DNA of 64,000 nt from Tenacibaculum todarodis (lineage in GTDB: Bacteria > Bacteroidota > Bacteroidia > Flavobacteriales > Flavobacteriaceae): NCBI RefSeq assembly GCF_001889045.1, contig NZ_CP018155.1:1235001-1299000 (forward strand), written 5' to 3'. How positions within the stretch are numbered: position 1 is the stretch's first letter; every line of letters starts with the position of its first letter. The position numbers and the translations under genes are program-made. Of the stretch, positions 1-64,000 are shown one piece after another. Below the pieces are notes generated by a model. The model was given only the letters and a program-made list of their open reading frames with translations. It was not told where the DNA came from and ran no database searches.

Positions 1-454
1 TGTCTGGTACCATATCTACAACAAATTGTAAAGGACCACTACTTTGTTGCTTTGATGCTTCGGTAATTTTTGAAGTTATACTCGAACTTTTTGCATAGGT
101 ATTTGTTAATTTGTCAATTGTTTCTTGAGAAATACCATCTCCTGGTTGCATTATATTAACCAACACTAAACCTATAGTAATTGCAACTACTGTTGTACCT
201 ATATAAATAAGGATAGTTCTAACACCTATATTTTTAAATTTAGAAATGTCTTTTAAATCTGAAATTCCTTTTATTAGTGAAGCTACAATAAGCGGAACTG
301 CAATTAATTTTAATAATTTTACAAAAATTGTTCCTAGAGGTTTTATCCAATCCGCAATAAAATTTTGCCAACCTAATTGTAATGCTAAGAATCCAAAAAG
401 AATTCCTAAAACCATTCCAATCATTATTTTCCAGTGTAGTGCTAGTTTTTTCAT
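1..454 (-). CDS. Dicarboxylate/amino acid:cation symporter (DAACS), 3' end outside window
   Basis: Reading the minus strand from the ATG at 454 gives an open frame to the window edge (151 codons visible). It begins MKKLALHWKIMIGMVLGILF and continues with further membrane segments around TIFVKLLKLIAVPLIVASL and TILIYIGTTVVAITIGLVLV. The segment KLLKLIAVPLIVASLIKGI is the well-conserved early part of sodium/proton:glutamate and dicarboxylate symporters (GltP/DctA/SLC1 family), inner-membrane importers of acidic amino acids or C4-dicarboxylates. The C-terminal half, with the substrate-binding hairpins, lies beyond the edge, so the substrate cannot be judged. The gene is divergent from the DUF937 gene, with 127 bp between the two starts. 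Confidence 0.85.
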   Translation of the reverse strand, partial: MKKLALHWKIMIGMVLGILFGFLALQLGWQNFIADWIKPLGTIFVKLLKLIAVPLIVASLIKGISDLKDISKFKNIGVRTILIYIGTTVVAITIGLVLVNIMQPGDGISQETIDKLTNTYAKSSSITSKITEASKQQSSGPLQFVVDMVPD

Positions 455-581
455 TAAATATATATGTTATTTTTCAAGATTGAAAGGTAGAAAAAAAAAA
501 GATAATATAGGGTGTGACTTTATTTGTATATTGTGTCATAAATATAACAAGCTTAATATTAACAAAATAAAAAAACAAAAA

Positions 582-1217
582 ATGGCAGGAATTTTAGACT
601 TATTAAACAGTGACTTAGGAAAAACAATTATATCTGGAGTTTCTGGATCTACAGGTCAAGACGCAGGAAAAACAAGTAGTGTATTAACAATGGCGCTACC
701 AGTTTTAATGAAAGCAATGGAACGTAATGCTTCTACACCAGAAGGTGCTGAAGGATTAATGGGAGCGTTAAAAAAGCACGATGGTGGTATTTTAGATAAC
801 CTTGGAGGTTTATTTGGTGGTGGAGTTGATGAAACTGTAAAACAAGATGGAGCTGGAATTTTAGGTCATATTTTAGGTAACAAACAACAAGGTGTTGAAA
901 AAGTTATCGGAGAAAAATCTGGAATGGATACAGGAAGTGTTGGTAACATTTTAAAAGTTGCAGCACCAATATTAATGGGAGTTTTAGGTCAACAATCTCG
1001 CCAAAGTAATGTAAGTAACTCAGCAGATTTAGGTGGTTTACTTGGTGGTTTACTTGGTGGTAACGAAACTAAAAACGAACAAAGCTTCTTAGAAAAAATA
1101 CTAGATGCAGATGGTGACGGTAGTGTTATTGATGATGTTGCAGGTATGGTTTTAGGACAAGCTACAAAAGGAAAAGGTGGCATTGCTGGTCTTTTAGGAG
1201 GTCTTTTTGGTAAGTAA
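582..1217 (+). CDS. DUF937 domain-containing protein
   Basis: A 211-residue protein. The frame is open far upstream, but that part is antisense to the symporter gene, so the ATG at 582 (MAGILDLLNSDLGKTIISGV) is the natural start. The sequence is built from glycine- and leucine-rich stretches (GGILDNLGGLFGGG, DLGGLLGGLLGGN, GIAGLLGGLFGK) separated by short helical segments, as in DUF937 proteins of unknown function. Residues 175-185 (DADGDGSVIDD) have the spacing of an EF-hand or dockerin calcium loop. No signal peptide is seen, so it is probably cytoplasmic. It is a single gene ended by a strong hairpin terminator. Family assignment is from recognition; the biological role is unknown. Confidence 0.8.
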   Translation: MAGILDLLNSDLGKTIISGVSGSTGQDAGKTSSVLTMALPVLMKAMERNASTPEGAEGLMGALKKHDGGILDNLGGLFGGGVDETVKQDGAGILGHILGNKQQGVEKVIGEKSGMDTGSVGNILKVAAPILMGVLGQQSRQSNVSNSADLGGLLGGLLGGNETKNEQSFLEKILDADGDGSVIDDVAGMVLGQATKGKGGIAGLLGGLFGK

Positions 1218-1236
1218 AATTCCTATATTATAAATA

Positions 1237-1273
1237 TAAAAAAAGGTCAAACATTTATTGTTTGACCTTTTTT
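1237..1273 (+). terminator. Rho-independent terminator after DUF937 gene
   Basis: The arms AAAAAGGTCAAACA and TGTTTGACCTTTTTT pair around a short loop and end in a T-run. It lies 20 bp after the stop at 1217. Confidence 0.85.
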
Positions 1274-1280
1274 CTTGTTG

Positions 1281-1288
1281 TAATTTTG
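1281..1288 (+). promoter_or_regulatory. Bacteroidota -7 promoter box before the 1308 gene
   Basis: TAATTTTG matches TAnnTTTG, 20 bp before the ATG at 1308. A TTTG at 1261-1264 could serve as the -33 box with a 16-bp spacer, slightly short. That TTTG is also part of the preceding terminator stem. Confidence 0.5.
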
Positions 1289-1307
1289 CAGTACTTATTT
1301 TTTTAAA

Positions 1308-1613
1308 ATGGAAAAACTAAAACAACGCTGGGGAATAGAAAGTAATTGGGCAATTATTGCTATACTGCTTGTTTTCTCTATTAATGGATCTTTTGCTACA
1401 TGGGTTGCAAAACCAGTTACTGCATTCTTTGGTTTATCTCCAGAAACTACAAATCCATTTTTGTTTTGGTTCTTAAGAATCTTATTAATATTTCCTATTT
1501 ATCAACTTACATTACCTATCGTTGGTTGGGTATTTGGTCAATTTAAATTCTTTTGGGCATTTGAAAAGAAATTTTTAAGTCGCTTAGGATTAGGATTCTT
1601 GTTTAAAAAATAA
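1308..1613 (+). CDS. Small membrane protein, DUF6787-like
   Basis: A 101-residue protein starting MEKLKQRWGIESNWAIIAI. It has two or three hydrophobic segments (about residues 15-35 and 50-80) and a basic C-terminus (FEKKFLSRLGLGFLFKK), so an inner-membrane location is likely. The opening motif RWGI-S-NWAI followed by VAKPV is familiar from a small conserved flavobacterial membrane family (DUF6787, from memory). No function is known. Its stop codon abuts the stop codon of the convergent gene at 1614 without a spacer, and no separate terminator is visible, so the two transcripts probably overlap. Confidence 0.65.
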   Translation: MEKLKQRWGIESNWAIIAILLVFSINGSFATWVAKPVTAFFGLSPETTNPFLFWFLRILLIFPIYQLTLPIVGWVFGQFKFFWAFEKKFLSRLGLGFLFKK

Positions 1614-1886
1614 CTAAACTTCAATAGTCGTTTCTTTCTCTTTTTTAAAAACAAATGTGTACAACCACATTAATGTAAAAGTTGGTATCACATCCAAAAA
1701 TGGCATAGCCTCTTCAACAAATGTTATTGCTGCTGCTATTTTACCTTCTTTCCCTTTGTACATTTTTGTCATTAAATACGCAGACAAAGGTGCCCAAACA
1801 ATATCCAACATTGGAAACGCAAAAGATGCATAACCAAAAGCATCAAACAATAAACCTAATGCTAATTTTTTATATTTATTTTTCAT
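1614..1886 (-). CDS. Conserved hypothetical membrane protein, 90 aa
   Basis: A 90-residue protein with three hydrophobic stretches: KLALGLLFDAFGYASFAFPML, DIVWAPLSAYLMTKMY and FLDVIPTFTLMWLYTFVF. It ends in a charged tail (KKEKETTIEV). The pattern suggests a small integral membrane protein of the type common in Flavobacteriaceae. I do not recognise a functional domain. It is convergent and directly abutting with the 1308 gene. The 99-bp gap upstream is shared with the divergently transcribed Nudix gene. Confidence 0.6.
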   Translation of the reverse strand: MKNKYKKLALGLLFDAFGYASFAFPMLDIVWAPLSAYLMTKMYKGKEGKIAAAITFVEEAMPFLDVIPTFTLMWLYTFVFKKEKETTIEV

Positions 1887-1958
1887 CTATCAATTTTAAT
1901 TTATAGTTGAAATATGGCAAAATTCAAGCCAAAAAACAGCTATATCATTTGAAATGAA

Positions 1959-1966
1959 TAAGTTTG
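1959..1966 (+). promoter_or_regulatory. -7 promoter box before the Nudix gene
   Basis: TAAGTTTG fits TAnnTTTG and lies 20 bp before the Nudix ATG at 1986. No convincing -33 TTTG is seen at the usual distance. Confidence 0.4.
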
Positions 1967-1985
1967 CATAAAATTACTATTTTCT

Positions 1986-2616
1986 ATGGATTTTTCTGAA
2001 TTTCAATCTAAAATAAATCATTACAAAACTACGCAACTTGGCGGAATGGAAGCGCAATTTAAATTGGTTCCTAAACTTCGACTGCAATATTCCGAAGAAA
2101 AAATAAAAAACAGTAATCCAAAAAAAGCCGCTGTTTTGGCATTATTTTATCCAAATAAAAACGGAAAAACATGTTTTTTATTAACAGAACGAGCTAGTTA
2201 TAACGGTACACATTCTGGTCAAATAAGTTTCCCTGGAGGAAAAATTGAAAAAAAACGATATCAATTTACAAGAAACGGCACTTAGAGAAACTCACGAAGA
2301 AGTTGGTGTTTTACCTTCATCAATAGCAATAATAAGAGAAATTACTGACGTTTATATTCCTCCAAGTAATTTTTTAGCAACTCCTTTTATGGGCTTCACA
2401 AATACAAAACCAACTTTTATTGAAAATAATGAAGTAGCCAACAGTATAACTGTTTTAGTAAGTGATTTACTTAATAATGATAATATTACTAGTAAAATTA
2501 TGAGTACTTCTTATATGAAAGAAATTAGCGTACCTTGCTTTAAACTAAACAATTACATTGTTTGGGGAGCAACGGCAATGATTCTTTCAGAAATTAAAGA
2601 ATTGTTGAACTCTTAA
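1986..2616 (+). pseudogene. Nudix hydrolase, CoA pyrophosphatase (NuCoA) type, frameshifted at A8
   Basis: Two overlapping frames together encode one protein of about 209 residues. The first frame (from 1986) carries the NuCoA signature LLTERASYNGTHSGQISFPG that marks CoA/acyl-CoA diphosphatases, and runs into the Nudix box at GGKIEK. The second frame, ending at 2616, supplies the rest: DINLQETALRETHEEVG, with the catalytic REx2EExG. The break is in the run of eight A at 2248-2255. Removing one A gives GGKIEKNDINLQETALRE, a complete Nudix box. As written, the product would stop at 2285 before the catalytic helix. Sequencing or assembly error, real decay, or slippage on A8 are all possible. 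The full-length protein would hydrolyse CoA to phosphopantetheine plus 3',5'-ADP. Confidence 0.85.
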
Positions 2617-2633
2617 CTTGATTAATTCTTTTG

Positions 2634-2641
2634 TATTTTTG
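2634..2641 (+). promoter_or_regulatory. -7 promoter box before the acyltransferase gene
   Basis: TATTTTTG matches TAnnTTTG, 23 bp before the ATG at 2665, giving a short leader. Confidence 0.45.
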
Positions 2642-2664
2642 TAGCTCTTACAAATTAAAAACTT

Positions 2665-3504
2665 ATGCCTTTATTTAAAAGGAACCCTTTTGGACATATA
2701 TTATTCTTAAAGAAATGGCTTATCAGAATCTTTGGTGTTATTTCTCACGGAAGATACAGACGTTTTAATAATTTACAGATTGAAGGTTCTGAAATTCTTA
2801 GAAATTTACCTGAAAACAATGTGCTTTTTGTCTCTAATCATCAAACATACTTTGCGGATGTAGCTGCAATGTTTCATGTTTTTAATGCTGCCTTAAAAGG
2901 AAGAGATAATACCATTAAAAATATCGGATACATTTGGCAGCCTAAATTAAACATATATTATGTTGCTGCTGGAGAAACTATGCGTGCAGGATTGTTGCCA
3001 AAAATATTTGCTTATGTTGGCTCTGTTTCCATTGAAAGAACTTGGCGCAGCGAAGGTAAAGATGTAAAAAGACAAGTAAAAATGTCTGATGTTTCTAACA
3101 TTGGAAAAGCTCTAAATGACGGTTGGGTAATTACGTTTCCGCAGGGAACAACTACAGCTTTTAAACCAATTAGAAGAGGAACAGCTCATATAATAAAAAA
3201 GCACAAACCTGTAGTTGTACCTATTGTAATTGATGGTTTTAGACGTTCTTTTGATAAAAAAGGATTGCAAATTAAGAAACGTAACGTCTTACAATCTATG
3301 GTTATTAAAGAGCCTTTAGAGATTGATTATGAAAATGAAGATGTTGCCGATATTGTGACTAAAATTGAATATGCAATTGAACAACATCCTTCTTTTTTAA
3401 AAGTACTTACACCTAAGCAACTTGAAGAAGAGCAAGATTTTATTGAAAGTCGTCGTTTTTGGGGAGCAGATTCTAAGGAAAAAGAAAGTAAAAAAAAGTT
3501 GTAA
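2665..3504 (+). CDS. 1-acyl-sn-glycerol-3-phosphate acyltransferase-like (PlsC/LPLAT family)
   Basis: A 279-residue lysophospholipid acyltransferase-like protein. Motif I is NHQTYFADV (about residues 53-61), motif II SIERTW near 118, motif III TFPQGTTTAFKPIRRGTA near 153-170, and motif IV VVVPIVIDGF near 185. These elements form the active site of enzymes that transfer a fatty acyl group to lysophosphatidate or related lysolipids at the inner membrane. Two motifs are not canonical: the histidine and aspartate of motif I are five residues apart instead of four, and FPEGTR is replaced by FPQGTT. The acceptor may therefore not be lysophosphatidate. Family membership is clear, exact substrate not. 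It is a monocistronic gene with its own -7 box. Confidence 0.8.
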   Translation: MPLFKRNPFGHILFLKKWLIRIFGVISHGRYRRFNNLQIEGSEILRNLPENNVLFVSNHQTYFADVAAMFHVFNAALKGRDNTIKNIGYIWQPKLNIYYVAAGETMRAGLLPKIFAYVGSVSIERTWRSEGKDVKRQVKMSDVSNIGKALNDGWVITFPQGTTTAFKPIRRGTAHIIKKHKPVVVPIVIDGFRRSFDKKGLQIKKRNVLQSMVIKEPLEIDYENEDVADIVTKIEYAIEQHPSFLKVLTPKQLEEEQDFIESRRFWGADSKEKESKKKL

Positions 3505-3511
3505 ACGAAGC

Positions 3512-3988
3512 TTAGTCTAACAACTCTTCTAACTCTAATTTATAATCGTATTGTAAATCTTCATGTAAGGTTGCAATTGCTTTTTCTATCAATAGAACTT
3601 GTCTATCAAATGAATTTAATAATTGCTGACTATTCTTAATTGAAGGTTTAAAATTCTTGAGTTTATAACAAAAATGTAACAGTAATTCTACTTCTGTTTC
3701 TTTCTTTTTTGAATATCGAATAAACTTTTTAGTAAGCGTTAAAATTTTTCTGACGCTTTTTCTAATATAGAAAAAACTCTTAGTATTTATTTGCTCAAAC
3801 AAATTGTCCATTTGTTCTTTTACACTTTCTATATAACCTTCTTCATTATGAGATTCAAAAAGCAAATAAGTAAGTAACTCTTTATTTTCTTTTTTAAATT
3901 TAGAAAGCTGTAAACACAATTCAATCAATTCATTGGTTGATTTATGTGCTAATTCATCTTTTATTTTTTTTACAGTAACTGCTTTCAT
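3512..3988 (-). CDS. Conserved hypothetical helical protein, 158 aa
   Basis: A 158-residue, lysine- and glutamate-rich protein that looks entirely alpha-helical, with long amphipathic stretches (KIKDELAHKSTNELIELCLQ, LLLHFCYKLKNF, VLLIEKAIATLHEDLQYDYK). There is no signal peptide or membrane segment, so it should be cytoplasmic. I do not recognise a domain. It is convergent with the acyltransferase gene, 7 bp apart, and lies downstream of fabV on the same strand but separated from it by a terminator. Confidence 0.55.
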   Translation of the reverse strand: MKAVTVKKIKDELAHKSTNELIELCLQLSKFKKENKELLTYLLFESHNEEGYIESVKEQMDNLFEQINTKSFFYIRKSVRKILTLTKKFIRYSKKKETEVELLLHFCYKLKNFKPSIKNSQQLLNSFDRQVLLIEKAIATLHEDLQYDYKLELEELLD

Positions 3989-4019
3989 ATTTATTTTTTT
4001 ACAAGATAAAAGTAAAAAA

Positions 4020-4052
4020 GAAACCTCATAGAATTTCTACGAGGTTTTTATT
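4020..4052 (-). terminator. Terminator after fabV
   Basis: On the minus strand AAACCTCGTAG and the facing arm ending in GAGGTTTCTTTTTT form a hairpin followed by T residues, 18 bp beyond the fabV stop. The plus strand also ends in a T-rich run, so it may work both ways. Confidence 0.75.
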
Positions 4053-4069
4053 GTTTTTCGAATATTTTA

Positions 4070-5257
4070 CTATTGAATACTAGGTACTTCAACCAATTCA
4101 TTAACATCTGCATCATAATCTATTCCTGGTACCTTAAACCCGAATAATTTAAAAAATTCGTTGCTATATTCTTCTAAATCTCCAATTTCAGATAAATTTT
4201 CAGTTGTAGCTTTTTTCCATAATTCAGAAATCTCTGCTTGTACGTCTTCACGCATTTCCCAATCATCAACTCTAATTCTACCTTTTTCATCTAAAGCTAA
4301 ATCTCCACCAAACAAACGTTCGCTATACAAACGTTGAATTTGCTCAATACAACCTTCGTGAATTCCTTTCTCTTTCATCACTTTAAATAATAAAGAAATA
4401 TATAAAGGAATTACTGGAATTGCAGAACTTGCTTGTGTTACTAATGCTTTATTTACTGAAACATACGCCTTTCCTCCTATCGATTTTAAATCGTCTGTAA
4501 TTGTAAAAGCAGTAGCTTCTAAATGGTCTTTTGCAGCACCAATTGTTCCGTTTCTATAGACTGGTTTTGTAACTTCTGGGCCAATATAAGAATAGGCAAC
4601 AGTTTTTATTCCTTCGGCTAACAAGTTTTCAGCTTGTAAAGCGTCCATCCACATTTTCCAGTCTTCTCCACCCATTACAGTTATCGTATTTTCTACGTCT
4701 TCTCCTTCTGCAGGATTTATAGAAATTTCTGATACTTTTCCTGTATGAAAATCTACGGTTTTATTGGTAAAAACTTCGCCAATTGGTTTTAAAACCGATT
4801 TAAAACGTTTTCCTGAAGTTGGATGTGTTCTTACAGGTGAAGCTAAACTGTATATTACTAAATCAATTTGACCTAAGTCTTCCTTAATTAAGTTTACAAC
4901 TTGTTCTTTTACTTCGTTTGAAAACGCGTCTCCGTTAATACTTTTTGCATACAAACCTGCCTTGTTTGCTTCTTGCTCAAAAGCGGCTGTGTTGTAAAAT
5001 CCTGGCGAACCTGGTCTTCCTGCTGTAGCTGGTTTGTCAAAGAAAACACCAATTGTAGCAGCATCTGATCCAAATGCACTTGCAATTCTTGATGCCAGTC
5101 CAAAACCCGTTGAAGAACCTAAAACTAATACTCTTTTAGCGCCTTCAATTTTTCCTTTAGATTTTATATATTCAATTTGATCTTTAACATTTTGAGCACA
5201 ACCGGTTGGATGCGATGTTAAACAGATAAATCCTCTTGTTCTTGGTTCTATTATCAT
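4070..5257 (-). CDS. fabV: Enoyl-[acyl-carrier-protein] reductase FabV
   Basis: A 395-residue protein with the characteristic FabV opening MIIEPRTRGFICLTSHPTGC. It has a Rossmann nucleotide-binding loop GSSTGFG at residues 48-54. The active-site pair is Tyr234 and Lys243 in YRNGTIGAAK, the Y-x8-K spacing that separates FabV from FabI (Y-x6-K). The enzyme uses NADH to reduce trans-2-enoyl-ACP in the last step of each fatty-acid elongation cycle; FabV enzymes are known to be poorly inhibited by triclosan. Length is normal for the family. It is monocistronic, with a terminator after it and an inverted-repeat cluster between it and purC. Confidence 0.95.
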   Translation of the reverse strand: MIIEPRTRGFICLTSHPTGCAQNVKDQIEYIKSKGKIEGAKRVLVLGSSTGFGLASRIASAFGSDAATIGVFFDKPATAGRPGSPGFYNTAAFEQEANKAGLYAKSINGDAFSNEVKEQVVNLIKEDLGQIDLVIYSLASPVRTHPTSGKRFKSVLKPIGEVFTNKTVDFHTGKVSEISINPAEGEDVENTITVMGGEDWKMWMDALQAENLLAEGIKTVAYSYIGPEVTKPVYRNGTIGAAKDHLEATAFTITDDLKSIGGKAYVSVNKALVTQASSAIPVIPLYISLLFKVMKEKGIHEGCIEQIQRLYSERLFGGDLALDEKGRIRVDDWEMREDVQAEISELWKKATTENLSEIGDLEEYSNEFFKLFGFKVPGIDYDADVNELVEVPSIQ

Positions 5258-5264
5258 TTTACAG

Positions 5265-5292
5265 TTTTTAGTCGTTAGTTTTTAGTCGTTAG
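5265..5292. repeat. Tandem 14-bp duplication before fabV
   Basis: TTTTTAGTCGTTAG occurs twice in succession just upstream of the fabV start, a short tandem duplication in the probable leader or promoter region. Confidence 0.6.
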
Positions 5293-5326
5293 TAATTAGC
5301 TCGACAAAACATTAATTAATTTACTC

Positions 5327-5405
5327 TTGTCATTTCGACGTTAGGAGAAATCTTAATTTTTTAATAGTTATTAGATTCCTCCTCATTCTTCGTTCGGAAT
5401 GACAA
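5327..5405. repeat. Paired inverted repeat (TTGTCATTTCG ... CGGAATGACAA)
   Basis: TTGTCATTTCGACGTTAGGA and the facing TTCGTTCGGAATGACAA form an imperfect palindrome of about 79 bp between fabV and purC. The same sequence family recurs at 28565-28676. It is a flavobacterial intergenic repeat able to fold into a hairpin. Confidence 0.7.
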
Positions 5406-5408
5406 GAT

Positions 5409-6356
5409 TTATTTATTTAAAAAAGAAGTTACATTCTTTTCTATTCTTGCCAAAACATTTTCTGTAGAAGCTTTTACAAACTTCTCTCCTGTTATTTGTT
5501 CGTACAATTCAATATATCTGTTAGAAATTTCGATAATTTTTTCATCATTCATTTCTGGAATTTGTTGCCCGTCTTTTCCTTGAAAACCATTTTCAATTAA
5601 CCATTGACGTACAAATTCTTTTGATAATTGTTTCTGAGATTCTCCTTTTTCTTGGCGTTCTTGATATCCTTCAGCATAAAAATAACGAGACGAATCTGGT
5701 GTATGAATTTCGTCAATCAAGACAATTTTACCATCTTTAGTTTTACCAAATTCATATTTAGTATCTACTAAAATTAATCCGCGAGAAGCAGCAATTTCTG
5801 TTCCTCTTGCAAATAAAGCTCTTGTATATTTTTCTAAAACAATATAATCTTCTTCAGAAACTATTCCTTTTGCTAAAATGTCTTCACGTGTAATATCTTC
5901 ATCGTGATCTCCATTATCAGCTTTTGTTGAAGGCGTAATTATTGGATTTGGAAACTTATCGTTTTCTTTTAAACCTTCAGCCATTTCAACTCCACATAAA
6001 ACTCTTTTACCTGCTTTGTATTCTCTTGCTGCATGACCAGACATATAACCTCTAATTACCATTTCTACTTTAAATGGCTCACATAAATGACCAATTGCCA
6101 CATTTTCATCTGGATTTGCAACTAACCAATTAGGAACAATATCTGCTGTATCATTCATCATTTTTGTTGCAATCTGATTTAAAATCTGACCTTTAAACGG
6201 AATTTGACGCGGTAAAATTACGTCAAAAGCTGATAATCTATCCGAAGCAATCATTACTAATACTTCGTCATTTATATTGTAAACTTCTCTTACTTTTCCT
6301 TTATAAATACTTTTTTGTTTAGGAAAGTTAAAGTTAGTCTCGTTAATTGTATTCAT
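5409..6356 (-). CDS. purC: Phosphoribosylaminoimidazole-succinocarboxamide synthase (SAICAR synthase)
   Basis: A 315-residue protein of the full-length SAICAR synthase type. It contains [13 protein letters not shown] (about residues 37-49), [14 protein letters not shown], the loop [18 protein letters not shown], and [10 protein letters not shown] followed by [13 protein letters not shown]. These are the ATP, metal and CAIR binding segments of PurC. The enzyme ligates aspartate to CAIR with ATP in purine biosynthesis. The start [20 protein letters not shown] agrees with flavobacterial homologues. No other purine gene is adjacent. Confidence 0.95.
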
Positions 6357-6421
6357 CTATTTGTTTGTTGTGTTGTTGGTTGCAAAAGTACTTTAAACAC
6401 TATTGATTAACAACTAAAATT

Positions 6422-7378
6422 TTATTCCGTTTCTATACTTTTATAAGCTGTAATTATTTTTCTTACTAATTTATGACGCACAACATCTTTATCGTCTAAA
6501 AATACTTGCGCAATTCCGTCAATATCTTTTAAAGTAAGTAAAGATGCCTTTAATCCTGAAACTTGTTTTCTTGGTAAATCTATTTGCCCTGGATCTCCAG
6601 TAATGATAAACTTTGCGTGTTTTCCCATTCTGGTTAAAAACATTTTCATTTGATTGTGCGTTGTATTTTGTGCTTCGTCTAAAATTACAAAGGCATTATC
6701 TAAAGTTCTACCGCGCATAAATGCCAAAGGAGCAATCTGTATAATTCCTTTTTCTATATGAGATTCTAATTTTTCATGCGGAATCATATCTCGCAACGCA
6801 TCATATAAAGGTTGCATATACGGATCTAGTTTTTCCTTTAAATCTCCAGGTAAAAAACCTAAATTTTCACCAGATTCTACTGCAGGTCTTGTTAAAATAA
6901 TTCTACGTACATCTTTCTCTTTTAACGCTTTTACAGCCAAAGCAACAGCTGTATATGTTTTACCTGTTCCTGCAGGTCCAACAGCAAAAAGCATATCATT
7001 TTTTTGCATTAAAGAAACCATTTTACGCTGGTTAGCAGTTTGTGGTTTAATTTGCTTTCCGCTAACTCCATGCACTAAAATATCATCTCCTTTTCCGGTA
7101 GATTTACGGGTTTCTTCTTCTTTTCCTGTTGAAGTTACTAAGCGTTCAATGATATTGTCATCTAACTTATTATACTTATTAAAATACTTAATTAGCATTT
7201 CAATTCGTTTTTCAAACTCATCTAAAAGATCTGATTCTCCATAAATTTTCAATTTATTGCCACGTGCTACAATTTTAATTTTTGGAAAGTATGTTTTTAA
7301 TTGAGTAATAGTACTATTTCGTGCTCCAAAAAAATCGTTTGGATCAATTTCTGTCAATTCAATTATACGTTCTGTCAA
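6422..7378 (-). CDS. PhoH family ATPase
   Basis: A 318-residue PhoH-like P-loop protein. A KH-like or leader region of about 110 residues precedes the ATPase core. Walker A is GPAGTGKT at residues 134-141, and Walker B is in AFVILDEAQN near 230, followed by the sensor FIITGDPGQIDLP. PhoH proteins are cytoplasmic ATPases linked to RNA metabolism and phosphate or stress responses; the precise substrate is not established. Length is normal. The gene is divergent from the SAM-hydrolase gene with a 172-bp shared promoter region. Confidence 0.9.
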   Translation of the reverse strand: MTERIIELTEIDPNDFFGARNSTITQLKTYFPKIKIVARGNKLKIYGESDLLDEFEKRIEMLIKYFNKYNKLDDNIIERLVTSTGKEEETRKSTGKGDDILVHGVSGKQIKPQTANQRKMVSLMQKNDMLFAVGPAGTGKTYTAVALAVKALKEKDVRRIILTRPAVESGENLGFLPGDLKEKLDPYMQPLYDALRDMIPHEKLESHIEKGIIQIAPLAFMRGRTLDNAFVILDEAQNTTHNQMKMFLTRMGKHAKFIITGDPGQIDLPRKQVSGLKASLLTLKDIDGIAQVFLDDKDVVRHKLVRKIITAYKSIETE

Positions 7379-7492
7379 ATGATAAATTTTTAAAAATTAA
7401 CAGTCATAGACTGTTTTGTTAATATTAACTGCGTTAAAAAACCTTTGATTAAAATACAGTAGAAATTTAGAAATTATTTTTGAAGAAATCAT

Positions 7493-7500
7493 TAGATTTG
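7493..7500 (+). promoter_or_regulatory. -7 promoter box before the SAM-hydrolase gene
   Basis: TAGATTTG matches TAnnTTTG, 50 bp before the ATG at 7551, in the phoH/SAM-hydrolase divergent region. Confidence 0.45.
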
Positions 7501-7550
7501 CGTTAAATAGTCAAAAACTTTTTCACAACTAATTAACAGTTATTTTTTTA

Positions 7551-8414
7551 ATGTCTCTAATTACTTTAACTACAGATTTCGGAACTAAAGATCACTTTGT
7601 AGGTGCTGTAAAAGGAGCTATCTACACAGAACTTCCTGATGTTAAAATAATTGACATTACACATCATATTACTCCTTTTAACATTACTGAAACTGCATAT
7701 ATTTTAAAAAATGCATATAAAAGTTTTCCTAAAGGAAGTATACATATTGTTGGTGTAGATTCAGAATTATCTATAGAAAACAAACATATTGCATTAGAAT
7801 TGGATGATCATTTTTTTGTATGTCCAGATAATGGATTAATTTCTATGATTGCTTCAGAAATTAACCCTACAAAGATTGTAGAAATTAATATCCATGATCG
7901 TATTCAAAGTAGTTTTCCTGTACTAGATGTTTTTGTACAAGTTGCTTGTCATATTGCTCGTGGAGGAAACTTAGGTGTAATTGGTAAAGAAATTAAAGAA
8001 TATAAAAAGTTAGTTGAAATTCAACCAAAAGTAAATCAAACACAAACTATTATTAATGGAGGCGTAATTTATATTGATAATTACGGAAATGTAATTAGCA
8101 ATATCAGTAAAAAGATGTTTAATGAAATTGGTAAAGGAAGACCTTTTAAAATTTCTGCACGTAGATATTCTTTTTCAAAAATATATAGTAGATATAATGA
8201 GTTTGTAGATTTTTCTGTACCAGAAGAACGCCGTAGAAATGATGGTGAACGATTAGCAATCTTTAATTCTGCTGGTTTTTTAGAAATTGCTGTATACAGA
8301 AGTAATTTAACCACTGTTGGAGGCGCATCTTCTTTGTTAGGAATGGATTATAGAGATACCATTTCTATTGAATTTGAAACTATTAAATCGCCAGAATTTA
8401 CAACTCTTAACTAA
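7551..8414 (+). CDS. SAM hydrolase / SAM-dependent halogenase family protein (DUF62)
   Basis: A 287-residue protein with the family hallmarks TTDFG at residues 7-11, DITHHI near 35-40, FVCPDNGL around 89-96, and a C-terminal beta domain with INSISKKMF- and GRPFKI-like segments. The family includes chlorinase and fluorinase enzymes, but the great majority are S-adenosylmethionine hydroxide adenosyltransferases, which split SAM into adenosine and methionine. The role is expected to be in SAM turnover. It starts a likely operon with the monooxygenase-fold protein 6 bp downstream and the acetyltransferase that overlaps it by 1 bp. Confidence 0.85.
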   Translation: MSLITLTTDFGTKDHFVGAVKGAIYTELPDVKIIDITHHITPFNITETAYILKNAYKSFPKGSIHIVGVDSELSIENKHIALELDDHFFVCPDNGLISMIASEINPTKIVEINIHDRIQSSFPVLDVFVQVACHIARGGNLGVIGKEIKEYKKLVEIQPKVNQTQTIINGGVIYIDNYGNVISNISKKMFNEIGKGRPFKISARRYSFSKIYSRYNEFVDFSVPEERRRNDGERLAIFNSAGFLEIAVYRSNLTTVGGASSLLGMDYRDTISIEFETIKSPEFTTLN

Positions 8415-8420
8415 AAAAGC

Positions 8421-8717
8421 ATGTTTGTACGCATTGTAAAATTAAGTTTTCACCCAGAAAAAATTGAAGAGTTTTTAGCAAATTTTGATGAAAAGAAAGC
8501 TTTTATTAGAAAATCTAAAGGTTGTTCTTTACTAGAGTTATACAGAGACAAAACAAATACCAATGTATTTTTCACCTATTCTTATTGGGAAACTGAGCAA
8601 GATTTAGAAAACTACAGAAATTCCGACTTATTTAAAGGAGTTTGGGCAAAAACAAAAGTGTTGTTTAATGACAAACCGCTTGCTTGGAGTGTTGATAAAA
8701 CAGAAAGTTTAGTGTAA
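8421..8717 (+). CDS. Antibiotic biosynthesis monooxygenase (ABM) family protein
   Basis: A 98-residue single-domain protein with a dimeric alpha/beta-barrel (ferredoxin-like) fold. The pattern MFVRIVKLSFHPEKIEEFLANF, then GCSLLELYRDK, then VFFTYSYWETEQDLENYRNS, then FKGVWAKTKVLF is that of ABM/quinol-monooxygenase-like proteins. Members range from real oxygenases to heme-handling and orphan proteins, so a reaction cannot be named. It sits 6 bp after the SAM-hydrolase stop and its stop overlaps the GNAT start, suggesting co-expression. Confidence 0.8.
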   Translation: MFVRIVKLSFHPEKIEEFLANFDEKKAFIRKSKGCSLLELYRDKTNTNVFFTYSYWETEQDLENYRNSDLFKGVWAKTKVLFNDKPLAWSVDKTESLV

Positions 8718-9262
8718 TGAATTTTAATTCTTTTCCTACTTTAAAAACTGAACGATTACTCTTACGTAAATCTAATTTGGATGATGCTGCTACTTTTTTA
8801 GAATTACGTTCAAACCCAATTATAAATACATATATTGAAAGAGAAATTCCTACAAAAATATCTCAAGCTGAAGATTTTATCAAAAAAATAACACAAGAAG
8901 AAATTGATAAGAAAAGTATTACTTGGTTAATTACATTAAAAGAGAACAATAAAGCAATTGGCTCAATTTGCATTTGGAATCTTAATCAAGAAAAACAATA
9001 TGGAGAAGTTGGTTATTCTTTACTTCCAGCGTTTTTTAAAAAAGGATTTATGAGTGAAGCCATGGAAACTGTTTTAGAATTTGGTTTTAATAAAATGAAG
9101 CTAAAAACTATTGAAGCCTTTACACATAAAAATAATATTGCTTCAATTGCGTTGTTAGAGAAGTACAATTTTGTTTTTCAACCAGAAAGAAAAGATGATG
9201 ACGTAGAAGATAATAGGGTTTATAAGATTGAAAAAGAGACAAGAATAAAGAGACAAGAATAA
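8717..9262 (+). CDS. GNAT family N-acetyltransferase (RimJ/RimL type)
   Basis: A 181-residue protein. It begins FPTLKTERLLLRKSNLDDAATFLELRSNP, the usual RimJ/RimL-type opening, and has the acetyl-CoA binding region EVGYSLLPAFFKKGFMSEAM around residues 95-115, then KTIEAFTHKNNIASIALLEKYNF. These enzymes acetylate protein N-termini or small amines; the target is unknown. The start codon overlaps the preceding stop (TAATG), so translation is probably coupled. The C-terminal end is lysine- and arginine-rich and simple (KETRIKRQE). Confidence 0.85.
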   Translation: MNFNSFPTLKTERLLLRKSNLDDAATFLELRSNPIINTYIEREIPTKISQAEDFIKKITQEEIDKKSITWLITLKENNKAIGSICIWNLNQEKQYGEVGYSLLPAFFKKGFMSEAMETVLEFGFNKMKLKTIEAFTHKNNIASIALLEKYNFVFQPERKDDDVEDNRVYKIEKETRIKRQE

Positions 9263-9329
9263 AAAAAAGAAAAACGTGTTTCCAAAATAAGTTTTTTTTA
9301 AGCTTGGAGGAATCTAAAACAAATAAACA

Positions 9330-10040
9330 TTGAAAGCAATATTAAAAAAAGAATTCACAGCATTTTTTGCCTCACCAATTGCCTATTTGGTTATTGGAGT
9401 TTTCTTAGTTATAAACGGATTATTTCTTTGGGTTTTTAAAGACGATTTTAATATCCTAAACGCAGGTTTTGCCGATTTAAATAACTTCTTTTATTTAGCG
9501 CCTTGGGTATTTCTATTTTTAATTCCGGCAATTACCATGAAGAGTTTTGCTGATGAATTTAACAGCGGAACCATAGAAATTTTAAAGACAAGGCCCATTA
9601 CAAATTGGCAAATTGTGTTTGGTAAATTTTTGGCTTCACTCCTACTTATTATTATTGCATTAGTTCCTACTTTAACCTACGTTTACACAGTATATCAATT
9701 AGGAAACCCTGTTGGTAATTTAGATTTTGGAAGCACAATTGGATCTTATATTGGTTTATTATTGCTTGCTTCAACTTATACTGCCGTTGGTTTATTTACA
9801 TCTACATTATCTAAAAATCAGATTGTGGCATTCATTTTAAGTGTTTTTATAACGTTCTTTTTATACTTTGGTTTTGATGCTTTTGCTAATTTGGTTAGCA
9901 ATCAAAATATTTCAAAATTAGGAATAAACGAACATTTTAAAAGTATTTCTAGAGGCGTTATAGACACAAGAGATATTCTTTACTTTGTATCTGTAACAGC
10001 TTTCTTTTTATTCATTACAAAAATGCAATTAGATGAATAA
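9330..10040 (+). CDS. gldF: Gliding motility-associated ABC transporter permease GldF
   Basis: A 236-residue permease with six hydrophobic segments. It begins KAILKKEFTAFFASPIAYL, and contains FLFLIPAITMKSFADEFNSG and IEILKTRPITNWQIVFGKF, typical of GldF. GldF forms an ABC transporter with GldA (ATPase) and GldG; in Flavobacterium johnsoniae these are needed for gliding. The start is TTG at 9330: no ATG is available nearby and the homologous protein begins here. It overlaps gldG by 8 bp (translational coupling). gldA is not in the window, which is usual because it is often unlinked. Confidence 0.93.
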   Translation: MKAILKKEFTAFFASPIAYLVIGVFLVINGLFLWVFKDDFNILNAGFADLNNFFYLAPWVFLFLIPAITMKSFADEFNSGTIEILKTRPITNWQIVFGKFLASLLLIIIALVPTLTYVYTVYQLGNPVGNLDFGSTIGSYIGLLLLASTYTAVGLFTSTLSKNQIVAFILSVFITFFLYFGFDAFANLVSNQNISKLGINEHFKSISRGVIDTRDILYFVSVTAFFLFITKMQLDE

Positions 10041-11673
10041 GAAAATAAAAAATATCGCATTATTATTAATTGGAGTTTTCTTGTTGAATTTCGCCAATCA
10101 ATCAATTTATAAAAGATTCGATTTAACTCAAGACAAACGCTATACGTTATCAAAAATTACAACTTCAATTCTTGATAAATTTGAAAATACAGTTACTGTA
10201 AAAGTATATTTAGAGGGCGAATTTCCTACAGAATTCCAACGATTACAAACCGAAACTCGTCAGTTTTTAGAGGAATTAAAAGCTGAAAATTCAGCTATAA
10301 AAATCCTTTTTATCAATCCTGATAATCAACGAGAACAATTGACAAAAAAAGGAATGTATCCAAGTCAATTAACTGTTGAAGAAGATGGTAAATTATCAAA
10401 TGCTATTATTTTTCCTTGGGCAGAAGTTTCTTATAAGAATAAAGCTGTAATTGTTTCATTATTACCAGAGAGTCAAGCAAAAACACAAGAAGAACAATTA
10501 CAAAATGCTGTTGAAGGATTAGAATATTCTTTTGCAAATGCATTGAATATCTTAACGCAAAATAACAAGAAAAAAGTTGCTATAATCTCTGGAAATGGAG
10601 AATTACAAGACATTGAACTGTATAGCTTTTTAAGTGAAGTTGGCAAGAAATATCATTTAGCAAAATTCACATTAGATTCTGTTGCAACAAACCCACAGAA
10701 AACATTACAAGGTTTAACAAACTTTGATCTTGCTATTATTGCAAAACCTACAGAAAAATTTACTGCTGAAGAAAAATTTACACTCGATCAATTTATAACA
10801 AACGGCGGAAAAACATTGTGGATGTTAGACAATGTACAAGCCGATACTGATAGTTTATTTAACAACGGAAAAATGTTAGCATATCCTAGAGAGCTAAATT
10901 TAACGGATTTACTTTTTGCTTACGGAGTTCGAGTAAACAGCAAATTAGTACAGGATTTATACGCATCTAAAATTCCGTTAGCAACAGGAAATGTTGGAAA
11001 TCAAACACAGTTTCAAAACTTGCCTTGGTTTTATAACCCGTTAGTTGCAGGAAATCCAAATCACCCAATTAGTAAAAACGTTTTACCTGTTCGTTTGCAA
11101 TTTGCAACACAAATTGACACTTTAAAAAATAATGTAAGAAAAACACCTTTATTGGTAAGTTCATTACTTACTAAACAAGTTGGTTTACCTACAATTATTG
11201 AACTTTCTAGCATAGCAAATGAACCAACAGAACAAGAATTTTCTGGCGGAAATCAATTATTTAGTGTGTTGTTAGAAGGCGAATTTAATTCTGCTTATGC
11301 AAACAGAATTAAACCTTTTAAAAGCACTATTTTTAAAGGGAAATCTTCAGAAAATAAAATGATAATTATTGCTGATGGAGATATTGCAAAGAATCAAATT
11401 TTAAAAGGAAAACCACATGATTTAGCAACCGATAAATGGACTAATGAACGTTTTGGAAATAAAGATTTTCTATTAAATTCAATAGATTATTTATTGGACG
11501 ATTCTGGTTTAATCAACTTAAAAAACAAATCGCTTCAACTTAATATTTTAGACAAACAACAAGCTTTTCAAGAAAAAGGATATTGGCAGTTTTTAAATAT
11601 TGTTGTTCCACTTTTATTGTTGTTTGGTTTTGGGTTTGGATTTAATTATTGGAGAAAGAAGAAGTATCAGTAG
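10033..11673 (+). CDS. gldG: Gliding motility-associated ABC transporter substrate-binding protein GldG
   Basis: A 546-residue protein with an N-terminal membrane anchor (IALLLIGVFLLNFANQSIY), a long periplasmic region starting RFDLTQDKRYTLSKITTSIL, a central part with FITNGGKTLWMLDNVQADTD, and a C-terminal membrane helix (FLNIVVPLLLLFGFGFGFNY) with a basic tail. This layout is that of GldG. It is the second gene of gldFG. The stop codon (CAG TAG) merges directly into a tandem CAGTATT repeat that follows. Confidence 0.93.
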   Translation: MNKKIKNIALLLIGVFLLNFANQSIYKRFDLTQDKRYTLSKITTSILDKFENTVTVKVYLEGEFPTEFQRLQTETRQFLEELKAENSAIKILFINPDNQREQLTKKGMYPSQLTVEEDGKLSNAIIFPWAEVSYKNKAVIVSLLPESQAKTQEEQLQNAVEGLEYSFANALNILTQNNKKKVAIISGNGELQDIELYSFLSEVGKKYHLAKFTLDSVATNPQKTLQGLTNFDLAIIAKPTEKFTAEEKFTLDQFITNGGKTLWMLDNVQADTDSLFNNGKMLAYPRELNLTDLLFAYGVRVNSKLVQDLYASKIPLATGNVGNQTQFQNLPWFYNPLVAGNPNHPISKNVLPVRLQFATQIDTLKNNVRKTPLLVSSLLTKQVGLPTIIELSSIANEPTEQEFSGGNQLFSVLLEGEFNSAYANRIKPFKSTIFKGKSSENKMIIIADGDIAKNQILKGKPHDLATDKWTNERFGNKDFLLNSIDYLLDDSGLINLKNKSLQLNILDKQQAFQEKGYWQFLNIVVPLLLLFGFGFGFNYWRKKKYQ

Positions 11674-11674
11674 G

Positions 11675-11702
11675 CAGTATTCAGTATTCAGTATTCAGTA
11701 TT
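11675..11702. repeat. Tandem heptamer CAGTATT x4
   Basis: Four head-to-tail copies of CAGTATT begin 2 bp after the gldG stop. Related heptamers recur at 48690, 54408, 55284 and 62856. Confidence 0.9.
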
Positions 11703-11710
11703 CAAAAATG

Positions 11711-11773
11711 AAAACTTTAAAACTTTAAAACTTTGAAACTTTGAAACTTTGAAACTTTGAAACTTTGAAACTT
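11711..11773. repeat. Tandem octamer AACTTTGA, about 8 copies
   Basis: AAAACTTT and AAACTTTG octamers follow one another and run into the stop codon (minus-strand TAA at 11772-11774) of the SDR gene. Confidence 0.9.
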
Positions 11774-12533
11774 AAATCGACAACAAATTATCATTAATAA
11801 AAGTATATCCTAAAACTTCTTGTACTTTTTTAGAACTGATAATTTTCCACTTAACAACTTCATTTTCTTCAAACTCAGGAATCGCTAAACCGTTGCTAAC
11901 TTTTGCAAAAGTATAAAATTCTCTTCTTGTTGGATGATGATTAGAACATGCATTAAAAGTGATATTCCAACAATTCTGATCTATAATTTCATGAATAATA
12001 TGTATACAATCTTCTTTATGAATCATATTCACAAACCCTTTTGGTTGCGGTATTTTTCGTCCATTCTTAAACCAATTAGAAGGATGTCTTGTATCTCCGA
12101 ATAAACCTGCAAAACGAATTATTGTAGTTTCAAAAAAGGTGTTTTCTCTAAATAAATTTTCAATTTCGGTTAACGGTGTTTTTAAAACTTCATCTTCTTC
12201 AGTCATTACTTTATTTAATCTTCCATAAACCGAAGTTGAGCTGATAAAAATCACTTTTTGAATGCTCGAATTTTCAATCTGAGAAATTAAATTTTCAAAG
12301 CCATCAATATCTTTTGAGGTAATTGCAATTATTAAAATATCTGAATTTAAGAAGCTATCAAACTCTTCAAAAGAACTGATGTCAATTATATAAGGTTCAA
12401 TATTATTGAACTCTAAGGTTTCTAATTTTTCTTCACTTGTGGTAGAACCTTTTACAGTATAACCATCATTTAATAAAGAAACTGCTAACGATTTTCCTAA
12501 CCAACCACAACCTAAAATACTAACATTCTGCAT
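11772..12533 (-). CDS. NAD(P)-dependent epimerase/dehydratase-like SDR (YeeZ type)
   Basis: A 253-residue extended short-chain dehydrogenase-like protein. The nucleotide-binding loop is ILGCGWLGKSLAVSL (residues 6-20), with GxGxLG in place of the classical GxxGxxG, as in YeeZ-type proteins. It contains VIFISSTSVYGR (about 94-105) and IIRFAGLFGDTRHPSNWF (about 137-154). The Y-x3-K pair is not evident after SSTSVYG, so catalysis is uncertain. Substrate unknown. It overlaps the aquaporin gene upstream by 14 bp and is probably co-transcribed with it. Its stop lies in the octamer repeat. Confidence 0.75.
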   Translation of the reverse strand: MQNVSILGCGWLGKSLAVSLLNDGYTVKGSTTSEEKLETLEFNNIEPYIIDISSFEEFDSFLNSDILIIAITSKDIDGFENLISQIENSSIQKVIFISSTSVYGRLNKVMTEEDEVLKTPLTEIENLFRENTFFETTIIRFAGLFGDTRHPSNWFKNGRKIPQPKGFVNMIHKEDCIHIIHEIIDQNCWNITFNACSNHHPTRREFYTFAKVSNGLAIPEFEENEVVKWKIISSKKVQEVLGYTFINDNLLSI

Positions 12534-13182
12534 CGCAACAATTTTCGTCTTTTACTAATTTACAAGAAACAACGGCTAATAAAGCACCTAAAATTGGTGC
12601 TAAAATATACATCCATAAATGCTCTGTATGACCAGAAATTAATGCTGGTGCAATGGAACGTGCAGGATTCATAGATGCTTTTGTAATTGGGCCTGCAAAC
12701 ATGGCTTCTAATAAAACTACGCCACCAATTGCAATACCTGCAACTACGCCAACTTCTTTACTTCCGGTGGAAACATTTATAATAGTAAGCATTAAAAAGA
12801 AGGCTAATAATAGTTCTAAAATAAAGGCGCGCCAAACATCAATTGTTGGTAAAGTTGCCCCAAAATATTCGGAAGTTGGGAATAAAATCCACAAGATTAC
12901 ACTTGCTAAAATTGCACCTAAAATTTGTGCAATTATGTATTTAGGAACTTCTTTCCAAGCAAACTTTTTTGCATAGGCAAAAGAAATAGTAACTGCTGGA
13001 TTAAAATGCGCTCCAGAAATATCACCAAAAGCATAAATCATTGCCATAACTATAAATCCCCAAGTAATTGCAATACCAACGTGTGTAACGTCTCCACCTG
13101 TAACTTCGTTAATTGTCATGGCTCCTGTTCCGCAGAAAACCATTGCAAAAGTTCCTATAAATTCTGAAATATATTTCTTCAT
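12520..13182 (-). CDS. MIP-family aquaporin, NIP/AqpN-like selectivity filter
   Basis: A 220-residue channel with six membrane helices and both NPA boxes: HFNPAVT (NPA at residues 61-63) and SMNPARS (172-174). Aligned by eye with E. coli AqpZ, the aromatic/arginine filter positions are Trp41, Ala160, Ala169 and Arg175. That is like plant NIP and bacterial AqpN channels and unlike AqpZ (Phe/His/Thr/Arg), so glycerol or metalloid acids may pass as well as water. The C-terminus is cysteine-rich (CCDAEC). The start MKKYISEFIGTFA is preferred over an upstream in-frame ATG at 13191, which adds only three residues. It overlaps the SDR gene by 14 bp. Confidence 0.85.
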   Translation of the reverse strand: MKKYISEFIGTFAMVFCGTGAMTINEVTGGDVTHVGIAITWGFIVMAMIYAFGDISGAHFNPAVTISFAYAKKFAWKEVPKYIIAQILGAILASVILWILFPTSEYFGATLPTIDVWRAFILELLLAFFLMLTIINVSTGSKEVGVVAGIAIGGVVLLEAMFAGPITKASMNPARSIAPALISGHTEHLWMYILAPILGALLAVVSCKLVKDENCCDAEC

Positions 13183-13286
13183 TGAATGCAAATATCAGCT
13201 AAAAAAATGAAATGTATTTTAAGTATTGATTATCATTCATCATTTTTATTGTAATTTTAGCTTTTCAAATTAAAAATAAAACAATC

Positions 13287-14216
13287 ATGAAAAAAATTTC
13301 AATCAAATCTATAAGTATTTTAAGTGTTTTTGCACTTTTACTTTTTACAAATTGTAAAAATTCAGAAACTAAAGAAGTTGCTGAAAAAGAAGTTAAAGAA
13401 GAAGTTAAAGCTGCAGCTGCAAAAATTTCTGCTCCAGCACCAAGTCCATTTTCAACTTTAAAACAAAAGGTTGGTTTAACAGATGTAACTTTAGAATACT
13501 CAAGACCAAGTATGAAAGGTCGTACAATTTTCGGAGATTTAGTTCCTTATGGAAAAACTTGGAGAACAGGTGCAAACGCTAACACAAAAATTACTTTTTC
13601 TACAGATGTAACAATTGGAGAAAAAAATGTAGCTGCAGGAACGTATGCCGTTTATACAAAACCAAATGAAAAATCTTGGGATATAATGTTGTATTCAGAT
13701 TCTGATAACTGGGGAAATCCTAAAGAATGGGATGCTGCTAAAGTTGTTGCAAGTACAAATGTAGAAGTACAAAAAATGCCAATGAAAATTGAAACGTTTA
13801 CTGCAACTTTTGACGATTTAACCAATAACAATGGAGTATTAGGTTTACTTTGGGAAGATGTATATGTTGGTATGCCATTTACAGTACCAACTGAGAAATT
13901 AGTGATGGCTTCTATTGATGAAGTTATGAAGGGAGAACCAAATGCAAGTGCATTTTATGATGCTGCTGTGTACTATAAAACTGCCGATAAAGATATAAAC
14001 CAAGCATTAACTTGGGTTGATAAAGCGATAGAAATGACTAAAGAAGATCCTAAGTTTTGGATGTTAAGACAACAATCTTTAATTCATGCAAAAGCTGGTA
14101 AAACTGCAACTGCTATTGCAGCTGCAAAACAATCTTTAGAATTAGCTGAAAAAGTAGGAAATGAAGGTTATGTAAAAATGAACAAAGCTTCTTTAGAAGA
14201 ATGGGGAGCAAAATAA
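13287..14216 (+). CDS. DUF2911 domain-containing lipoprotein
   Basis: A 309-residue exported lipoprotein. The signal peptide ends in a lipobox with Cys23 (LLFTNC). After a lysine/glutamate- and alanine-rich linker, a DUF2911 domain spans about residues 50-190, with SPFSTLKQKVGLTDVTLEYS, RPSMKGRTIFG and PYGKTWRTGANANTKITFS. The tail (about 200-309) is helical with TPR-like features (DINQALTWVDKAIEM, TATAIAAAKQSLELAEKVG). DUF2911 proteins are abundant in Bacteroidota but of unknown function. It is monocistronic and ended by a strong terminator. Confidence 0.9.
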   Translation: MKKISIKSISILSVFALLLFTNCKNSETKEVAEKEVKEEVKAAAAKISAPAPSPFSTLKQKVGLTDVTLEYSRPSMKGRTIFGDLVPYGKTWRTGANANTKITFSTDVTIGEKNVAAGTYAVYTKPNEKSWDIMLYSDSDNWGNPKEWDAAKVVASTNVEVQKMPMKIETFTATFDDLTNNNGVLGLLWEDVYVGMPFTVPTEKLVMASIDEVMKGEPNASAFYDAAVYYKTADKDINQALTWVDKAIEMTKEDPKFWMLRQQSLIHAKAGKTATAIAAAKQSLELAEKVGNEGYVKMNKASLEEWGAK

Positions 14217-14242
14217 TGCTCTTCTCTTTTTAAAAATATTTT

Positions 14243-14270
14243 AAACTCGCAGGAAACTGCGAGTTTTTTT
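14243..14270 (+). terminator. Terminator after DUF2911 gene
   Basis: AAACTCGCAG-GAAA-CTGCGAGTTTTTTT: a perfect 10-bp stem, tetraloop and T-run. Confidence 0.92.
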
Positions 14271-14395
14271 GTGTCTTTATTTTTATGATTAAGATAAACA
14301 CCTCTTCTTTTACAGGAAATTTCCTTTCTTAATTTCATTTTTTTAACGCTACCAAACTTGGTACTTACCCTTGTGTCCGAACTACTGTATTCACC

Positions 14396-14403
14396 TAATT
14401 TTG
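14396..14403 (+). promoter_or_regulatory. Candidate promoter (-7 box) of the DUF2589-subtilase operon
   Basis: TAATTTTG matches TAnnTTTG, 95 bp before the first ATG of the operon. A TTG at 14371-14373 could be a weak -33 element. A short palindrome, TACCAAACTTGGTA, lies about 33 bp upstream of the box and might be an operator. No other good promoter-like sequence is visible between 14271 and 14498. Confidence 0.4.
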
Positions 14404-14498
14404 TGACAGTTAAGTAAATATTTAGTATTATTCGTTTTTAACATTCTAAATATTTATTTAGTTAAAACCAAAATATTAATAGTATAAAATTAATTAAA

Positions 14499-15329
14499 AT
14501 GAAAAAACTACAAACAATTTTAAAGCAAGATCATTCTAAAAAAACAAAAAAAGAATTGATCGAATTATTAACAGGAATTAATGAAATTGTCGGTGATGAT
14601 TTTGGGAAAATTACTGGTATTCAATTAAGTGAATTATCTAAAACCAAAAATGATGATTTGGTAGCAATTATAAATTCATTTAAAGAAAATTATGATGTAA
14701 AATGGGAAGAAAGTTTTGGAGAAGCTTCAACTAAAATATTAAAAACCATTTTAGCTCAAATAGAAAAAGATGAAAACCAGTTCTCTACCTCAAATGCTTC
14801 AGATGCCGATTTTGCTGCTGAACTAGGTAGTATCGATTTTGAAAACTTAATTGGTGGACCATTGAATGCCTGTGTTACAGCCCAAGCTAACGCATCTATG
14901 TCTACAGTTAACTTTATAAAAGAGGTTGGTTTTGAAGACGATGGGACTCTTCGAATGGTTGATTTTTCATACACAAAAACGGTACCTAATGATGATGGAA
15001 CAGGAACTACAACTGAAGATATATCATTAATTGTTCCTTTTGTATCTGTATTAAATATACCTAGTTTAAGAATAGAAACTTGTGAAGTAGATTTTAATGT
15101 TAAGTTAAATTCTGTTTACACAAAAGACGTAAGTAGCGAGTTTGGTATTGATGCAGATGTTAGTGGTGGTTGGGGACCTGTAAAATTTAAAGTTTCTGCT
15201 TCATACAAAAGATCTTCTAGCACAGGTGTAAAAGTAGAAAAAGAATATACAATGGGTGTAAAAGTTGTTGCGACTAACGATCAAATGCCTGGTGGATTAG
15301 AAAAAGTTTTAGGAATTTTATCTGAATAA
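14499..15329 (+). CDS. DUF2589 domain-containing protein
   Basis: A 276-residue cytoplasmic-looking protein without signal peptide. Residues 1-95 are helical and charged. A DUF2589 core starts at about residue 107: ELGSIDFENLIGGPLNACVT, then AQANASMSTVNFIKEVGF, and then a beta-rich part (DISLIVPFVSVLNIPSLRIE, TCEVDFNVKLNSVYTKDVSS) that ends in KFKVSASYKRSSSTGVKVEK. The segment LIGGPL-A-V-AQ is the hallmark of DUF2589, a family of unknown function. It is the first gene of a five-gene operon with gaps of 4, -1, 6 and 2 bp. The company of a protease and an inhibitor-like protein suggests that it is the protease substrate or a regulated effector (inference). Confidence 0.8.
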   Translation: MKKLQTILKQDHSKKTKKELIELLTGINEIVGDDFGKITGIQLSELSKTKNDDLVAIINSFKENYDVKWEESFGEASTKILKTILAQIEKDENQFSTSNASDADFAAELGSIDFENLIGGPLNACVTAQANASMSTVNFIKEVGFEDDGTLRMVDFSYTKTVPNDDGTGTTTEDISLIVPFVSVLNIPSLRIETCEVDFNVKLNSVYTKDVSSEFGIDADVSGGWGPVKFKVSASYKRSSSTGVKVEKEYTMGVKVVATNDQMPGGLEKVLGILSE

Positions 15330-15333
15330 AATT

Positions 15334-16029
15334 ATGATAAAGCTATCTGATTACATGGACTATCTCAACGAAGAGATAGTCCTTGCTAGAAAAAAAGCAG
15401 ACGAACAAGCAATACTAATTGCTAAAGAGTATGCTAAAGATCCGTATCTAAAATATTTTAGAGTACCTAGATTTACAATGCCTTCAGTTAAATTAAATAT
15501 TCCTATTAAAATTTCTGAATTAAACTCGCAAACAAAGTATAACTTTAAAATGGACGATGATGCTTTTATAAGCGAAGTAAATGACAAAATAGCCATAATA
15601 AATAAAGAAAAGAGTTTAAAAATAAACCCAATAAATAAGGAAACACTTAAAGCAGACGACTTTAAAAAAGTAGTTACAAAACTAGAAAAGGTAGATTATA
15701 GTTACGTTAAAAAGTTAGATGATAATTTAACCAAAGTAGATATTAAAGTACCTATAAAAAACATTGTTAAAAAACAAGGTTTTAGTGTTGCCAACAAAGA
15801 GCTAGAAAGTGAAGAAATGGCTACAATTTTAAAAGATGCTTTTAAAAATAGATACACACCAGTTTCTGCTAAGCTAGATGATATTTACTTCGATCCAAAT
15901 ACCAGTAATGAAACCGATAAAGGCAAAATTTTACTTACGTTAAATGTAGAAATGGTTGAAGAAGGGATTAGGATACATAATGCAACTGATGAAAAAGGAA
16001 ATAAAATTGAAGAAATAATTTTTGAATAA
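15334..16029 (+). CDS. DUF2589-partner protein, unknown function
   Basis: A 231-residue protein without signal peptide. The N-terminus is an amphipathic helix, MIKLSDYMDYLNEEIVLARK, continuing to DPYLKYFRVPRFTMPSVKLN, then alternating charged helices and short beta segments. The block of a helix of 'YLxxLNxEIxxAR' type followed by 'YFRVPRFxMP' reminds me of proteins found beside DUF2589 genes, but I cannot name a family. It starts 4 bp after the DUF2589 stop and its stop overlaps the next start (TAATG), so it is clearly co-translated. Membership in the same complex or pathway is inferred from this layout. Confidence 0.55.
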   Translation: MIKLSDYMDYLNEEIVLARKKADEQAILIAKEYAKDPYLKYFRVPRFTMPSVKLNIPIKISELNSQTKYNFKMDDDAFISEVNDKIAIINKEKSLKINPINKETLKADDFKKVVTKLEKVDYSYVKKLDDNLTKVDIKVPIKNIVKKQGFSVANKELESEEMATILKDAFKNRYTPVSAKLDDIYFDPNTSNETDKGKILLTLNVEMVEEGIRIHNATDEKGNKIEEIIFE

Positions 16030-16607
16030 TGAACGTATTAATTCATTTTAAAAAACAACAATTAGAAACTTTTATAAAACTACTTATTCTTGAGAATGAA
16101 AAGTTTATAAAAAAGGATTTTAATCTAGACAAATCATTAATGAAATTACTTAATGATGTTCAAGAATATTATAGGAGAATTGGAGAAAGTACAGAAGAAG
16201 GAAACGTCAGTCAATTAAAAACACACTTAGATATTGCTGTTTCTGGAATAGATCCGGTAAAATTAGAAAGAGTTAAAACTAGAAGAAGAGATATTGTAAA
16301 AATTGCTTGTTACCATTGTTTATCTAGTTTAAACCAAACTTTAGAGAATTCACTCGTTCTAGTAAAAAACATTATTAATGAAGCTACAGAAAACATTAAC
16401 CAAGTGCTTTTATCTGCATATCAAGCCAAATTAATTACAGATGCAATTATTAAAAAAGCAGATACAATAGACAAATGCACTTCTTTATGGGAAAAACTAA
16501 AAGAAAATGAGCAAATATTACTTTTAGATAAGAAATTAAAACTAACCATTTTACAACAAGATATAAGCATAATTTTAGATCAAGCTTTATCTAAACTTAA
16601 AAATTAA
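16029..16607 (+). CDS. Helical protein of the DUF2589-subtilase operon, unknown function
   Basis: A 192-residue protein that appears almost entirely alpha-helical, with coiled-coil-like stretches (LETFIKLLILENEKFIKKDF, NSLVLVKNIINEATENINQ, LKLTILQQDISIILDQALSK). Three cysteines lie in two spots (ACYHC, DKC). No membrane or signal segment is seen and no family is recognised. Its ATG overlaps the preceding stop by one base, and the subtilase gene begins 6 bp after its stop. Plausible roles are an adaptor or a scaffold, but this is only inference from position. Confidence 0.5.
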   Translation: MNVLIHFKKQQLETFIKLLILENEKFIKKDFNLDKSLMKLLNDVQEYYRRIGESTEEGNVSQLKTHLDIAVSGIDPVKLERVKTRRRDIVKIACYHCLSSLNQTLENSLVLVKNIINEATENINQVLLSAYQAKLITDAIIKKADTIDKCTSLWEKLKENEQILLLDKKLKLTILQQDISIILDQALSKLKN

Positions 16608-16613
16608 ACCACC

Positions 16614-17879
16614 ATGAAAACTACTAATAAACCTAAAAAATATATCATTCAATTAAAGGACGATAGCAAAAGTAGTCTTACAAAAGCTGCGAAAGAATTA
16701 AGTTTAAAAATTACGTCATCCTCAGAATTAAGTTCTAAAGTAAGAGCGCAAGATGTATTAGATTCAGGTAACGGATTGTTTCTTAAAAATTTAGGATTAG
16801 CAATTGTTGAAGACTATGAAGTAGAGAAACTTCATCATTTAACAAACGCATCATCTAACCCAATAATTTACTGGGAAAAAGAAAGGAAATTTAAACCTGT
16901 TACAGAGTTAGATTTATTAGATGAAATGAAAATTAATATCAATAATATGTCTGAGAAAATAGCGCAATTAAAAGAATTAATTGAAGCTAATAATAGACTC
17001 AACATCAATAAGAATTTAACTTGGGGTTTAAATGCAGTTGGAATTGAATTAAGTAATTATACCGGTAAAGGAATAGATATTGCTATTTTAGATACTGGTT
17101 TCTATAAAGATCATCCAGACTTTGTTGGAAGAAATATTTCTGGAAAATCTTTTGTTCCTGGAGAAAAATGGTATTTAGATGGACATGGACATGGAACTCA
17201 TTGTACAGGAACTGCTGCAGGAAGCATTTCCCTAGTAGATAATAAACGATATGGTGTTGCTCATGAAGCAAATATTGTTATTGGTAAAGTTTTAAGCGAT
17301 TCCGGAAGTGGTTCTACCAGTGGTATTATTGATGCTATTGATAATAGTTTAGAAAAAGGACATAATATTATATCAATGTCTTTAGGCTCTTCAGTAAAAA
17401 TTGGGGAAAAACCTTCACCAATTTTTGAACAAGTTGGAAGAAAAGCTTTAGAAAAAAACACATTAATAATTGCAGCAGCCGGTAACGACAGCAACAGACC
17501 AAGCTTACCAAAACCAGTTAGCAGTCCTGCAAATGCAGAATCTATAATGGCTGTTGCGGCTTTAGATGAAGCGTTAAAAGTAGCTAACTTTTCTAACGGA
17601 GGAATTAATGCAAGTAATGGAGGAAGAGTAGATATTTCTGCTCCTGGTGTAGATATATTTAGTTCATATTCAAAAAATGGTTCTCAAAATAAATTATACA
17701 CAACTATGAGTGGCACAAGTATGGCAACACCACATGTTGCAGGTATTGCTGCTTTATACTGGGAAGCATTCCCAAATTTATCGGCGGAAGGTATTTGGCT
17801 AAAATTAGAAAAAAGAGCAAAACAACTTTCTAACCAATTGTACAGAGACATTGGACAAGGAATAATACAAACAATATAA
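16614..17879 (+). CDS. Intracellular S8 family serine peptidase (subtilase)
   Basis: A 421-residue subtilisin-like protease with a complete catalytic set: Asp160 in IAILDTG, His193 in GHGHGTHCTG, oxyanion Asn291 in AAAGND, and Ser369 in SGTSMATPHVAG. The first 95 residues (KKYIIQLKDDSKSSLTKAAK to IIYWEKERKF) look like an inhibitor-I9/propeptide domain. Residues 100-135 form a short helical linker. There is no signal peptide and no type IX C-terminal domain, so it is predicted to act inside the cell, unlike most flavobacterial subtilases. It lies fourth in the operon, followed after 2 bp by a small protein resembling a second propeptide. The substrate is unknown; the DUF2589 protein is an obvious candidate. 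Confidence 0.93.
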   Translation: MKTTNKPKKYIIQLKDDSKSSLTKAAKELSLKITSSSELSSKVRAQDVLDSGNGLFLKNLGLAIVEDYEVEKLHHLTNASSNPIIYWEKERKFKPVTELDLLDEMKININNMSEKIAQLKELIEANNRLNINKNLTWGLNAVGIELSNYTGKGIDIAILDTGFYKDHPDFVGRNISGKSFVPGEKWYLDGHGHGTHCTGTAAGSISLVDNKRYGVAHEANIVIGKVLSDSGSGSTSGIIDAIDNSLEKGHNIISMSLGSSVKIGEKPSPIFEQVGRKALEKNTLIIAAAGNDSNRPSLPKPVSSPANAESIMAVAALDEALKVANFSNGGINASNGGRVDISAPGVDIFSSYSKNGSQNKLYTTMSGTSMATPHVAGIAALYWEAFPNLSAEGIWLKLEKRAKQLSNQLYRDIGQGIIQTI

Positions 17880-17881
17880 TT

Positions 17882-18082
17882 ATGTATGTTTATTTAGCTG
17901 TTTTAAAAGAAGATGTAATACTTAATAAAGATGTATTGAGTTACTTTGCAGACATGAATTTTACGCTACTTGCTTACTACCCAAAGTTAAGTATCATAAA
18001 AATTGAAAGCAAAGTTTCATTAAAAGACGTTACAGTAAGGTATATAAGTTCAATTGAACAAGAAAAAACTATAAATCTATAG
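17882..18082 (+). CDS. Small protein resembling a stand-alone subtilase propeptide/inhibitor I9
   Basis: A 66-residue protein. The order of predicted elements is strand (YVYLAVLKED), helix (NKDVLSYFADM), strand (FTLLAYYPK), strand (LSIIKIES), helix (SLKDVTV) and strand (YISSIEQEKTI). This beta-alpha-beta-beta-alpha-beta order and the terminal 'V-x-SIEQ' resemble subtilisin propeptides and I9 inhibitors, which end in a similar 'V-x-x-IE-D' strand that enters the active site. No homology search was possible, so this is inference. It follows the protease by 2 bp. Its last codons form the left arm of the operon's terminator hairpin. Confidence 0.6.
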   Translation: MYVYLAVLKEDVILNKDVLSYFADMNFTLLAYYPKLSIIKIESKVSLKDVTVRYISSIEQEKTINL

Positions 18083-18090
18083 TTTTTTCT
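18061..18090 (+). terminator. Terminator of the DUF2589-subtilase operon, overlapping the last codons
   Basis: AGAAAAAACTATA-AATC-TATAGTTTTTTCT is a perfect 13-bp stem with a 4-base loop, spanning the stop codon at 18080-18082. It is AT-rich, with the U-run inside the right arm. Confidence 0.7.
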
Positions 18091-18180
18091 TGGATCAAAA
18101 ACTTTATATTTTCTTTAACTTAAAAGTTAAGTACTTTTATCAAACTTTACTGATTGAATTTAAAAATACTTATATTAAAA

Positions 18181-19665
18181 ATGGAGAAGCATTTACTACT
18201 AATTATTTCTATCCTAACCATATTAAGCTGTAAAACAGCAGAAAAAAGCAGTCAAGAAGTAATTGATCCTGTTGAGTATTCAATGGATACTAATGCTGAT
18301 TTCTTATCAGAATATCCAGAAATAAATGCTATTTCAATAGGAATTTTTAAAGATGGAAAAAAACTCACCAAATATTACGGCGAAATTGATAAAGGAAAAA
18401 ATAACAAACCAAATGACAATTCTCTTTTTGAAATTGCGTCAGTAACAAAAACATTTACTGGATTTTTAACTGCACAAGCTGTTTTAGAAGGGAAACTAAA
18501 TTTAGAAGATGATATTAGAAAATATTTAAATGGCTCTTATCCTAATTTAGAATACCAAAGTCAACCCATTAAAATTAAAAATTTACTAACACATTCAGCA
18601 GGTTTTACACGTGATTTTTCTTCAACCTTGCAAAAATTTTTCTTAGATGATATTTCAGAAAGTGATGAAAAAGAACTCAGAACTTACAATAAAGAAAAAC
18701 TTTTAGAAGACTTAAATAACTTTGAACTTAATACAACTCCAAACACTACTTACAACTACTCTCCTATTGTTGGTCCTGAAATTTTAGCAATACTTCTTGA
18801 AAACGTTTATCAAAAACCATATTCAACGCTTTTAAATGAATTCATTTTAAAAAAGATTGGCATGGAAAATACAGCGATTCATTTAGATGAAAATGCTAAA
18901 AAACATATAGTAAATGGCTACACTGATAAAGGTAAATTAGTAAAACCTGCAATTGAAATTTTAAACGGAGCAGGTGGCGGAATAAAATCAACAATTCCAG
19001 ATTTACTAAAGTATATTGAATACTTATTGGAAAGCAAAAACCCTGTAATTAAAGAAATGAAAAAGCCTTTGTTTTATGACAAAGAAGACGATGAAGATTA
19101 CGGTTATTTTTGGCGTTTAAACGATAAAGATATATTACATAACGGCGGAACAGGCGGAAGTGCAAATTGGGTAATTATATTACCAGAATCTAACTGTGGT
19201 TTTACAGTTCATATTAATTCTAACGGAGATACCTCAGGAGATTTAATAAATGCTATTGCTTTTAATATCTATAGAGATATGGCGAGCTACCCAGAAAAAA
19301 ACATGCATCAACCTGTTAGAAAAGCAATTTTAGAAAACACAAAAAACGGTATACTTTATTATAAAAATTTAAAGAAAAACAACCCGTCTAACTATAACTT
19401 TCACGATAAAAACGTATTAAATAATATTGGTTACGATTTACTTGGTGAAAACAGAATTACTGATGCAATACAGGTATTTCAATTATTAGTTACTGAATTT
19501 CCCAACTCAGCAAATGCGTATGACAGTTTAGGTGAAGGTTATTATAAAAACAAACAATACAATTTATCTTTAATAAACTATAAAAAATCTCTGGAGTTAA
19601 ATCCAAAAAGTACAAATCCAGTAAAAATGATTGAGAAAATTAATGAGATTTTAAATGAAGAATAA
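18181..19665 (+). CDS. Serine hydrolase (class C beta-lactamase/PBP fold) with C-terminal TPR, lipoprotein
   Basis: A 494-residue lipoprotein from the ATG at 18181 (an upstream in-frame TTG at 18154 would place extra residues before the signal peptide). The lipobox Cys is residue 17 (TILSC). The beta-lactamase-fold domain has the nucleophile motif SVTK at 87-90, a YNYS segment in the position of the YxN motif, and HNGGTGG in the place of KTG. The C-terminal part (about 390-494) has a TPR-like repeat (NAYDSLGEGYYKNKQYNLSL). Such proteins are periplasmic esterases, peptidases or carboxypeptidases; the substrate cannot be told. It is convergent and directly abutting with the 19666 gene. Confidence 0.85.
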   Translation: MEKHLLLIISILTILSCKTAEKSSQEVIDPVEYSMDTNADFLSEYPEINAISIGIFKDGKKLTKYYGEIDKGKNNKPNDNSLFEIASVTKTFTGFLTAQAVLEGKLNLEDDIRKYLNGSYPNLEYQSQPIKIKNLLTHSAGFTRDFSSTLQKFFLDDISESDEKELRTYNKEKLLEDLNNFELNTTPNTTYNYSPIVGPEILAILLENVYQKPYSTLLNEFILKKIGMENTAIHLDENAKKHIVNGYTDKGKLVKPAIEILNGAGGGIKSTIPDLLKYIEYLLESKNPVIKEMKKPLFYDKEDDEDYGYFWRLNDKDILHNGGTGGSANWVIILPESNCGFTVHINSNGDTSGDLINAIAFNIYRDMASYPEKNMHQPVRKAILENTKNGILYYKNLKKNNPSNYNFHDKNVLNNIGYDLLGENRITDAIQVFQLLVTEFPNSANAYDSLGEGYYKNKQYNLSLINYKKSLELNPKSTNPVKMIEKINEILNEE

Positions 19666-20031
19666 TTAATTATCAAACGGTAACAATTCTCTATTTTCTA
19701 TTGCTTCCTCAATATCTACAGTAATATATCTGTGGCTATTGAAAAACTTCCTAGAATTAACAAGTTTAATTATTGCAACACGTTTTCCTTTATTGTCTTG
19801 TTTTATTGAAGTTATTATAACTTTTTCTCCCTTAATATTTTTATAATTTGCTAATCCTCCTTTTTTTATAATAAAATTATCTTTTGGAAAATTAATATGC
19901 TTATAATTATTAAATTTTACACTTCCTATAATAAATATATCTCCAGAGTTAAAATCTGATTCTGAACTCTGAGAAAACATAAAGAGAGTAATAAAAAATG
20001 CTAAAACTGTACTTAAAATATTATTTTTCAT
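19666..20031 (-). CDS. Secreted hypothetical protein, 121 aa
   Basis: A 121-residue protein with an N-terminal signal peptide (NILSTVLAFFITLFMFSQS). The mature part is beta-rich and basic (GDIFIIGSVKFNNYKHINFP, GEKVIITSIKQDNKGKRVAI). No domain is recognised. Its stop touches the stop of the serine hydrolase gene, and the SSS symporter gene begins downstream on the same strand after a gap. Nothing in the context suggests a function. Confidence 0.5.
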   Translation of the reverse strand: MKNNILSTVLAFFITLFMFSQSSESDFNSGDIFIIGSVKFNNYKHINFPKDNFIIKKGGLANYKNIKGEKVIITSIKQDNKGKRVAIIKLVNSRKFFNSHRYITVDIEEAIENRELLPFDN

Positions 20032-20121
20032 AAAGCCAAAGTTTAAAATTAATGGTTGTTAAATATAATAAAATTGTAATAGTTGTTAAAATGATTGAGT
20101 AAAAAAATTACACGACAAACA

Positions 20122-21831
20122 TCAACTAACCTCTTCAAAAACATCTTTTTTCTTCCCCATAAACACCTGCAAAATAATTGCAATAAACATCACCAAACCA
20201 CAACCTAAAGCGTTGAGCCATAAATACGGTAACCAATCTAAAAGAAATACCCAGACAATCAATGCCTGCGTAATTAAAGCAGCTATAAAAACTGCGTTTC
20301 CTTTCACAAATTTTATAAAGAAAGCAAGTAAGAAAATACCCAAGACATTTCCATAAAAAATAGAACCAATAATATTTACTAATTGAATTAAATTATCAAA
20401 TAAATTGGCAACACAAGCAACGGAAATAGCTATAAGTCCCCAAAGTAGTGTAAACCATTTAGACGCTTTTACATAATGTTCATCGCTCTTTTCTTCGCCA
20501 ACATTTCGTTTGTATAAGTCAATTGCAGTTGTACTTGCCAATGCATTTAATTCTGATGCGGTAGAAGACATTGCGGCAGATAAAATTACGGCTAATAAAA
20601 GTCCGATTAATCCTCTTGGTAAATTGTTGATTATAAAATGAATAAACACATAATCCTTATCGTTAGACTCTATTTTCTTGATTGATTTTTCATTCACCTT
20701 TTCAATAATTTCTTTGGCTGAAGCTTTTAACGCTAAATCTCTTTCGTTTAATAATTGAATTTTCTCTTTTTCTTCCACCTGAAAACCATCTAAAAATATG
20801 GCTCTTTTATCATTTTCAATTTCAATATGTTCCGCTTCTAACTGTTGATATTCAGCAACATATTCAGATCTTAAAACCTCTTCATTTGCGCCAGGATTAA
20901 AGTTTAAAGGCGATGCGTTAAATTGATAAAAAACAAAAACCATAACACCAATTAACAAGATAAAAAACTGCATTGGCACTTTTAACAATCCGTTAAAAAT
21001 CAAACCTAATTGGCTTTCTCTAACCGATTTACCAGATAAATAACGCTGAACCTGACTTTGGTCTGTACCAAAATAGGATAACATCAAAAACGTTCCTCCT
21101 AAAATACCTGTCCAAACGGTGTATCTATTACTTAAATCGAAAGAAAAATCTAAGACTTCCATTTTATTACTCGCGCCCGCAATTTCAAGTGCTTTTGTAA
21201 ATGTAATATTTGCTGGAAGCTGACTCATAATCATAAAAAATGCAATTAACATTCCAACAAAAATGATAATCATTTGTTGTTTTTGCGTTACGTTTACCGC
21301 CTTTGTTCCTCCAGAAACCGTGTAAATAATTACTAAGAACCCAATTACAATGTTTAGCAATAGTAAATCCCATCCTAAAACTGCCGACAAGATAATTGCA
21401 GGTGCAAAAATGGTAATTCCGGCTGCCAAACCACGCTGAATTAAAAATAAAATTGCGGCTAAACTTCTTGTTTTTAAATCGAATCTTCCTTCCAAAAACT
21501 CATAAGCTGTATAGACTTTTAATTTGTGATAAATAGGGATAAAAACCAAGCAAATAATAACCATTGCAATTGGCAATCCAAAGTAGAATTGCACAAAACC
21601 CATTCCGCTATGAAACGCTTGCCCTGGCGTAGATAAAAACGTTATTGCACTCGCTTGCGTTGCCATAACTGACAATCCAATTGTCCACCATTTAGAGTCG
21701 TTTCCTCCTTTAATATAGTCAGTTACGTTCTTATTTTTTCGAGTTACGTAGGTTCCGTAAGCAACTATAAAAATTAAAGTTGCCGATAAAATTATCCAAT
21801 CTATTGCGTGTAATTTACTTGCTACTTCCAT
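20122..21831 (-). CDS. Sodium:solute symporter (SSS family)
   Basis: A 569-residue inner-membrane transporter with about 13 hydrophobic helices. Diagnostic regions are VTDYIKGGNDSKWWTIGLSV (about 35-55), MATQASAITFLSTPGQAFHS, FEGRFDLKTRSLA-like AYEFLEGRFDL, and ILSAAMSSTASELNALASTT near 420. An acidic hydrophilic insertion (about residues 305-395) separates the two halves, as in several Bacteroidota SSS proteins. Transport is sodium-driven; the substrate (sugar, amino acid, sialic acid and others are possible) is not predictable. A 35-residue membrane protein gene ends 3 bp upstream and is probably co-expressed. Confidence 0.9.
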   Translation of the reverse strand: MEVASKLHAIDWIILSATLIFIVAYGTYVTRKNKNVTDYIKGGNDSKWWTIGLSVMATQASAITFLSTPGQAFHSGMGFVQFYFGLPIAMVIICLVFIPIYHKLKVYTAYEFLEGRFDLKTRSLAAILFLIQRGLAAGITIFAPAIILSAVLGWDLLLLNIVIGFLVIIYTVSGGTKAVNVTQKQQMIIIFVGMLIAFFMIMSQLPANITFTKALEIAGASNKMEVLDFSFDLSNRYTVWTGILGGTFLMLSYFGTDQSQVQRYLSGKSVRESQLGLIFNGLLKVPMQFFILLIGVMVFVFYQFNASPLNFNPGANEEVLRSEYVAEYQQLEAEHIEIENDKRAIFLDGFQVEEKEKIQLLNERDLALKASAKEIIEKVNEKSIKKIESNDKDYVFIHFIINNLPRGLIGLLLAVILSAAMSSTASELNALASTTAIDLYKRNVGEEKSDEHYVKASKWFTLLWGLIAISVACVANLFDNLIQLVNIIGSIFYGNVLGIFLLAFFIKFVKGNAVFIAALITQALIVWVFLLDWLPYLWLNALGCGLVMFIAIILQVFMGKKKDVFEEVS

Positions 21832-21834
21832 CGA

Positions 21835-21942
21835 TTAAACTGTAAAAATATTTGTTATAAAATAGAAAGCAATAATGTAAAGTATGTTGGCAATTAAGAC
21901 CAACGAATAGGCTTTTTTCCATGTGTATTTTTTACTATCCAT
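21835..21942 (-). CDS. 35-aa single-helix membrane protein upstream of SSS symporter
   Basis: A very short reading frame of 35 residues, MDSKKYTWKKAYSLVLIANI and then LYIIAFYFITNIFTV. It has a lysine-rich cytoplasmic start and one hydrophobic helix of about 22 residues. Its stop is 3 bp before the SSS start, and the start codon is an ATG with no competing frame. Small accessory proteins next to SSS transporters are known in other bacteria, which makes a role as a transporter subunit or regulator plausible (inference). Support is from composition, coupling and position. Confidence 0.6.
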   Translation of the reverse strand: MDSKKYTWKKAYSLVLIANILYIIAFYFITNIFTV

Positions 21943-21954
21943 ATATTTTTATTT

Positions 21955-22029
21955 GAAGCTATCTCCTGCTTTCCGCTGTATCTTTTTGTGAAAAACAAAA
22001 AGGATGTCGCTGCAATCAGGGCTAAACTT
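21955..22029 (-). repeat. Structured intergenic element, copy 7 (class II)
   Basis: Read on the minus strand: outer arm AAGTTTAGCCCTG, core GATTGCAGCGA, hairpin CATCCTTTTTG / CAAAAAGATAC, then GCGGAAAGCAGG and the closing arm AGATAGCTTC. The outer arms pair (CCTG/CAGG, AAGTT/AGCTT). It is the partner of copy 2 at 40208. Confidence 0.75.
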
Positions 22030-22038
22030 ATTTATTAT

Positions 22039-22113
22039 CTTTTGTCATTCCTGCGCAGGCAAGAATCCATATTAACGCTTGTTTAGATTCCTGCCTTCGC
22101 AGGAATGACAAAC
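22039..22113. repeat. Paired inverted repeat GTCATTCCTGCGCAGGCA
   Basis: TTGTCATTCCTGCGCAGGCA and the facing TGCCTTCGCAGGAATGACAA form a long palindrome. The family recurs at 26347 (single arm) and 63533 (pair). Confidence 0.8.
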
Positions 22114-22139
22114 AGTTAATTTTAATTCTATCTGTGTCC

Positions 22140-22192
22140 GTTCGAGCGCAGTCGAGAACTAATTAAACCTCTCGACTGCGCTCGAGGAGACA
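22140..22192. repeat. Inverted repeat TTCGAGCGCAGTCGAGA
   Basis: GTTCGAGCGCAGTCGAGA faces TCTCGACTGCGCTCGAG across a 15-bp spacer. A single arm of the same family is at 55241, and variants are at 28630 and inside the element at 60941. Confidence 0.8.
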
Positions 22193-22220
22193 TTCTGGAA
22201 CTTTACAACTTTAAAAACTA

Positions 22221-24704
22221 TTACTTCCCAACCGAAAGCATATTCGCAAACAATTTATACGCACCAGAAACTCCAACAGGCAATTCTCTAAAGAAGCTTA
22301 AACCAGTATATATGTAATTTCCTTTGCCATATTTTGCTATCAATAAACTTCCTTTTTTAGCTGATTCTCCTTTATCATTCATTGCTAAAACTGGTGTGTA
22401 TTCCGAACTCCAAGTATTTGGAAAATACAAACCACGTTCTTGCACCCAACCATTAAAATCTTCTTTGGTAATCTTATTTGGGTAATTTAAAATTGCATGC
22501 TCTTTAGCCAACAACCTAATTTCAGCATTTTCATCAGTAACTCTATCTCTCGATAATCCTAATTTGAATGGCGCAGCAACATCAACACCTCTATTAGTAT
22601 TGTATTGCACAATCATGTTTCCACCATTTTTCACATATTCTAACAAATGTTTTTGTTTGAATTTTAATTCAGAAACAGTATTGTAAGCTCTAATTCCAAC
22701 AACAATAGCGTCAAACTGCTGTAAGTTTTTCTCGTTAATTTCATTCGGATTTATCTCAGTAACTTGATACCCAATTTGACGTAAACTTTCTGGAACCGCA
22801 TCTCCAGAACCTTGAATATAACCAATTGAATTTCCTGCTTTTTTAATATCCAAACGCACAACTTTAGCTTCAGAATTTAATAAAACTGATTGCTTTGGAA
22901 TGTGATTGTAATTAATTTCCACCAACTCTTTGGTGTATTTTTTTCCATTTGCAGTTGCTATGACTTTTAACTTTCCTTCTGATTGATTTTTTGGTGGACT
23001 TACCATAAAATCAACAGTTTTTAAATCGTTTTTCTGTGCAATTGTAAAATCGATAAATTTAGGTGAAACAGACCAACCATTTGGAATTTCTAAAGAAACA
23101 CTTCCACTTGTATTTTGAGCTCTTGCTCTAACCGCTACAGATACTTTTTGCGGTGTATCATCAGAAAAAATTAATACTTTGTTTTTTAGTTTTGTTGTTA
23201 TTTGTGGTAAAACTTCAAACGGTTCATAAATTTCTCCAATATCTCGTTTTGAGTATCTACGCACAACATCTTTAGTTACTGTAATCGACTCATTTTCAAT
23301 TATTAAATTAAACTGAACTTGCAACGGTCTTGGTGTTTCTGGCAAACCAATTAATTGCTGATTATCAACTTTATACATTCCTAAATCGGCTTCTTTGTTC
23401 AACCAATATGGCGAAGAAAAATCTAAATTTGAAATGCTAATAGTTTCCTTAAAATTCTGTCTTTTATTGTTTGTTAAATCAATATTTTTAGAAATAACTT
23501 TGTTTGCAGGAAGTAATTTTACAGAAGATAATTCCACTTTTGCAATACTTCTATTTAATGCTTCAAAATTCACATCAATAGTAGAATTTGGTGTTGCACT
23601 TGAACTATTTGCAGAAGCTTCTAAATACAAACCTGCGCAAGCTTCAATAATTTCTTGTAATTCTTTTGACTTTATATTTTTCCAATGCGCATCTTTTAAA
23701 TTCTGAACCAATTTATAAGCCTTCATTAAAGCTGGTAAATGTTTGGCCGGATTTACAAAATCGAAATTATTTTCTACTTCGTATAAAATATCGCCAATTT
23801 CTCCACCACCCTCTACTCTATTCCATGTAGTATTGATTCCTGAAAAAATATCATTTTTATCTTTTGGCGCATTTCCTTTTAAAAACTCAACATACTCAGT
23901 TTGATTTCCACGAGTTGATAAACGTCCAAAACCTTGACATAAATGTTGGCTACTTGCCATAGAAGCCAACTCGTTGTTAGAAACTCCTTTTAAGGGATAA
24001 TACACACCAACATCAAATGAAGTGAATCCTTTTACAGCTTTTTTAAAATCGTCTTCTCTTCCTCTAAAAAACCACGAAGAAGTATTGTAAAACAAACGTT
24101 CTGGTTGCCAGGTTTCTGTATATTTTAATTGATTAGAAAACTTAGTCTTATCATTTGCTAAATCAAACGCCTCAACACTTAATATTGCAGAACTTGTATG
24201 ATGTCCATGTGTTGTTCCTGGTGTTCTGTGATTAAATCGGTTTATAATTACATCGGGCTTAAAAGTTCTTATTGCCCAAACTACGTCTGCCAATACTTTT
24301 TCTTTTTGCCAAATTTCTAAAGTTTCATCTGGATGTTTTGAGTAGCCAAAATCATTTGCTCTGGTAAATAATTGTTGTCCACCATCAATACTTCTTGCTG
24401 CCAATAATTCTTGTGTTCTAATTACTCCTAATAACTCGCGCATTTCTGAACCAATTAAATTTTGTCCGCCATCTCCACGCGTTAATGATAAATAAGCTGT
24501 ACGTGCTTTTACATTATTAGCTAAATAGGCAATTAAACGTGTATTTTCATCATCTGGATGCGCAGCAATGTATAAAGCAGTTCCTAAAAAATTAAGTTTT
24601 TGAACTTTTTCGTATAGCTGATTTGTGTTAAGTTTTTGTGGTTTTTGGGCAACTATTGATGTGATTATCAATAGAAAAGAAAGCGAGAGTATTGCTTTTT
24701 TCAT
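22221..24704 (-). CDS. PIG-L family deacetylase, secreted
   Basis: An 827-residue secreted protein from the ATG at 24704 (MKKAILSLSFLLIITSIVAQ is a signal peptide; a longer frame exists upstream). The N-terminal third is a PIG-L/LmbE zinc deacetylase: AAHPDDEN (AHPDDE near residues 49-55), LTRGDGGQNLIG, and HGHHTSSA. The middle region is beta-rich with immunoglobulin-like character. The C-terminal 200 residues contain a glutamine-amidotransferase-like segment (YVKNGGNMIVQYNTNRG, YGKGNYIYTGLSFFRELP). Such proteins deacetylate N-acetylglucosamine-type substrates; the true substrate here is unknown. No terminator is visible after it, only repeats. Confidence 0.88.
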   Translation of the reverse strand: MKKAILSLSFLLIITSIVAQKPQKLNTNQLYEKVQKLNFLGTALYIAAHPDDENTRLIAYLANNVKARTAYLSLTRGDGGQNLIGSEMRELLGVIRTQELLAARSIDGGQQLFTRANDFGYSKHPDETLEIWQKEKVLADVVWAIRTFKPDVIINRFNHRTPGTTHGHHTSSAILSVEAFDLANDKTKFSNQLKYTETWQPERLFYNTSSWFFRGREDDFKKAVKGFTSFDVGVYYPLKGVSNNELASMASSQHLCQGFGRLSTRGNQTEYVEFLKGNAPKDKNDIFSGINTTWNRVEGGGEIGDILYEVENNFDFVNPAKHLPALMKAYKLVQNLKDAHWKNIKSKELQEIIEACAGLYLEASANSSSATPNSTIDVNFEALNRSIAKVELSSVKLLPANKVISKNIDLTNNKRQNFKETISISNLDFSSPYWLNKEADLGMYKVDNQQLIGLPETPRPLQVQFNLIIENESITVTKDVVRRYSKRDIGEIYEPFEVLPQITTKLKNKVLIFSDDTPQKVSVAVRARAQNTSGSVSLEIPNGWSVSPKFIDFTIAQKNDLKTVDFMVSPPKNQSEGKLKVIATANGKKYTKELVEINYNHIPKQSVLLNSEAKVVRLDIKKAGNSIGYIQGSGDAVPESLRQIGYQVTEINPNEINEKNLQQFDAIVVGIRAYNTVSELKFKQKHLLEYVKNGGNMIVQYNTNRGVDVAAPFKLGLSRDRVTDENAEIRLLAKEHAILNYPNKITKEDFNGWVQERGLYFPNTWSSEYTPVLAMNDKGESAKKGSLLIAKYGKGNYIYTGLSFFRELPVGVSGAYKLFANMLSVGK

Positions 24705-24783
24705 TTTTAATAGTTTGATTGAAAACAAAAGTAGTTTTTTAGTTTTCTAAAATGGTTAAAGAAAGTTTAAAATTTGTTGTTTA

Positions 24784-24938
24784 AACACCCCTAAAGTCCC
24801 CTCGAGGGGACAATGGATTCTTTAATAGAACTTTCTCTATTTTAATAAGCTTGGCGAATGTCAAGTAAAAAATAACGTAAATAGTTAAAAATAAAATTCA
24901 AATTCAACTGTCCCCTTGAGGGGACTTTAGGGGTGATT
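24784..24938. repeat. Paired inverted repeat CACCCCTAAAGTCCCCT
   Basis: CACCCCTAAAGTCCCC at the left faces GGGGACTTTAGGGGTG at the right; next to each arm is a smaller palindrome (CCCCTCGAGGGG, CCCCTTGAGGGG). About 100 bp of AT-rich sequence separate the arms. Confidence 0.8.
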
Positions 24939-25035
24939 TTCTCTCAAAAAAAAATATTAAAAATTAGAAGAATGACCAAGTAATCATTTAATTAATAAGC
25001 AGATTGCTTCGTACCTCGCAATGACGTTAATAAAT

Positions 25036-25124
25036 ACGCCCGCGTTAGCGATTGCAACGGCATCCTTTTTTGGAGGAACGAGAAAAAAGATATAGTGGAA
25101 AGCGCGACCTGAAAGGGAACGCTC
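25036..25124 (+). repeat. Structured intergenic element, copy 1 (class I)
   Basis: Outer arms GCGTTAGCG and GGAACGC pair, the core is GATTGCAACGG, the inner hairpin is CATCCTTTTTT / AAAAAAGATAT, then AGTGGAAAGCGCGA and a small third hairpin CCTGAAAGGG. It lies between the divergent PIG-L and dnaN genes. Confidence 0.8.
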
Positions 25125-25189
25125 AAATAATAATGAACAATCCACTAAAAACTGTTAATAATTTTATTTTAAAACCCAGTAAAATAGAA

Positions 25190-25197
25190 TATATTTG
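25190..25197 (+). promoter_or_regulatory. -7 promoter box of dnaN
   Basis: TATATTTG matches TAnnTTTG, 26 bp before the dnaN ATG. No clear -33 TTTG is seen. Confidence 0.5.
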
Positions 25198-25223
25198 TAA
25201 TCCATTTTTAAAAAGGAAAATAC

Positions 25224-26342
25224 ATGAAATTTATAGTTTCTAGTTCGCAATTACTAAAACAATTACAGGTTTTAGGCGGCGTAATAAACAGCAATAATAC
25301 CTTACCAATTTTAGATAATTTTTTATTAGAATTGTCTGAAAATGAGTTAAAGATATCGGCTTCTGATTTAGAGACAACAATGAGTTCTATTGTAGCTGTA
25401 GAAAGCACTGACGAAGGCGCAATTGCGGTTAATGCACGTTTGTTATTAGACACTTTAAAGACGTTTCCGGACCAACCATTAACGTTTAAAACGGAAGGCG
25501 AAAGCACTATAGAAATTAGTTCTGATCAAGGTAAATACGACATGGCATTTTTTGGAGCTGAAGAGTTTCCTAAAGCTGTAGAATTACCTTCTCCAAGTAA
25601 AACTTTAGTACCTGCTCATATTTTAGGAACGGCAATTTCAAAGACAATTTTTGCTTCTGGAAACGATGATTTACGCCCAGTAATGAGCGGTGTTTTCTTC
25701 CAGTTTTCTTCTAATAGCTTAACTTTTGTGGCTACAGATGCGCATAAATTGGTAAAATATACAAGAACAGATGTTACTGCAGATAAAACGGCAGAATTTA
25801 TAATGCCTAAAAAACCTTTAAATTTATTAAAGGGAATTTTAAGTGGTTCTGAAGAGGAAGTTTCTATTGAATACAACGATTCTAACGCTAAATTTACGTT
25901 TGATAATACGGTTTTAGTGTGTAGATTAATTGATGGAAAATATCCTAATTATGAAGCGGTAATTCCGAAGGAAAATCCGAATAAATTAACAGTTGATAGA
26001 GCTTCTTTCTTAAACTCGGTTCGTAGAGTTTCTATTTTCTCAAGTAAAACTACACATCAGATTCGTTTAAAAATGGCAGGAACAGAATTAAATATTTCTG
26101 CAGAAGATTTAGACTATGCCAACAAAGCAGACGAACGTTTATCTTGTGATTACCAAGGTGATGATATGCAAATTGGTTTTAACTCTCGTTTTTTAAGTGA
26201 AATGTTAAGTAACTTAAATGCAAACGATGTTTTAATTGAAATGTCTTTACCAAACCGCGCAGGAATTTTAACTCCAATTGACGGAACTGACGAAGGTGAA
26301 CAAATTACTATGCTTGTTATGCCTGTTATGTTGAATTCGTAA
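25224..26342 (+). CDS. dnaN: DNA polymerase III subunit beta (sliding clamp)
   Basis: A 372-residue protein matching the beta clamp throughout: MKFIVSSSQLLKQLQVLGGV, NSNNTLPILDNFLLEL, RPVMSGVFFQF, VATDAHKLVKY, CRLIDGKYPNYEAVIP, and the C-terminal MLVMPVML that lines the client-binding pocket. Three clamp domains of about 120 residues each are expected. The dimer encircles DNA and tethers polymerases. The gene is not next to dnaA or an origin, as is common in Bacteroidota. A GTCATTCCTGCGCAGG repeat and a terminator follow. Confidence 0.97.
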   Translation: MKFIVSSSQLLKQLQVLGGVINSNNTLPILDNFLLELSENELKISASDLETTMSSIVAVESTDEGAIAVNARLLLDTLKTFPDQPLTFKTEGESTIEISSDQGKYDMAFFGAEEFPKAVELPSPSKTLVPAHILGTAISKTIFASGNDDLRPVMSGVFFQFSSNSLTFVATDAHKLVKYTRTDVTADKTAEFIMPKKPLNLLKGILSGSEEEVSIEYNDSNAKFTFDNTVLVCRLIDGKYPNYEAVIPKENPNKLTVDRASFLNSVRRVSIFSSKTTHQIRLKMAGTELNISAEDLDYANKADERLSCDYQGDDMQIGFNSRFLSEMLSNLNANDVLIEMSLPNRAGILTPIDGTDEGEQITMLVMPVMLNS

Positions 26343-26346
26343 TAAA

Positions 26347-26376
26347 TTGTCATTCCTGCGCAGGCAGGAATCTATA
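26347..26376. repeat. Single arm of GTCATTCCTGCGCAGGCAGG repeat
   Basis: TTGTCATTCCTGCGCAGGCA starts 5 bp after the dnaN stop. Same family as 22039 and 63533, here with only one arm. Confidence 0.75.
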
Positions 26377-26385
26377 ACATATTAG

Positions 26386-26433
26386 AAAACCACAATGGTT
26401 CTGAAACAAGTTCAGAATTAATTGTGGTTTTTT
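26386..26433 (+). terminator. Terminator after dnaN
   Basis: AAAACCACAA pairs with TTGTGGTTTTTT, with an inner stem TTCTGAA/TTCAGAA, followed by a T-run. Confidence 0.85.
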
Positions 26434-26472
26434 GTTTACATTTACTTTCTAACATAAAATCAGTTTTTGATA

Positions 26473-27192
26473 ATGACTTTTAACGAAGTAAATACCAAAC
26501 GAAGAAGTATAAGAGATTTTACTAAACAAGAAGTTTCTACTGAATTAATAAATGAAATTCTAAAAGATGCTTTAGAAGCTCCGTCAAGCTCAAATACTCA
26601 ACCGCTTAAAGTTGTTGTTGCAACTGGAAATACCTTAAAAGAAATAGGAAAAGAGTTAACTTTTAAATATAATACTTCCGCTAAATTAGCAAAGAAAAAT
26701 ATTTTTGCTAAATTATATTCAGCTTATAAACACAAATTACAGCCTAATAAAGTATACCAAACAATTCAAGGAAAATATTTTGGCATTTATCAAGAACGAA
26801 GAATAAAAACTGCCGTTGGTTTGTATAAAGTTTTAGGAATAAAACGAGAAGACAAGAAAAAGCGACACGAAGAAATGGCAAAAAACTTTAATTTCTTTGG
26901 CGCTCCTGTTGCAATTTGGATTTACGCAAATCCAAAAATGAAATATACAGCTTTAGTAGATACAGGCATATTTATGCAAAATTTAATGCTTTCTGCAACC
27001 AATAAAGGTTTAGGAACGTGTCCGCAAGGAGCTTTAAATTTATGGAGAGAACCTGTAGACAAACACTTTTCTGTACCCAAAGGTTACGAGTTAGTTTGCG
27101 GCCTTTCTTTAGGTTATCCTTCTGAAGCAAAAGTAAATAGTTATAGACCTGAAAAAATATCTGTTGAAGAGTTATTGGTTATTAAGAAGTAA
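26473..27192 (+). CDS. Nitroreductase family protein
   Basis: A 239-residue flavin-dependent oxidoreductase-like protein starting at the ATG 26473 (a TTG two codons upstream is also in frame). It has the family pattern FNEVNTKRRSIRDFTKQEVS (residues 3-22), EAPSSSNTQPLKVVVATG (about 38-55), and GLGTCPQGALNLWREPVDKH near 180. These enzymes use FMN and NAD(P)H to reduce nitro compounds or quinones. Substrate unknown. It is followed by the 27212 gene after 19 bp, possibly as an operon. Confidence 0.9.
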   Translation: MTFNEVNTKRRSIRDFTKQEVSTELINEILKDALEAPSSSNTQPLKVVVATGNTLKEIGKELTFKYNTSAKLAKKNIFAKLYSAYKHKLQPNKVYQTIQGKYFGIYQERRIKTAVGLYKVLGIKREDKKKRHEEMAKNFNFFGAPVAIWIYANPKMKYTALVDTGIFMQNLMLSATNKGLGTCPQGALNLWREPVDKHFSVPKGYELVCGLSLGYPSEAKVNSYRPEKISVEELLVIKK

Positions 27193-27211
27193 TATTAAGT
27201 ATAGTTCATTC

Positions 27212-27979
27212 ATGAAAAAGTTTTTCAAACTTATTGGTATATCAATTTTTATATTCATTTTATTTTTTAGCTATAAGCTTTACAAAAACTATAATACAAT
27301 TAATAATATATCTGAATTAAGAGAATCAAATTTTAATAAATATTTGAATTTATTTTACTTGAAAAATGATAGAACTCCTTATGATTTAAATGAATTTAAA
27401 ACTTATTTAAAAAATAGAGACGTTAAATTATTAAAACTTGTAAATAATATTGATATCCAATATAAACGGAATAATTTAGGGTTTATATCTATTTATCATA
27501 AAGGGGTTGATAATGTAGATGATTCTCTAAAAATCAAATATGAAAATTTAGATAGTTTTTTAGATTTGTTTTATAAGAAAGGGGATATAGAAATCGACTA
27601 TCATTATACTAATATTTTTGAAAAATTTAATACAATCTATAATATTGGAAAAGATTCTATTATAAGAAAAAATAAAATTAATGTTTCCGAAATTTTTAGA
27701 GACCACTTAAAATGTGATTCTTCAAAGTTAAGATTAAAAAAATTAAAATACACACGATTTAACTACCTCTCTATAAAAATTAACAAAGGTAATATTAAGG
27801 TCTCTGATACTATTTCTGCTGGTGTAAATTCATTTTATAATAATACAGAACCTTTTCCTGAAAACACTAAAGAAATATTATTAAGCTATATACGTCAAGA
27901 AAAAAATCTTTTCCATAAAGATTCTATTTATTTTATCAATTTTAAATTTGATGATATAGATAATTATAAATGTAAATAG
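27212..27979 (+). CDS. Hypothetical membrane-anchored protein, 255 aa
   Basis: A 255-residue protein, from the ATG at 27212, with one N-terminal membrane segment (FFKLIGISIFIFILFFSYKLY) and an otherwise hydrophilic, asparagine/lysine/aspartate-rich body. The anchor and the following polar region suggest a protein facing the periplasm. The composition is more AT-driven than neighbouring genes (many Asn, Lys, Ile, Tyr), which suggests a fast-evolving or recently acquired gene. No domain recognised. It is 19 bp after the nitroreductase and 1 bp before the acpH-like gene. Confidence 0.55.
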   Translation: MKKFFKLIGISIFIFILFFSYKLYKNYNTINNISELRESNFNKYLNLFYLKNDRTPYDLNEFKTYLKNRDVKLLKLVNNIDIQYKRNNLGFISIYHKGVDNVDDSLKIKYENLDSFLDLFYKKGDIEIDYHYTNIFEKFNTIYNIGKDSIIRKNKINVSEIFRDHLKCDSSKLRLKKLKYTRFNYLSIKINKGNIKVSDTISAGVNSFYNNTEPFPENTKEILLSYIRQEKNLFHKDSIYFINFKFDDIDNYKCK

Positions 27980-27980
27980 A

Positions 27981-28586
27981 ATGAATTTCCTCGCGCACTT
28001 ATATTTATCAGGAAACAACCAACAAATAATGATTGGCAATTTTATTGCTGACCATATTAGAGGAAATAAATTTCAGCATTATTCCGAAGAAATAAAAAAA
28101 GGAATTCTTTTACATAGAGAAATAGACACATTTACCGATGCACATTCAATAGTTAGAAAAAGTAAACGTAGATTACACGAACGTTACGGACATTATGATG
28201 GCGTAATAATCGATATTTTTTACGATTATTTTTTAGCTAAAAACTGGGATAGTTATTCTGCAATTCCGTTGGAGGCTTATACACAATCTGTCTATGAATT
28301 ATTTAAAAAAGAATCATCTAATTTGCCTTTAAAATCACAACAATTTATCGGTTATATGATTGAGTATAACATACTGTATAATTATAGTACTTTGGAAGGA
28401 ATTCAGCAAGTTTTAAACGGAATGAACAGCAGAACCAAAGGGAAATCTCAAATGAACTTAGCTGTTGAAGACTTACAACTTTACAATAAAGAATTAGAAG
28501 AAGATTTTACCATTTTCTTTGAAGATTTACGTAACTTTTGCAATCAAAAAATAAAAGAACTAACTGTCATTCCGAACGAAGAATGA
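27981..28586 (+). CDS. ACP phosphodiesterase (AcpH/DUF479 family)
   Basis: A 201-residue protein with MNFLAHLYLSGNNQQIMIGN followed by FIADHIRGN and ILLHREIDTFTDAHS, the metal-binding HD-like pattern of the AcpH/DUF479 family. E. coli AcpH hydrolyses phosphopantetheine from holo-ACP. The C-terminal eight residues, TVIPNEE plus stop, are encoded by an intergenic repeat of the GTCATTCCGAACGAAGAATG type that has replaced or extended the natural end. It begins 1 bp after the preceding gene. Confidence 0.85.
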   Translation: MNFLAHLYLSGNNQQIMIGNFIADHIRGNKFQHYSEEIKKGILLHREIDTFTDAHSIVRKSKRRLHERYGHYDGVIIDIFYDYFLAKNWDSYSAIPLEAYTQSVYELFKKESSNLPLKSQQFIGYMIEYNILYNYSTLEGIQQVLNGMNSRTKGKSQMNLAVEDLQLYNKELEEDFTIFFEDLRNFCNQKIKELTVIPNEE

Positions 28587-28676
28587 AGAGAGGAATCTCA
28601 AATTAAAGAGAGATTTCTTATAAATTAATCTTGAGCGGAGTCGAAAGGCTAAAAAAGCTCATTTCGAAATGACAAA
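28565..28676. repeat. Inverted-repeat cluster overlapping the acpH-like stop
   Basis: GTCATTCCGAACGAAGAATG on the left faces CATTTCGAAATGACAA on the right; TTGAGCGGAGTCGAAAGGCT, a second repeat family, sits inside. The same kind of cluster is at 5327. Confidence 0.75.
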
Positions 28677-28686
28677 ATTTTAAATT

Positions 28687-30378
28687 ATGAAAAAAATATT
28701 TTTATTAATTGCAATTTCAATCACATTATTCAATTGCAAAACCTCAGAAAAGAAAGAAAAAAATATTGGTCTAGTTACCGAAAAAGCTATGGTTGTTTCT
28801 GCTCGTGAAGAAGCTTCAAAAATTGGAACAGACATTCTTAAAAAAGGTGGTAATGCTTTTGATGCTATGGCTGCAACGGAATTAGCTTTAGCAGTTGCCT
28901 ATCCGTATGCTGGAAATATTGGCGGCGGCGGATTTATGGTCTATCGTAAAAATGATGGGCAAATTGGCGCATTAGATTACAGAGAGAAAGCTCCGTTAGC
29001 TTCAAGTAAGGACATGTACTTAGACAAAGACGGAAACATTATTAAAGGAAAAAGCACTTTAGGCGCAATGGCTGTTGGTATTCCTGGAACTGTTGCTGGT
29101 GTTTTTGCTACTCATAAAAAATTTGGTTCTTTACCTATTGAAGATATTTTAAAACCAGTAATTGCTTTAGCTAAAAGGGGAATTATTGTTACCAAAAAGC
29201 AAGAAGACAGAATTAAAAAGTATCAACCTTACTTCTTAAAAGCGAATAAAGAACCTATTATTTTCAATCAAAAATGGAAAGAAAATGATACCATAAAATA
29301 TAATGCTTTAGCAGAAACTTTAGAAAGAATTCTTAAAAACGGACGAGACGAATTTTACAAAGGTGAAACTGCAAAACGTTTGGTGAAATTTATGCAAGCA
29401 AATGGCGGAATTATGACTGAAGAAGATTTGGCAAAATACGAAGCACAATGGAGAACTCCTGTTACCTTTACTTATGACGACTTAAAAGTAATTTCAATGT
29501 CTCCACCTTCTAGTGGAGGAATTTGTTTAGCACAAATTATGAACGGAATTGAACCGTATGATTTAGACAAATTTGGGCATAATTCAACCAAAACAATTCA
29601 AATAATTGCGGAAGCAGAAAGAAGAGCTTATGCAGATAGAAGTTTCTTTTTAGGAGATCCTGATTTTGTAAAAATTCCATTAAAGACATTAATTTCTAAA
29701 GAATATACAAAAGGTAGAATGGATAATTTTTCTTTTGAAAAAGCAACAAAATCGGCTGATGTAGCTCACGGAACTGTAGAAATGATAGAAAGTGATGAAA
29801 CAACCCACTACTCTATTGTAGATCAGTTTGGTAACGCAATTTCTGCAACTACAACTATAAATGGCGCTTATGGTTCTAAATTATATTGTGAAGATTTAGG
29901 GTTCTTTTTAAATAATGAAATGGACGATTTTTCTAGCAAACCTGGTGTTCCAAATCAGTTTGGATTAGTTGGTGCAAAAGCGAATGAAATTATGCCCGAA
30001 AAAAGAATGCTAAGTTCTATGACTCCTACAATTGTTGAGAAAAACGGCAAACTTTGGATGGTTGTTGGAACTCCTGGTGGTTCAACAATTATTACTTCTG
30101 TATTACAAACTATTTTAAATGTACATGAGTTTAACTTCGGGATGCAAGAAGCTGTAAATCAGCCGAGATTCCATCACCAATGGTTACCAGACATGATTAT
30201 GATGGAACCAAATATGTTTGATAGAAAAGTTGTGGAAGATCTTAAAAAAGTTGGCTACACAATAAATGAAGAAGATGCACCTGTTATTGGTAAAGTTGAA
30301 GGGATTTTAAGATTACCAAACGGTAAATTAGAAGGTGGAGCAGATCCTCGTGGAGACGATAAAGCAGTTGGATTTTAA
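28687..30378 (+). CDS. ggt: Gamma-glutamyltransferase
   Basis: A 563-residue lipoprotein (lipobox Cys17 in LFNC). The heterodimer-forming pro-enzyme is complete: FDAMAATELALAVAYPYAGN and GGGGFMVYR in the large subunit, then the autocatalytic cleavage site before Thr372 in ETTHYSIVD, and GTPGGSTIITSVLQTILNV in the small subunit. The enzyme transfers or hydrolyses gamma-glutamyl groups of glutathione and similar peptides in the periplasm. Length and motifs are normal. It seems monocistronic. Confidence 0.93.
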   Translation: MKKIFLLIAISITLFNCKTSEKKEKNIGLVTEKAMVVSAREEASKIGTDILKKGGNAFDAMAATELALAVAYPYAGNIGGGGFMVYRKNDGQIGALDYREKAPLASSKDMYLDKDGNIIKGKSTLGAMAVGIPGTVAGVFATHKKFGSLPIEDILKPVIALAKRGIIVTKKQEDRIKKYQPYFLKANKEPIIFNQKWKENDTIKYNALAETLERILKNGRDEFYKGETAKRLVKFMQANGGIMTEEDLAKYEAQWRTPVTFTYDDLKVISMSPPSSGGICLAQIMNGIEPYDLDKFGHNSTKTIQIIAEAERRAYADRSFFLGDPDFVKIPLKTLISKEYTKGRMDNFSFEKATKSADVAHGTVEMIESDETTHYSIVDQFGNAISATTTINGAYGSKLYCEDLGFFLNNEMDDFSSKPGVPNQFGLVGAKANEIMPEKRMLSSMTPTIVEKNGKLWMVVGTPGGSTIITSVLQTILNVHEFNFGMQEAVNQPRFHHQWLPDMIMMEPNMFDRKVVEDLKKVGYTINEEDAPVIGKVEGILRLPNGKLEGGADPRGDDKAVGF

Positions 30379-30434
30379 TTAAACTTATATCTTTGGATTA
30401 AAACTTGATATACATAGAACAATTTAGAGAAAAT

Positions 30435-31880
30435 ATGAAAAAAATAGTATTCCTTTTATTCTTTATAGTTTTTTATTCACACGCTCAAGTTATTAGTGAT
30501 AGAAAATATAATAAACTCACAAAACCCAATACAGCTAATAATTTATCGATCTATTTACAAGGAAAAATACATAAAGATCTCTTACAAGACATTACTTTTC
30601 CTAAGTATGGTCGTAAAGTAACGCTATCTTATTATGTAAACAAAGACGGAAAACCCTACAACATTAATTTTAATTCTTACAGAAACAACAAATTAACAAG
30701 AGCACTAAAGAAATATATGAAAGAATATTCTTTAGATAGTTTAGGATTTAAAGCAGACACAAGAAAAAAATATACTATTCAAATAATTTCAAAAAAGAAA
30801 GACAAAAACATTATTGAATGTAGCACAAATCCTATAGAAATAACTTCTCCAAACTCTGAGTCTTGTAAAGATTTAAACTTCTATAGCGACATAAATAATT
30901 GTTTTAATAAAGAGTTAAGAAATCTATTTTACAATTCGATTAATTATAGTCTAGCAGATTCCATTAAAACAGATAATGAAATTATAAATTTAAATTTTAA
31001 AGCATTAATTGACAAAGAAGGTAAACTGAAGTTAAGAAATTTAAAAGTTCCAGAAATTTTTAAAAAACACTTGTACGATATTGTTGAAAAAAGCAACTTT
31101 CAATTTAAACCGCAATTAATTAATGGAATACCTAATGATTATTTTTACAGAATAAGACAAACATTTAATAAAGGCGATAAACCAAACAAATCTGAAAGAG
31201 ATAATGAATTTGATGATGTTTTTAAACCTACCACAACAAATGATTTTGCATTATTTTTAAAGGAAAAATTAACACAATCAGATATAAATAGCGCTAACTT
31301 AAATAGGTTTAACAATAGATTAAAAATTTATTTTGAATTAGATGCTAAAGAAAAACCTATAAATATTAGTACAAACGCAAGGTCTGAAAAATTAGAAAAA
31401 AAAGTAATTGAAATATTTAAGAAATACGATATTTCAAAAGCTACTTTTTTAAATAATCACAAAGCAAATAGATACTTTACACCAATAATATTACACAATA
31501 ATGGTAAAAATGAAGTTTACACAAACAGTATTATGGGATACAGTAGAATACCAATTTTTCCTGAATGTGAAAAATCATTAAATGCAACTATGGCAAAAAA
31601 GTGTTACAACCAGACAATACGCAATGTTGTTGCCTATAATTTTAATGCTAAAATGGCTAGCAGTTTAGGTTTAAGACCAGGTAAAAAAAGAATATTTGTA
31701 AATTTTAAGATAGATACTTTAGGTAATATAACAGATATTAAAAGTAGAGCATCTCATTATTTATTGAAAAAAGAAGCAGAAAGAATTGTTAAAAAATTAT
31801 CTAAACCAGCACCAGCCATCTTTGGTAACAAACCTCAAACAACAAATTTCACTTTACCGATAACATTTTCATTAGATTAA
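30435..31880 (+). CDS. Secreted protein with tandem TonB_C-like modules
   Basis: A 481-residue secreted protein from ATG 30435 (signal peptide KKIVFLLFFIVFYSHAQ). The C-terminus (about 395-481) reads GKKRIFVNFKIDTLGNITDI ... EAERIVKKLSKPAP ... NFTLPITFSLD, the pattern of a TonB C-terminal domain. Similar but weaker copies occur upstream: VTLSYYVNKDGKPYNINF (about 55), LNFKALIDKEGKLKLRNL (about 195) and LKIYFELDAKEKPINIST (about 300). So the protein seems to be four TonB_C-like folds in a row with no transmembrane TonB anchor. Function is not known; binding to an outer-membrane partner is a possibility. Confidence 0.65.
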   Translation: MKKIVFLLFFIVFYSHAQVISDRKYNKLTKPNTANNLSIYLQGKIHKDLLQDITFPKYGRKVTLSYYVNKDGKPYNINFNSYRNNKLTRALKKYMKEYSLDSLGFKADTRKKYTIQIISKKKDKNIIECSTNPIEITSPNSESCKDLNFYSDINNCFNKELRNLFYNSINYSLADSIKTDNEIINLNFKALIDKEGKLKLRNLKVPEIFKKHLYDIVEKSNFQFKPQLINGIPNDYFYRIRQTFNKGDKPNKSERDNEFDDVFKPTTTNDFALFLKEKLTQSDINSANLNRFNNRLKIYFELDAKEKPINISTNARSEKLEKKVIEIFKKYDISKATFLNNHKANRYFTPIILHNNGKNEVYTNSIMGYSRIPIFPECEKSLNATMAKKCYNQTIRNVVAYNFNAKMASSLGLRPGKKRIFVNFKIDTLGNITDIKSRASHYLLKKEAERIVKKLSKPAPAIFGNKPQTTNFTLPITFSLD

Positions 31881-31923
31881 ATTTTAATAAATTAATATTG
31901 ATTACTTATCTAAGTTTTTAATT

Positions 31924-32346
31924 ATGCAAGTACAACCATTCCATTTAGCAATTCCAGTTCAAAACCTAGAAAAATGCAGAGCCTTTTATAGAGATATTTT
32001 ACAATGTAAAGAAGGTAGAAGTACTAATCATTGGGTAGATTTTAATTTCTTTGGACATCAATTTGTTATTCATCAAAAAGAAGGTTTTATACCAACGGAA
32101 TCAGTTACAAATCCTGTTGATGGACACGATGTTCCTGTTCCGCATTTTGGAGTAGTTTTAACTTGGGAAGATTGGCACGCTTTGGCTAAACGTTTAAAAA
32201 CAGTAAACACGCAATTTATAATTGAACCAACGATTCGCTTTAAAGGAAAAGTTGGAGAGCAAGCTACAATGTTTTTTAACGATCCAGAAAACAATGCTTT
32301 AGAGTTCAAAGCTTTTAAAGATATGAGTCAAATTTTTGCCACTTAA
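31924..32346 (+). CDS. VOC family protein (glyoxalase/dioxygenase-like)
   Basis: A 140-residue vicinal-oxygen-chelate fold protein. It begins [20 protein letters not shown], with His6 as a likely metal ligand, and ends [20 protein letters not shown], with a Glu ligand, in the typical paired beta-alpha-beta-beta-beta layout. Family members include glyoxalases, extradiol dioxygenases and resistance proteins, so the reaction cannot be stated. Its stop overlaps the start of the pseudouridine synthase gene by one base. Confidence 0.88.
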
Positions 32347-33200
32347 TGCAATTAATTGAATCTCATAAAGTTCTAAGTTTAAAAAAACCAATTCGTTTAC
32401 AGGATTATGGCGTCGGAATTTTCAGCACAAATCCCACAAAATCTGGGCTAAAAAAAGCCATTAAAAAAGGACTTGTTTTTGTTGATGGAGAAATTGCATC
32501 AACAGCACTTTTTATAGTTGGTAATGAAACTATAGAATTCTTTCAATCAGAAGAAAATAAAAAAGAGTTCGATTTTGATTTAAAGGTTTTATTTGAAGAT
32601 GATTTTTTAGCAATTATTTACAAACCTGCCGGAATTGTAGTTAGCGGAAATTCTTTCGCAACTATTGATAACGCACTATTTCAAAATATTAAAAAAAGCA
32701 CACAATCTGATGCTGTAAAACCAAGGCCAGTTCACAGATTAGATTATCCAACAAGCGGTTTATTATTAATTGGGAAAACTAATTCTTCAATAATTGCATT
32801 GAATAAATTATTTGAAAATAAAGAAATTCAGAAAACATACCATGCAGTTTCAATAGGTAAAATGGAAGAATCTGGAACTATTGATTTTCCTGTTGATGAT
32901 AAAAAAACGCTAACTCATTTTAAGGTTTTAAAAACAGTTAGTTCCGAACGTTTCGGATTTTTAAACTTAGTGCAACTTTCACCTAAAACTGGTAGAAAAC
33001 ATCAACTTAGAAAACATTTAGCTTCATTAGGAAATCCCATTTTAGGTGATAAACAATATTATTTAGACAACTTAATTTTAAACGGAAAAGGATTGTATTT
33101 ACATGCCTCAACATTACAGTTTGTGCATCCAATTACAAAAGAAAACTTATGTGTGAGTGAAAATCTTCCGAAGAAATTTAAAAAAATATTCCCACATTAA
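32346..33200 (+). CDS. RluA family pseudouridine synthase
   Basis: A 284-residue protein with an S4-like N-terminal region (LKKAIKKGLVFVDGE) and the RluA catalytic core: KPAGIVVSGN, RPVHRLDYPTSGLLLIGK with the catalytic Asp in HRLD, and SPKTGRKHQLRKHLASLGNP. It isomerises uridine in rRNA or tRNA; the target is not predictable. It is likely co-transcribed with the VOC gene (one-base overlap) and possibly trmD (15 bp downstream). Confidence 0.9.
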   Translation: MQLIESHKVLSLKKPIRLQDYGVGIFSTNPTKSGLKKAIKKGLVFVDGEIASTALFIVGNETIEFFQSEENKKEFDFDLKVLFEDDFLAIIYKPAGIVVSGNSFATIDNALFQNIKKSTQSDAVKPRPVHRLDYPTSGLLLIGKTNSSIIALNKLFENKEIQKTYHAVSIGKMEESGTIDFPVDDKKTLTHFKVLKTVSSERFGFLNLVQLSPKTGRKHQLRKHLASLGNPILGDKQYYLDNLILNGKGLYLHASTLQFVHPITKENLCVSENLPKKFKKIFPH

Positions 33201-33203
33201 ATA

Positions 33204-33211
33204 TATCTTTG
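33204..33211 (+). promoter_or_regulatory. -7 box immediately upstream of trmD
   Basis: TATCTTTG fits TAnnTTTG and ends 4 bp before the trmD ATG, so a transcript from it would be leaderless or nearly so. Confidence 0.35.
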
Positions 33212-33215
33212 CCAA

Positions 33216-33893
33216 ATGCGAATAGATATTATTACCGTTTCTCCAGAATTAATTAAAAGTCCGTTTGAACACTCAATGCTTAAACGAGCAATTGATAAAG
33301 GTTTGGTAGAAGTTCATTTTCATAATCTTCGCGATTACGGAATTGGCTCTTACAAAAAATTAGACGACACACAATTTGGCGGAGGAGCTGGAATGGTTTT
33401 AATGATTGAACCTATTGATAAATGCATTTCAAAATTGCAATCTGAACGAAATTATGATGACATAATTTACATGACACCAGATGCAAAAACACTGAATCAA
33501 TCTGTTGCAAATACACTTTCTTTAAAAGAAAACATCATCATCTTAACTGGTCATTACAAAGGCGTAGATCAGCGAGTTAGAGATAAATTTATTACGCGAG
33601 AAATTTCTATTGGCGATTATGTTTTAACAGGAGGAGAATTAGCCGCAGTTGTTTTATGTGACGCTGTTATTAGATTAATTCCAGGTGTTTTGGGTGATGA
33701 ACAATCTGCACTAACAGATTCTTTTCAAGATGATTTATTATCACCACCAGTTTATACAAGACCCGCAGAATATGACGGAATGAAAGTTCCAGACATCTTG
33801 TTATCAGGTAATTTTCCGAAGATTGATAAGTGGCGAGAAGAAAAAGCCTATCAGCATACAAAAAACATAAGACCCGATTTGTTAGACGAATAG
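33216..33893 (+). CDS. trmD: tRNA (guanine(37)-N1)-methyltransferase TrmD
   Basis: A 225-residue SPOUT methyltransferase. Diagnostic parts are [34 protein letters not shown], the trefoil-knot SAM site [16 protein letters not shown] and [20 protein letters not shown], and [20 protein letters not shown]. It methylates N1 of G37 next to the anticodon of tRNAs and prevents +1 frameshifting. It is followed after 148 bp by rplS, the usual flavobacterial partner. Confidence 0.97.
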
Positions 33894-33960
33894 TTTAACT
33901 ATTTGATTTTTAATTATAAAAACTTTTTCAGAAAACATTTTATCTATTAAAAATAATCAC

Positions 33961-33968
33961 TAAATTTG
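33961..33968 (+). promoter_or_regulatory. -7 promoter box of rplS
   Basis: TAAATTTG matches TAnnTTTG and leaves a leader of about 68 nt before the rplS ATG. The leader starts CTCGC and contains GGCGAAG, which could pair and act as an L19 autoregulatory leader; Rfam, from memory, lists a flavobacterial L19 leader. Confidence 0.45.
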
Positions 33969-34041
33969 CACTCGCAAAAATAACCTCTGGCGAAGAAATC
34001 GTTTAAGTTGCTTTTGTATCAATCCAATATAATATATTAAT

Positions 34042-34392
34042 ATGGAAGCTTTAGTAAAATTTGTACAAGAAGAATTTGTAACAAAAAACGAATTACCAAA
34101 ATTTGGTGCTGGAGATACAATTACAGTGTATTTCGAAATTAAAGAAGGGAACAAAACACGTACACAGTTCTTTAGAGGTGTAGTAATCCAAAGAAAAGGA
34201 ACAGGAACATCAGAAACTTTTACAATCAGAAAAATGTCTGGTACTGTAGGTGTTGAGCGTATTTTCCCTGTAAATTTACCAGCAATTCAAAAAATTGAGG
34301 TAAACAAAAGAGGTATTGTACGTAGAGCACGTATCTATTACTTTAGAGATCTTACTGGTAAAAAAGCAAGAATTAAAGAAAGAAGAGGTTAA
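34042..34392 (+). CDS. rplS: 50S ribosomal protein L19
   Basis: A 116-residue protein of normal length. Typical L19 parts are LPKFGAGDTITVYFEIKEGN, RTQFFRGVVIQRKGTGTSET, FTIRKMSGTVGVERIFPVNL and IEVNKRGIVRRARIYYFRDL followed by TGKKARIKE. L19 sits at the 30S-50S interface. The gene has its own -7 box and leader and ends in a strong terminator. Confidence 0.98.
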   Translation: MEALVKFVQEEFVTKNELPKFGAGDTITVYFEIKEGNKTRTQFFRGVVIQRKGTGTSETFTIRKMSGTVGVERIFPVNLPAIQKIEVNKRGIVRRARIYYFRDLTGKKARIKERRG

Positions 34393-34413
34393 AATCATCT
34401 TTTTATATAATTT

Positions 34414-34446
34414 AAAAGCCTTGAGAATTTTCTCAAGGCTTTTTTA
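34414..34446 (+). terminator. Terminator after rplS
   Basis: AAAAGCCTTGAGAA pairs with TTCTCAAGGCTTTTTT, followed by AATTC. Confidence 0.9.
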
Positions 34447-34527
34447 ATTCACAATTGTTAACAACCTCAGTTAACAACTTGTTGATTTCTAATTTGTTAA
34501 AAATTTTAAAAAAAGAATATTGTAATA

Positions 34528-35065
34528 TATATTTGTATAAGAGTTTACAAAGTAGCTGTTTCATAGTCGAAAGATAAGTATTCAACAAAACGTAAATGAT
34601 AAAGTAACGTTCTTTATATAGATTGATTTTCTTTAAAACTGAAATAAATTTTGGATTTAAGTAAAGATTGATAAATGATAATAAAAACTAAGGTTGATGA
34701 AAAGAAACTTTTTAAATGAAACTTGGGAACTCAAATGAAAATTTAAGGAAACAAATAGTAATTATAAAAGACACTTTAATTAATTTATAAAGCTCTATTA
34801 AATTTTAGAAGATTAAAACTTAAGTAAATATTTGAATTCTATTTAAGTTTACATAAGAAATCAATTAGAAACATTCATAAAGTTTAGCAAGTATTTGCTT
34901 GTTATACAAGGATGTTTCATTAGAAATAGTGTAATAGATAATTTCTTCTTTGTAAGAAATACAACGTTTAGAGCGGTGTTTGATGTGTAGCAATACAAAT
35001 CAGTATTAAAAAAACTATTTCGAAAAGCCATATTATAACATTAACTTGTTAAATATGGCTTTTTT
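34528..35065 (+). ncRNA. Candidate non-coding RNA, about 530 nt, function unknown
   Basis: Between rplS and icd there is a gene-free stretch of 827 bp. It begins with a -7 box TATATTTG (34528-34535) and ends with a long terminator (35023-35065). No reading frame of credible length or composition is present on either strand. Hairpins inside include AAACTTAA/TTAAGTTT (about 34819-34851), CAAGTATTTGCTTG and ATTTCTTCTTTGTAAGAAAT (34941-34960). It lacks the marks of tmRNA (no tRNA-like CCA end, no tag frame) and of RNase P RNA (no conserved core). A promoter, several hairpins and a terminator without ORF fit an RNA gene, but a decayed gene is not excluded. Confidence 0.45.
35023..35065 (+). terminator. 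Terminator ending the candidate ncRNA
   Basis: AAAAGCCATATT pairs with AATATGGCTTTTTT; the loop has its own AACA/TGTT stem. No coding gene precedes it for 630 bp. Confidence 0.85.
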
Positions 35066-35151
35066 GTTCTTCATTTTTTCTTTTTATCAAATTCTTAAAA
35101 AAATACACGAAATAATAAGATTTTAGCAATAAAAATCTCAAGCAAAAGTTG

Positions 35152-35159
35152 TAAATTTG
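35152..35159 (+). promoter_or_regulatory. -7 promoter box of icd
   Basis: TAAATTTG matches TAnnTTTG, 60 bp before the icd ATG, directly after the ncRNA terminator. Confidence 0.5.
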
Positions 35160-35216
35160 CTGTCGCTTCAAATTAAATTTATTCGTTGTTAGCACAACAT
35201 AAAAACTTACATATAA

Positions 35217-37445
<2,229 letters not shown>

Positions 37446-37466
37446 TTCAAACAGATTTTACTAAGA

Positions 37467-37497
37467 AAAAGCAGACTTTTAAGTCTGCTTTTTTTAT
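37467..37497 (+). terminator. Terminator after icd
   Basis: AAAAGCAGACTT pairs with AAGTCTGCTTTTTTT, followed by more T. It overlaps the -7 box of murQ at its right end. Confidence 0.9.
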
Positions 37498-37502
37498 TTT
37501 TG
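37495..37502 (+). promoter_or_regulatory. -7 box of murQ, leaderless geometry
   Basis: TATTTTTG fits TAnnTTTG and ends 5 bp before the murQ ATG at 37508, so the transcript would be leaderless or nearly so. It is built from the T-run of the icd terminator. Confidence 0.35.
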
Positions 37503-37507
37503 AAAAT

Positions 37508-38323
37508 ATGAGTTTTACCAAAACAACAGAACAAGCATCAAAATATAATCATTTAGAAAAAATGAGTATTTCTGAATTATTAACTAATATTAATAATGAA
37601 GACAAAACGGTTCCGCTTGCGGTAGAAAAATCGCTGCCACAAATAGAAAAACTAACAAAAGCTATTGTTCAAAAACTACAAAGTGGCGGACGTTTATTTT
37701 ACATTGGAGCAGGAACTAGTGGAAGGTTAGGAATTGTAGATGCATCTGAATGTCCGCCAACATTTGGAGTTCCTCATGAGCTTGTAGTTGGTTTAATTGC
37801 TGGTGGAGATTATGCAATTAGAAAAGCTGTTGAATTTGCAGAAGATTCAACAGAACAAGGTTGGGCCGATTTACAAAAACACAAAATTTCTAAAAATGAT
37901 GTTGTAATTGGAATTGCAGCTTCTGGAACAACTCCTTATGTAATTGCAGCGCTTGAAAAATGTAATAAAAATGCTATTATAACAGGTTGTATTACTTGTA
38001 ATACAGGAAGTCCACTAGCAGAAACAGCACAATTTCCTATAGAAGTTGTTGTTGGACCTGAGTTTGTAACCGGAAGCTCTAGAATGAAAGCAGGAACAGC
38101 TCAAAAACTAGTTTTAAACATGCTTTCTACTGCTGCAATGATTCAGTTAGGGAAAGTTAAGGGCAACAAAATGGTAGACATGCAACTCTCTAATAATAAA
38201 TTAGTAGATAGAGCAGAAAAAATGTTAATTACTGAATTAAATATCGACCAAGAAACTGCTAGTATTTTATTAAAAAAGTACGGAAATGTTAGAGAAGCTT
38301 TAAAAAATTATAAAAATGCCTAA
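37508..38323 (+). CDS. murQ: N-acetylmuramic acid 6-phosphate etherase MurQ
   Basis: A 271-residue SIS-domain protein. It contains GRLFYIGAGTSGRLGIVDAS and ECPPTFG with the catalytic Glu, VIGIAASGTTPYVIAAL, and VVGPEFVTGSSRMKAGTAQK, the MurQ signature. It cleaves the lactyl ether of MurNAc-6-phosphate to give GlcNAc-6-phosphate in peptidoglycan recycling. It is slightly shorter than E. coli MurQ (about 300). It overlaps the next small gene by 8 bp. Confidence 0.93.
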   Translation: MSFTKTTEQASKYNHLEKMSISELLTNINNEDKTVPLAVEKSLPQIEKLTKAIVQKLQSGGRLFYIGAGTSGRLGIVDASECPPTFGVPHELVVGLIAGGDYAIRKAVEFAEDSTEQGWADLQKHKISKNDVVIGIAASGTTPYVIAALEKCNKNAIITGCITCNTGSPLAETAQFPIEVVVGPEFVTGSSRMKAGTAQKLVLNMLSTAAMIQLGKVKGNKMVDMQLSNNKLVDRAEKMLITELNIDQETASILLKKYGNVREALKNYKNA

Positions 38324-38555
38324 AAAAGCAACTTTTGAAAGAGGAATTAAGCAACTACTTATCTTATTAGGTTTGTTAGTCTTCTCTCCTATTGTGTTAA
38401 GTCTTGGTTTTAAATCGTTAAGAATTTATACAGAGAGTCCGCAAATATATATTTCTTACCTTTTGTTAACTATTGGAGGTTTATTAATACTATTTACGGT
38501 GTACTTTGGTTTTAAAACCATTAAAACATTTTTAGACACCTTATTTGAAAAATAA
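38316..38555 (+). CDS. Small membrane protein, DUF6095-like
   Basis: A 79-residue protein with two membrane helices (LLILLGLLVFSPIVLSLGF and ISYLLLTIGGLLILFTVYFG) and a positively charged start. It overlaps the end of murQ by 8 bp and the next reading frame starts right after its stop. I associate this type (DUF6095) with murQ in Flavobacteriaceae, from memory. Function unknown; the link to murQ suggests a cell-envelope role. Confidence 0.65.
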   Translation: MPKKATFERGIKQLLILLGLLVFSPIVLSLGFKSLRIYTESPQIYISYLLLTIGGLLILFTVYFGFKTIKTFLDTLFEK

Positions 38556-38556
38556 T

Positions 38557-39612
38557 TTGAACACTAAAAAAAGCATACAAAAACTCTTAAGCTGGGAATA
38601 TTGGCCAATGTACATGTTTTACTTGCCAAACATCCCATTTGCTTTATACCAAACTATAAAAGGAGGTAGTTTAACTTTTTTTACTGCCACAAATCCGGCA
38701 ATAGAAAATAGTGGAATTGGAACGGAATCTAAACACAAAACCTTACTCCTATTTCCTGAAAAACACTTACCTAAAACAGTATTTCATAAAGCAAATTCCT
38801 CAATAAAAAACACTTTAAAAAGTTTAAATGCTGAAGGAATTACCTTTCCAATAATTGCAAAACCAGATATTGGTTTTAGAGGTTTGTTAGTTAAAAAAAT
38901 TGAAAATGAAACAGCACTGATTCACTATTTAGAAAAATATGCAATAGATGTTTTAATTCAAGAATTTTTAACTCAAGAAAACGAATGTGGTATTTTTTAC
39001 CATCGTTTACCAAACGAAGAAAAAGGCACAATTTCTTCAATTACTTTAAAGGAATTTTTACATGTAATTGGTGACGGGAAATCTACTTTAGAAACCTTAA
39101 TTTTAAAAGATAAAAGAGCAACTATTTACCTTGAACTTGTAAAGGAGAATCCGCTTTTAGATTTAGATAAAATTATTAAAAAAGATAAAAAAGTAAACCT
39201 TTCTGCCATAGGAAACCACTGCAAAGGAACTCGCTTTATAAATGGTAATCATTTAATTTCAAACAAATTAGAGAACACATTTGATATACTAAACAAACAG
39301 TCTAACAATTGGTTTTATGGTAGATTGGATGTTAAATATAATTCTTTTGAGGATTTAGAAAATGGCGATTTTAAAATTCTTGAATTAAATGGAATACTTG
39401 CAGAACCTACTCATATTTATGATGCTGAAAAAACTACGTATTTTAAAGCATTAAAAACAATGAGAAATCATTGGAAACAGTTATCTAAAATTGCTATCTA
39501 CAATAATAAAGTACAAAATGTACCGCATAGAACAACTTTAGGTTTACTTAAAGATGTTAGAAAGTTAAATAAATACACCAAGTATATTTCTAAGTTAAAT
39601 AGAATTGACTAA
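38557..39612 (+). CDS. ATP-grasp-like protein
   Basis: A 351-residue protein starting at TTG 38557 (MNTKKSIQKLLSWEYWPMYM); a second TTG at 38545 is in frame, and no ATG occurs before residue 19. Residues about 95-160 (EGITFPIIAKPDIGFRGLLV, IDVLIQEFLTQENECGIFY) resemble the nucleotide-binding lid of ATP-grasp ligases, and GDFKILELNGILAEPTHIYD (about 285) resembles their metal-binding 'ExN' end. I know it as a conserved flavobacterial protein sometimes called D-Ala-D-Ala ligase-like. Substrate unknown. It overlaps the convergent DinB gene by 18 bp. Confidence 0.65.
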   Translation: MNTKKSIQKLLSWEYWPMYMFYLPNIPFALYQTIKGGSLTFFTATNPAIENSGIGTESKHKTLLLFPEKHLPKTVFHKANSSIKNTLKSLNAEGITFPIIAKPDIGFRGLLVKKIENETALIHYLEKYAIDVLIQEFLTQENECGIFYHRLPNEEKGTISSITLKEFLHVIGDGKSTLETLILKDKRATIYLELVKENPLLDLDKIIKKDKKVNLSAIGNHCKGTRFINGNHLISNKLENTFDILNKQSNNWFYGRLDVKYNSFEDLENGDFKILELNGILAEPTHIYDAEKTTYFKALKTMRNHWKQLSKIAIYNNKVQNVPHRTTLGLLKDVRKLNKYTKYISKLNRID

Positions 39613-40095
39613 ATCTTTTTTTGGTGTGGTTGGATTGTAACCAAAATCGGCATCTGGTAATTGGATTCCTAATTGATGAATTATAAAACCGATACTTGCA
39701 AAATGATGTATTGCGTGGCTATGAGCTTGTGCTAAAGCACTTCCTAATGTATAATTTGCTGTTATTTTACCTGTTCCTAAATCGTCAGTTACCGAAATAA
39801 TTTGATCGAAATCTACACTTTCTATAGTGTACAATTGTGTTATCACTTTATCAAAATAAGCTAAACCTGCTGCTGTTGTTTGTTCAGCTAAACAGTTTCT
39901 TTCTCTTAATGAAAAATCTACATTTTTACTTTCTAAACCATTAAATATACAGGTAAAAGCATCTAAAATATGACGCATATTACAACCTATACTAGAATTA
40001 TATGGAAGAATTGTTCCGTTGCTATATTGTTCGTCTGAAATAGAATTTAATAATTTTATTCCTCTTTGTAAGTTTTTCTCTATTGCTTTGATCAT
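39595..40095 (-). CDS. DinB family protein
   Basis: A 166-residue four-helix-bundle protein. The metal-binding histidines are in NMRHILDAF (about His37) and HSHAIHHFASIGF (about residues 126-138), the usual DinB pattern. Family members bind a divalent metal and include thiol transferases; for most no reaction is known. It is monocistronic and ends inside the convergent gene. Confidence 0.78.
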   Translation of the reverse strand: MIKAIEKNLQRGIKLLNSISDEQYSNGTILPYNSSIGCNMRHILDAFTCIFNGLESKNVDFSLRERNCLAEQTTAAGLAYFDKVITQLYTIESVDFDQIISVTDDLGTGKITANYTLGSALAQAHSHAIHHFASIGFIIHQLGIQLPDADFGYNPTTPKKDLVNSI

Positions 40096-40347
40096 TAAGA
40101 ATTAGGCTTTTTAAGATAAGTCGCATAAATATATAACTATTTACTTTTTTAAATAAAATATTCTAAAAAAAACTATTAACAACTTAGTTACAATAAACCC
40201 AGCAAACAAGCTTAGCCCTGATTGAACGGCATGTTTGAGCTCTTTTTGAAGTATGAAAAAAAGCGAGTAGTGAAAGCAGGAAATAGCTTCTAAAAAGAAA
40301 AAAAAGAGTCGGGAAAACTACCTACTAGATACTACAAACTAAATTTT
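40096..40347. other. Gene-free region between the DinB gene and the sigma-54 promoter
   Basis: No gene is seen. The region contains structured element copy 2 (40208-40289) and otherwise AT-rich sequence; the sigma-54-type promoter at 40346 closes it. Confidence 0.7.
40208..40289 (+). repeat. Structured intergenic element, copy 2 (class II)
   Basis: Outer arms AAGCTTAGCCCTG and CAGGAAATAGCTT pair; core GATTGAACGGCATG; inner hairpin GAGCTCTTTTT / AAAAAAAGCGAGTAG; then TGAAAGC. The inner hairpin arms differ from copy 7 but remain paired. Confidence 0.8.
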
Positions 40348-40361
40348 GGCACGCTTGTTGA
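40346..40361 (+). promoter_or_regulatory. Sigma-54 (RpoN)-type promoter
   Basis: TTGGCACGCTTGTTGA has a perfect -24 half (TTGGCACG) and a -12 half TTGA with one change from TTGC; GG and the -12 dinucleotide have exactly the 10-bp spacing of the consensus. Transcription should start near 40373, leaving a leader of about 55 nt before the ATG at 40428. No -7 TAnnTTTG box is seen here. Confidence 0.7.
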
Positions 40362-40427
40362 AAACTATACAATAATTGCGGAAGCCGAAAAGCATATAGA
40401 GTAAGCGTAACCCTAAATCTAGAAATT

Positions 40428-41339
40428 ATGAAAAAAGGGATATTTTTATTAGTAGCATTATTAACTTTAGGTACAACAGTACAAGCTAAAGAAATTGCAC
40501 CAACTAACAAAATTGGGGTTAACTATACTTATAGTGAAGCCGTTAGTTTTGTAGAACGAAACATTAAGTTTCACGTATTTTTAAACGGAGATTTTGATTT
40601 TGACACTCATTTCAGAAACAATAACCGTGTTAGAATTGAAAGAAATTACAGAGGTCAAGTATCTCGTATTGGAAACACATTTATTAATTATGATGTTCGC
40701 GGAAACGTAAAACGAATTGGTAGTGTGTATATAGATTATAGCTTTGGAAACTTAGCAAGAGTTGGTAATTTAGAAGTGAGGTATGACAGATGGGGAAATC
40801 CACGTTTTTATGGTCATGTAAAACATTATAACACGTACTATAATTCTGGTAGCGGAATTAGCATACACATTGGAGGTATTTACGATTATTATGATAACTA
40901 CTTTTATAGAAACGATTTTAGAAGACATTATACTCGTTTTAGAGAAGACAACAACTTCTTTTACTACAGAGCAAATACAAATGCTAAAATTGGTAAGCGT
41001 AGCAAAATTATAAAAAGAAGAAAGCCAAGTGCTACACACAACAGAACACGTGGTAACACAACTTATAATAAGAAAGTAAATAGAAGAAGTACTGCTAATA
41101 AAGCACCTATAAAAGCTACTCCAAAAAGGAAAGCAGTAAAAAAAGTTACACCTAGAAAAGTTACACCTAGAAAAACAACTGTAAGAAAGGTAACTCCAAA
41201 GAGAACAACTTCTACAAGAACTACTACTAAGAGAGTAACTCCAAAAAAAGTAATTTCTAAGAGAACAACTCAAAAGAAAGCAACTCCTACTAAGAGTAAA
41301 ACTAAAAGAAAAGTAGCTAAAAGAACTACTAGAAGATAA
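40428..41339 (+). CDS. Secreted protein with very basic, histone-H1-like tail
   Basis: A 303-residue protein with signal peptide (GIFLLVALLTLGTTVQA). The middle (about 50-125) has imperfect repeats built on G-N-x-x-x-I/V-x-Y-D/R (FINYDVRGNVKRIG, YIDYSFGNLARVG, LEVRYDRWGNPRFYG). The tail, about residues 185-303, is almost entirely Lys, Arg, Thr and Pro with repeats of TPRK and TPKK type. No domain is recognised. The tail could bind polyanions such as LPS, nucleic acids or exopolysaccharide. It appears to be transcribed from a sigma-54-type promoter, which implies activation by a dedicated enhancer-binding regulator. Confidence 0.75.
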   Translation: MKKGIFLLVALLTLGTTVQAKEIAPTNKIGVNYTYSEAVSFVERNIKFHVFLNGDFDFDTHFRNNNRVRIERNYRGQVSRIGNTFINYDVRGNVKRIGSVYIDYSFGNLARVGNLEVRYDRWGNPRFYGHVKHYNTYYNSGSGISIHIGGIYDYYDNYFYRNDFRRHYTRFREDNNFFYYRANTNAKIGKRSKIIKRRKPSATHNRTRGNTTYNKKVNRRSTANKAPIKATPKRKAVKKVTPRKVTPRKTTVRKVTPKRTTSTRTTTKRVTPKKVISKRTTQKKATPTKSKTKRKVAKRTTRR

Positions 41340-41362
41340 ATTGAAGAAGAAGAGTAAATTAG

Positions 41363-41391
41363 AAATCCCGCATAATATGCGGGATTTTTTT
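41363..41391 (+). terminator. Terminator after the basic-tail protein gene
   Basis: AAATCCCGCATAATATGCGGGATTTTTTT is nearly all stem and T-run: AAATCCCGCAT pairs with ATGCGGGATTT. Confidence 0.92.
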
Positions 41392-41418
41392 GTGCTTTAT
41401 ATTTTTTAAAAACTAAAC

Positions 41419-41841
41419 TTAATGAATTTCTAACAATTGTAAAGAGCTCGTATTTTTAATTGCAACCTCTTCAGAAAAATTACCATGTATTAATAAGTTA
41501 TTTTCATGACGGTTAACCAATTCTTTCATTTTTTTCCTATTTAAAAGAAGTATGGTAGCTTTTCCTGAATGATCTTTGGTCTCTAAAATGTTTTCTCCAT
41601 TAAACTCTACAATCCAATTACTTTCGTGAATATTCTCTGTATAATCAAATTCTATTTTAGGCATTTTATAAAAGTTAACATCTTTAATATACCCTAATTC
41701 TACTTTAACTCTTAAGTTGCCTCCTTCTACTGTATACGCTTCCTCTAAACCAGCATCCTCTAATGTAAACTGATTAGCAACTGCCTTTTTCATAGTTATT
41801 TTTAATTGCCCTTCCGCTAAATTTAACCCTAAATCACCCAT
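41419..41841 (-). CDS. Hypothetical protein, 140 aa, behind an Fnr/Crp-like site
   Basis: A 140-residue soluble protein, with no signal peptide. It is probably beta-rich in the first 100 residues (YTVEGGNLRVKVELGYIKDV, FDYTENIHESNWIVEFNGEN) and helical at MKELVNRHENNLL. No domain is recognised. Its promoter region has a -7 box (minus-strand TACTTTTG at 41881-41888) and a palindrome of Fnr/Crp type centred about 43 bp upstream of the expected start, so expression may follow oxygen or redox state. It is monocistronic. Confidence 0.55.
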   Translation of the reverse strand: MGDLGLNLAEGQLKITMKKAVANQFTLEDAGLEEAYTVEGGNLRVKVELGYIKDVNFYKMPKIEFDYTENIHESNWIVEFNGENILETKDHSGKATILLLNRKKMKELVNRHENNLLIHGNFSEEVAIKNTSSLQLLEIH

Positions 41842-41880
41842 TTAATATTGTTTTAAAACGTTAATATATCTATCCTTAAA

Positions 41881-41888
41881 CAAAAGTA
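41881..41888 (-). promoter_or_regulatory. -7 promoter box of the 41841 gene
   Basis: Minus-strand TACTTTTG fits TAnnTTTG, 40 bp before the ATG. Confidence 0.5.
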
Positions 41889-41908
41889 TAGCAAGTACAG
41901 TTATCTTA

Positions 41909-41926
41909 ATATGATATAAATCATAT
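41909..41926 (-). promoter_or_regulatory. Fnr/Crp-type operator palindrome
   Basis: ATATGATATAAATCATAT: 7-bp arms ATATGAT/ATCATAT around ATAA, containing TGAT-N4-ATCA. The centre is about 43 bp upstream of the start predicted from the -7 box, the class II activator position. Confidence 0.6.
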
Positions 41927-41980
41927 AACTATTAATCTTAAAAAGAGTACCGTTTAGATTTTTATATAGTATACTATTTT

Positions 41981-42064
41981 GGGCGTTCGAGCGGGCTTTT
42001 CACTACAATCTTTTGTTCATACTTCACAAAAGGATTTCCACTGCAATCCCTAACGCGAGCGTAT
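41981..42064 (-). repeat. Structured intergenic element, copy 3 (class I)
   Basis: On the minus strand: outer arm ACGCTCGCGTTAGGG, core GATTGCAGTGG, inner hairpin ATCCTTTTGTG / ACAAAAGATT, AGTGAAAAGC and closing arm GAACGCCC. Confidence 0.75.
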
Positions 42065-42081
42065 TTATAAAGAAATAAAGT

Positions 42082-42297
42082 TTATTTCTCTAATTTACAT
42101 TTTACTCTGCCAACATTTTCTGCTTTCTTTTGTGTAATTTTTTTGATTATAGATTTACACTTAATTAAGCCTTTACAGTCTTTCTTTACATGATAGGTTT
42201 TACTTGATGTTGTGGTGCAGATAAATACTTCTTTTCCCATGGTTTGAAAAGCTGTTAAAAAGATGAAAATTGATAACAATAAAAATATTTTTTTCAT
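42082..42297 (-). CDS. Small secreted cysteine-containing protein, 71 aa
   Basis: A 71-residue protein with a signal peptide (KKIFLLLSIFIFLTAFQTMG). The mature 50 residues contain VFICTTTSSKTYHVKKDCKG and a final CKLEK. The pattern 'YH-x4-C ... A-x-x-x-G-R-V-x-C' resembles the short 'xYHxxxCxxL...AxxxGxxPCxxC' motif found in small secreted or Ada-like proteins, but the last cysteine is missing here. Cysteines may form disulfides in the periplasm. Function unknown. Confidence 0.55.
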   Translation of the reverse strand: MKKIFLLLSIFIFLTAFQTMGKEVFICTTTSSKTYHVKKDCKGLIKCKSIIKKITQKKAENVGRVKCKLEK

Positions 42298-42472
42298 AAC
42301 TTGCTTTATTTACTTTCAAATGTAAAGGTTCTTTAATTAATAAAAACTCCAAATAAAATAATTTAAACGGTATAAATAATGCCCCTACACATTATTATAT
42401 GGTGTAAAACTATAATAGATGGAGTTTAATTTTATAATTCTCTTATATTATTGGTAACCTAAAAAATATATT

Positions 42473-42904
42473 TTAATAATTATTTGGGTGGTAAACCAAG
42501 TTACCATTATAGTCTTTTTTATAAGTTCCTAAAACATTTCCGAAACCATCTTTTTTTACAATATTTCCGTTATAGGCTTTAGATAAAGTATACAACACAT
42601 TTCCATATTGATCTTTAACAACTTTATTCCCATTAAAATCTGTAGATTTCACACTTTTTGTGTTTCCATAATTATCTTTAGAAACAGTATTACCATTATA
42701 ATTTTTTGATTCTGTTTTTATAATATTTCCGTATTGGTCTTTCCAAACAAAATCTCCATTATAATTTTTAGAGCCAATAGCTACAACATTTCCATATTGA
42801 TCTTTAGCAATAGTATTACCATTATAATCTTTAGAATAGGTTAGTTTTTGTGCATAACTAAATGCTGTAAAGAATATAAAAACTAGTATTATTATTTTTT
42901 TCAT
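42473..42904 (-). CDS. Secreted repeat protein (YNGN ... KDxYGN repeats)
   Basis: A 143-residue secreted protein: signal peptide IIILVFIFFTAFSYAQ, then five full and one partial repeats of about 21 residues, each of the form x-Y/F-N-G-N/D-x-V-x-K-D-x-Y/F-G-N-V-x-x-x-x-S-K. The regular alternation of NGN and YGN turns suggests a beta-helix or beta-roll-like fold, as in YD/RHS-type repeats. It is apparently monocistronic. The repeat theme resembles the middle part of the 40428 protein. No function known. Confidence 0.65.
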   Translation of the reverse strand: MKKIIILVFIFFTAFSYAQKLTYSKDYNGNTIAKDQYGNVVAIGSKNYNGDFVWKDQYGNIIKTESKNYNGNTVSKDNYGNTKSVKSTDFNGNKVVKDQYGNVLYTLSKAYNGNIVKKDGFGNVLGTYKKDYNGNLVYHPNNY

Positions 42905-42954
42905 GTCTTTTATAATTTAATTTTTATCTACCAAAAATATTTACATAATTCAAT

Positions 42955-42982
42955 AAAACCTTACGGAAATCCGTAAGGTTTT
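42955..42982 (-). terminator. Second hairpin downstream of the response regulator
   Basis: AAAACCTTACGGAAATCCGTAAGGTTTT is a near-perfect palindrome, with U-run potential on the minus strand. Its loop region resembles that of the hairpin at 43059. Confidence 0.6.
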
Positions 42983-43058
42983 AAACTAGCACTTTTTCCT
43001 TTTCAATAGTTTCTTTCCGAAATTATTACTTCAAAGGTAATTTCTTAAAACAAAAAAA

Positions 43059-43078
43059 GACTACGGGTTTCCGTAGTC
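43059..43078 (-). terminator. Terminator after the response regulator gene
   Basis: GACTACGG/CCGTAGTC stem with a 4-base loop; on the minus strand it is followed by TTTTTTTG. Confidence 0.8.
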
Positions 43079-43104
43079 TAAATATTTTGTTTTAAAATGC
43101 ATTT

Positions 43105-43773
43105 TTAAATAAGGCCAAAATCTTTAGCAATAGCAACTAAATGCGCTGGATTATTTGCATTAAAATGTTCTTTTAAAAATTTTAATCTTTTTTCTATAGA
43201 GCTTTTTCCAGATGGTTTTATTCCTTTTTCTTCAAACATTCTAGGCAAATTATCTTGTAAAACGCCTTTAGAAAGTTGTGCTATTATATGAATATCGTAC
43301 GATGTAATTTCAATTGTTTCTTTTGGGTGAATTGCACTCTTTAAACCTGGTGAAATACAAAACTCGTTTGAAGTAAATGTTTTATGTATTGTTTTCTTTA
43401 ATTCTTTTAATCCGTTTCTATTTTTCCAAATATAGCCTTGAATATTTAAGTTTTTGTATAAACTTTGAATTCTAAAAGGTTTGTCTTCTACAGAGAAAAC
43501 AATAATTTTTAAATCCGAAAATTCTTTTCGTATTTTTTCAATCAATTCATCTCCAGATTTTAATTTTTGAGGAGTTCCATCATTTTCAAAAGATAGATCA
43601 GAAATTATTAATTGATATGGTTTATTTATTAAATGTGCTTTTTTAATTTTTAAAAACGCCTCATCACAATAGGAAACATAATCTACTGTTTGTATATTAA
43701 TCTCGTCCAATACAGTTTTAATTCCGCTATTAATAACATCAAAATCTTCTACTACTAAAACTTTTTTAAACAT
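43105..43773 (-). CDS. Response regulator (REC domain plus LuxR/NarL-like C-terminus)
   Basis: A 222-residue protein. The receiver domain (1-125) has VLVVEDFDV with Glu9/Asp10, and the phosphoacceptor Asp59 in LIISDLSFEND. The C-terminal part (about 150-222) has a helix-turn-helix-like pattern (SSIEKRLKFLKEHFNANNPA, HLVAIAKDFGLI) in the position of a NarL-type effector domain, although its helices are divergent. It probably regulates transcription when phosphorylated by the kinase encoded 2 bp upstream. The pair forms an operon, perhaps started by the poly-Asp lipoprotein gene. Confidence 0.85.
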   Translation of the reverse strand: MFKKVLVVEDFDVINSGIKTVLDEINIQTVDYVSYCDEAFLKIKKAHLINKPYQLIISDLSFENDGTPQKLKSGDELIEKIRKEFSDLKIIVFSVEDKPFRIQSLYKNLNIQGYIWKNRNGLKELKKTIHKTFTSNEFCISPGLKSAIHPKETIEITSYDIHIIAQLSKGVLQDNLPRMFEEKGIKPSGKSSIEKRLKFLKEHFNANNPAHLVAIAKDFGLI

Positions 43774-43775
43774 TT

Positions 43776-45575
43776 TTAATTTTTAAAATTGAATGTAACT
43801 TTTAAACCTTTATTCTGTTTGCTTTCAAAATTAATAGTTCCTTTTATCGTTTTTATACGGGTTTCCATATTTTTAAGTCCATTTTTAAAAACTATAGTAT
43901 TCTCTTTAAACCCAACTCCATTATCTGAATAAGCTATTTGTAAAAAATTATGCTCTTTTTTACAAGAAATAACAACCAAATTAGCATTACTATGCTTTTT
44001 CATATTTACAAACAATTCATTAAAAACTCTATATATAACAATTTGTTTGTTATTTTTTAAGTTATTTAATTCTAGAGAAGGCAAATCATTTAGGATAATT
44101 TTACATGTATCAGAATTATAACTTGAAACTAATTCTCTAAAATAATTTTCAAAATTTCTACCTGTTTCAATAGAGTCATTTTCATGGGAAATTGCTCTAG
44201 TTTGTAAGTATATTTTATCTAAATCGTTTATAATTTCTGCTGTATTATAGTTAGTATTCTGCACTTTAGCTATAACATTAAACATATTATTACCTAATTC
44301 ATCATGTAACTTTTTTGCAATTCTTGTTTCTGTATTATAACTTTCTAGTAAAATTCGTTTTTTATGTTGTTGCTTTCTTCTATAAATTAGAAATAACAAA
44401 CCTGCAGTTAAAACAGCTCCACTAAATAAAATGTTTTTCTTTTGATTACTTTCTTGTTCTGCAATCAACTTATTTTCAGTAGCTAATGTTTTAAATTTCA
44501 ATTTTTGCTTCTCTTCTTCTTCATAATTATATTTAATTTTAGCAAACTTGTATTGCCTTTTTGTATCCGCTGCTTGTAAACTATCTCTTAAATGAATACT
44601 TTCCTTATAAAATTTTATTGCCTTATGAGGTGTTTGTAGCGCTACAATTTTGTCTATTGCCTCAATTATATCATTCGGACTTCTTTCTTTTTTTGATATT
44701 TTATACATGTTATTTGCATAAAAGAACGATTTGCTTTTATCTTTTTTATAAAAGTATTCAGACAAATGGCTGTAAGAAGCAATTAAACCATAATTATCTT
44801 TACTCTTTATTTTGATTGAATTTGCTAATAATAAATCTTTTAAAACATTTGCTTTTGGGTTTTGTAACCATTTAATATGGGCTAAATTATCTATGATTCT
44901 AATTCTTGTTTTTGTATTTTTAATTGAATCTTGCAATAAACCATCTAGCATTAAAATTGATTTCAAATAATTGCCTTGTTCTTTATAAACATTAGCAATA
45001 TTTTTTTTAATAATAACCACATTTTTTTCAGAAGGCTTATAAAATAATGCCTTATTGTAATTATAAATAGCTTCCTCAAATAAAAATTGCCTTTTTGAGT
45101 TTATGGCTAAAGTATTGTAAGAAGATATAATCGTTTTTTTTCTTCTACCATTTAAATATTTTAAACTATTAATTCCAGAGATATCACTATTTGCATAATC
45201 ACCAAAATCAGATTCTATAATTGCAATATTTAATAAACATCTTGCAACTTGAATACTGTCATTTTCTTGTAGATATAATTCTTTCGATTTTTTGTAGTAA
45301 TAGAATGCACTGTCTTTAACCTTTAATTTTCTTTGAAATTCTGCAATCTTATAGTATGATCTTGCTTCTTGGCTTTTATTCTTATTCTCCAAAGCTCTAT
45401 TGAGTAACTTTTTAGAGTAGATTAAAGCTTTCTTATTTTCTTTTTTCTTTCTATAAACATTGACTTCTTTATAAATACTATCAAAAGATTTATTTAATAG
45501 TTGCTCTTGAAAACAAAACAAGTTATTGTTCAAAAACAAGGTAAAAAAAAAGAGGAATAAGGTTTTCAATTTCAT
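43776..45575 (-). CDS. TPR-containing sensor histidine kinase (NarX/DesK-like)
   Basis: A 599-residue membrane sensor. A signal sequence (KTLFLFFFTLFLNNNLFC) is followed by a periplasmic array of TPR-like helices (about 40-340), a coiled-coil stretch, a transmembrane helix (ILFSGAVLTAGLLFLIY, about 377-393), a HisKA_3-type phosphorylation helix IAKKLHDELGNNMFNV with the His near 422, and a HATPase domain (about 500-599; VFNELFVNMKKHS, YSDNGVGFKENT, GLKNMETRI). It is the partner of the response regulator, whose start is 2 bp away. Tetratricopeptide sensor kinases of this design are frequent in Bacteroidota; their signal is mostly unknown. Confidence 0.92.
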   Translation of the reverse strand: MKLKTLFLFFFTLFLNNNLFCFQEQLLNKSFDSIYKEVNVYRKKKENKKALIYSKKLLNRALENKNKSQEARSYYKIAEFQRKLKVKDSAFYYYKKSKELYLQENDSIQVARCLLNIAIIESDFGDYANSDISGINSLKYLNGRRKKTIISSYNTLAINSKRQFLFEEAIYNYNKALFYKPSEKNVVIIKKNIANVYKEQGNYLKSILMLDGLLQDSIKNTKTRIRIIDNLAHIKWLQNPKANVLKDLLLANSIKIKSKDNYGLIASYSHLSEYFYKKDKSKSFFYANNMYKISKKERSPNDIIEAIDKIVALQTPHKAIKFYKESIHLRDSLQAADTKRQYKFAKIKYNYEEEEKQKLKFKTLATENKLIAEQESNQKKNILFSGAVLTAGLLFLIYRRKQQHKKRILLESYNTETRIAKKLHDELGNNMFNVIAKVQNTNYNTAEIINDLDKIYLQTRAISHENDSIETGRNFENYFRELVSSYNSDTCKIILNDLPSLELNNLKNNKQIVIYRVFNELFVNMKKHSNANLVVISCKKEHNFLQIAYSDNGVGFKENTIVFKNGLKNMETRIKTIKGTINFESKQNKGLKVTFNFKN

Positions 45576-45611
45576 TCCTCTAAAATACTATAAATCCTGA
45601 TTTAAAAAATT

Positions 45612-45809
<198 letters not shown>

Positions 45810-46108
45810 TATTATTCTTTTAAAAATTAAACAATAGTGTTGCTATCCGAATTTTACAATTCAGCTTGTTTGTTGTTCACAACACATTAAAATTTAAAAG
45901 AGTCGCGCGCCTCTTTTGCGGGAAGTCGTAGAATGAAATAGTGTTATTAGTTTGTTTTCCCAATTCAATAAAAACAACACTATAGCATTCTGTTTTTTGC
46001 AGTAATAGTTCTCTTTTTTTTCTAGAAAACTATTTCTATTGCAAATATCGGAAGTGATTTTAAGTTAATAGTAGCCAACATTTGGACAATTTAGAAGCAA
46101 GGCTAATT
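45810..46108. other. Divergent gene-free region with hairpins
   Basis: About 300 bp with no gene, between the lipoprotein gene (minus) and the HTH-membrane gene (plus). It holds the hairpin AAAAGAGTCGCGCGCCTCTTTT near 45896 (written in parts: AAAAGAG / CTCTTTT around a CG-rich loop) and the larger hairpin at 45930-45991. Otherwise AT-rich. Confidence 0.6.
45930..45991 (+). other. Long imperfect hairpin followed by T-run (possible sRNA terminator)
   Basis: AGAATGAAATAGTGTTATT faces AACAACACTATAGCATTCT (arms 45930-45948 and 45973-45991) with few mismatches, then TGTTTTTTGC. No coding gene precedes it on the plus strand, so it may end a small RNA or a long leader. Confidence 0.4.
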
Positions 46109-46164
46109 TGTCTAATTTTAGACAGTTTTAACCTTGTTTTGTCTAAAATGTCTACTTTTAGACA
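46109..46164 (+). promoter_or_regulatory. Two palindromes sharing TGTCTAA/TTAGACA (operator candidates)
   Basis: Site 1: TGTCTAATTTTAGACA (46109-46124), a perfect palindrome. Site 2: TGTCTAAAA ... TTTTAGACA (46140-46164) with a 7-bp spacer. Centres are 35.5 bp apart and site 2 ends 15 bp before the ATG at 46180, so a dimeric repressor, possibly the HTH protein itself, is plausible. Confidence 0.55.
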
Positions 46165-46179
46165 ACCAAACAACTTACT

Positions 46180-46925
46180 ATGATTAAAGTACTTATAATT
46201 GATTTTTTTAATGAAATTGAAAAAAAGGAACTTAAGAAGAATAAAAATGCCAAAGCCACTTTTTGGGTAGAAGAACTACAAAAGGTTACCCCAATTGATA
46301 AAAATTATATTAGTGTTAAAAAAGCAACACGTTTATATAATAAATATGTTGAGGAAAAAGAACAAGTAATTGTTAAGGAACCAAATAAATATCTTTTAGA
46401 CTTTATGTCTCAGTATATAGGCTTTAAAGATTTTGAAGAATATGAGTCAAAAAAGGAATCAAAAGAAGAAATTAGCAAACAAAATGAACCTCAAATTTTT
46501 TATCAAAATGATAAAGAATCATTTCTAAAAAAATATAAAAAACTCATTATTACTCTTTCTGTAGCATCTACTTTTTTACTTTTTTTTTTGTCATTAAAAA
46601 CAGTAAGAATGAATTAGAAACTTGTATTATTTGGAAAGATACTCGTTTCAAAAAAAGTTCTTGTAAAGTAAAAAACACTATAGATAATGCTATTTATAAT
46701 ATCAATATTCAAGGTTTTGAAAAAATAAAAGTTACCAAAGAAACACCTTTTTTTAAAAATGGTAAGCCTAAAGTTTGGTACGGAAAATCATCTAAAGGAA
46801 AAATAGAGTATTTTACACAAAGAGGAATTCATCCTGAAACTTTAAAAGAATTAAATCCAATTACAGAATACATTATTAATAAATATGTTTTTACAGAAGA
46901 GGGTGAAAAAACTATTGTAAACTAA
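46180..46925 (+). pseudogene. HTH-like domain plus transmembrane protein, frameshifted at T10
   Basis: The first frame (46180-46617, 145 residues) has an N-terminal domain with YISVKKATRLYNKYVEEKEQ and YLLDFMSQYIGFKDFEEYES, similar to the small HTH-like domain common in Bacteroidota regulators ('R-LYK-Y ... L-FLA-YIGF-SY-EF'), and then a membrane helix (LIITLSVASTFLLFF). Inside this helix is a run of ten T (46580-46589). After it, another frame continues without stop to 46925: VIKNSKNELETCIIWKDTRF to YVFTEEGEKTIVN. One extra T restores a single protein of about 248 residues, with a periplasmic domain. Sequencing error, decay and slippage switching are open. The palindromic operator-like sites just upstream suggest a regulated gene. 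Confidence 0.75.
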
Positions 46926-46953
46926 AAAAGCAGCTAATTAAATTAGCTGCTTT
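46925..46953. terminator. Bidirectional terminator between the HTH-membrane gene and ettA
   Basis: AAAAAAGCAGCTAATT faces AATTAGCTGCTTT. It serves convergent genes: the HTH-membrane gene (plus) and ettA (minus). Confidence 0.85.
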
Positions 46954-46976
46954 CATATAAAATATTCGTTTAGAAT

Positions 46977-48668
46977 TTATCTAATCAATTTTCTATATTT
47001 AATACGTTTTGGCATTAAATCTCCACCCAAACGTTTCTTTTTATTCTCTTCATAATCAGAGAAAGAACCTTCAAAGAAATAGACATTACTATCTCCTTCA
47101 AAAGCTAAAATGTGTGTACAAATTCTATCTAAAAACCATCTATCGTGACTAATAACTACGGCACAACCAGCAAAGTTTTCTAAACCTTCTTCTAAGGCTC
47201 TTAATGTATTTACATCTAAATCGTTTGTTGGCTCATCTAAAAGTAAAACGTTTCCTTCTTCTTTTAAGGTCATTGCTAAATGCAAACGGTTTCTTTCTCC
47301 ACCAGAAAGTGTAGAAACTTTTTTGTTCTGCTCGCTTCCACCAAAATTAAAACGACTTAAATAAGCACGAGAGTTTACTTGCTTTCCTCCCATAATTACT
47401 AAATCTTGTCCGTCAGAAAAGTTTTCCCAAATAGATTTATCTGCATCAATATTTGAGTGTGCTTGATCTACATACGCAATTTTAGCCGTTTCACCTACTT
47501 TAAAAGTTCCACCATCCGGAGCTTCTTCTCCCATAATCATTTTAAAAATTGTGGTTTTACCAGCACCGTTTGGCCCAATAATTCCTACAATTCCTGCTTG
47601 CGGAAGGTTAAACTCTAAATTATCGTATAATAATTTATCTCCAAAGGCTTTAGAGACTCCAGTAGCTTCTATAACATTGGTTCCTAAACGTGGACCATTT
47701 GGAATATAAATTTCTAATTTTTCTTCGGTTTGTTTTTGATCTTGACTCATCAATTTTTCATAGCTCTTCAAACGTGCTTTTTGCTTTGTTTGACGACCTT
47801 TTGCGCCTTGACGAACCCAATCTAACTCGCGTTCTAATGTTTTTTGACGTTTAGAAGCTGTTTTGCTTTCTTGCGCCATTCTTGTAGATTTTTGATCTAA
47901 CCAAGAAGAGTAATTTCCTTTCCAAGGAATTCCTTCTCCTCTATCCAGTTCAAGAATCCAACCTGCAACGTTATCTAAGAAATATCTATCGTGCGTTACG
48001 GCAATTACAGTTCCTTTATATTGTGCTAAATGATGCTCTAACCAATGTACAGATTCTGCATCCAAGTGGTTTGTTGGCTCATCTAATAATAAAATTTCTG
48101 GCTCTTTTAATAACAATCTACAAAGTGCAACACGTCTTTTTTCTCCACCAGATAAAACACCAATTTTCTTATCAGAATCTGGTGTTCTTAATGCATCCAT
48201 TGCAATTTCTAGTTTGGTATCTAATTCCCAAGCATTTGCTGCATCAATTTTATCTTGTAAATCGGCTTGTTGCGCCATTAACTTATCCATCTTATCGGCA
48301 TCAGAATATACTTCTTCTAAACCGAACATGTCGTTAATTTTGTTGTATTCATCTAAGATAGCAACAGTTTCTGCAACACCTTCTTTTACAACTTCTAAAA
48401 CTGTTTTTTCTGGATCTAATTGTGGCTCTTGTTCTAAATATCCAACGTTATATCCTGGAGAAAAAACTACATCTCCTTGAAAGTTTTTTTCTTGTCCTGC
48501 AATAATCTTCAATAAAGTAGATTTACCAGAACCGTTAAGACCTAAAATTCCGATTTTTGCTCCATAAAAGAAGCTTAAATAAATATCTTTTAAAACTTGT
48601 TTTCCTGTAGATTGATAGGTTTTAGAAACCTTATTCATGGAAAAAATGACTTTTTTATCGTCGCTCAT
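46977..48668 (-). CDS. ettA: Energy-dependent translational throttle protein EttA (ABC-F)
   Basis: A 563-residue ABC-F protein with two ATPase domains. Domain 1: GLNGSGKST (about 43-51), LSGGEKRRVALCRLLLKEPE and LLLDEPTNHLD. A charged linker of about 80 residues (QESKTASKRQKTLERELDWV) follows. Domain 2: GPNGAGKTT, LSGGERNRLHLAMTLKEEGN and LLLDEPTNDLD. There are no membrane segments. EttA binds the ribosomal E site and couples translation to the ATP/ADP ratio. Length and opening (MSDDKKVIFSMNKVSKTYQS) match EttA. It is monocistronic. Confidence 0.95.
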   Translation of the reverse strand: MSDDKKVIFSMNKVSKTYQSTGKQVLKDIYLSFFYGAKIGILGLNGSGKSTLLKIIAGQEKNFQGDVVFSPGYNVGYLEQEPQLDPEKTVLEVVKEGVAETVAILDEYNKINDMFGLEEVYSDADKMDKLMAQQADLQDKIDAANAWELDTKLEIAMDALRTPDSDKKIGVLSGGEKRRVALCRLLLKEPEILLLDEPTNHLDAESVHWLEHHLAQYKGTVIAVTHDRYFLDNVAGWILELDRGEGIPWKGNYSSWLDQKSTRMAQESKTASKRQKTLERELDWVRQGAKGRQTKQKARLKSYEKLMSQDQKQTEEKLEIYIPNGPRLGTNVIEATGVSKAFGDKLLYDNLEFNLPQAGIVGIIGPNGAGKTTIFKMIMGEEAPDGGTFKVGETAKIAYVDQAHSNIDADKSIWENFSDGQDLVIMGGKQVNSRAYLSRFNFGGSEQNKKVSTLSGGERNRLHLAMTLKEEGNVLLLDEPTNDLDVNTLRALEEGLENFAGCAVVISHDRWFLDRICTHILAFEGDSNVYFFEGSFSDYEENKKKRLGGDLMPKRIKYRKLIR

Positions 48669-48689
48669 TGTTGTTTTTTATTTTAATTT

Positions 48690-48720
48690 GAATACTGAAT
48701 ACTGCTCACTGAATACTGAA
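48690..48720. repeat. Tandem heptamer-type repeat ACTGAATACTG
   Basis: GAATACTGAATACTGCTCAC and ACTGAATACTGAA in tandem, between the ettA start and the stop of the CAL67264-type gene. Confidence 0.85.
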
Positions 48721-48721
48721 T

Positions 48722-48904
48722 TTATACTCTTCCTTTTAAGGCATTAAATACCCAAGCAATACAGAAGAAACCTATACCAACAGTTGCAAAACCCCATCCG
48801 GCAACATCATCATATCTGTATGCTCCCATTAAGATTAATACTACTCCCATAAATAACATTAAGAAAGTTGCCCAGCCTAAAACTGTATTTTTATTCATTG
48901 CCAT
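48722..48904 (-). CDS. CAL67264-family small membrane protein
   Basis: A 60-residue protein with two membrane helices (VLGWATFLMLFMGVVLILMG and GWGFATVGIGFFCIAWVFNA) separated by AYRYDDVA, and the end LKGRV. I recognise the pattern of the CAL67264 family of flavobacterial small membrane proteins (named after a Gramella protein). Function unknown. The first two residues, MA, might be extra: a second ATG is at 48898. A promoter like TTGACA ... GATATTTG lies upstream on the minus strand. Confidence 0.75.
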   Translation of the reverse strand: MAMNKNTVLGWATFLMLFMGVVLILMGAYRYDDVAGWGFATVGIGFFCIAWVFNALKGRV

Positions 48905-49002
48905 AATTAACTGATTAGTTTATTAATAAAGTTGAACTGCAAATATCGGTATTTATATTAGACTTGTCAAGTAATAGTTTACTGCTCTTTTCTTGGGGAA
49001 AT

Positions 49003-49171
49003 GGCGCTCGCGTTAGCGATTGAACGGCATGTTTGAGCTCTCCCGATTTTTATCGGGAAGCGAGTAGTGAAAGCGCGACGGTTTTGGTTGCTTTTAGTTT
49101 ATTGACTTGAATGTATTTTAAAAAAAGTAAACATTGATAAAAAAATTAAATTACCAAAACCGTAACGCCCT
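49003..49171 (+). repeat. Structured intergenic element, copy 4 (class I, expanded)
   Basis: Outer arms CGCGTTAGCG and GTAACGCCC; core GATTGAACGGCATG; inner hairpin GAGCTC-CCCGAT-TTTT-ATCGGG-AAGCGAGTAG; TGAAAGCGCGA; third helix CGGTTTTGG / CCAAAACCG, with about 70 nt of AT-rich sequence between its arms. Confidence 0.75.
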
Positions 49172-49196
49172 AAAAATTATAAAAAAGGTTCGTTTT

Positions 49197-50183
49197 TTAA
49201 CCTCTAGCAAGTCTACGAATTGCAACCCATTCTTTCATTTTTTCTCGTGCATCTGCAGCTGGATAACCAACAACAGTTTTACCTGCAGGAACATCTGCAA
49301 TAACGCCAGATCCTGCACCAACAGTTGCTCCTGAATGAATTGTTGTGTGGTCTTTTATGGAAGCGCTTCCGCCAATTACAACGCCATCGCCTAAAGTTAC
49401 TGAACCTGCTAAACCGCTATTTCCTGCCATAATACAGAACTTTCCAAGAACAGAATTGTGCCCAATTTGTACTAAATTATCAATCTTACAACCGTCTCCT
49501 AAAATTGTAGAGCTAAATTTACCTCTATCTACACAAGAATTTGCTCCTATTTCAACATAATTACCAATTACAACATTTCCAATATGAATAATTTTTGTTA
49601 AGCCTTGTTCACTTGGTCTATAACCAAATCCGTCTGCGCCAATACTAACATTTGTATGAAAAATACAATTGCTACCAATTTCTGTTCTTTCTCTAATTAC
49701 AGTTCCTGACCAAATTGTGGTGTTATTACCAATTTTAGTGTCATCAAAAACAGAAACATTTGGATAAATTATTACATTATTGCCTAAAATTACATTTTTA
49801 CCAATGTAAGAGTTTGCTCCTATTTTACAACCTTCTCCAATTTTTGCTGAACTATCAATTACTGCAGTTGGATGAATATCAACATCAAAACTTGGTGATT
49901 CTGGCTCAAAAGCTTCCAAAAGAATTGCCATTGCTAAATCGGCATTTTTTACTTTAATTAATGCTTTGTTTTCTCCTGGTGCCAAGTCTAATTTTTCATC
50001 TATAATTGCTGCGCTTGCATTAGAGTTTTCCCATAAACGAGCAAATTTTCTATTTCCAATAAAAGTAACTTGTCCTTTTAAGGCTTTTTCTATTTGTTCT
50101 GGAGCAGTAATATTTTCTGCACAAGCACCTATTAATTCGCCTTTAACTAATGAATTAATTTCTTGAATTGTAAATGATTTCAT
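49197..50183 (-). CDS. lpxD: UDP-3-O-(3-hydroxyacyl)glucosamine N-acyltransferase LpxD
   Basis: A 328-residue left-handed beta-helix acyltransferase. The N-terminal uridine-binding domain (KSFTIQEINSLVKGELIGA to about 100) is followed by many hexapeptide repeats (IGEGCKIGANSYIGKNVILG, IGNNTTIWSGTVIRERTEIG), with GYRPS and IVQIGHNSVLG-like IDNLVQIGHNSVLGKFC. The catalytic His is in QIGHN. The C-terminus VGYPAADAREKMKEWVAIRR is normal. It adds the second acyl chain in lipid A synthesis. Confidence 0.93.
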   Translation of the reverse strand: MKSFTIQEINSLVKGELIGACAENITAPEQIEKALKGQVTFIGNRKFARLWENSNASAAIIDEKLDLAPGENKALIKVKNADLAMAILLEAFEPESPSFDVDIHPTAVIDSSAKIGEGCKIGANSYIGKNVILGNNVIIYPNVSVFDDTKIGNNTTIWSGTVIRERTEIGSNCIFHTNVSIGADGFGYRPSEQGLTKIIHIGNVVIGNYVEIGANSCVDRGKFSSTILGDGCKIDNLVQIGHNSVLGKFCIMAGNSGLAGSVTLGDGVVIGGSASIKDHTTIHSGATVGAGSGVIADVPAGKTVVGYPAADAREKMKEWVAIRRLARG

Positions 50184-50230
50184 GTTGATTTTTTGTTATT
50201 AGTTGATAAAAATAGTCTTTAATTTTTTAA

Positions 50231-50266
50231 AACTATAAATCCTGCAACAAAGCAGGATTTATAGTT
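50231..50266 (-). terminator. Terminator after the 50792 gene
   Basis: AACTATAAATCCTGC / GCAGGATTTATAGTT, a 15-bp perfect stem with loop AACAAA. It overlaps the stop codon of the gene by two bases and lies upstream of lpxD, so it separates the two transcripts. Confidence 0.85.
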
Positions 50267-50792
50267 AATATCGTCTTCTATTATTTCTGGGCCTAGATGT
50301 TTGTTGCTCTTCTTTCCTAGGTTGTTTAGGTCGTAAATCTTCTTTCTTTCTTTTTTGATATTTTTTCCACCTCTTAAACTGTTTTTCTGTTAAAACTGGT
50401 TGTAAAGTTGTGTTTAATATCTCTTCGTTTTTCTTTATAGAATCTCTAATTGGCAAAACAACTATTTCTATTCGCTGCCTAATTCTTCTTCCTAAATCTG
50501 GATTATTTCTAGCTTCTTTCCCCATTGTGTTTACAATAACATCTAGCTCTTGAAACTTTTGATTATTTAAAAAAGTTATAACTCTAATTTTATCATTATA
50601 TACTTTTAAAGCATTTATTACTATTGATTTTGTGTTGTCTTTTTTAATTTTTATTTTTTTAGAAACCTCATCTTCATTATAATAAAAAACATTTGACGCA
50701 TTTTTTGCATTATATTTTAACATCTTTGGCGGTTCTTGCGCAAACACAAAATATTGTTGCAATATTAAAATTAATAGTATTATTTTTTTCAT
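50265..50792 (-). CDS. Secreted hypothetical protein with basic C-terminus, 175 aa
   Basis: A 175-residue secreted protein with a signal peptide (KIILLILILQQYFVFAQ). The body is helical and charged (VSKKIKIKKDNTKSIVINAL, VLPIRDSIKKNEEILNTTLQ). PVLTEKQFKRWKKYQKRKKE resembles the 'L-T-EQ-xKW-xYx' end of Spy/CpxP-like helical periplasmic proteins. The tail is Arg/Lys-rich (RPRNNRRRY). No firm family. It is a single gene with terminator. Confidence 0.6.
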   Translation of the reverse strand: MKKIILLILILQQYFVFAQEPPKMLKYNAKNASNVFYYNEDEVSKKIKIKKDNTKSIVINALKVYNDKIRVITFLNNQKFQELDVIVNTMGKEARNNPDLGRRIRQRIEIVVLPIRDSIKKNEEILNTTLQPVLTEKQFKRWKKYQKRKKEDLRPKQPRKEEQQTSRPRNNRRRY

Positions 50793-50829
50793 TTTATTAA
50801 ATTATTAAGAAACAAAAATAACGCTTTTA

Positions 50830-52951
<2,122 letters not shown>

Positions 52952-52952
52952 A

Positions 52953-53036
52953 TTGCGTTAGTGATTGAAACGGCATCCTTTTTGCTTTTTCAGCAAAAAG
53001 ATATAGTGTAAAGCACGACCCTTTTGGGTAACGCCC
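52953..53036 (+). repeat. Structured intergenic element, copy 5 (class I)
   Basis: Outer arms GCGTTAGTG and GTAACGCCC; core GATTGAAACGG; inner hairpin CATCCTTTTTGC / GCAAAAAGATATAG; TGTAAAGCACGA; third hairpin CCC-TTTT-GGG. Confidence 0.8.
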
Positions 53037-53050
53037 AAACTTTTATTAAA

Positions 53051-53920
53051 TTAATATAAATATCCCATTTTTCCTTGTTGGAAATCTCTAAGTGCTTCCA
53101 TAATTTCTGTTTGTGTATTCATAACATAAGGTCCCCAAGAAGTAACTTTTTCTTTGATTGGCTCACCAGAAAGCACAATTAGGTTACTTTCTTTTTCAGC
53201 TTTAATTTCTATTGAATTTCCGTCTTGATTAAAAGTTAGCATTTGAGTTGCTCCTTTTTTTAACGTTGTATCATTATTAACTAAAACTTCTCCATCTAAC
53301 AAGTAAATTAATGCTTGATGTGTTTTTGGTAAATGGATATTTATGACACCTTTTTCTTTTGCCTTTAAGGTAAACACGTTTACTTCTGTCTGAGTTTTAA
53401 TGAAACCTTTTTGATTGTTTTGTTCACCTGCAACTACTTTTAATTGAATTGTTTTATCATCATTTTCAATTACAGGAATATCTTCACTCTTTAAATGCTG
53501 ATAATTTGCTGGAATCATTTTTTTAGACGCAGGAAGATTTAACCATAATTGAATTCCTTCTAAATCTCCACCTTTTTTCACGAACTCTTTTGTTGGTCCT
53601 TCGGCATGTATTATTCCACGACCAGCAGTTGTCCATTGAACATCGCCTGCTTTTACTATCATTTCATTTCCTAAAGAATCTCTATGCAATTGTTCTCCTT
53701 TAAAAAGTAATGTTATTGGCTCAAAACCACGATGCGGATGTGCGCCTAAATCAAACGGATTATTAAACTCGCTTATCGCATAAGGCCCGTAATGGTGTAA
53801 TAACAAAAATGGATCTAAGTTTTCAATACCTTTGGTAGGTAAAGGTTGACGCAATTTTATTGCTCCCATATTAACCAACGGACTTCCTACTTTATGTTGT
53901 ATTGTTTTTAATGTTTTCAT
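53051..53920 (-). CDS. Pirin family protein
   Basis: A 289-residue bicupin. The N-terminal cupin has LGAHPHRGFEPITLLF (His ligands), QWTTAGRGIIHAEGP and a Glu/His cluster for iron. The C-terminal cupin is VINIHLPKTHQALIYLLDGE. Members include quercetin 2,3-dioxygenases and redox-sensing regulators. It is the last gene of the MarR cluster, 46 bp behind marR, with an operator-like TTTTCCAAGGAAAA 15 bp before its start, so it may also have its own promoter. Confidence 0.88.
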   Translation of the reverse strand: MKTLKTIQHKVGSPLVNMGAIKLRQPLPTKGIENLDPFLLLHHYGPYAISEFNNPFDLGAHPHRGFEPITLLFKGEQLHRDSLGNEMIVKAGDVQWTTAGRGIIHAEGPTKEFVKKGGDLEGIQLWLNLPASKKMIPANYQHLKSEDIPVIENDDKTIQLKVVAGEQNNQKGFIKTQTEVNVFTLKAKEKGVINIHLPKTHQALIYLLDGEVLVNNDTTLKKGATQMLTFNQDGNSIEIKAEKESNLIVLSGEPIKEKVTSWGPYVMNTQTEIMEALRDFQQGKMGYLY

Positions 53921-53934
53921 AATAATTGTTTTTA

Positions 53935-53948
53935 TTTTCCAAGGAAAA
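53935..53948 (-). promoter_or_regulatory. MarR operator candidate before pirin
   Basis: TTTTCCAAGGAAAA, arms TTTTCC/GGAAAA around AA; similar to the site at 56092. Confidence 0.55.
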
Positions 53949-53966
53949 CATTTTTGTAAATTTTTT

Positions 53967-54407
53967 CTATCTAATTTTATCTAATAAATTACTGAGCTGT
54001 TCTGCTTCTTTTTCAGTTAAATTGTTTAGCATATTTAAGTTTGAACTTACTTTATCTATTTCTGTAAGTAAAGTTAAACCTTCTTCTAATATAGTTACAT
54101 AAACAACTCTTTTATCATGCTCACAACGCTCTCTTACTATTAAATGTTTTTCGCATAATTTATCCATTAAGCGTGTTGCATTTGGCGCTCTTTCAATCAT
54201 TCTTTCTTTTACCGTTTGCGCTTTAATTTTATCTCCAGCTCCTCTTAAAATTCTAAGAATATTGTATTGTTGTGGCGAAATACCGAAATCTTTAAAAAAA
54301 CTATTCTCTCTACTACTTAACCAATTTGCAGTGTATTTTATATTGATTAAGGCTTTAACTTTATTATTCTTAAAGGTTGATTGTATGTCTTTAGAAATAT
54401 CTCCCAT
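53967..54407 (-). CDS. MarR family transcriptional regulator
   Basis: A 146-residue winged-helix protein. Helix-turn-helix and wing: ISPQQYNILRILRGAG, KAQTVKERMIERAPNATRLM, DKLCEKHLIVRERCEHDKRV. Residues 1-40 and 115-146 form the dimer helices. Its place inside a cluster of redox genes and the shared palindromes upstream of DoxX and pirin suggest that it represses the cluster until an electrophile or oxidant is sensed (inference). Cysteines are at DKLCEKH and RERCEHD in the recognition region, possible redox switches. Confidence 0.9.
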   Translation of the reverse strand: MGDISKDIQSTFKNNKVKALINIKYTANWLSSRENSFFKDFGISPQQYNILRILRGAGDKIKAQTVKERMIERAPNATRLMDKLCEKHLIVRERCEHDKRVVYVTILEEGLTLLTEIDKVSSNLNMLNNLTEKEAEQLSNLLDKIR

Positions 54408-54423
54408 TATTCAGTATTCAGTT
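54408..54423. repeat. Short CAGTATT-type repeat upstream of the MarR gene
   Basis: ATTCAGTATTCAGTTTA, two copies of the heptamer, just before the MarR start. Confidence 0.75.
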
Positions 54424-54433
54424 TATAATAGTT

Positions 54434-54679
54434 TTATTTTAAACTTGCTTCTTTAATAATTTTATTAAATTCATCTGAAGTTGGTGTTAAATACACTTCT
54501 CCATCAATAATTATGGTTGGGTATTTTAAGATTCCATTGTATAATTCTTTGGTGTGCTTTTTGGCTATAGCATCTACCGCGACGTCTTTATAAACAAAAG
54601 GAATGTCTGACATTCTTAAATGATTTTTAAAAGCAACTGTGTGTGCATGTCCTTTTCTACCGTAAATTATAACTTCCAT
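54434..54679 (-). CDS. Glutaredoxin-like protein without active-site cysteines
   Basis: An 81-residue thioredoxin-fold protein: strand (MEVIIYGRKGHAHTVAFKNH), helix, strand (PFVYKDVAVD), helix, then YPTIIIDGEVYLTP with the cis-proline (TVP-like) motif. In normal glutaredoxins the first loop is C-P-Y-C; here it is GHAHT, and the protein contains no cysteine at all. It cannot act as a dithiol or monothiol reductase and may be a binding or regulatory protein. It sits between the FMN reductase (12 bp upstream) and marR (26 bp downstream). Confidence 0.8.
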   Translation of the reverse strand: MEVIIYGRKGHAHTVAFKNHLRMSDIPFVYKDVAVDAIAKKHTKELYNGILKYPTIIIDGEVYLTPTSDEFNKIIKEASLK

Positions 54680-54691
54680 ATTTCTGATTTA

Positions 54692-55216
54692 TTAATTTTT
54701 AAATTCCGCTACCAATTCTTTTAACTGTGAATTTAAAGCTTCATTTGTTATTTCATTTTCTTTAAAGTTATCAAAAAAACTTGGTAAAGAAAAATCTCCT
54801 ACTAAATTAGCTCCAAAACGAGGAAATGCATTTTTAGCAGTTTCTAAAACAGTTTTACCTCCACGAGCTCCTGGTGATGTTGCCATTAATAACATTGGCT
54901 TATTTTTAAAAATAGATTTATCAATACGAGACATCCAATCGAGTATGTTTTTAAAGGCAACAGTATAACTTCCATTGTGCTCTGCTAATGATAAAATAAT
55001 TCCGTCTGAGTTTTCTATTAAACTTAAAAACTTAGTTGCATTAGCCGGAATTCCGTTTTCAGTTTCTTCATCTATGCCGTAAATTGGAAGTGCATAATCA
55101 TTTAAATCTAAGATTTGAACTGCTACATTTTCTACCAAACTAGAAGCATATGTTGCTAATTGTTTATTTATTGAGTTTTTACTATTGCTTCCTGCAAATG
55201 CAATTATGTTTTTCAT
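54692..55216 (-). CDS. NAD(P)H-dependent FMN reductase family oxidoreductase
   Basis: A 174-residue flavodoxin-fold protein. It starts IIAFAGSNSKNSINKQLATY (FMN phosphate loop), and has SDGIILSLAEHNGSYTVAFK and LDWMSRIDKSIFKNKPMLLM, typical of NADPH-dependent FMN reductases such as ArsH- or ChrR-like proteins. It may reduce quinones or azo compounds. It is followed after 12 bp by the glutaredoxin-like gene. Upstream lies a CTCGACTGCGCTCGAA repeat. Confidence 0.85.
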   Translation of the reverse strand: MKNIIAFAGSNSKNSINKQLATYASSLVENVAVQILDLNDYALPIYGIDEETENGIPANATKFLSLIENSDGIILSLAEHNGSYTVAFKNILDWMSRIDKSIFKNKPMLLMATSPGARGGKTVLETAKNAFPRFGANLVGDFSLPSFFDNFKENEITNEALNSQLKELVAEFKN

Positions 55217-55240
55217 TTTTTTTATATTATTTTTAAAATA

Positions 55241-55265
55241 GTTCTCGACTGCGCTCGAACTGACA
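55241..55265. repeat. Single arm of GAGCGCAGTCGAGA repeat
   Basis: GTTCTCGACTGCGCTCGAAC, same family as 22140. Confidence 0.75.
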
Positions 55266-55283
55266 TCTTTTACTGCTATTATG

Positions 55284-55318
55284 AAAACTGCCTACTGAAT
55301 ACTGCCTACTGAATACTA
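55284..55318. repeat. Tandem CTACTGAATACTGC repeat overlapping the OsmC stop
   Basis: CTGCCTACTGAATACTGCCT and ACTGAATACTAG in tandem; the last codons (TSIQ and stop TAG) of the OsmC gene are inside. Confidence 0.85.
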
Positions 55319-55692
55319 GTAACTATTGCTGTTTCTCCTTTTACCATTTTAGCTACAGGACATTTACCTGCAATTACATGGAGTCTTTTTCGTTGTTCTT
55401 CAGTAACTTCTTTCTCGAAAGAGATTTCCTCAATCAACTCTTTTTGCTCGTTTTGGGTAACATTTACTGTTATTTTTCCCAAATCCCAACCTTTACGTTT
55501 TGCGTACATTCTTAGTGTTATTGAAACACAACCACCAATTGCTGTAAGTAAATATTCAACTGGAGTTGGACCACTATCGTCTCCGCCAGAAGCTACTGGT
55601 TCATCAATAACTGCAAAATGATTTCTCATTTTTGCTTCTGCCAAATAATTCTTATCAGTTAAAACAACTGTACTTGTTACATTCTTATCCAT
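55306..55692 (-). CDS. OsmC family peroxiredoxin-like protein
   Basis: A 128-residue OsmC/Ohr-fold protein with both reactive cysteines: one in IGGCVSITLRMYAKRKGWDL and the second in AGKCPVAKMV. Such proteins reduce organic hydroperoxides using lipoyl or other thiols. It overlaps the DoxX gene by 8 bp. The C-terminal TSIQ is encoded by an intergenic-type heptamer repeat. Confidence 0.9.
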   Translation of the reverse strand: MDKNVTSTVVLTDKNYLAEAKMRNHFAVIDEPVASGGDDSGPTPVEYLLTAIGGCVSITLRMYAKRKGWDLGKITVNVTQNEQKELIEEISFEKEVTEEQRKRLHVIAGKCPVAKMVKGETAIVTSIQ

Positions 55693-56044
55693 TTTGTACT
55701 TTTTTTGAAAAAATATATGAAATAATTACCAATACCAAACCTACGACTGAAGCTCCTTGCTCTCCATCGCTAATCATGTAATGAGCAAAAAAAGCTAAAA
55801 CAATATCAAAAAAGAAACCTGCATATGCCCATTCTTTTAACGTTTTACTCTTTAAAAACCAAATAGCAACTAAACCTAGAATTTTAGCTACTGCCAAAGG
55901 ATAGATAATATAAGTTGGATAACCAAAACTAGTAAACATAGTAGCTACCGCTTCATGATTAAAGAAATACATTCCTGCAGAAAACAGCATTAAAAGTGTT
56001 AATAAACCTGTTGCTGTATAATATATTATTTTGTTTGTTTTCAT
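55685..56044 (-). CDS. DoxX family membrane protein
   Basis: A 119-residue protein with four membrane helices (IIYYTATGLLTLLMLFSAGM, YIIYPLAVAKILGLVAIWFL, WAYAGFFFDIVLAFFAHYMI, SVVGLVLVIISYIFS). DoxX-family proteins are often linked to redox enzymes and thiol stress. It is the first gene of the MarR-associated cluster, with a -7 box (minus-strand TAACTTTG at 56069-56076) and an operator-like TTTTCCATGGAA overlapping its -33 region. Confidence 0.85.
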   Translation of the reverse strand: MKTNKIIYYTATGLLTLLMLFSAGMYFFNHEAVATMFTSFGYPTYIIYPLAVAKILGLVAIWFLKSKTLKEWAYAGFFFDIVLAFFAHYMISDGEQGASVVGLVLVIISYIFSKKVQNG

Positions 56045-56068
56045 TCTGAAAATTTTTTAAATTCAATA

Positions 56069-56103
56069 CAAAGTTACAATAATTAATTTTATTTTCCATG
56101 GAA
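56069..56103 (-). promoter_or_regulatory. Promoter and operator of the DoxX-to-MarR cluster
   Basis: Minus-strand -7 box TAACTTTG (56069-56076) with TTCCATGGAA (56094-56103, perfect palindrome) 17 bp upstream, at the place of the -33 element. This geometry is that of a repressor site; the sequence matches that before pirin. Confidence 0.6.
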
Positions 56104-56201
56104 TGTAATTTCTTTAAAACAGTAACTTAAAAAAAAAGAGTTTTTACCTTATGAAAAATACAATAGAAATTAATAAATTCGTAGATAAAAACACTAATGA
56201 A

Positions 56202-56534
56202 ATGAGAATTAAGAAAACACTTATTATATCTTTTTTGTTATTAAGCAACTTTATCTTAGCACAAAAAACTGATATAATAATTTATCCAAATAATATTGCT
56301 GAAAGATCTGCCGTTAATATAATAGTTAAAGAAAAAGGTACTTATGTTTTAAAAATTACGGATAAAAGTAAAACCATTTTATATGAAAAAAAATTAGTTA
56401 TTGATAAAAAAGATGGTTTTAAACATAATTTTTCAAAATATAAAATAGGAGAATATAATTTTTCATTATATAAAAATAATGAAATTATTTTCAACAAAGT
56501 ATTTAAAAAAATAGATAAACATGAGGAAAAATAA
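56202..56534 (+). CDS. Secreted hypothetical protein, 110 aa, before T9SS adhesin
   Basis: A 110-residue protein from ATG 56202, chosen because MRIKKTLIISFLLLSNFILA is a signal peptide; a frame from 56151 would put 17 residues ahead of it. The mature part is beta-rich (SAVNIIVKEKGTYVLKITDK) with the look of a small Ig-like or T9SS-type C-terminal domain. It overlaps the adhesin start by 14 bp, so it is cotranslated with it and may be a surface partner. Confidence 0.6.
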   Translation: MRIKKTLIISFLLLSNFILAQKTDIIIYPNNIAERSAVNIIVKEKGTYVLKITDKSKTILYEKKLVIDKKDGFKHNFSKYKIGEYNFSLYKNNEIIFNKVFKKIDKHEEK

Positions 56535-59500
56535 TTTCATATTGATTGTTTTGATGTTACTTTTCTCTTGGAACATTAATTCTCAAAATAATGGTTCTCC
56601 AACTTGTGAAGGTGCTAATCCTATGTGTTCAGATAATAATGGTGTTAAGATATTCCCTAATGTTACTGGGAATTCTGGAACCGCTTCTAACCCAACTCCA
56701 GCTTATGGATGTTTAAATGATTCTCCAAATGCTGCATGGTTTTACATAAAAATAGGACAAGCAGGTGATTTAAATTTTCAAATAGTACAAAATACATTAT
56801 TTGATTCTAATGGAAACCCAATTGGGACTGCATTAGACGTAGATTTTGTTGCTTGGGGCCCTTTTAATACACCTGATAATAATTGTAATTCTTTATCTAA
56901 AACTTGTATTACAGGAACTTGTCCTGATAACGTTTCAAATCCCGGTTTTTACTTAAATAACTTAGATGGAACTAATATTGTAGATTGTAGTTGGTCTACA
57001 CAAACAGAGGAAAGTTTTACAATTACTAACACTCAACAAGGAGAGTTTTATATATTATTAGTAACAAACTGGACTCCCGCAGGAACTGCAGGCACACCTG
57101 GTTTTATAAAACTGGAACAAACTAATTTTGGAGTAGCTGGAGCAGGTGTAACAGACTGCTCTATAATTGCAGGAGAATTAGGGGAAGATCAAATTGTATG
57201 TGAAGGTACACAAGTAGAATTAGACGCTACACCTTCTGCCGGCACTGCAATTTCTTACGAATGGTTACTAGATACTGGAAGTGGATTTAATACTATTTCA
57301 GGAGAAACCAATGCTACAATATCAATAACAACAAATATTTCAGGAACTTACCAAGTTAAAATTATTGATGAAGTTGGCAACGAGGCAACAGATGAAGTTG
57401 AAATTACATTTGTACCACCTCCAACAGCTACACAACCAGCTCCAATTGAAATTTGTGATACAGATGGAGCTGGATATAGTTTTGATTTAACCACACAAAC
57501 CACAACAATTATTGGCACACAAACTGGTGTTGACGTTAAATATTATATTACGGAAGCAGATGCAAATGTCAATTCTGGAGAAATAACTAATTTTGATTTT
57601 ACAACTAATACTGTTCAGCAAATTTGGGCTAGAGTTTTTAACTCAGCAATACAAGACAATTTAAGTTGTGATACTGTTACCAATTTTGAAATTAGATATT
57701 CCGTTGAACCTACTCCAGAAACAGCTTCAGATATTATAGTTTGTGACGACACAACTTCTAGTAGTGCTACTGACGGAATTTTTACTTTTGACCAATTTAT
57801 TGATAAAGATGTAGAAATTTTAGGAAATTTATCTACAACAGAATATTCAGTTAGTTACCATACAACACAAACAGGAGCGCAAACAGATGCTACAACTGAT
57901 GTTATTGATAAAAACACAGCATTTACAAATACAACTACTTTTAATCAAGAAATTTTTGTTAGAGTAGAAAATATAATAAACCCTTCTTGTGCTGTTGACC
58001 AAAGTTTTTTTCTACGAGTTTTAGATTTACCTGTTGCTAACCCAGTAAGTACAATTGAAAAATGTGATGCAACTGGTGGCACATCAACTACTTTTAATTT
58101 TGATTCAGAAGCTACACCTCAAGTTTTATTAACCCAAAGTACAACAAATTTTGAAGTATTATATTTTGAAACTGCTCAAGCAGCAATAGATAATGTAGCC
58201 GGAACAAATATTACAGGAAATTACACAAATACTGCTGCAAACCAAACAATATATGTTAGAATACATAATGTTAGCAACCCTGATTTATGTCCACAGTTTA
58301 CAGATTTTCAAATAACAGTTTTTAGCACACCAATACTAAATACAACTTTTGAAGATACTACACATTGTGAAAATGATACGTTTAATATAACAATAGATTC
58401 AACTGCTGATACTTTTATTTGGCAAGTTAGTACAGACAATGGCGCTAATTGGAATGATGTTGTTGCTGATGCAAATTACAGTAATGAAACTTCGACAGCA
58501 TTAACAATAACCGATGCTCCTTCTAGCTTTAACACAAACCAATATAGAGTTAGAATGTTTAGAACAGGTAGTTCTTGCGAGTCAACTTCTAATGCCATTA
58601 CACTTACATTAAATTCGCTACCAGTTTTAAATTCAATTGAATTAAAACAATGTGATGATGACACTGATGGATTTTCTGCATTTAATCTAACAGAAGCTAA
58701 TGCCTTAATTTCTAGCAATTACACAAATGAAACTTTTGTATATTATTCTGATGCCGCATACACTTCAGTTATAACAAACGACACAGCTTATACAAATACA
58801 AACACACCTAATGATATTGTTTACGTAAGAGTCACAAACAATACAACATTATGTGCTAGCGATATTGCTGTAAATTTATTAATTACAGCTTCTCAAGTAC
58901 CAGATACTTTTTCTGAAAACTTAACCATGTGTGATGACTATTTAGATATCAATGGAAATGACAACGCAAATAATGATGATACAGATGGCATTACTACATT
59001 TAATTTTGAATATGTAAGAGCTACAATTGAAGCTATGTTTACAACACAAGTTGTAACCGTTACTTTTTATAGAAACGAAGCTGACGCACTTTCTGAGGCT
59101 AATGAAATTGTAGACGCTACTAATTATAGAAATATCGGTTACCCGAATATGCAACAAATTTATGTGCGTGTAGATAATAACTTAGACAATGGTTGTCTTG
59201 GATTAGGTCCTTATATTAACTTAACTGTAGATACTGTTCCAGTTGCAAATACTATTAATATCGATAATGAATATGAATTATGTGATGATTTTAACGATAG
59301 TGATGACGCTAACGGAATTATACAATCTTTCGATTTAGAAGGCCAAACTGCAGCTATTTTAGGAACTCAAGATCCAACTAATTTTACGGTTACGTATCAT
59401 GAATCTCAAGCAGAGGCAACTTCTGGAGCTAACGCTTTAACTTCTCCGTATGAAAATACTGTCGCTAATCAACAACCAATTTATGTCCGTATTACCAACA

Positions 59501-60927
59501 ATACAACAATGTGTGCTTTTGATAGATATACATTTAACTTGGTTGTAAATACGGTACCAATTGCAAATTCCGTAGAAGATTTAGAAATTTGTGATGATGA
59601 TACTGATGGAATTTCTCAAAATTTTGATTTAGAACTACAAACGTCAACTATTTTAGGAACTCAAGACCCTGCTAACTTTACGGTTACTTATCATACATCT
59701 CTAGCACTAGCACAAAGTGGAGCAATGCCAATTACAGGGTTATTTACCAACACAACACCAAATAGACAAACTATTTACACTCGTATTGAAGACAATACTT
59801 CTAATTGTGTAAATGCTAGTTCTAATTTTGATGTAATTGTAAATCCTGAACCTTTAGGAAACCCAGACAACAACTCTTTAGATTTAATTGATTGTGACAC
59901 CGAAACTGGTAACGGAATTATTGATACTATCGATTTAGAAAGCCAAATTCCGTTAATTTTAGGAGATGCAACTGTACAGGATCCAAATGATTTTAATGTA
60001 ACTTTTCATCTTTCGCAAGCGGATGCAATTTCTGGCGATAGTCCACAAAGCACACCTTTTACAAATACAAATGCATTTACGCAAACTATATTTGTTAGAA
60101 TAGAAAACAAAACCACATTTTGTGTTAATGATGATGTTACTTTTGATATTATAATAAATCCAATACCCGATTTTGAGGTAACAACTCCAAGAAGTATTTG
60201 TTTAAACGATCCGCAACTTACATTAGAGGTAGAAAACCCTAATGGTTCTTATTCTTACCAATGGTTAGATCCAAATGGAAATGCTTTAGGAACAGGAGAA
60301 ACTCAAAATGTTACAACAGGAGGAGATTACAGTGTAACCGCAACAACAATAAGCGGCACAATGTGTTCTAGAACTAGAACTATTACTGTTACTGAATCTA
60401 ATATTGCTACTATTACCGATGATGATATTAGTATTATTGATGATACTAGCAACAATTCTATAACAATTAATAATGAAAACAATAATTTAGGTGAAGGTGA
60501 TTACGAGTTTGCTTTAGTTAATGAAAACGGACTTACAATTGCAAATTACCAAGATTCACCAGTATTTGAAGGTTTAGAAGGTGGAATTTATACAATTCAT
60601 ATTCGTGATAAAAATGGTTGTGGTGAAATTACACATACTGTTGCCGTTGTAGAATTCCCTAAATTCTTTACTCCTAATAATGACGGAATTAAAGATACTT
60701 GGATTATTAAAGGTGTAAACACAACTTTTTACCCTGAAAATAGCGTTGTTATTTATAATAGGCAAGGTAAAGTAATTAATGAGTTTAGTTTTAGCTCTCA
60801 AGGTTGGAATGGTTATTATAAAAACAAACCAATGCCGTCTAACGATTATTGGTTTAAAGCAACCTTGATTGATACTAAAGGTATTGTAAGAACTAGATCT
60901 GGACATTTCTCATTAATTAGACGATAA
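56521..60927 (+). CDS. Large surface protein with T9SS type B sorting domain
   Basis: A 1468-residue secreted protein. Signal peptide to about residue 21. Residues about 22-215 form an N-terminal domain beginning CEGANPMCSDNNGVKIFPNV. About 221-300 is an Ig-like domain (CEGTQVELDATPSAGTAISY). From about 300 to 1220 there are nine or so repeats of about 100 residues with CDD-x-DG, FDL, IYVR-I-N-T-C patterns. About 1220-1290 is a PKD/Ig-like domain, and 1379-1468 the type B sorting domain (FPKFFTPNNDGIKDTWIIKG ... WFKATLIDTKG). The type IX system exports and anchors such proteins at the cell surface; adhesion is the likely role. Confidence 0.92.
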   Translation: MRKNNFILIVLMLLFSWNINSQNNGSPTCEGANPMCSDNNGVKIFPNVTGNSGTASNPTPAYGCLNDSPNAAWFYIKIGQAGDLNFQIVQNTLFDSNGNPIGTALDVDFVAWGPFNTPDNNCNSLSKTCITGTCPDNVSNPGFYLNNLDGTNIVDCSWSTQTEESFTITNTQQGEFYILLVTNWTPAGTAGTPGFIKLEQTNFGVAGAGVTDCSIIAGELGEDQIVCEGTQVELDATPSAGTAISYEWLLDTGSGFNTISGETNATISITTNISGTYQVKIIDEVGNEATDEVEITFVPPPTATQPAPIEICDTDGAGYSFDLTTQTTTIIGTQTGVDVKYYITEADANVNSGEITNFDFTTNTVQQIWARVFNSAIQDNLSCDTVTNFEIRYSVEPTPETASDIIVCDDTTSSSATDGIFTFDQFIDKDVEILGNLSTTEYSVSYHTTQTGAQTDATTDVIDKNTAFTNTTTFNQEIFVRVENIINPSCAVDQSFFLRVLDLPVANPVSTIEKCDATGGTSTTFNFDSEATPQVLLTQSTTNFEVLYFETAQAAIDNVAGTNITGNYTNTAANQTIYVRIHNVSNPDLCPQFTDFQITVFSTPILNTTFEDTTHCENDTFNITIDSTADTFIWQVSTDNGANWNDVVADANYSNETSTALTITDAPSSFNTNQYRVRMFRTGSSCESTSNAITLTLNSLPVLNSIELKQCDDDTDGFSAFNLTEANALISSNYTNETFVYYSDAAYTSVITNDTAYTNTNTPNDIVYVRVTNNTTLCASDIAVNLLITASQVPDTFSENLTMCDDYLDINGNDNANNDDTDGITTFNFEYVRATIEAMFTTQVVTVTFYRNEADALSEANEIVDATNYRNIGYPNMQQIYVRVDNNLDNGCLGLGPYINLTVDTVPVANTINIDNEYELCDDFNDSDDANGIIQSFDLEGQTAAILGTQDPTNFTVTYHESQAEATSGANALTSPYENTVANQQPIYVRITNNTTMCAFDRYTFNLVVNTVPIANSVEDLEICDDDTDGISQNFDLELQTSTILGTQDPANFTVTYHTSLALAQSGAMPITGLFTNTTPNRQTIYTRIEDNTSNCVNASSNFDVIVNPEPLGNPDNNSLDLIDCDTETGNGIIDTIDLESQIPLILGDATVQDPNDFNVTFHLSQADAISGDSPQSTPFTNTNAFTQTIFVRIENKTTFCVNDDVTFDIIINPIPDFEVTTPRSICLNDPQLTLEVENPNGSYSYQWLDPNGNALGTGETQNVTTGGDYSVTATTISGTMCSRTRTITVTESNIATITDDDISIIDDTSNNSITINNENNNLGEGDYEFALVNENGLTIANYQDSPVFEGLEGGIYTIHIRDKNGCGEITHTVAVVEFPKFFTPNNDGIKDTWIIKGVNTTFYPENSVVIYNRQGKVINEFSFSSQGWNGYYKNKPMPSNDYWFKATLIDTKGIVRTRSGHFSLIRR

Positions 60928-60940
60928 AAAAGCAAGTACA

Positions 60941-61092
60941 CGCGTTAAGGATTGAAGCGTTTGTTTGAGCTCTTTTTTGGTTGTTGAGCGTAGTCGAAAC
61001 ACTAAAAAAAGCGAGTGCGAAAAGCCTGACGCAATAAAAAAAGGAGTTATACTTTTTCGTATAACTCCTTTTTTTATTGGGTAACGCCCTAA
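60941..61092 (+). repeat. Structured intergenic element, copy 6 (class I, with terminator helix)
   Basis: Outer arms CGCGTTAAGG and GTAACGCCC; core GATTGAAGCG; inner hairpin GAGCTCTTTTTTG / AAAAAAAGCGAG whose loop contains TTGAGCGTAGTCGAAACAC, a different repeat family; then the third helix, the 21-bp terminator at 61032. Confidence 0.75.
61032..61079. terminator. Perfect 21-bp terminator between convergent genes
   Basis: CAATAAAAAAAGGAGTTATA + C pairs completely with the facing G + TATAACTCCTTTTTTTATTG over a TTTTTC loop; T-runs on both strands. It serves the adhesin (plus) and the 62786 gene (minus). Confidence 0.9.
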
Positions 61093-61097
61093 TAATT

Positions 61098-62786
61098 TTA
61101 ATTACCTTTTAAAGAGTCAATCTTCTTTTGTAATTTTTCTATTTCGATGTTTTTGTCTTGCTGAACAGTATTCATCTTTAACGAATCTATTTTTGTAATT
61201 TGTTGGTCTAAATTATAGACCATTGCAGGGTTATTCTTGAAATAATTGTTTGTGGTTTCGCTTTCTTTCCAAGCTTCCGCTAATTGCTCGTACACTGAAA
61301 TATCCCATTTACTCGGATGCTTTGCATCTATCCAAACTACATCTCTATACTCACTATCTACTAGCGCTAAATCTGGCGTTGCAGAACCGTCAAATTGCTG
61401 CGCATTTGTTTTACTAATGGCAGAAACGGTACCCAAGAAAAACATTCTTTTACGTCCTGCAATATTTTTAATATAAGGTCTAAATTCCACCGGAGAATTT
61501 GCACTCCAATCGTATTCTTTACGAGATTCTACAACCTTTAAAGGCATTGCTGAAACACCAGCATATCCTTGTTTTTTTGATGCATGATCATAATAATATA
61601 ACTTATCTGTACCATCTGCAGGAATAAAAACACTATAAGTTAAACTTGTGCGCTCATCTCCTACTGGCTCTAAACCAAACCAATGATATAAACCAGAATA
61701 CGCGCCTGTTTGTGTGTCTGAAAAATTAAAATCAGTTACATAAGGTTGCTGATTTTGGTCTTTTGATAAGTCCGGAATTTTTACTGCTGTTTCCATATTC
61801 CAAGGTAAAGGATCAGAGAAACCTCCAATAAATTTTAATGATTCTGCTTGTAAACGAGAAACTTTTTCCGCTAAGGTATTTTGCTTTGTTAAATATGGGT
61901 GATTTTTCATTTCCTCTGGTGAAATGTACGTTCCAACTCCCATTAAAAGGCGTTCAAAATATTCGTGTTCTCCATTATCTACAACCATAACTCCTCCAAA
62001 AGTTGGGTAGGGAAAAAAGAAACCTTTCCATTTTATTAAACTAACTACTTGCACCCATTTACCAGCATCGTTTTTCATGTAAAATGTATCGCTTGGTTCC
62101 ATATTAAATAGTTGAAAAATATTAAAACGTTGCACTACTGCATTGTAGGTATTTCTACTAAAACGTAAAGATTCACCTATTGAAAATGTAACTGGAATTC
62201 GATTCTCTGAAGAAAAACGAGGAAATGGTGTTGTACTTGAAACGGCAAAAACTTCTTCTGTATTGTCTCGCATTCCTTGCCAAGCATATTTCTCGGTTGG
62301 TTGAATTGCCATTGTCCATTTATTTACAGAATCTATACGAACCAAGTGAGGTAAAGAAACGTCTTTGGTTTCCCCTACCGATTCGTTTGCCATAGAGAAT
62401 ATGTTTCTTAATGGTTGAATTCGCTCATTTTGTGTTAGTGGAAGTTCAACAATTTCTATTCTATTTAAGTTGTTATATACATTATATGTTTTCATATAAT
62501 CGTACAATTTAAAATGCCAACCTGCAATGTATAAAGCTCCAAAAAAGAGTGTTAATCCAACTAAAATTCCAATTCTTTTTCCTGTACTTGCAGATTTTCT
62601 AAAACTTCTTAATCCGAAGAAAAGCACTATAAAACTTAACAGAATTATAAAAATATACTTTCTAAGAAATAATAACGCGGGTTGAAAATCGTCTCTTAAA
62701 ATGAATGCCGCAAGCAATAAAATAAAAACAAGTATTAATACTATTGCTTTTTGCTTACCTCCTTTTTTCCAATATCTTTTTATCAT
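61098..62786 (-). CDS. Large membrane protein of unknown function, 562 aa
   Basis: A 562-residue protein with start at MIKRYWKKGGKQ (62786); a longer frame upstream is encoded by a repeat and is unlikely. Three N-terminal membrane helices (AIVLILVFILLLAAFIL, YIFIILLSFIVLFFGL, IGILVGLTLFFGALYIAGWH) precede a large extracytoplasmic beta-rich region (about 110-510) and a C-terminal coiled coil (IEIEKLQKKIDSLKGN). No known domain. It is conserved-looking, and the next gene upstream is another membrane protein with a coiled C-terminus. Confidence 0.6.
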   Translation of the reverse strand: MIKRYWKKGGKQKAIVLILVFILLLAAFILRDDFQPALLFLRKYIFIILLSFIVLFFGLRSFRKSASTGKRIGILVGLTLFFGALYIAGWHFKLYDYMKTYNVYNNLNRIEIVELPLTQNERIQPLRNIFSMANESVGETKDVSLPHLVRIDSVNKWTMAIQPTEKYAWQGMRDNTEEVFAVSSTTPFPRFSSENRIPVTFSIGESLRFSRNTYNAVVQRFNIFQLFNMEPSDTFYMKNDAGKWVQVVSLIKWKGFFFPYPTFGGVMVVDNGEHEYFERLLMGVGTYISPEEMKNHPYLTKQNTLAEKVSRLQAESLKFIGGFSDPLPWNMETAVKIPDLSKDQNQQPYVTDFNFSDTQTGAYSGLYHWFGLEPVGDERTSLTYSVFIPADGTDKLYYYDHASKKQGYAGVSAMPLKVVESRKEYDWSANSPVEFRPYIKNIAGRKRMFFLGTVSAISKTNAQQFDGSATPDLALVDSEYRDVVWIDAKHPSKWDISVYEQLAEAWKESETTNNYFKNNPAMVYNLDQQITKIDSLKMNTVQQDKNIEIEKLQKKIDSLKGN

Positions 62787-62791
62787 AATAA

Positions 62792-62823
62792 AGCCCACCT
62801 TAATCCTCCCAAAGGGAGGAAAC
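62792..62823. repeat. Palindrome CCTCCCAAAGGGAGG repeat
   Basis: CCCACCTTAATCCTCCCAAA and GGGAGGAAAC, a short intergenic repeat; it encodes the spurious N-terminus MFPPFGR of the gene below if read through. Confidence 0.7.
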
Positions 62824-62855
62824 AACAGCGTGGATAACTGTATTTTATATTATAC

Positions 62856-62920
<65 letters not shown>

Positions 62921-62923
<3 letters not shown>

Positions 62924-63445
62924 CAAAAGTCCTTTATCTTTTAATCTATCTCTTGCACTTTTCTCTTGTGCTTTTGGTTCTTCTTTTATTTTTGATGTTG
63001 TTTCTTCTTTAACTTCTGTTTTATCAGCTTTTAAATCTTCGATAAAATCTTTTCCTTTTTCTATAGTATCGCTTACTAAATCTTCTAAAGAATCTGATTT
63101 TTCGTCAATTACTTCACTCGATTTAAATATGAAACCTGCTAAATACGTTCCTAATAATGTTCCGAAAATCATAGAAGCAAATAATGATAATGTTGCTAAA
63201 TCAATAGGAATTAAAAAACGTGTTATTACAATTCCGATTAAGAATAAAGTAGTGATAAAAACCAATCGTAATAATAATGACTGCTGATATAAAAAACCTT
63301 TTTTATCTTCAGTTTTCATTTGTAATTCTTTCGAATTCATCATTTTATTAAAAAATCGATAGATTTCGTTTCCTTGAGATTCTCTCCAATACAACAAGGC
63401 TCCAAATAAAATTGCTGCTATAAATACAATGAGTTCTAGTGTCAT
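62921..63445 (-). CDS. Membrane protein with acidic coiled C-terminus, 174 aa
   Basis: A 174-residue protein: helix 1 (LIVFIAAILFGALLYW), helix 2 and 3 (LVFITTLFLIGIVITRFLI, LATLSLFASMIFGTLLGTYL), and a hydrophilic tail rich in Glu and Lys (about 115-174, ending KSARDRLKDKGLL). Probably an inner-membrane protein with a cytoplasmic tail. No domain recognised. Its stop touches the heptamer repeat at 62856-62923. Confidence 0.6.
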
Positions 63446-63532
63446 AATTTTAGGTAAAGAGTTGGAAGAATGAAGTTGGGAGCAGGAAGTTTACTCGTAC
63501 TTCAAATTTTCAACTTTGTTATTATTTTATTT

Positions 63533-63602
63533 TGTCATTCCTGCGTAGGCAGGAATCTATACTATCTTTTCTATGGATTCCTCCCTACGCAGGAATGACA
63601 TA
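63533..63602. repeat. Paired inverted repeat GTCATTCCTGCGTAGGCAGG
   Basis: TTGTCATTCCTGCGTAGGCA faces TCCCTACGCAGGAATGACAT across about 30 bp. Same family as 22039 and 26347. Confidence 0.8.
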
Positions 63603-63637
63603 CTTTATAATTAATGCTATAAAGTTAGTTATTATTT

Positions 63638-64000
63638 TTAAAAATTGTTCTTAATCGTATTAATTACCCATTCTTTCATAGAATTGTCCCAAGTTTTATA
63701 TTGCTTGTAAAATTCTTCTTTATCGTACCAATACAAGAATAAAATGTCTTTTGGAGCTACATTAACTAAGAGTTTCCAAATTAAATCTTGATGATTTGGT
63801 TTTAATGACGAATGTGGATTATGTAATGCAAAATATACTTCACTATCCACGATATCTTCAATCTTATAATCTTTGTTTATTTGCATTTTTTCAAGATAAC
63901 GCTCAACTCCCATTACTTTTTTACGAGCACTTATTTCTAACTTATTCAAATACCCTTTAAACAACATTTTATCATCTAAAATATCTTTTATTGGATGTTT
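63638..64000 (-). CDS. Hypothetical protein, 5' end outside window
   Basis: On the minus strand the frame is open to the window edge, so the ATG at 63967 may be internal: KHPIKDILDDKMLFKGYLNK lies in frame ahead. About 120 residues are visible, charged and helical, with LHNPHSSLKPNHQDLIWKLL and KDILFLYWYDKEEFYKQYKT. There are no membrane segments. I do not recognise the family. It ends 5' of the GTCATTCC repeat cluster. Confidence 0.55.
   Translation of the reverse strand, partial: KHPIKDILDDKMLFKGYLNKLEISARKKVMGVERYLEKMQINKDYKIEDIVDSEVYFALHNPHSSLKPNHQDLIWKLLVNVAPKDILFLYWYDKEEFYKQYKTWDNSMKEWVINTIKNNF

Follow-up and report, generated by a model that had tools for sequence, protein, structure and literature searches.

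The DUF2589 family occurs in bacteria and archaea and has had no known function. In Tenacibaculum todarodis, a DUF2589 gene opens a compact operon that also encodes a subtilase and a 66-residue protein, and the locus raises the question of what such a protease does beside a DUF2589 protein. The operon lies in a window of 64,000 nucleotides (NZ_CP018155.1, positions 1,235,001 to 1,299,000 of the forward strand), which is the whole stretch of DNA that we analyzed. The original prediction, made from the letters of the window, was a protease-triggered effector module held off by a small inhibitor. By analogy, the five-gene arrangement recalls protease-switched cell-death systems.

The five genes (A–E, Table 1) are separated by gaps of 4, −1, 6, and 2 bases, and the host genome carries one DUF2589 gene and one D. 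These gaps had been noted, together with a −7 box ahead of the operon and a lack of signal peptides in all five products, and the analysis agreed on each point. A promoter-like site lies upstream of A, called with the Bacteroidota consensus. Taken alone, the site is weak evidence for a promoter, since the + strand of the window contains the TAATTTTG-type octamer pattern 48 times. Kyte-Doolittle means over 19 residues revealed no hydrophobic stretch resembling a signal peptide or membrane helix in A–E; the highest value was 1.46, in the middle of A, and the first 43 residues gave 0.88 or less in all five proteins. A perfect hairpin had been placed after the operon. Its stem is perfect, and when 76-base stretches were drawn at random from the window, 5 of 2000 held one as long, but its 5′ arm falls within the final codons of E, and so the hairpin spans the stop codon rather than following the gene. 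B, C, and E had no match above cut-off in Pfam or NCBIfam.

Table 1. Features of the five-gene operon, in window coordinates
Feature	Position	Strand	Product	Basis and description
Promoter-like site, Bacteroidota type	14371..14403	+		TTG at 14371, 22 bases, TAATTTTG at 14396-14403; script search
Gene A, DUF2589 protein	14499..15329	+	276 aa	PF11655; N-terminal extension up to residue 107, DUF2589 core starting at 108
Linker of A, proposed cleavage region	14751..14819	+	residues 85-107	Modeled with low confidence; ADFAA conserved ahead of the core
Gene B, second in the A-B-C core	15334..16029	+	231 aa	Family scans and locus comparison; without Pfam family
Gene C, third in the A-B-C core	16029..16607	+	192 aa	No family above cut-off; helical in the original prediction
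Gene D, S8 subtilase without signal peptide	16614..17879	+	421 aa	PF00082 on residues 151-402
Gene E, putative inhibitor of D	17882..18082	+	66 aa	Predicted subtilase-propeptide-like fold; model and PDB matches
Hairpin, terminator-like	18059..18092	+		15-bp perfect stem and 4-base loop, across the stop codon of E

A species-genome collection scanned with A yielded 33 related loci, 31 of which (L014–L044) retain the order A-B-C-D, with genes that mostly touch or overlap. E is present in 30 of these 31, 29 identified by phmmer and one (L025) by eye. D is split in L019 and A in L020, and L039 has broken B and D frames and no E that could be found; all five genes are therefore unbroken in 28 of the 31. 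These loci come from Flavobacteriales (Tenacibaculum, Leeuwenhoekiella, and 28 Chryseobacterium records) and from one Bacteroidales bin. The operon site is constant in Chryseobacterium, where two flanking genes of L016 are kept in 27/27 other loci, and because this is a single chromosomal site, those species represent few independent events. The closest public relative is the locus of Tenacibaculum aquimarinum (L014, 99% in A). Measured against it, dN/dS is 0.02 for A, 0.01 for B, 0.05 for C, 0.06 for D, and 0.42 for E (dS is 0.27–0.31 for A–E, 0.24–0.61 for seven flanking genes, and 0.70 for the upstream gene). Purifying selection is strong on A–D; of the five genes, E evolves fastest. Judged from the fixed Chryseobacterium site and the dN/dS values, the operon is a resident kept by selection. 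The conserved gene order and the 0.01–0.06 range for A–D lift it beyond chance, and the single conserved unit that had been proposed is borne out.

The distribution of the operon is patchy. DUF2589 is present in 6 of 149 genomes of the host family and 28 of 395 of the host phylum; the C profile matches 7 of 395 genomes of the host class, six of which carry DUF2589, the seventh being a weak match (7e-4). Among 98 genomes of Chryseobacterium (the genus of G160), a profile finds A in 40, with a long form in 29. D (E-value below 1e-100) occurs in 28 of these 29 and in none of the 69 others (Fisher P 1e-23 without correction for kinship), always on the same strand as A and 1300–1466 bases downstream of it. 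The one long-A genome lacking D, G633, is 75% complete. Four weaker D matches in the 98 genomes (8e-66 to 1e-75) are located elsewhere.

At the genomic site itself, the gene upstream of the operon (13287-14216) has a match in 40/40 host-genus genomes, 36 of them at an E-value of 2e-40 or better. What comes next varies across the five relatives fetched, so no clean empty site could be read. In G548, an HpaII-type restriction-modification pair follows the upstream gene (PF09561, 2.1e-135; PF00145, 2.8e-104), and this single case hints that the site is variable. A phage origin was considered and rejected: two queries gave no relative on a viral contig, and A matched no PHROG. A tblastn search matched one unannotated phage record.

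Linkage of DUF2589 to S8 proteases, which the original prediction had made a test of its module, proved not to be general, as most of the DUF2589 genes seen have no subtilase neighbor. A-B-C without a recognized protease is common among the Bacteroidota loci read (32 such operons, proteases being recognized by two motif patterns only). In L154, a D-like protease is followed 2 bases behind by an E-like 67-aa gene (E profile, 1.4e-5), and DUF2589 is absent from the stretch fetched. L155 and L156 hold similar pairs, each a D-like protease and a 77-aa gene beyond the reach of the E profile. The operon joins two separable cassettes, A-B-C (DUF2589 and two further proteins) and D-E (the subtilase and the 66-residue protein), which stay together in the 31 loci once joined. 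L045, from a Persicitalea bin, has A-B-C followed by a trypsin-like protease in place of D; its PF13365 match (1.1e-5) reaches 26.7 bits, just below the cut-off of 27.6. A 96-aa gene behind this protease was tried as a prodomain copy and rejected, since the two gave no alignment. A Theionarchaea contig (L046) has A-B only. DUF2589 is thus not linked to S8 proteases overall, and the five genes, predicted to form one module, vary across genomes, yet as two blocks; the outcome for the module idea is mixed.

A matches PF11655 over residues 114–274 (8.8e-30). The length of its extension was counted up to the ELxSxDF motif, with which the DUF2589 core begins. All 36 loci with D, which stand for 35 distinct places because L011 and L015 are the same one, have an extension of 106–134 residues, the upper values depending on the chosen start. 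It is 5–15 residues in 21/21 A-B-C operons in which B and C were matched and no protease was recognized, and 5–7 residues in 11/11 further protease-less A-B-C operons, with the start set at an internal methionine for L149 and L151. This short-A count leaves out L097 (no extension, and C beyond the profile) and DUF2589 genes without B and C. Thirteen of the 32 short operons share one site beside a core patatin gene, and the Chryseobacterium operons in the long group likewise share one, so both groups represent few independent events. The extension in L045 is 82 residues at most, or about 25 if a later start is used; L046 shows 89 residues if counted from its first start, and has an internal methionine placed 6 residues ahead of the motif. 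In the loci read, an extension of about 107 residues thus appears only together with proteases. Long A proteins end a few residues before short ones, and the protease-associated part is N-terminal; as far as sequence goes, an inhibitory C terminus may exist as well.

The model of A is poor overall (pLDDT 60, pTM 0.32), and its fold matches, SecB among the best, are not significant. The extension is modeled as helical and is fairly sure (pLDDT block means of 70–82 for residues 1–70), and residues 85–112 fall below 50. The linker between extension and core, present in all 36 loci with D, is apparently disordered yet conserved. Among 45 long A sequences that share less than 90% identity, drawn from 121 database proteins (their gene context not seen), F95, F105, and A106 are invariant (45/45), A107 is kept in 44/45, and D91, A100, A103, and D104 are nearly invariant. 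From E108 onward, the conserved residues of A are the family core motif. Homologues that could inform a model of a short DUF2589 protein are diverse and number 3484 hits, 120 of them listed. We infer that a cut in the linker would leave a DUF2589 protein starting much like the short members of the family, and this is the main mechanistic clue. The extension could serve to dock the protease rather than be cut. Homology of A and B was also considered; a profile comparison probability of 2.6% does not support it.

D is a Peptidase_S8 protein (PF00082, 2.1e-50, 172 bits against a cut-off of 21.8). It carries the S8 triad motifs for Asp (DTG), His (HGTH), and Ser (GTSMA), and the triad positions are kept in 7/7 aligned D proteins, in keeping with the intact triad described for it. 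By their layout, residues 1–95 look like a cis prodomain. The start of D gave no match to the I9 profile (probability 0.4% in an hhalign-type profile comparison), and, judged by eye, the end of the presumed prodomain resembles the linker of A. D scores 145 bits on the type VII secretion mycosin model TIGR03921, below its cut-off of 278.75. D also receives the PADLOC 'subtilase' defense label (1.7e-32). The same model matches 4/4 ordinary I9-bearing S8 proteins and 2/2 D-like proteins, more weakly (1e-22 to 1e-23), and since ordinary S8 proteins match it, we rejected the label as evidence for defense.

The 66-residue product of E had been described as propeptide-like, and structure prediction is consistent with that description. 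The model is confident (pLDDT 91, pTM 0.77), and the best 22 matches from one aligner against the PDB consist entirely of propeptides, prodomains, and the inhibitor POIA1. The predicted fold of E is therefore that shared by subtilase propeptides and POIA1. The model has one helix, whereas subtilase propeptides have two (PMC6993865). By sequence, E had 14 matches in the PDB up to an E-value of 10, none of them a propeptide, and the I9 profile matched none of 13 E members scanned and nothing in the host genome; hhalign gave E against I9 a probability of 0.1%. Known stand-alone subtilase inhibitors likewise lack significant sequence similarity (PMC6993865). A common origin of E and the start of D was tried and rejected (profile comparison probabilities of 7.4% and 2.2%).

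Taken together, these features suggest a mechanism that we rank above the other readings and consider quite possible, if still short of probable: D, held by E, would cut the extension off A and free the DUF2589 core to act with B and C. E would keep D off until a cue inside the cell, perhaps loss of the fast-evolving E itself, freed the protease. D would then sever the extension by cutting the conserved linker of A immediately ahead of the core. The freed core, starting nearly like naturally short DUF2589 proteins, would work together with B and C, with the cell envelope as the likeliest place. Conservation as a unit, selection, the restriction of the extension to protease-bearing loci among those read, and the separability of the cassettes are all observed and support this mechanism. 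The protease-triggered part of the original prediction gains from the extension going with the protease and from the different protease in L045, and is weakened by the many DUF2589 genes without an S8 neighbor. That the module has an effector function is a guess. The comparison gives a family of no known function a testable role, with an exact linker and a putative inhibitor on which to try it. If the mechanism is right, there would be a protease-switched effector module outside the gasdermins, under the control of a free propeptide mimic within bacteria.

The neighbors of other DUF2589 genes give a hint of what the core may do, and would also fit a different use of A-B-C, as a carrier or membrane-passage module with interchangeable hydrolase cargo. 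D would then be the enzyme, E would protect the producer, and the extension would dock the cargo. Different hydrolases do lie on the same strand as DUF2589 at other loci. In a Burkholderia plasmid record (L108), a phage lysozyme gene (PF00959, 1.3e-42) overlaps the DUF2589 gene, and GH25 genes occur at the DUF2589 loci L089 and L153. An N-acetylmuramidase lies about 2 kb behind the DUF2589 gene in L105 and a CHAP gene about 0.3 kb behind it in L088. L080 has Trypsin_2, L009 an endolysin-like neighbor (phrog_33083, 3e-16), and L045 its trypsin-like protease; L097 has a same-strand peptidoglycan-binding domain. Most of these hydrolase neighbors lack a signal-like hydrophobic start; the GH25 protein of L089 has one. 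A Pfam scan of 31 neighboring genes picked by eye found such a domain above cut-off in 7 and no match in 13, a count that omits the M15 peptidase and patatin of L143. Because these genes were chosen by eye and without a control set, the lysis-type neighbors are a lead and not an enrichment. Immunity proteins often evolve fast, and the rate of E would also fit a protective role. Against this reading, many A-B-C operons have no such hydrolase alongside, inspection of the window ORFs by eye showed no genes for secretion or delivery, and the apparent patatin link traces to a core gene. Patatin and M15 peptidase genes adjoin 11 of the 12 short-A loci fetched in Chryseobacterium, L153 being laid out differently. 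Patatin is present in 97 of the 98 genomes, however, and L157 has the patatin-M15 pair without A-B-C, so this is a core locus and a partnership with A-B-C was rejected. We regard the carrier reading as possible but rather unlikely.

A role in proteostasis, in which A-B-C would bind or present damaged proteins, D degrade them, and E throttle D, with no part in death or defense, seems to us improbable. One site kept in many species of a genus would suit such a housekeeping role, as would the strong purifying selection between the two Tenacibaculum relatives and the appearance of SecB among the best, nonsignificant matches of the weak A model. Those SecB matches come from a poor model, though; the five proteins include no ATPase family match, and the distribution is patchy, with D in 28 of the 98 Chryseobacterium species and DUF2589 in 6 of 149 genomes of the family. 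We consider it equally improbable that D-E is an independent protease-inhibitor pair that merely shares a promoter with A-B-C and does not act on A, since the D-E-like pairs of L154–L156 and the 32 protease-free A-B-C loci on which that idea draws are set against an order fixed over 31 loci and an extension of A seen only with proteases.

The preferred mechanism, protease release of the DUF2589 core, has parallels among described systems, and the operon had been put forward as undescribed. In open-licence PubMed Central we found no description of it. 'DUF2589' appears there once, in a passing transcriptome remark on AF0414-AF0417 (PMC3949148), and 'PF11655' is not mentioned there. The IetAS anti-phage system also has an S8 protease, and D scores weakly on its models (2.1e-8); an ordinary S8 protein reaches 6e-9, and none of the five proteins is an ATPase, which sets the operon apart from IetAS. 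NTP-dependent conflict systems place trypsin, caspase, or S8 peptidases inside multigene operons (PMC7159879), much as D is placed here. A Pfam scan, in contrast, matched none of the five proteins to an ATPase/NTPase, NucA, or EAD family, and DUF2589 is absent from the main text of that article.

For E, the nearest likeness is to the stand-alone inhibitors of MEROPS family I9, namely POIA1, the yeast peptidase B inhibitor, and SUB1-ProM, which are small and have a propeptide-like fold; the SUB1-ProM gene adjoins subtilase genes as E adjoins D (PMC6993865). E differs in being a bacterial protein of 66 residues with no export signal, encoded in a DUF2589 operon and modeled with a single helix, and its inhibition of D is putative.

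The bacterial gasdermin operons offer a close parallel for the operon as a whole. A protease is encoded next door in both, here D beside A-B-C, and the guild of proteases, lysozymes, amidases, and phospholipase that neighbors bacterial gasdermins (PMC9612521) resembles the company kept by relatives of A. Activation by cleavage has been shown for gasdermins (PMC9612521) and is proposed here for A. The part proposed for removal is N-terminal and about 107 residues long in A, whereas it is a C-terminal peptide of about 20 residues in gasdermins (PMC9612521). The protease here is a subtilase with a propeptide-fold partner, and the operon has the additional conserved genes B and C. A has no gasdermin match in Pfam, NCBIfam, or PADLOC, libraries that may hold no bacterial-gasdermin model. 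A broader possibility, which we judge unlikely, is that DUF2589 proteins are new lytic or membrane effectors, used in gasdermin fashion but not recognizably related to gasdermins: free beside endolysins, and present here as a locked precursor opened by a subtilase that a propeptide-fold protein inhibits.

The A–D genes are 96–99% identical between the window and Tenacibaculum aquimarinum, the closest public relative (E, 82%), whereas identity falls to 56% for the gene immediately preceding the operon. One of the two upstream copies, in the window or in T. aquimarinum, has probably been replaced, judging from sequence identity. In the genome of another relative (G548), a homologue of the same gene adjoins a restriction-modification pair, which occupies the position held in the window by the operon. 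Downstream, two genes separate the operon from a symporter-like gene; neither was found at the corresponding place in T. aquimarinum.

Subtilases resembling D are also found with a small partner (67–77 aa) as two-gene pairs in hosts of the Chryseobacterium group. DUF2589 was absent around all three pairs within the stretches fetched.

The A-B-C operon has other neighbors elsewhere. In locus L090 a phage-type integrase gene lies directly upstream, which suggests that the operon there is carried on an integrating element. An SpvB/TcdB-kind gene, assigned by Pfam match, lies ~230 bases 3′ of the operon in L101.

A second DUF2589 arrangement, with two or three DUF2589-like genes, was seen in L089, L096, L091, L153, and L080. 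It includes a small cysteine-bearing protein (63–77 aa; none seen in L080), and its further genes are GH25, trypsin-like, or without an assigned family, among them a 121–142 aa protein common to L096 and L091. The lysozyme beside the paired DUF2589 genes of L108 has no signal-like start.

Coordinates of features in the window and the compared loci
Locus	Position	Feature
Window	13287-14216	Gene upstream of operon
Window	18154-20031	Beta-lactamase-fold/TPR gene and small gene
Window	20122-21831	Symporter-like gene
L014 (T. aquimarinum)	8877-9719	Counterpart of upstream gene
L120 (G548)	6358-8699	HpaII-type restriction-modification pair
L154	4379-5982	D-like subtilase/small-protein pair
L155	4085-5589	D-like subtilase/small-protein pair
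L156	4439-5943	D-like subtilase/small-protein pair
L090	7708-8904	Phage-type integrase gene
L101	2622-6818	SpvB/TcdB-kind gene
L108 (Burkholderia stagnalis plasmid record)	6998-9012	Two DUF2589 genes, then overlapping phage-type lysozyme
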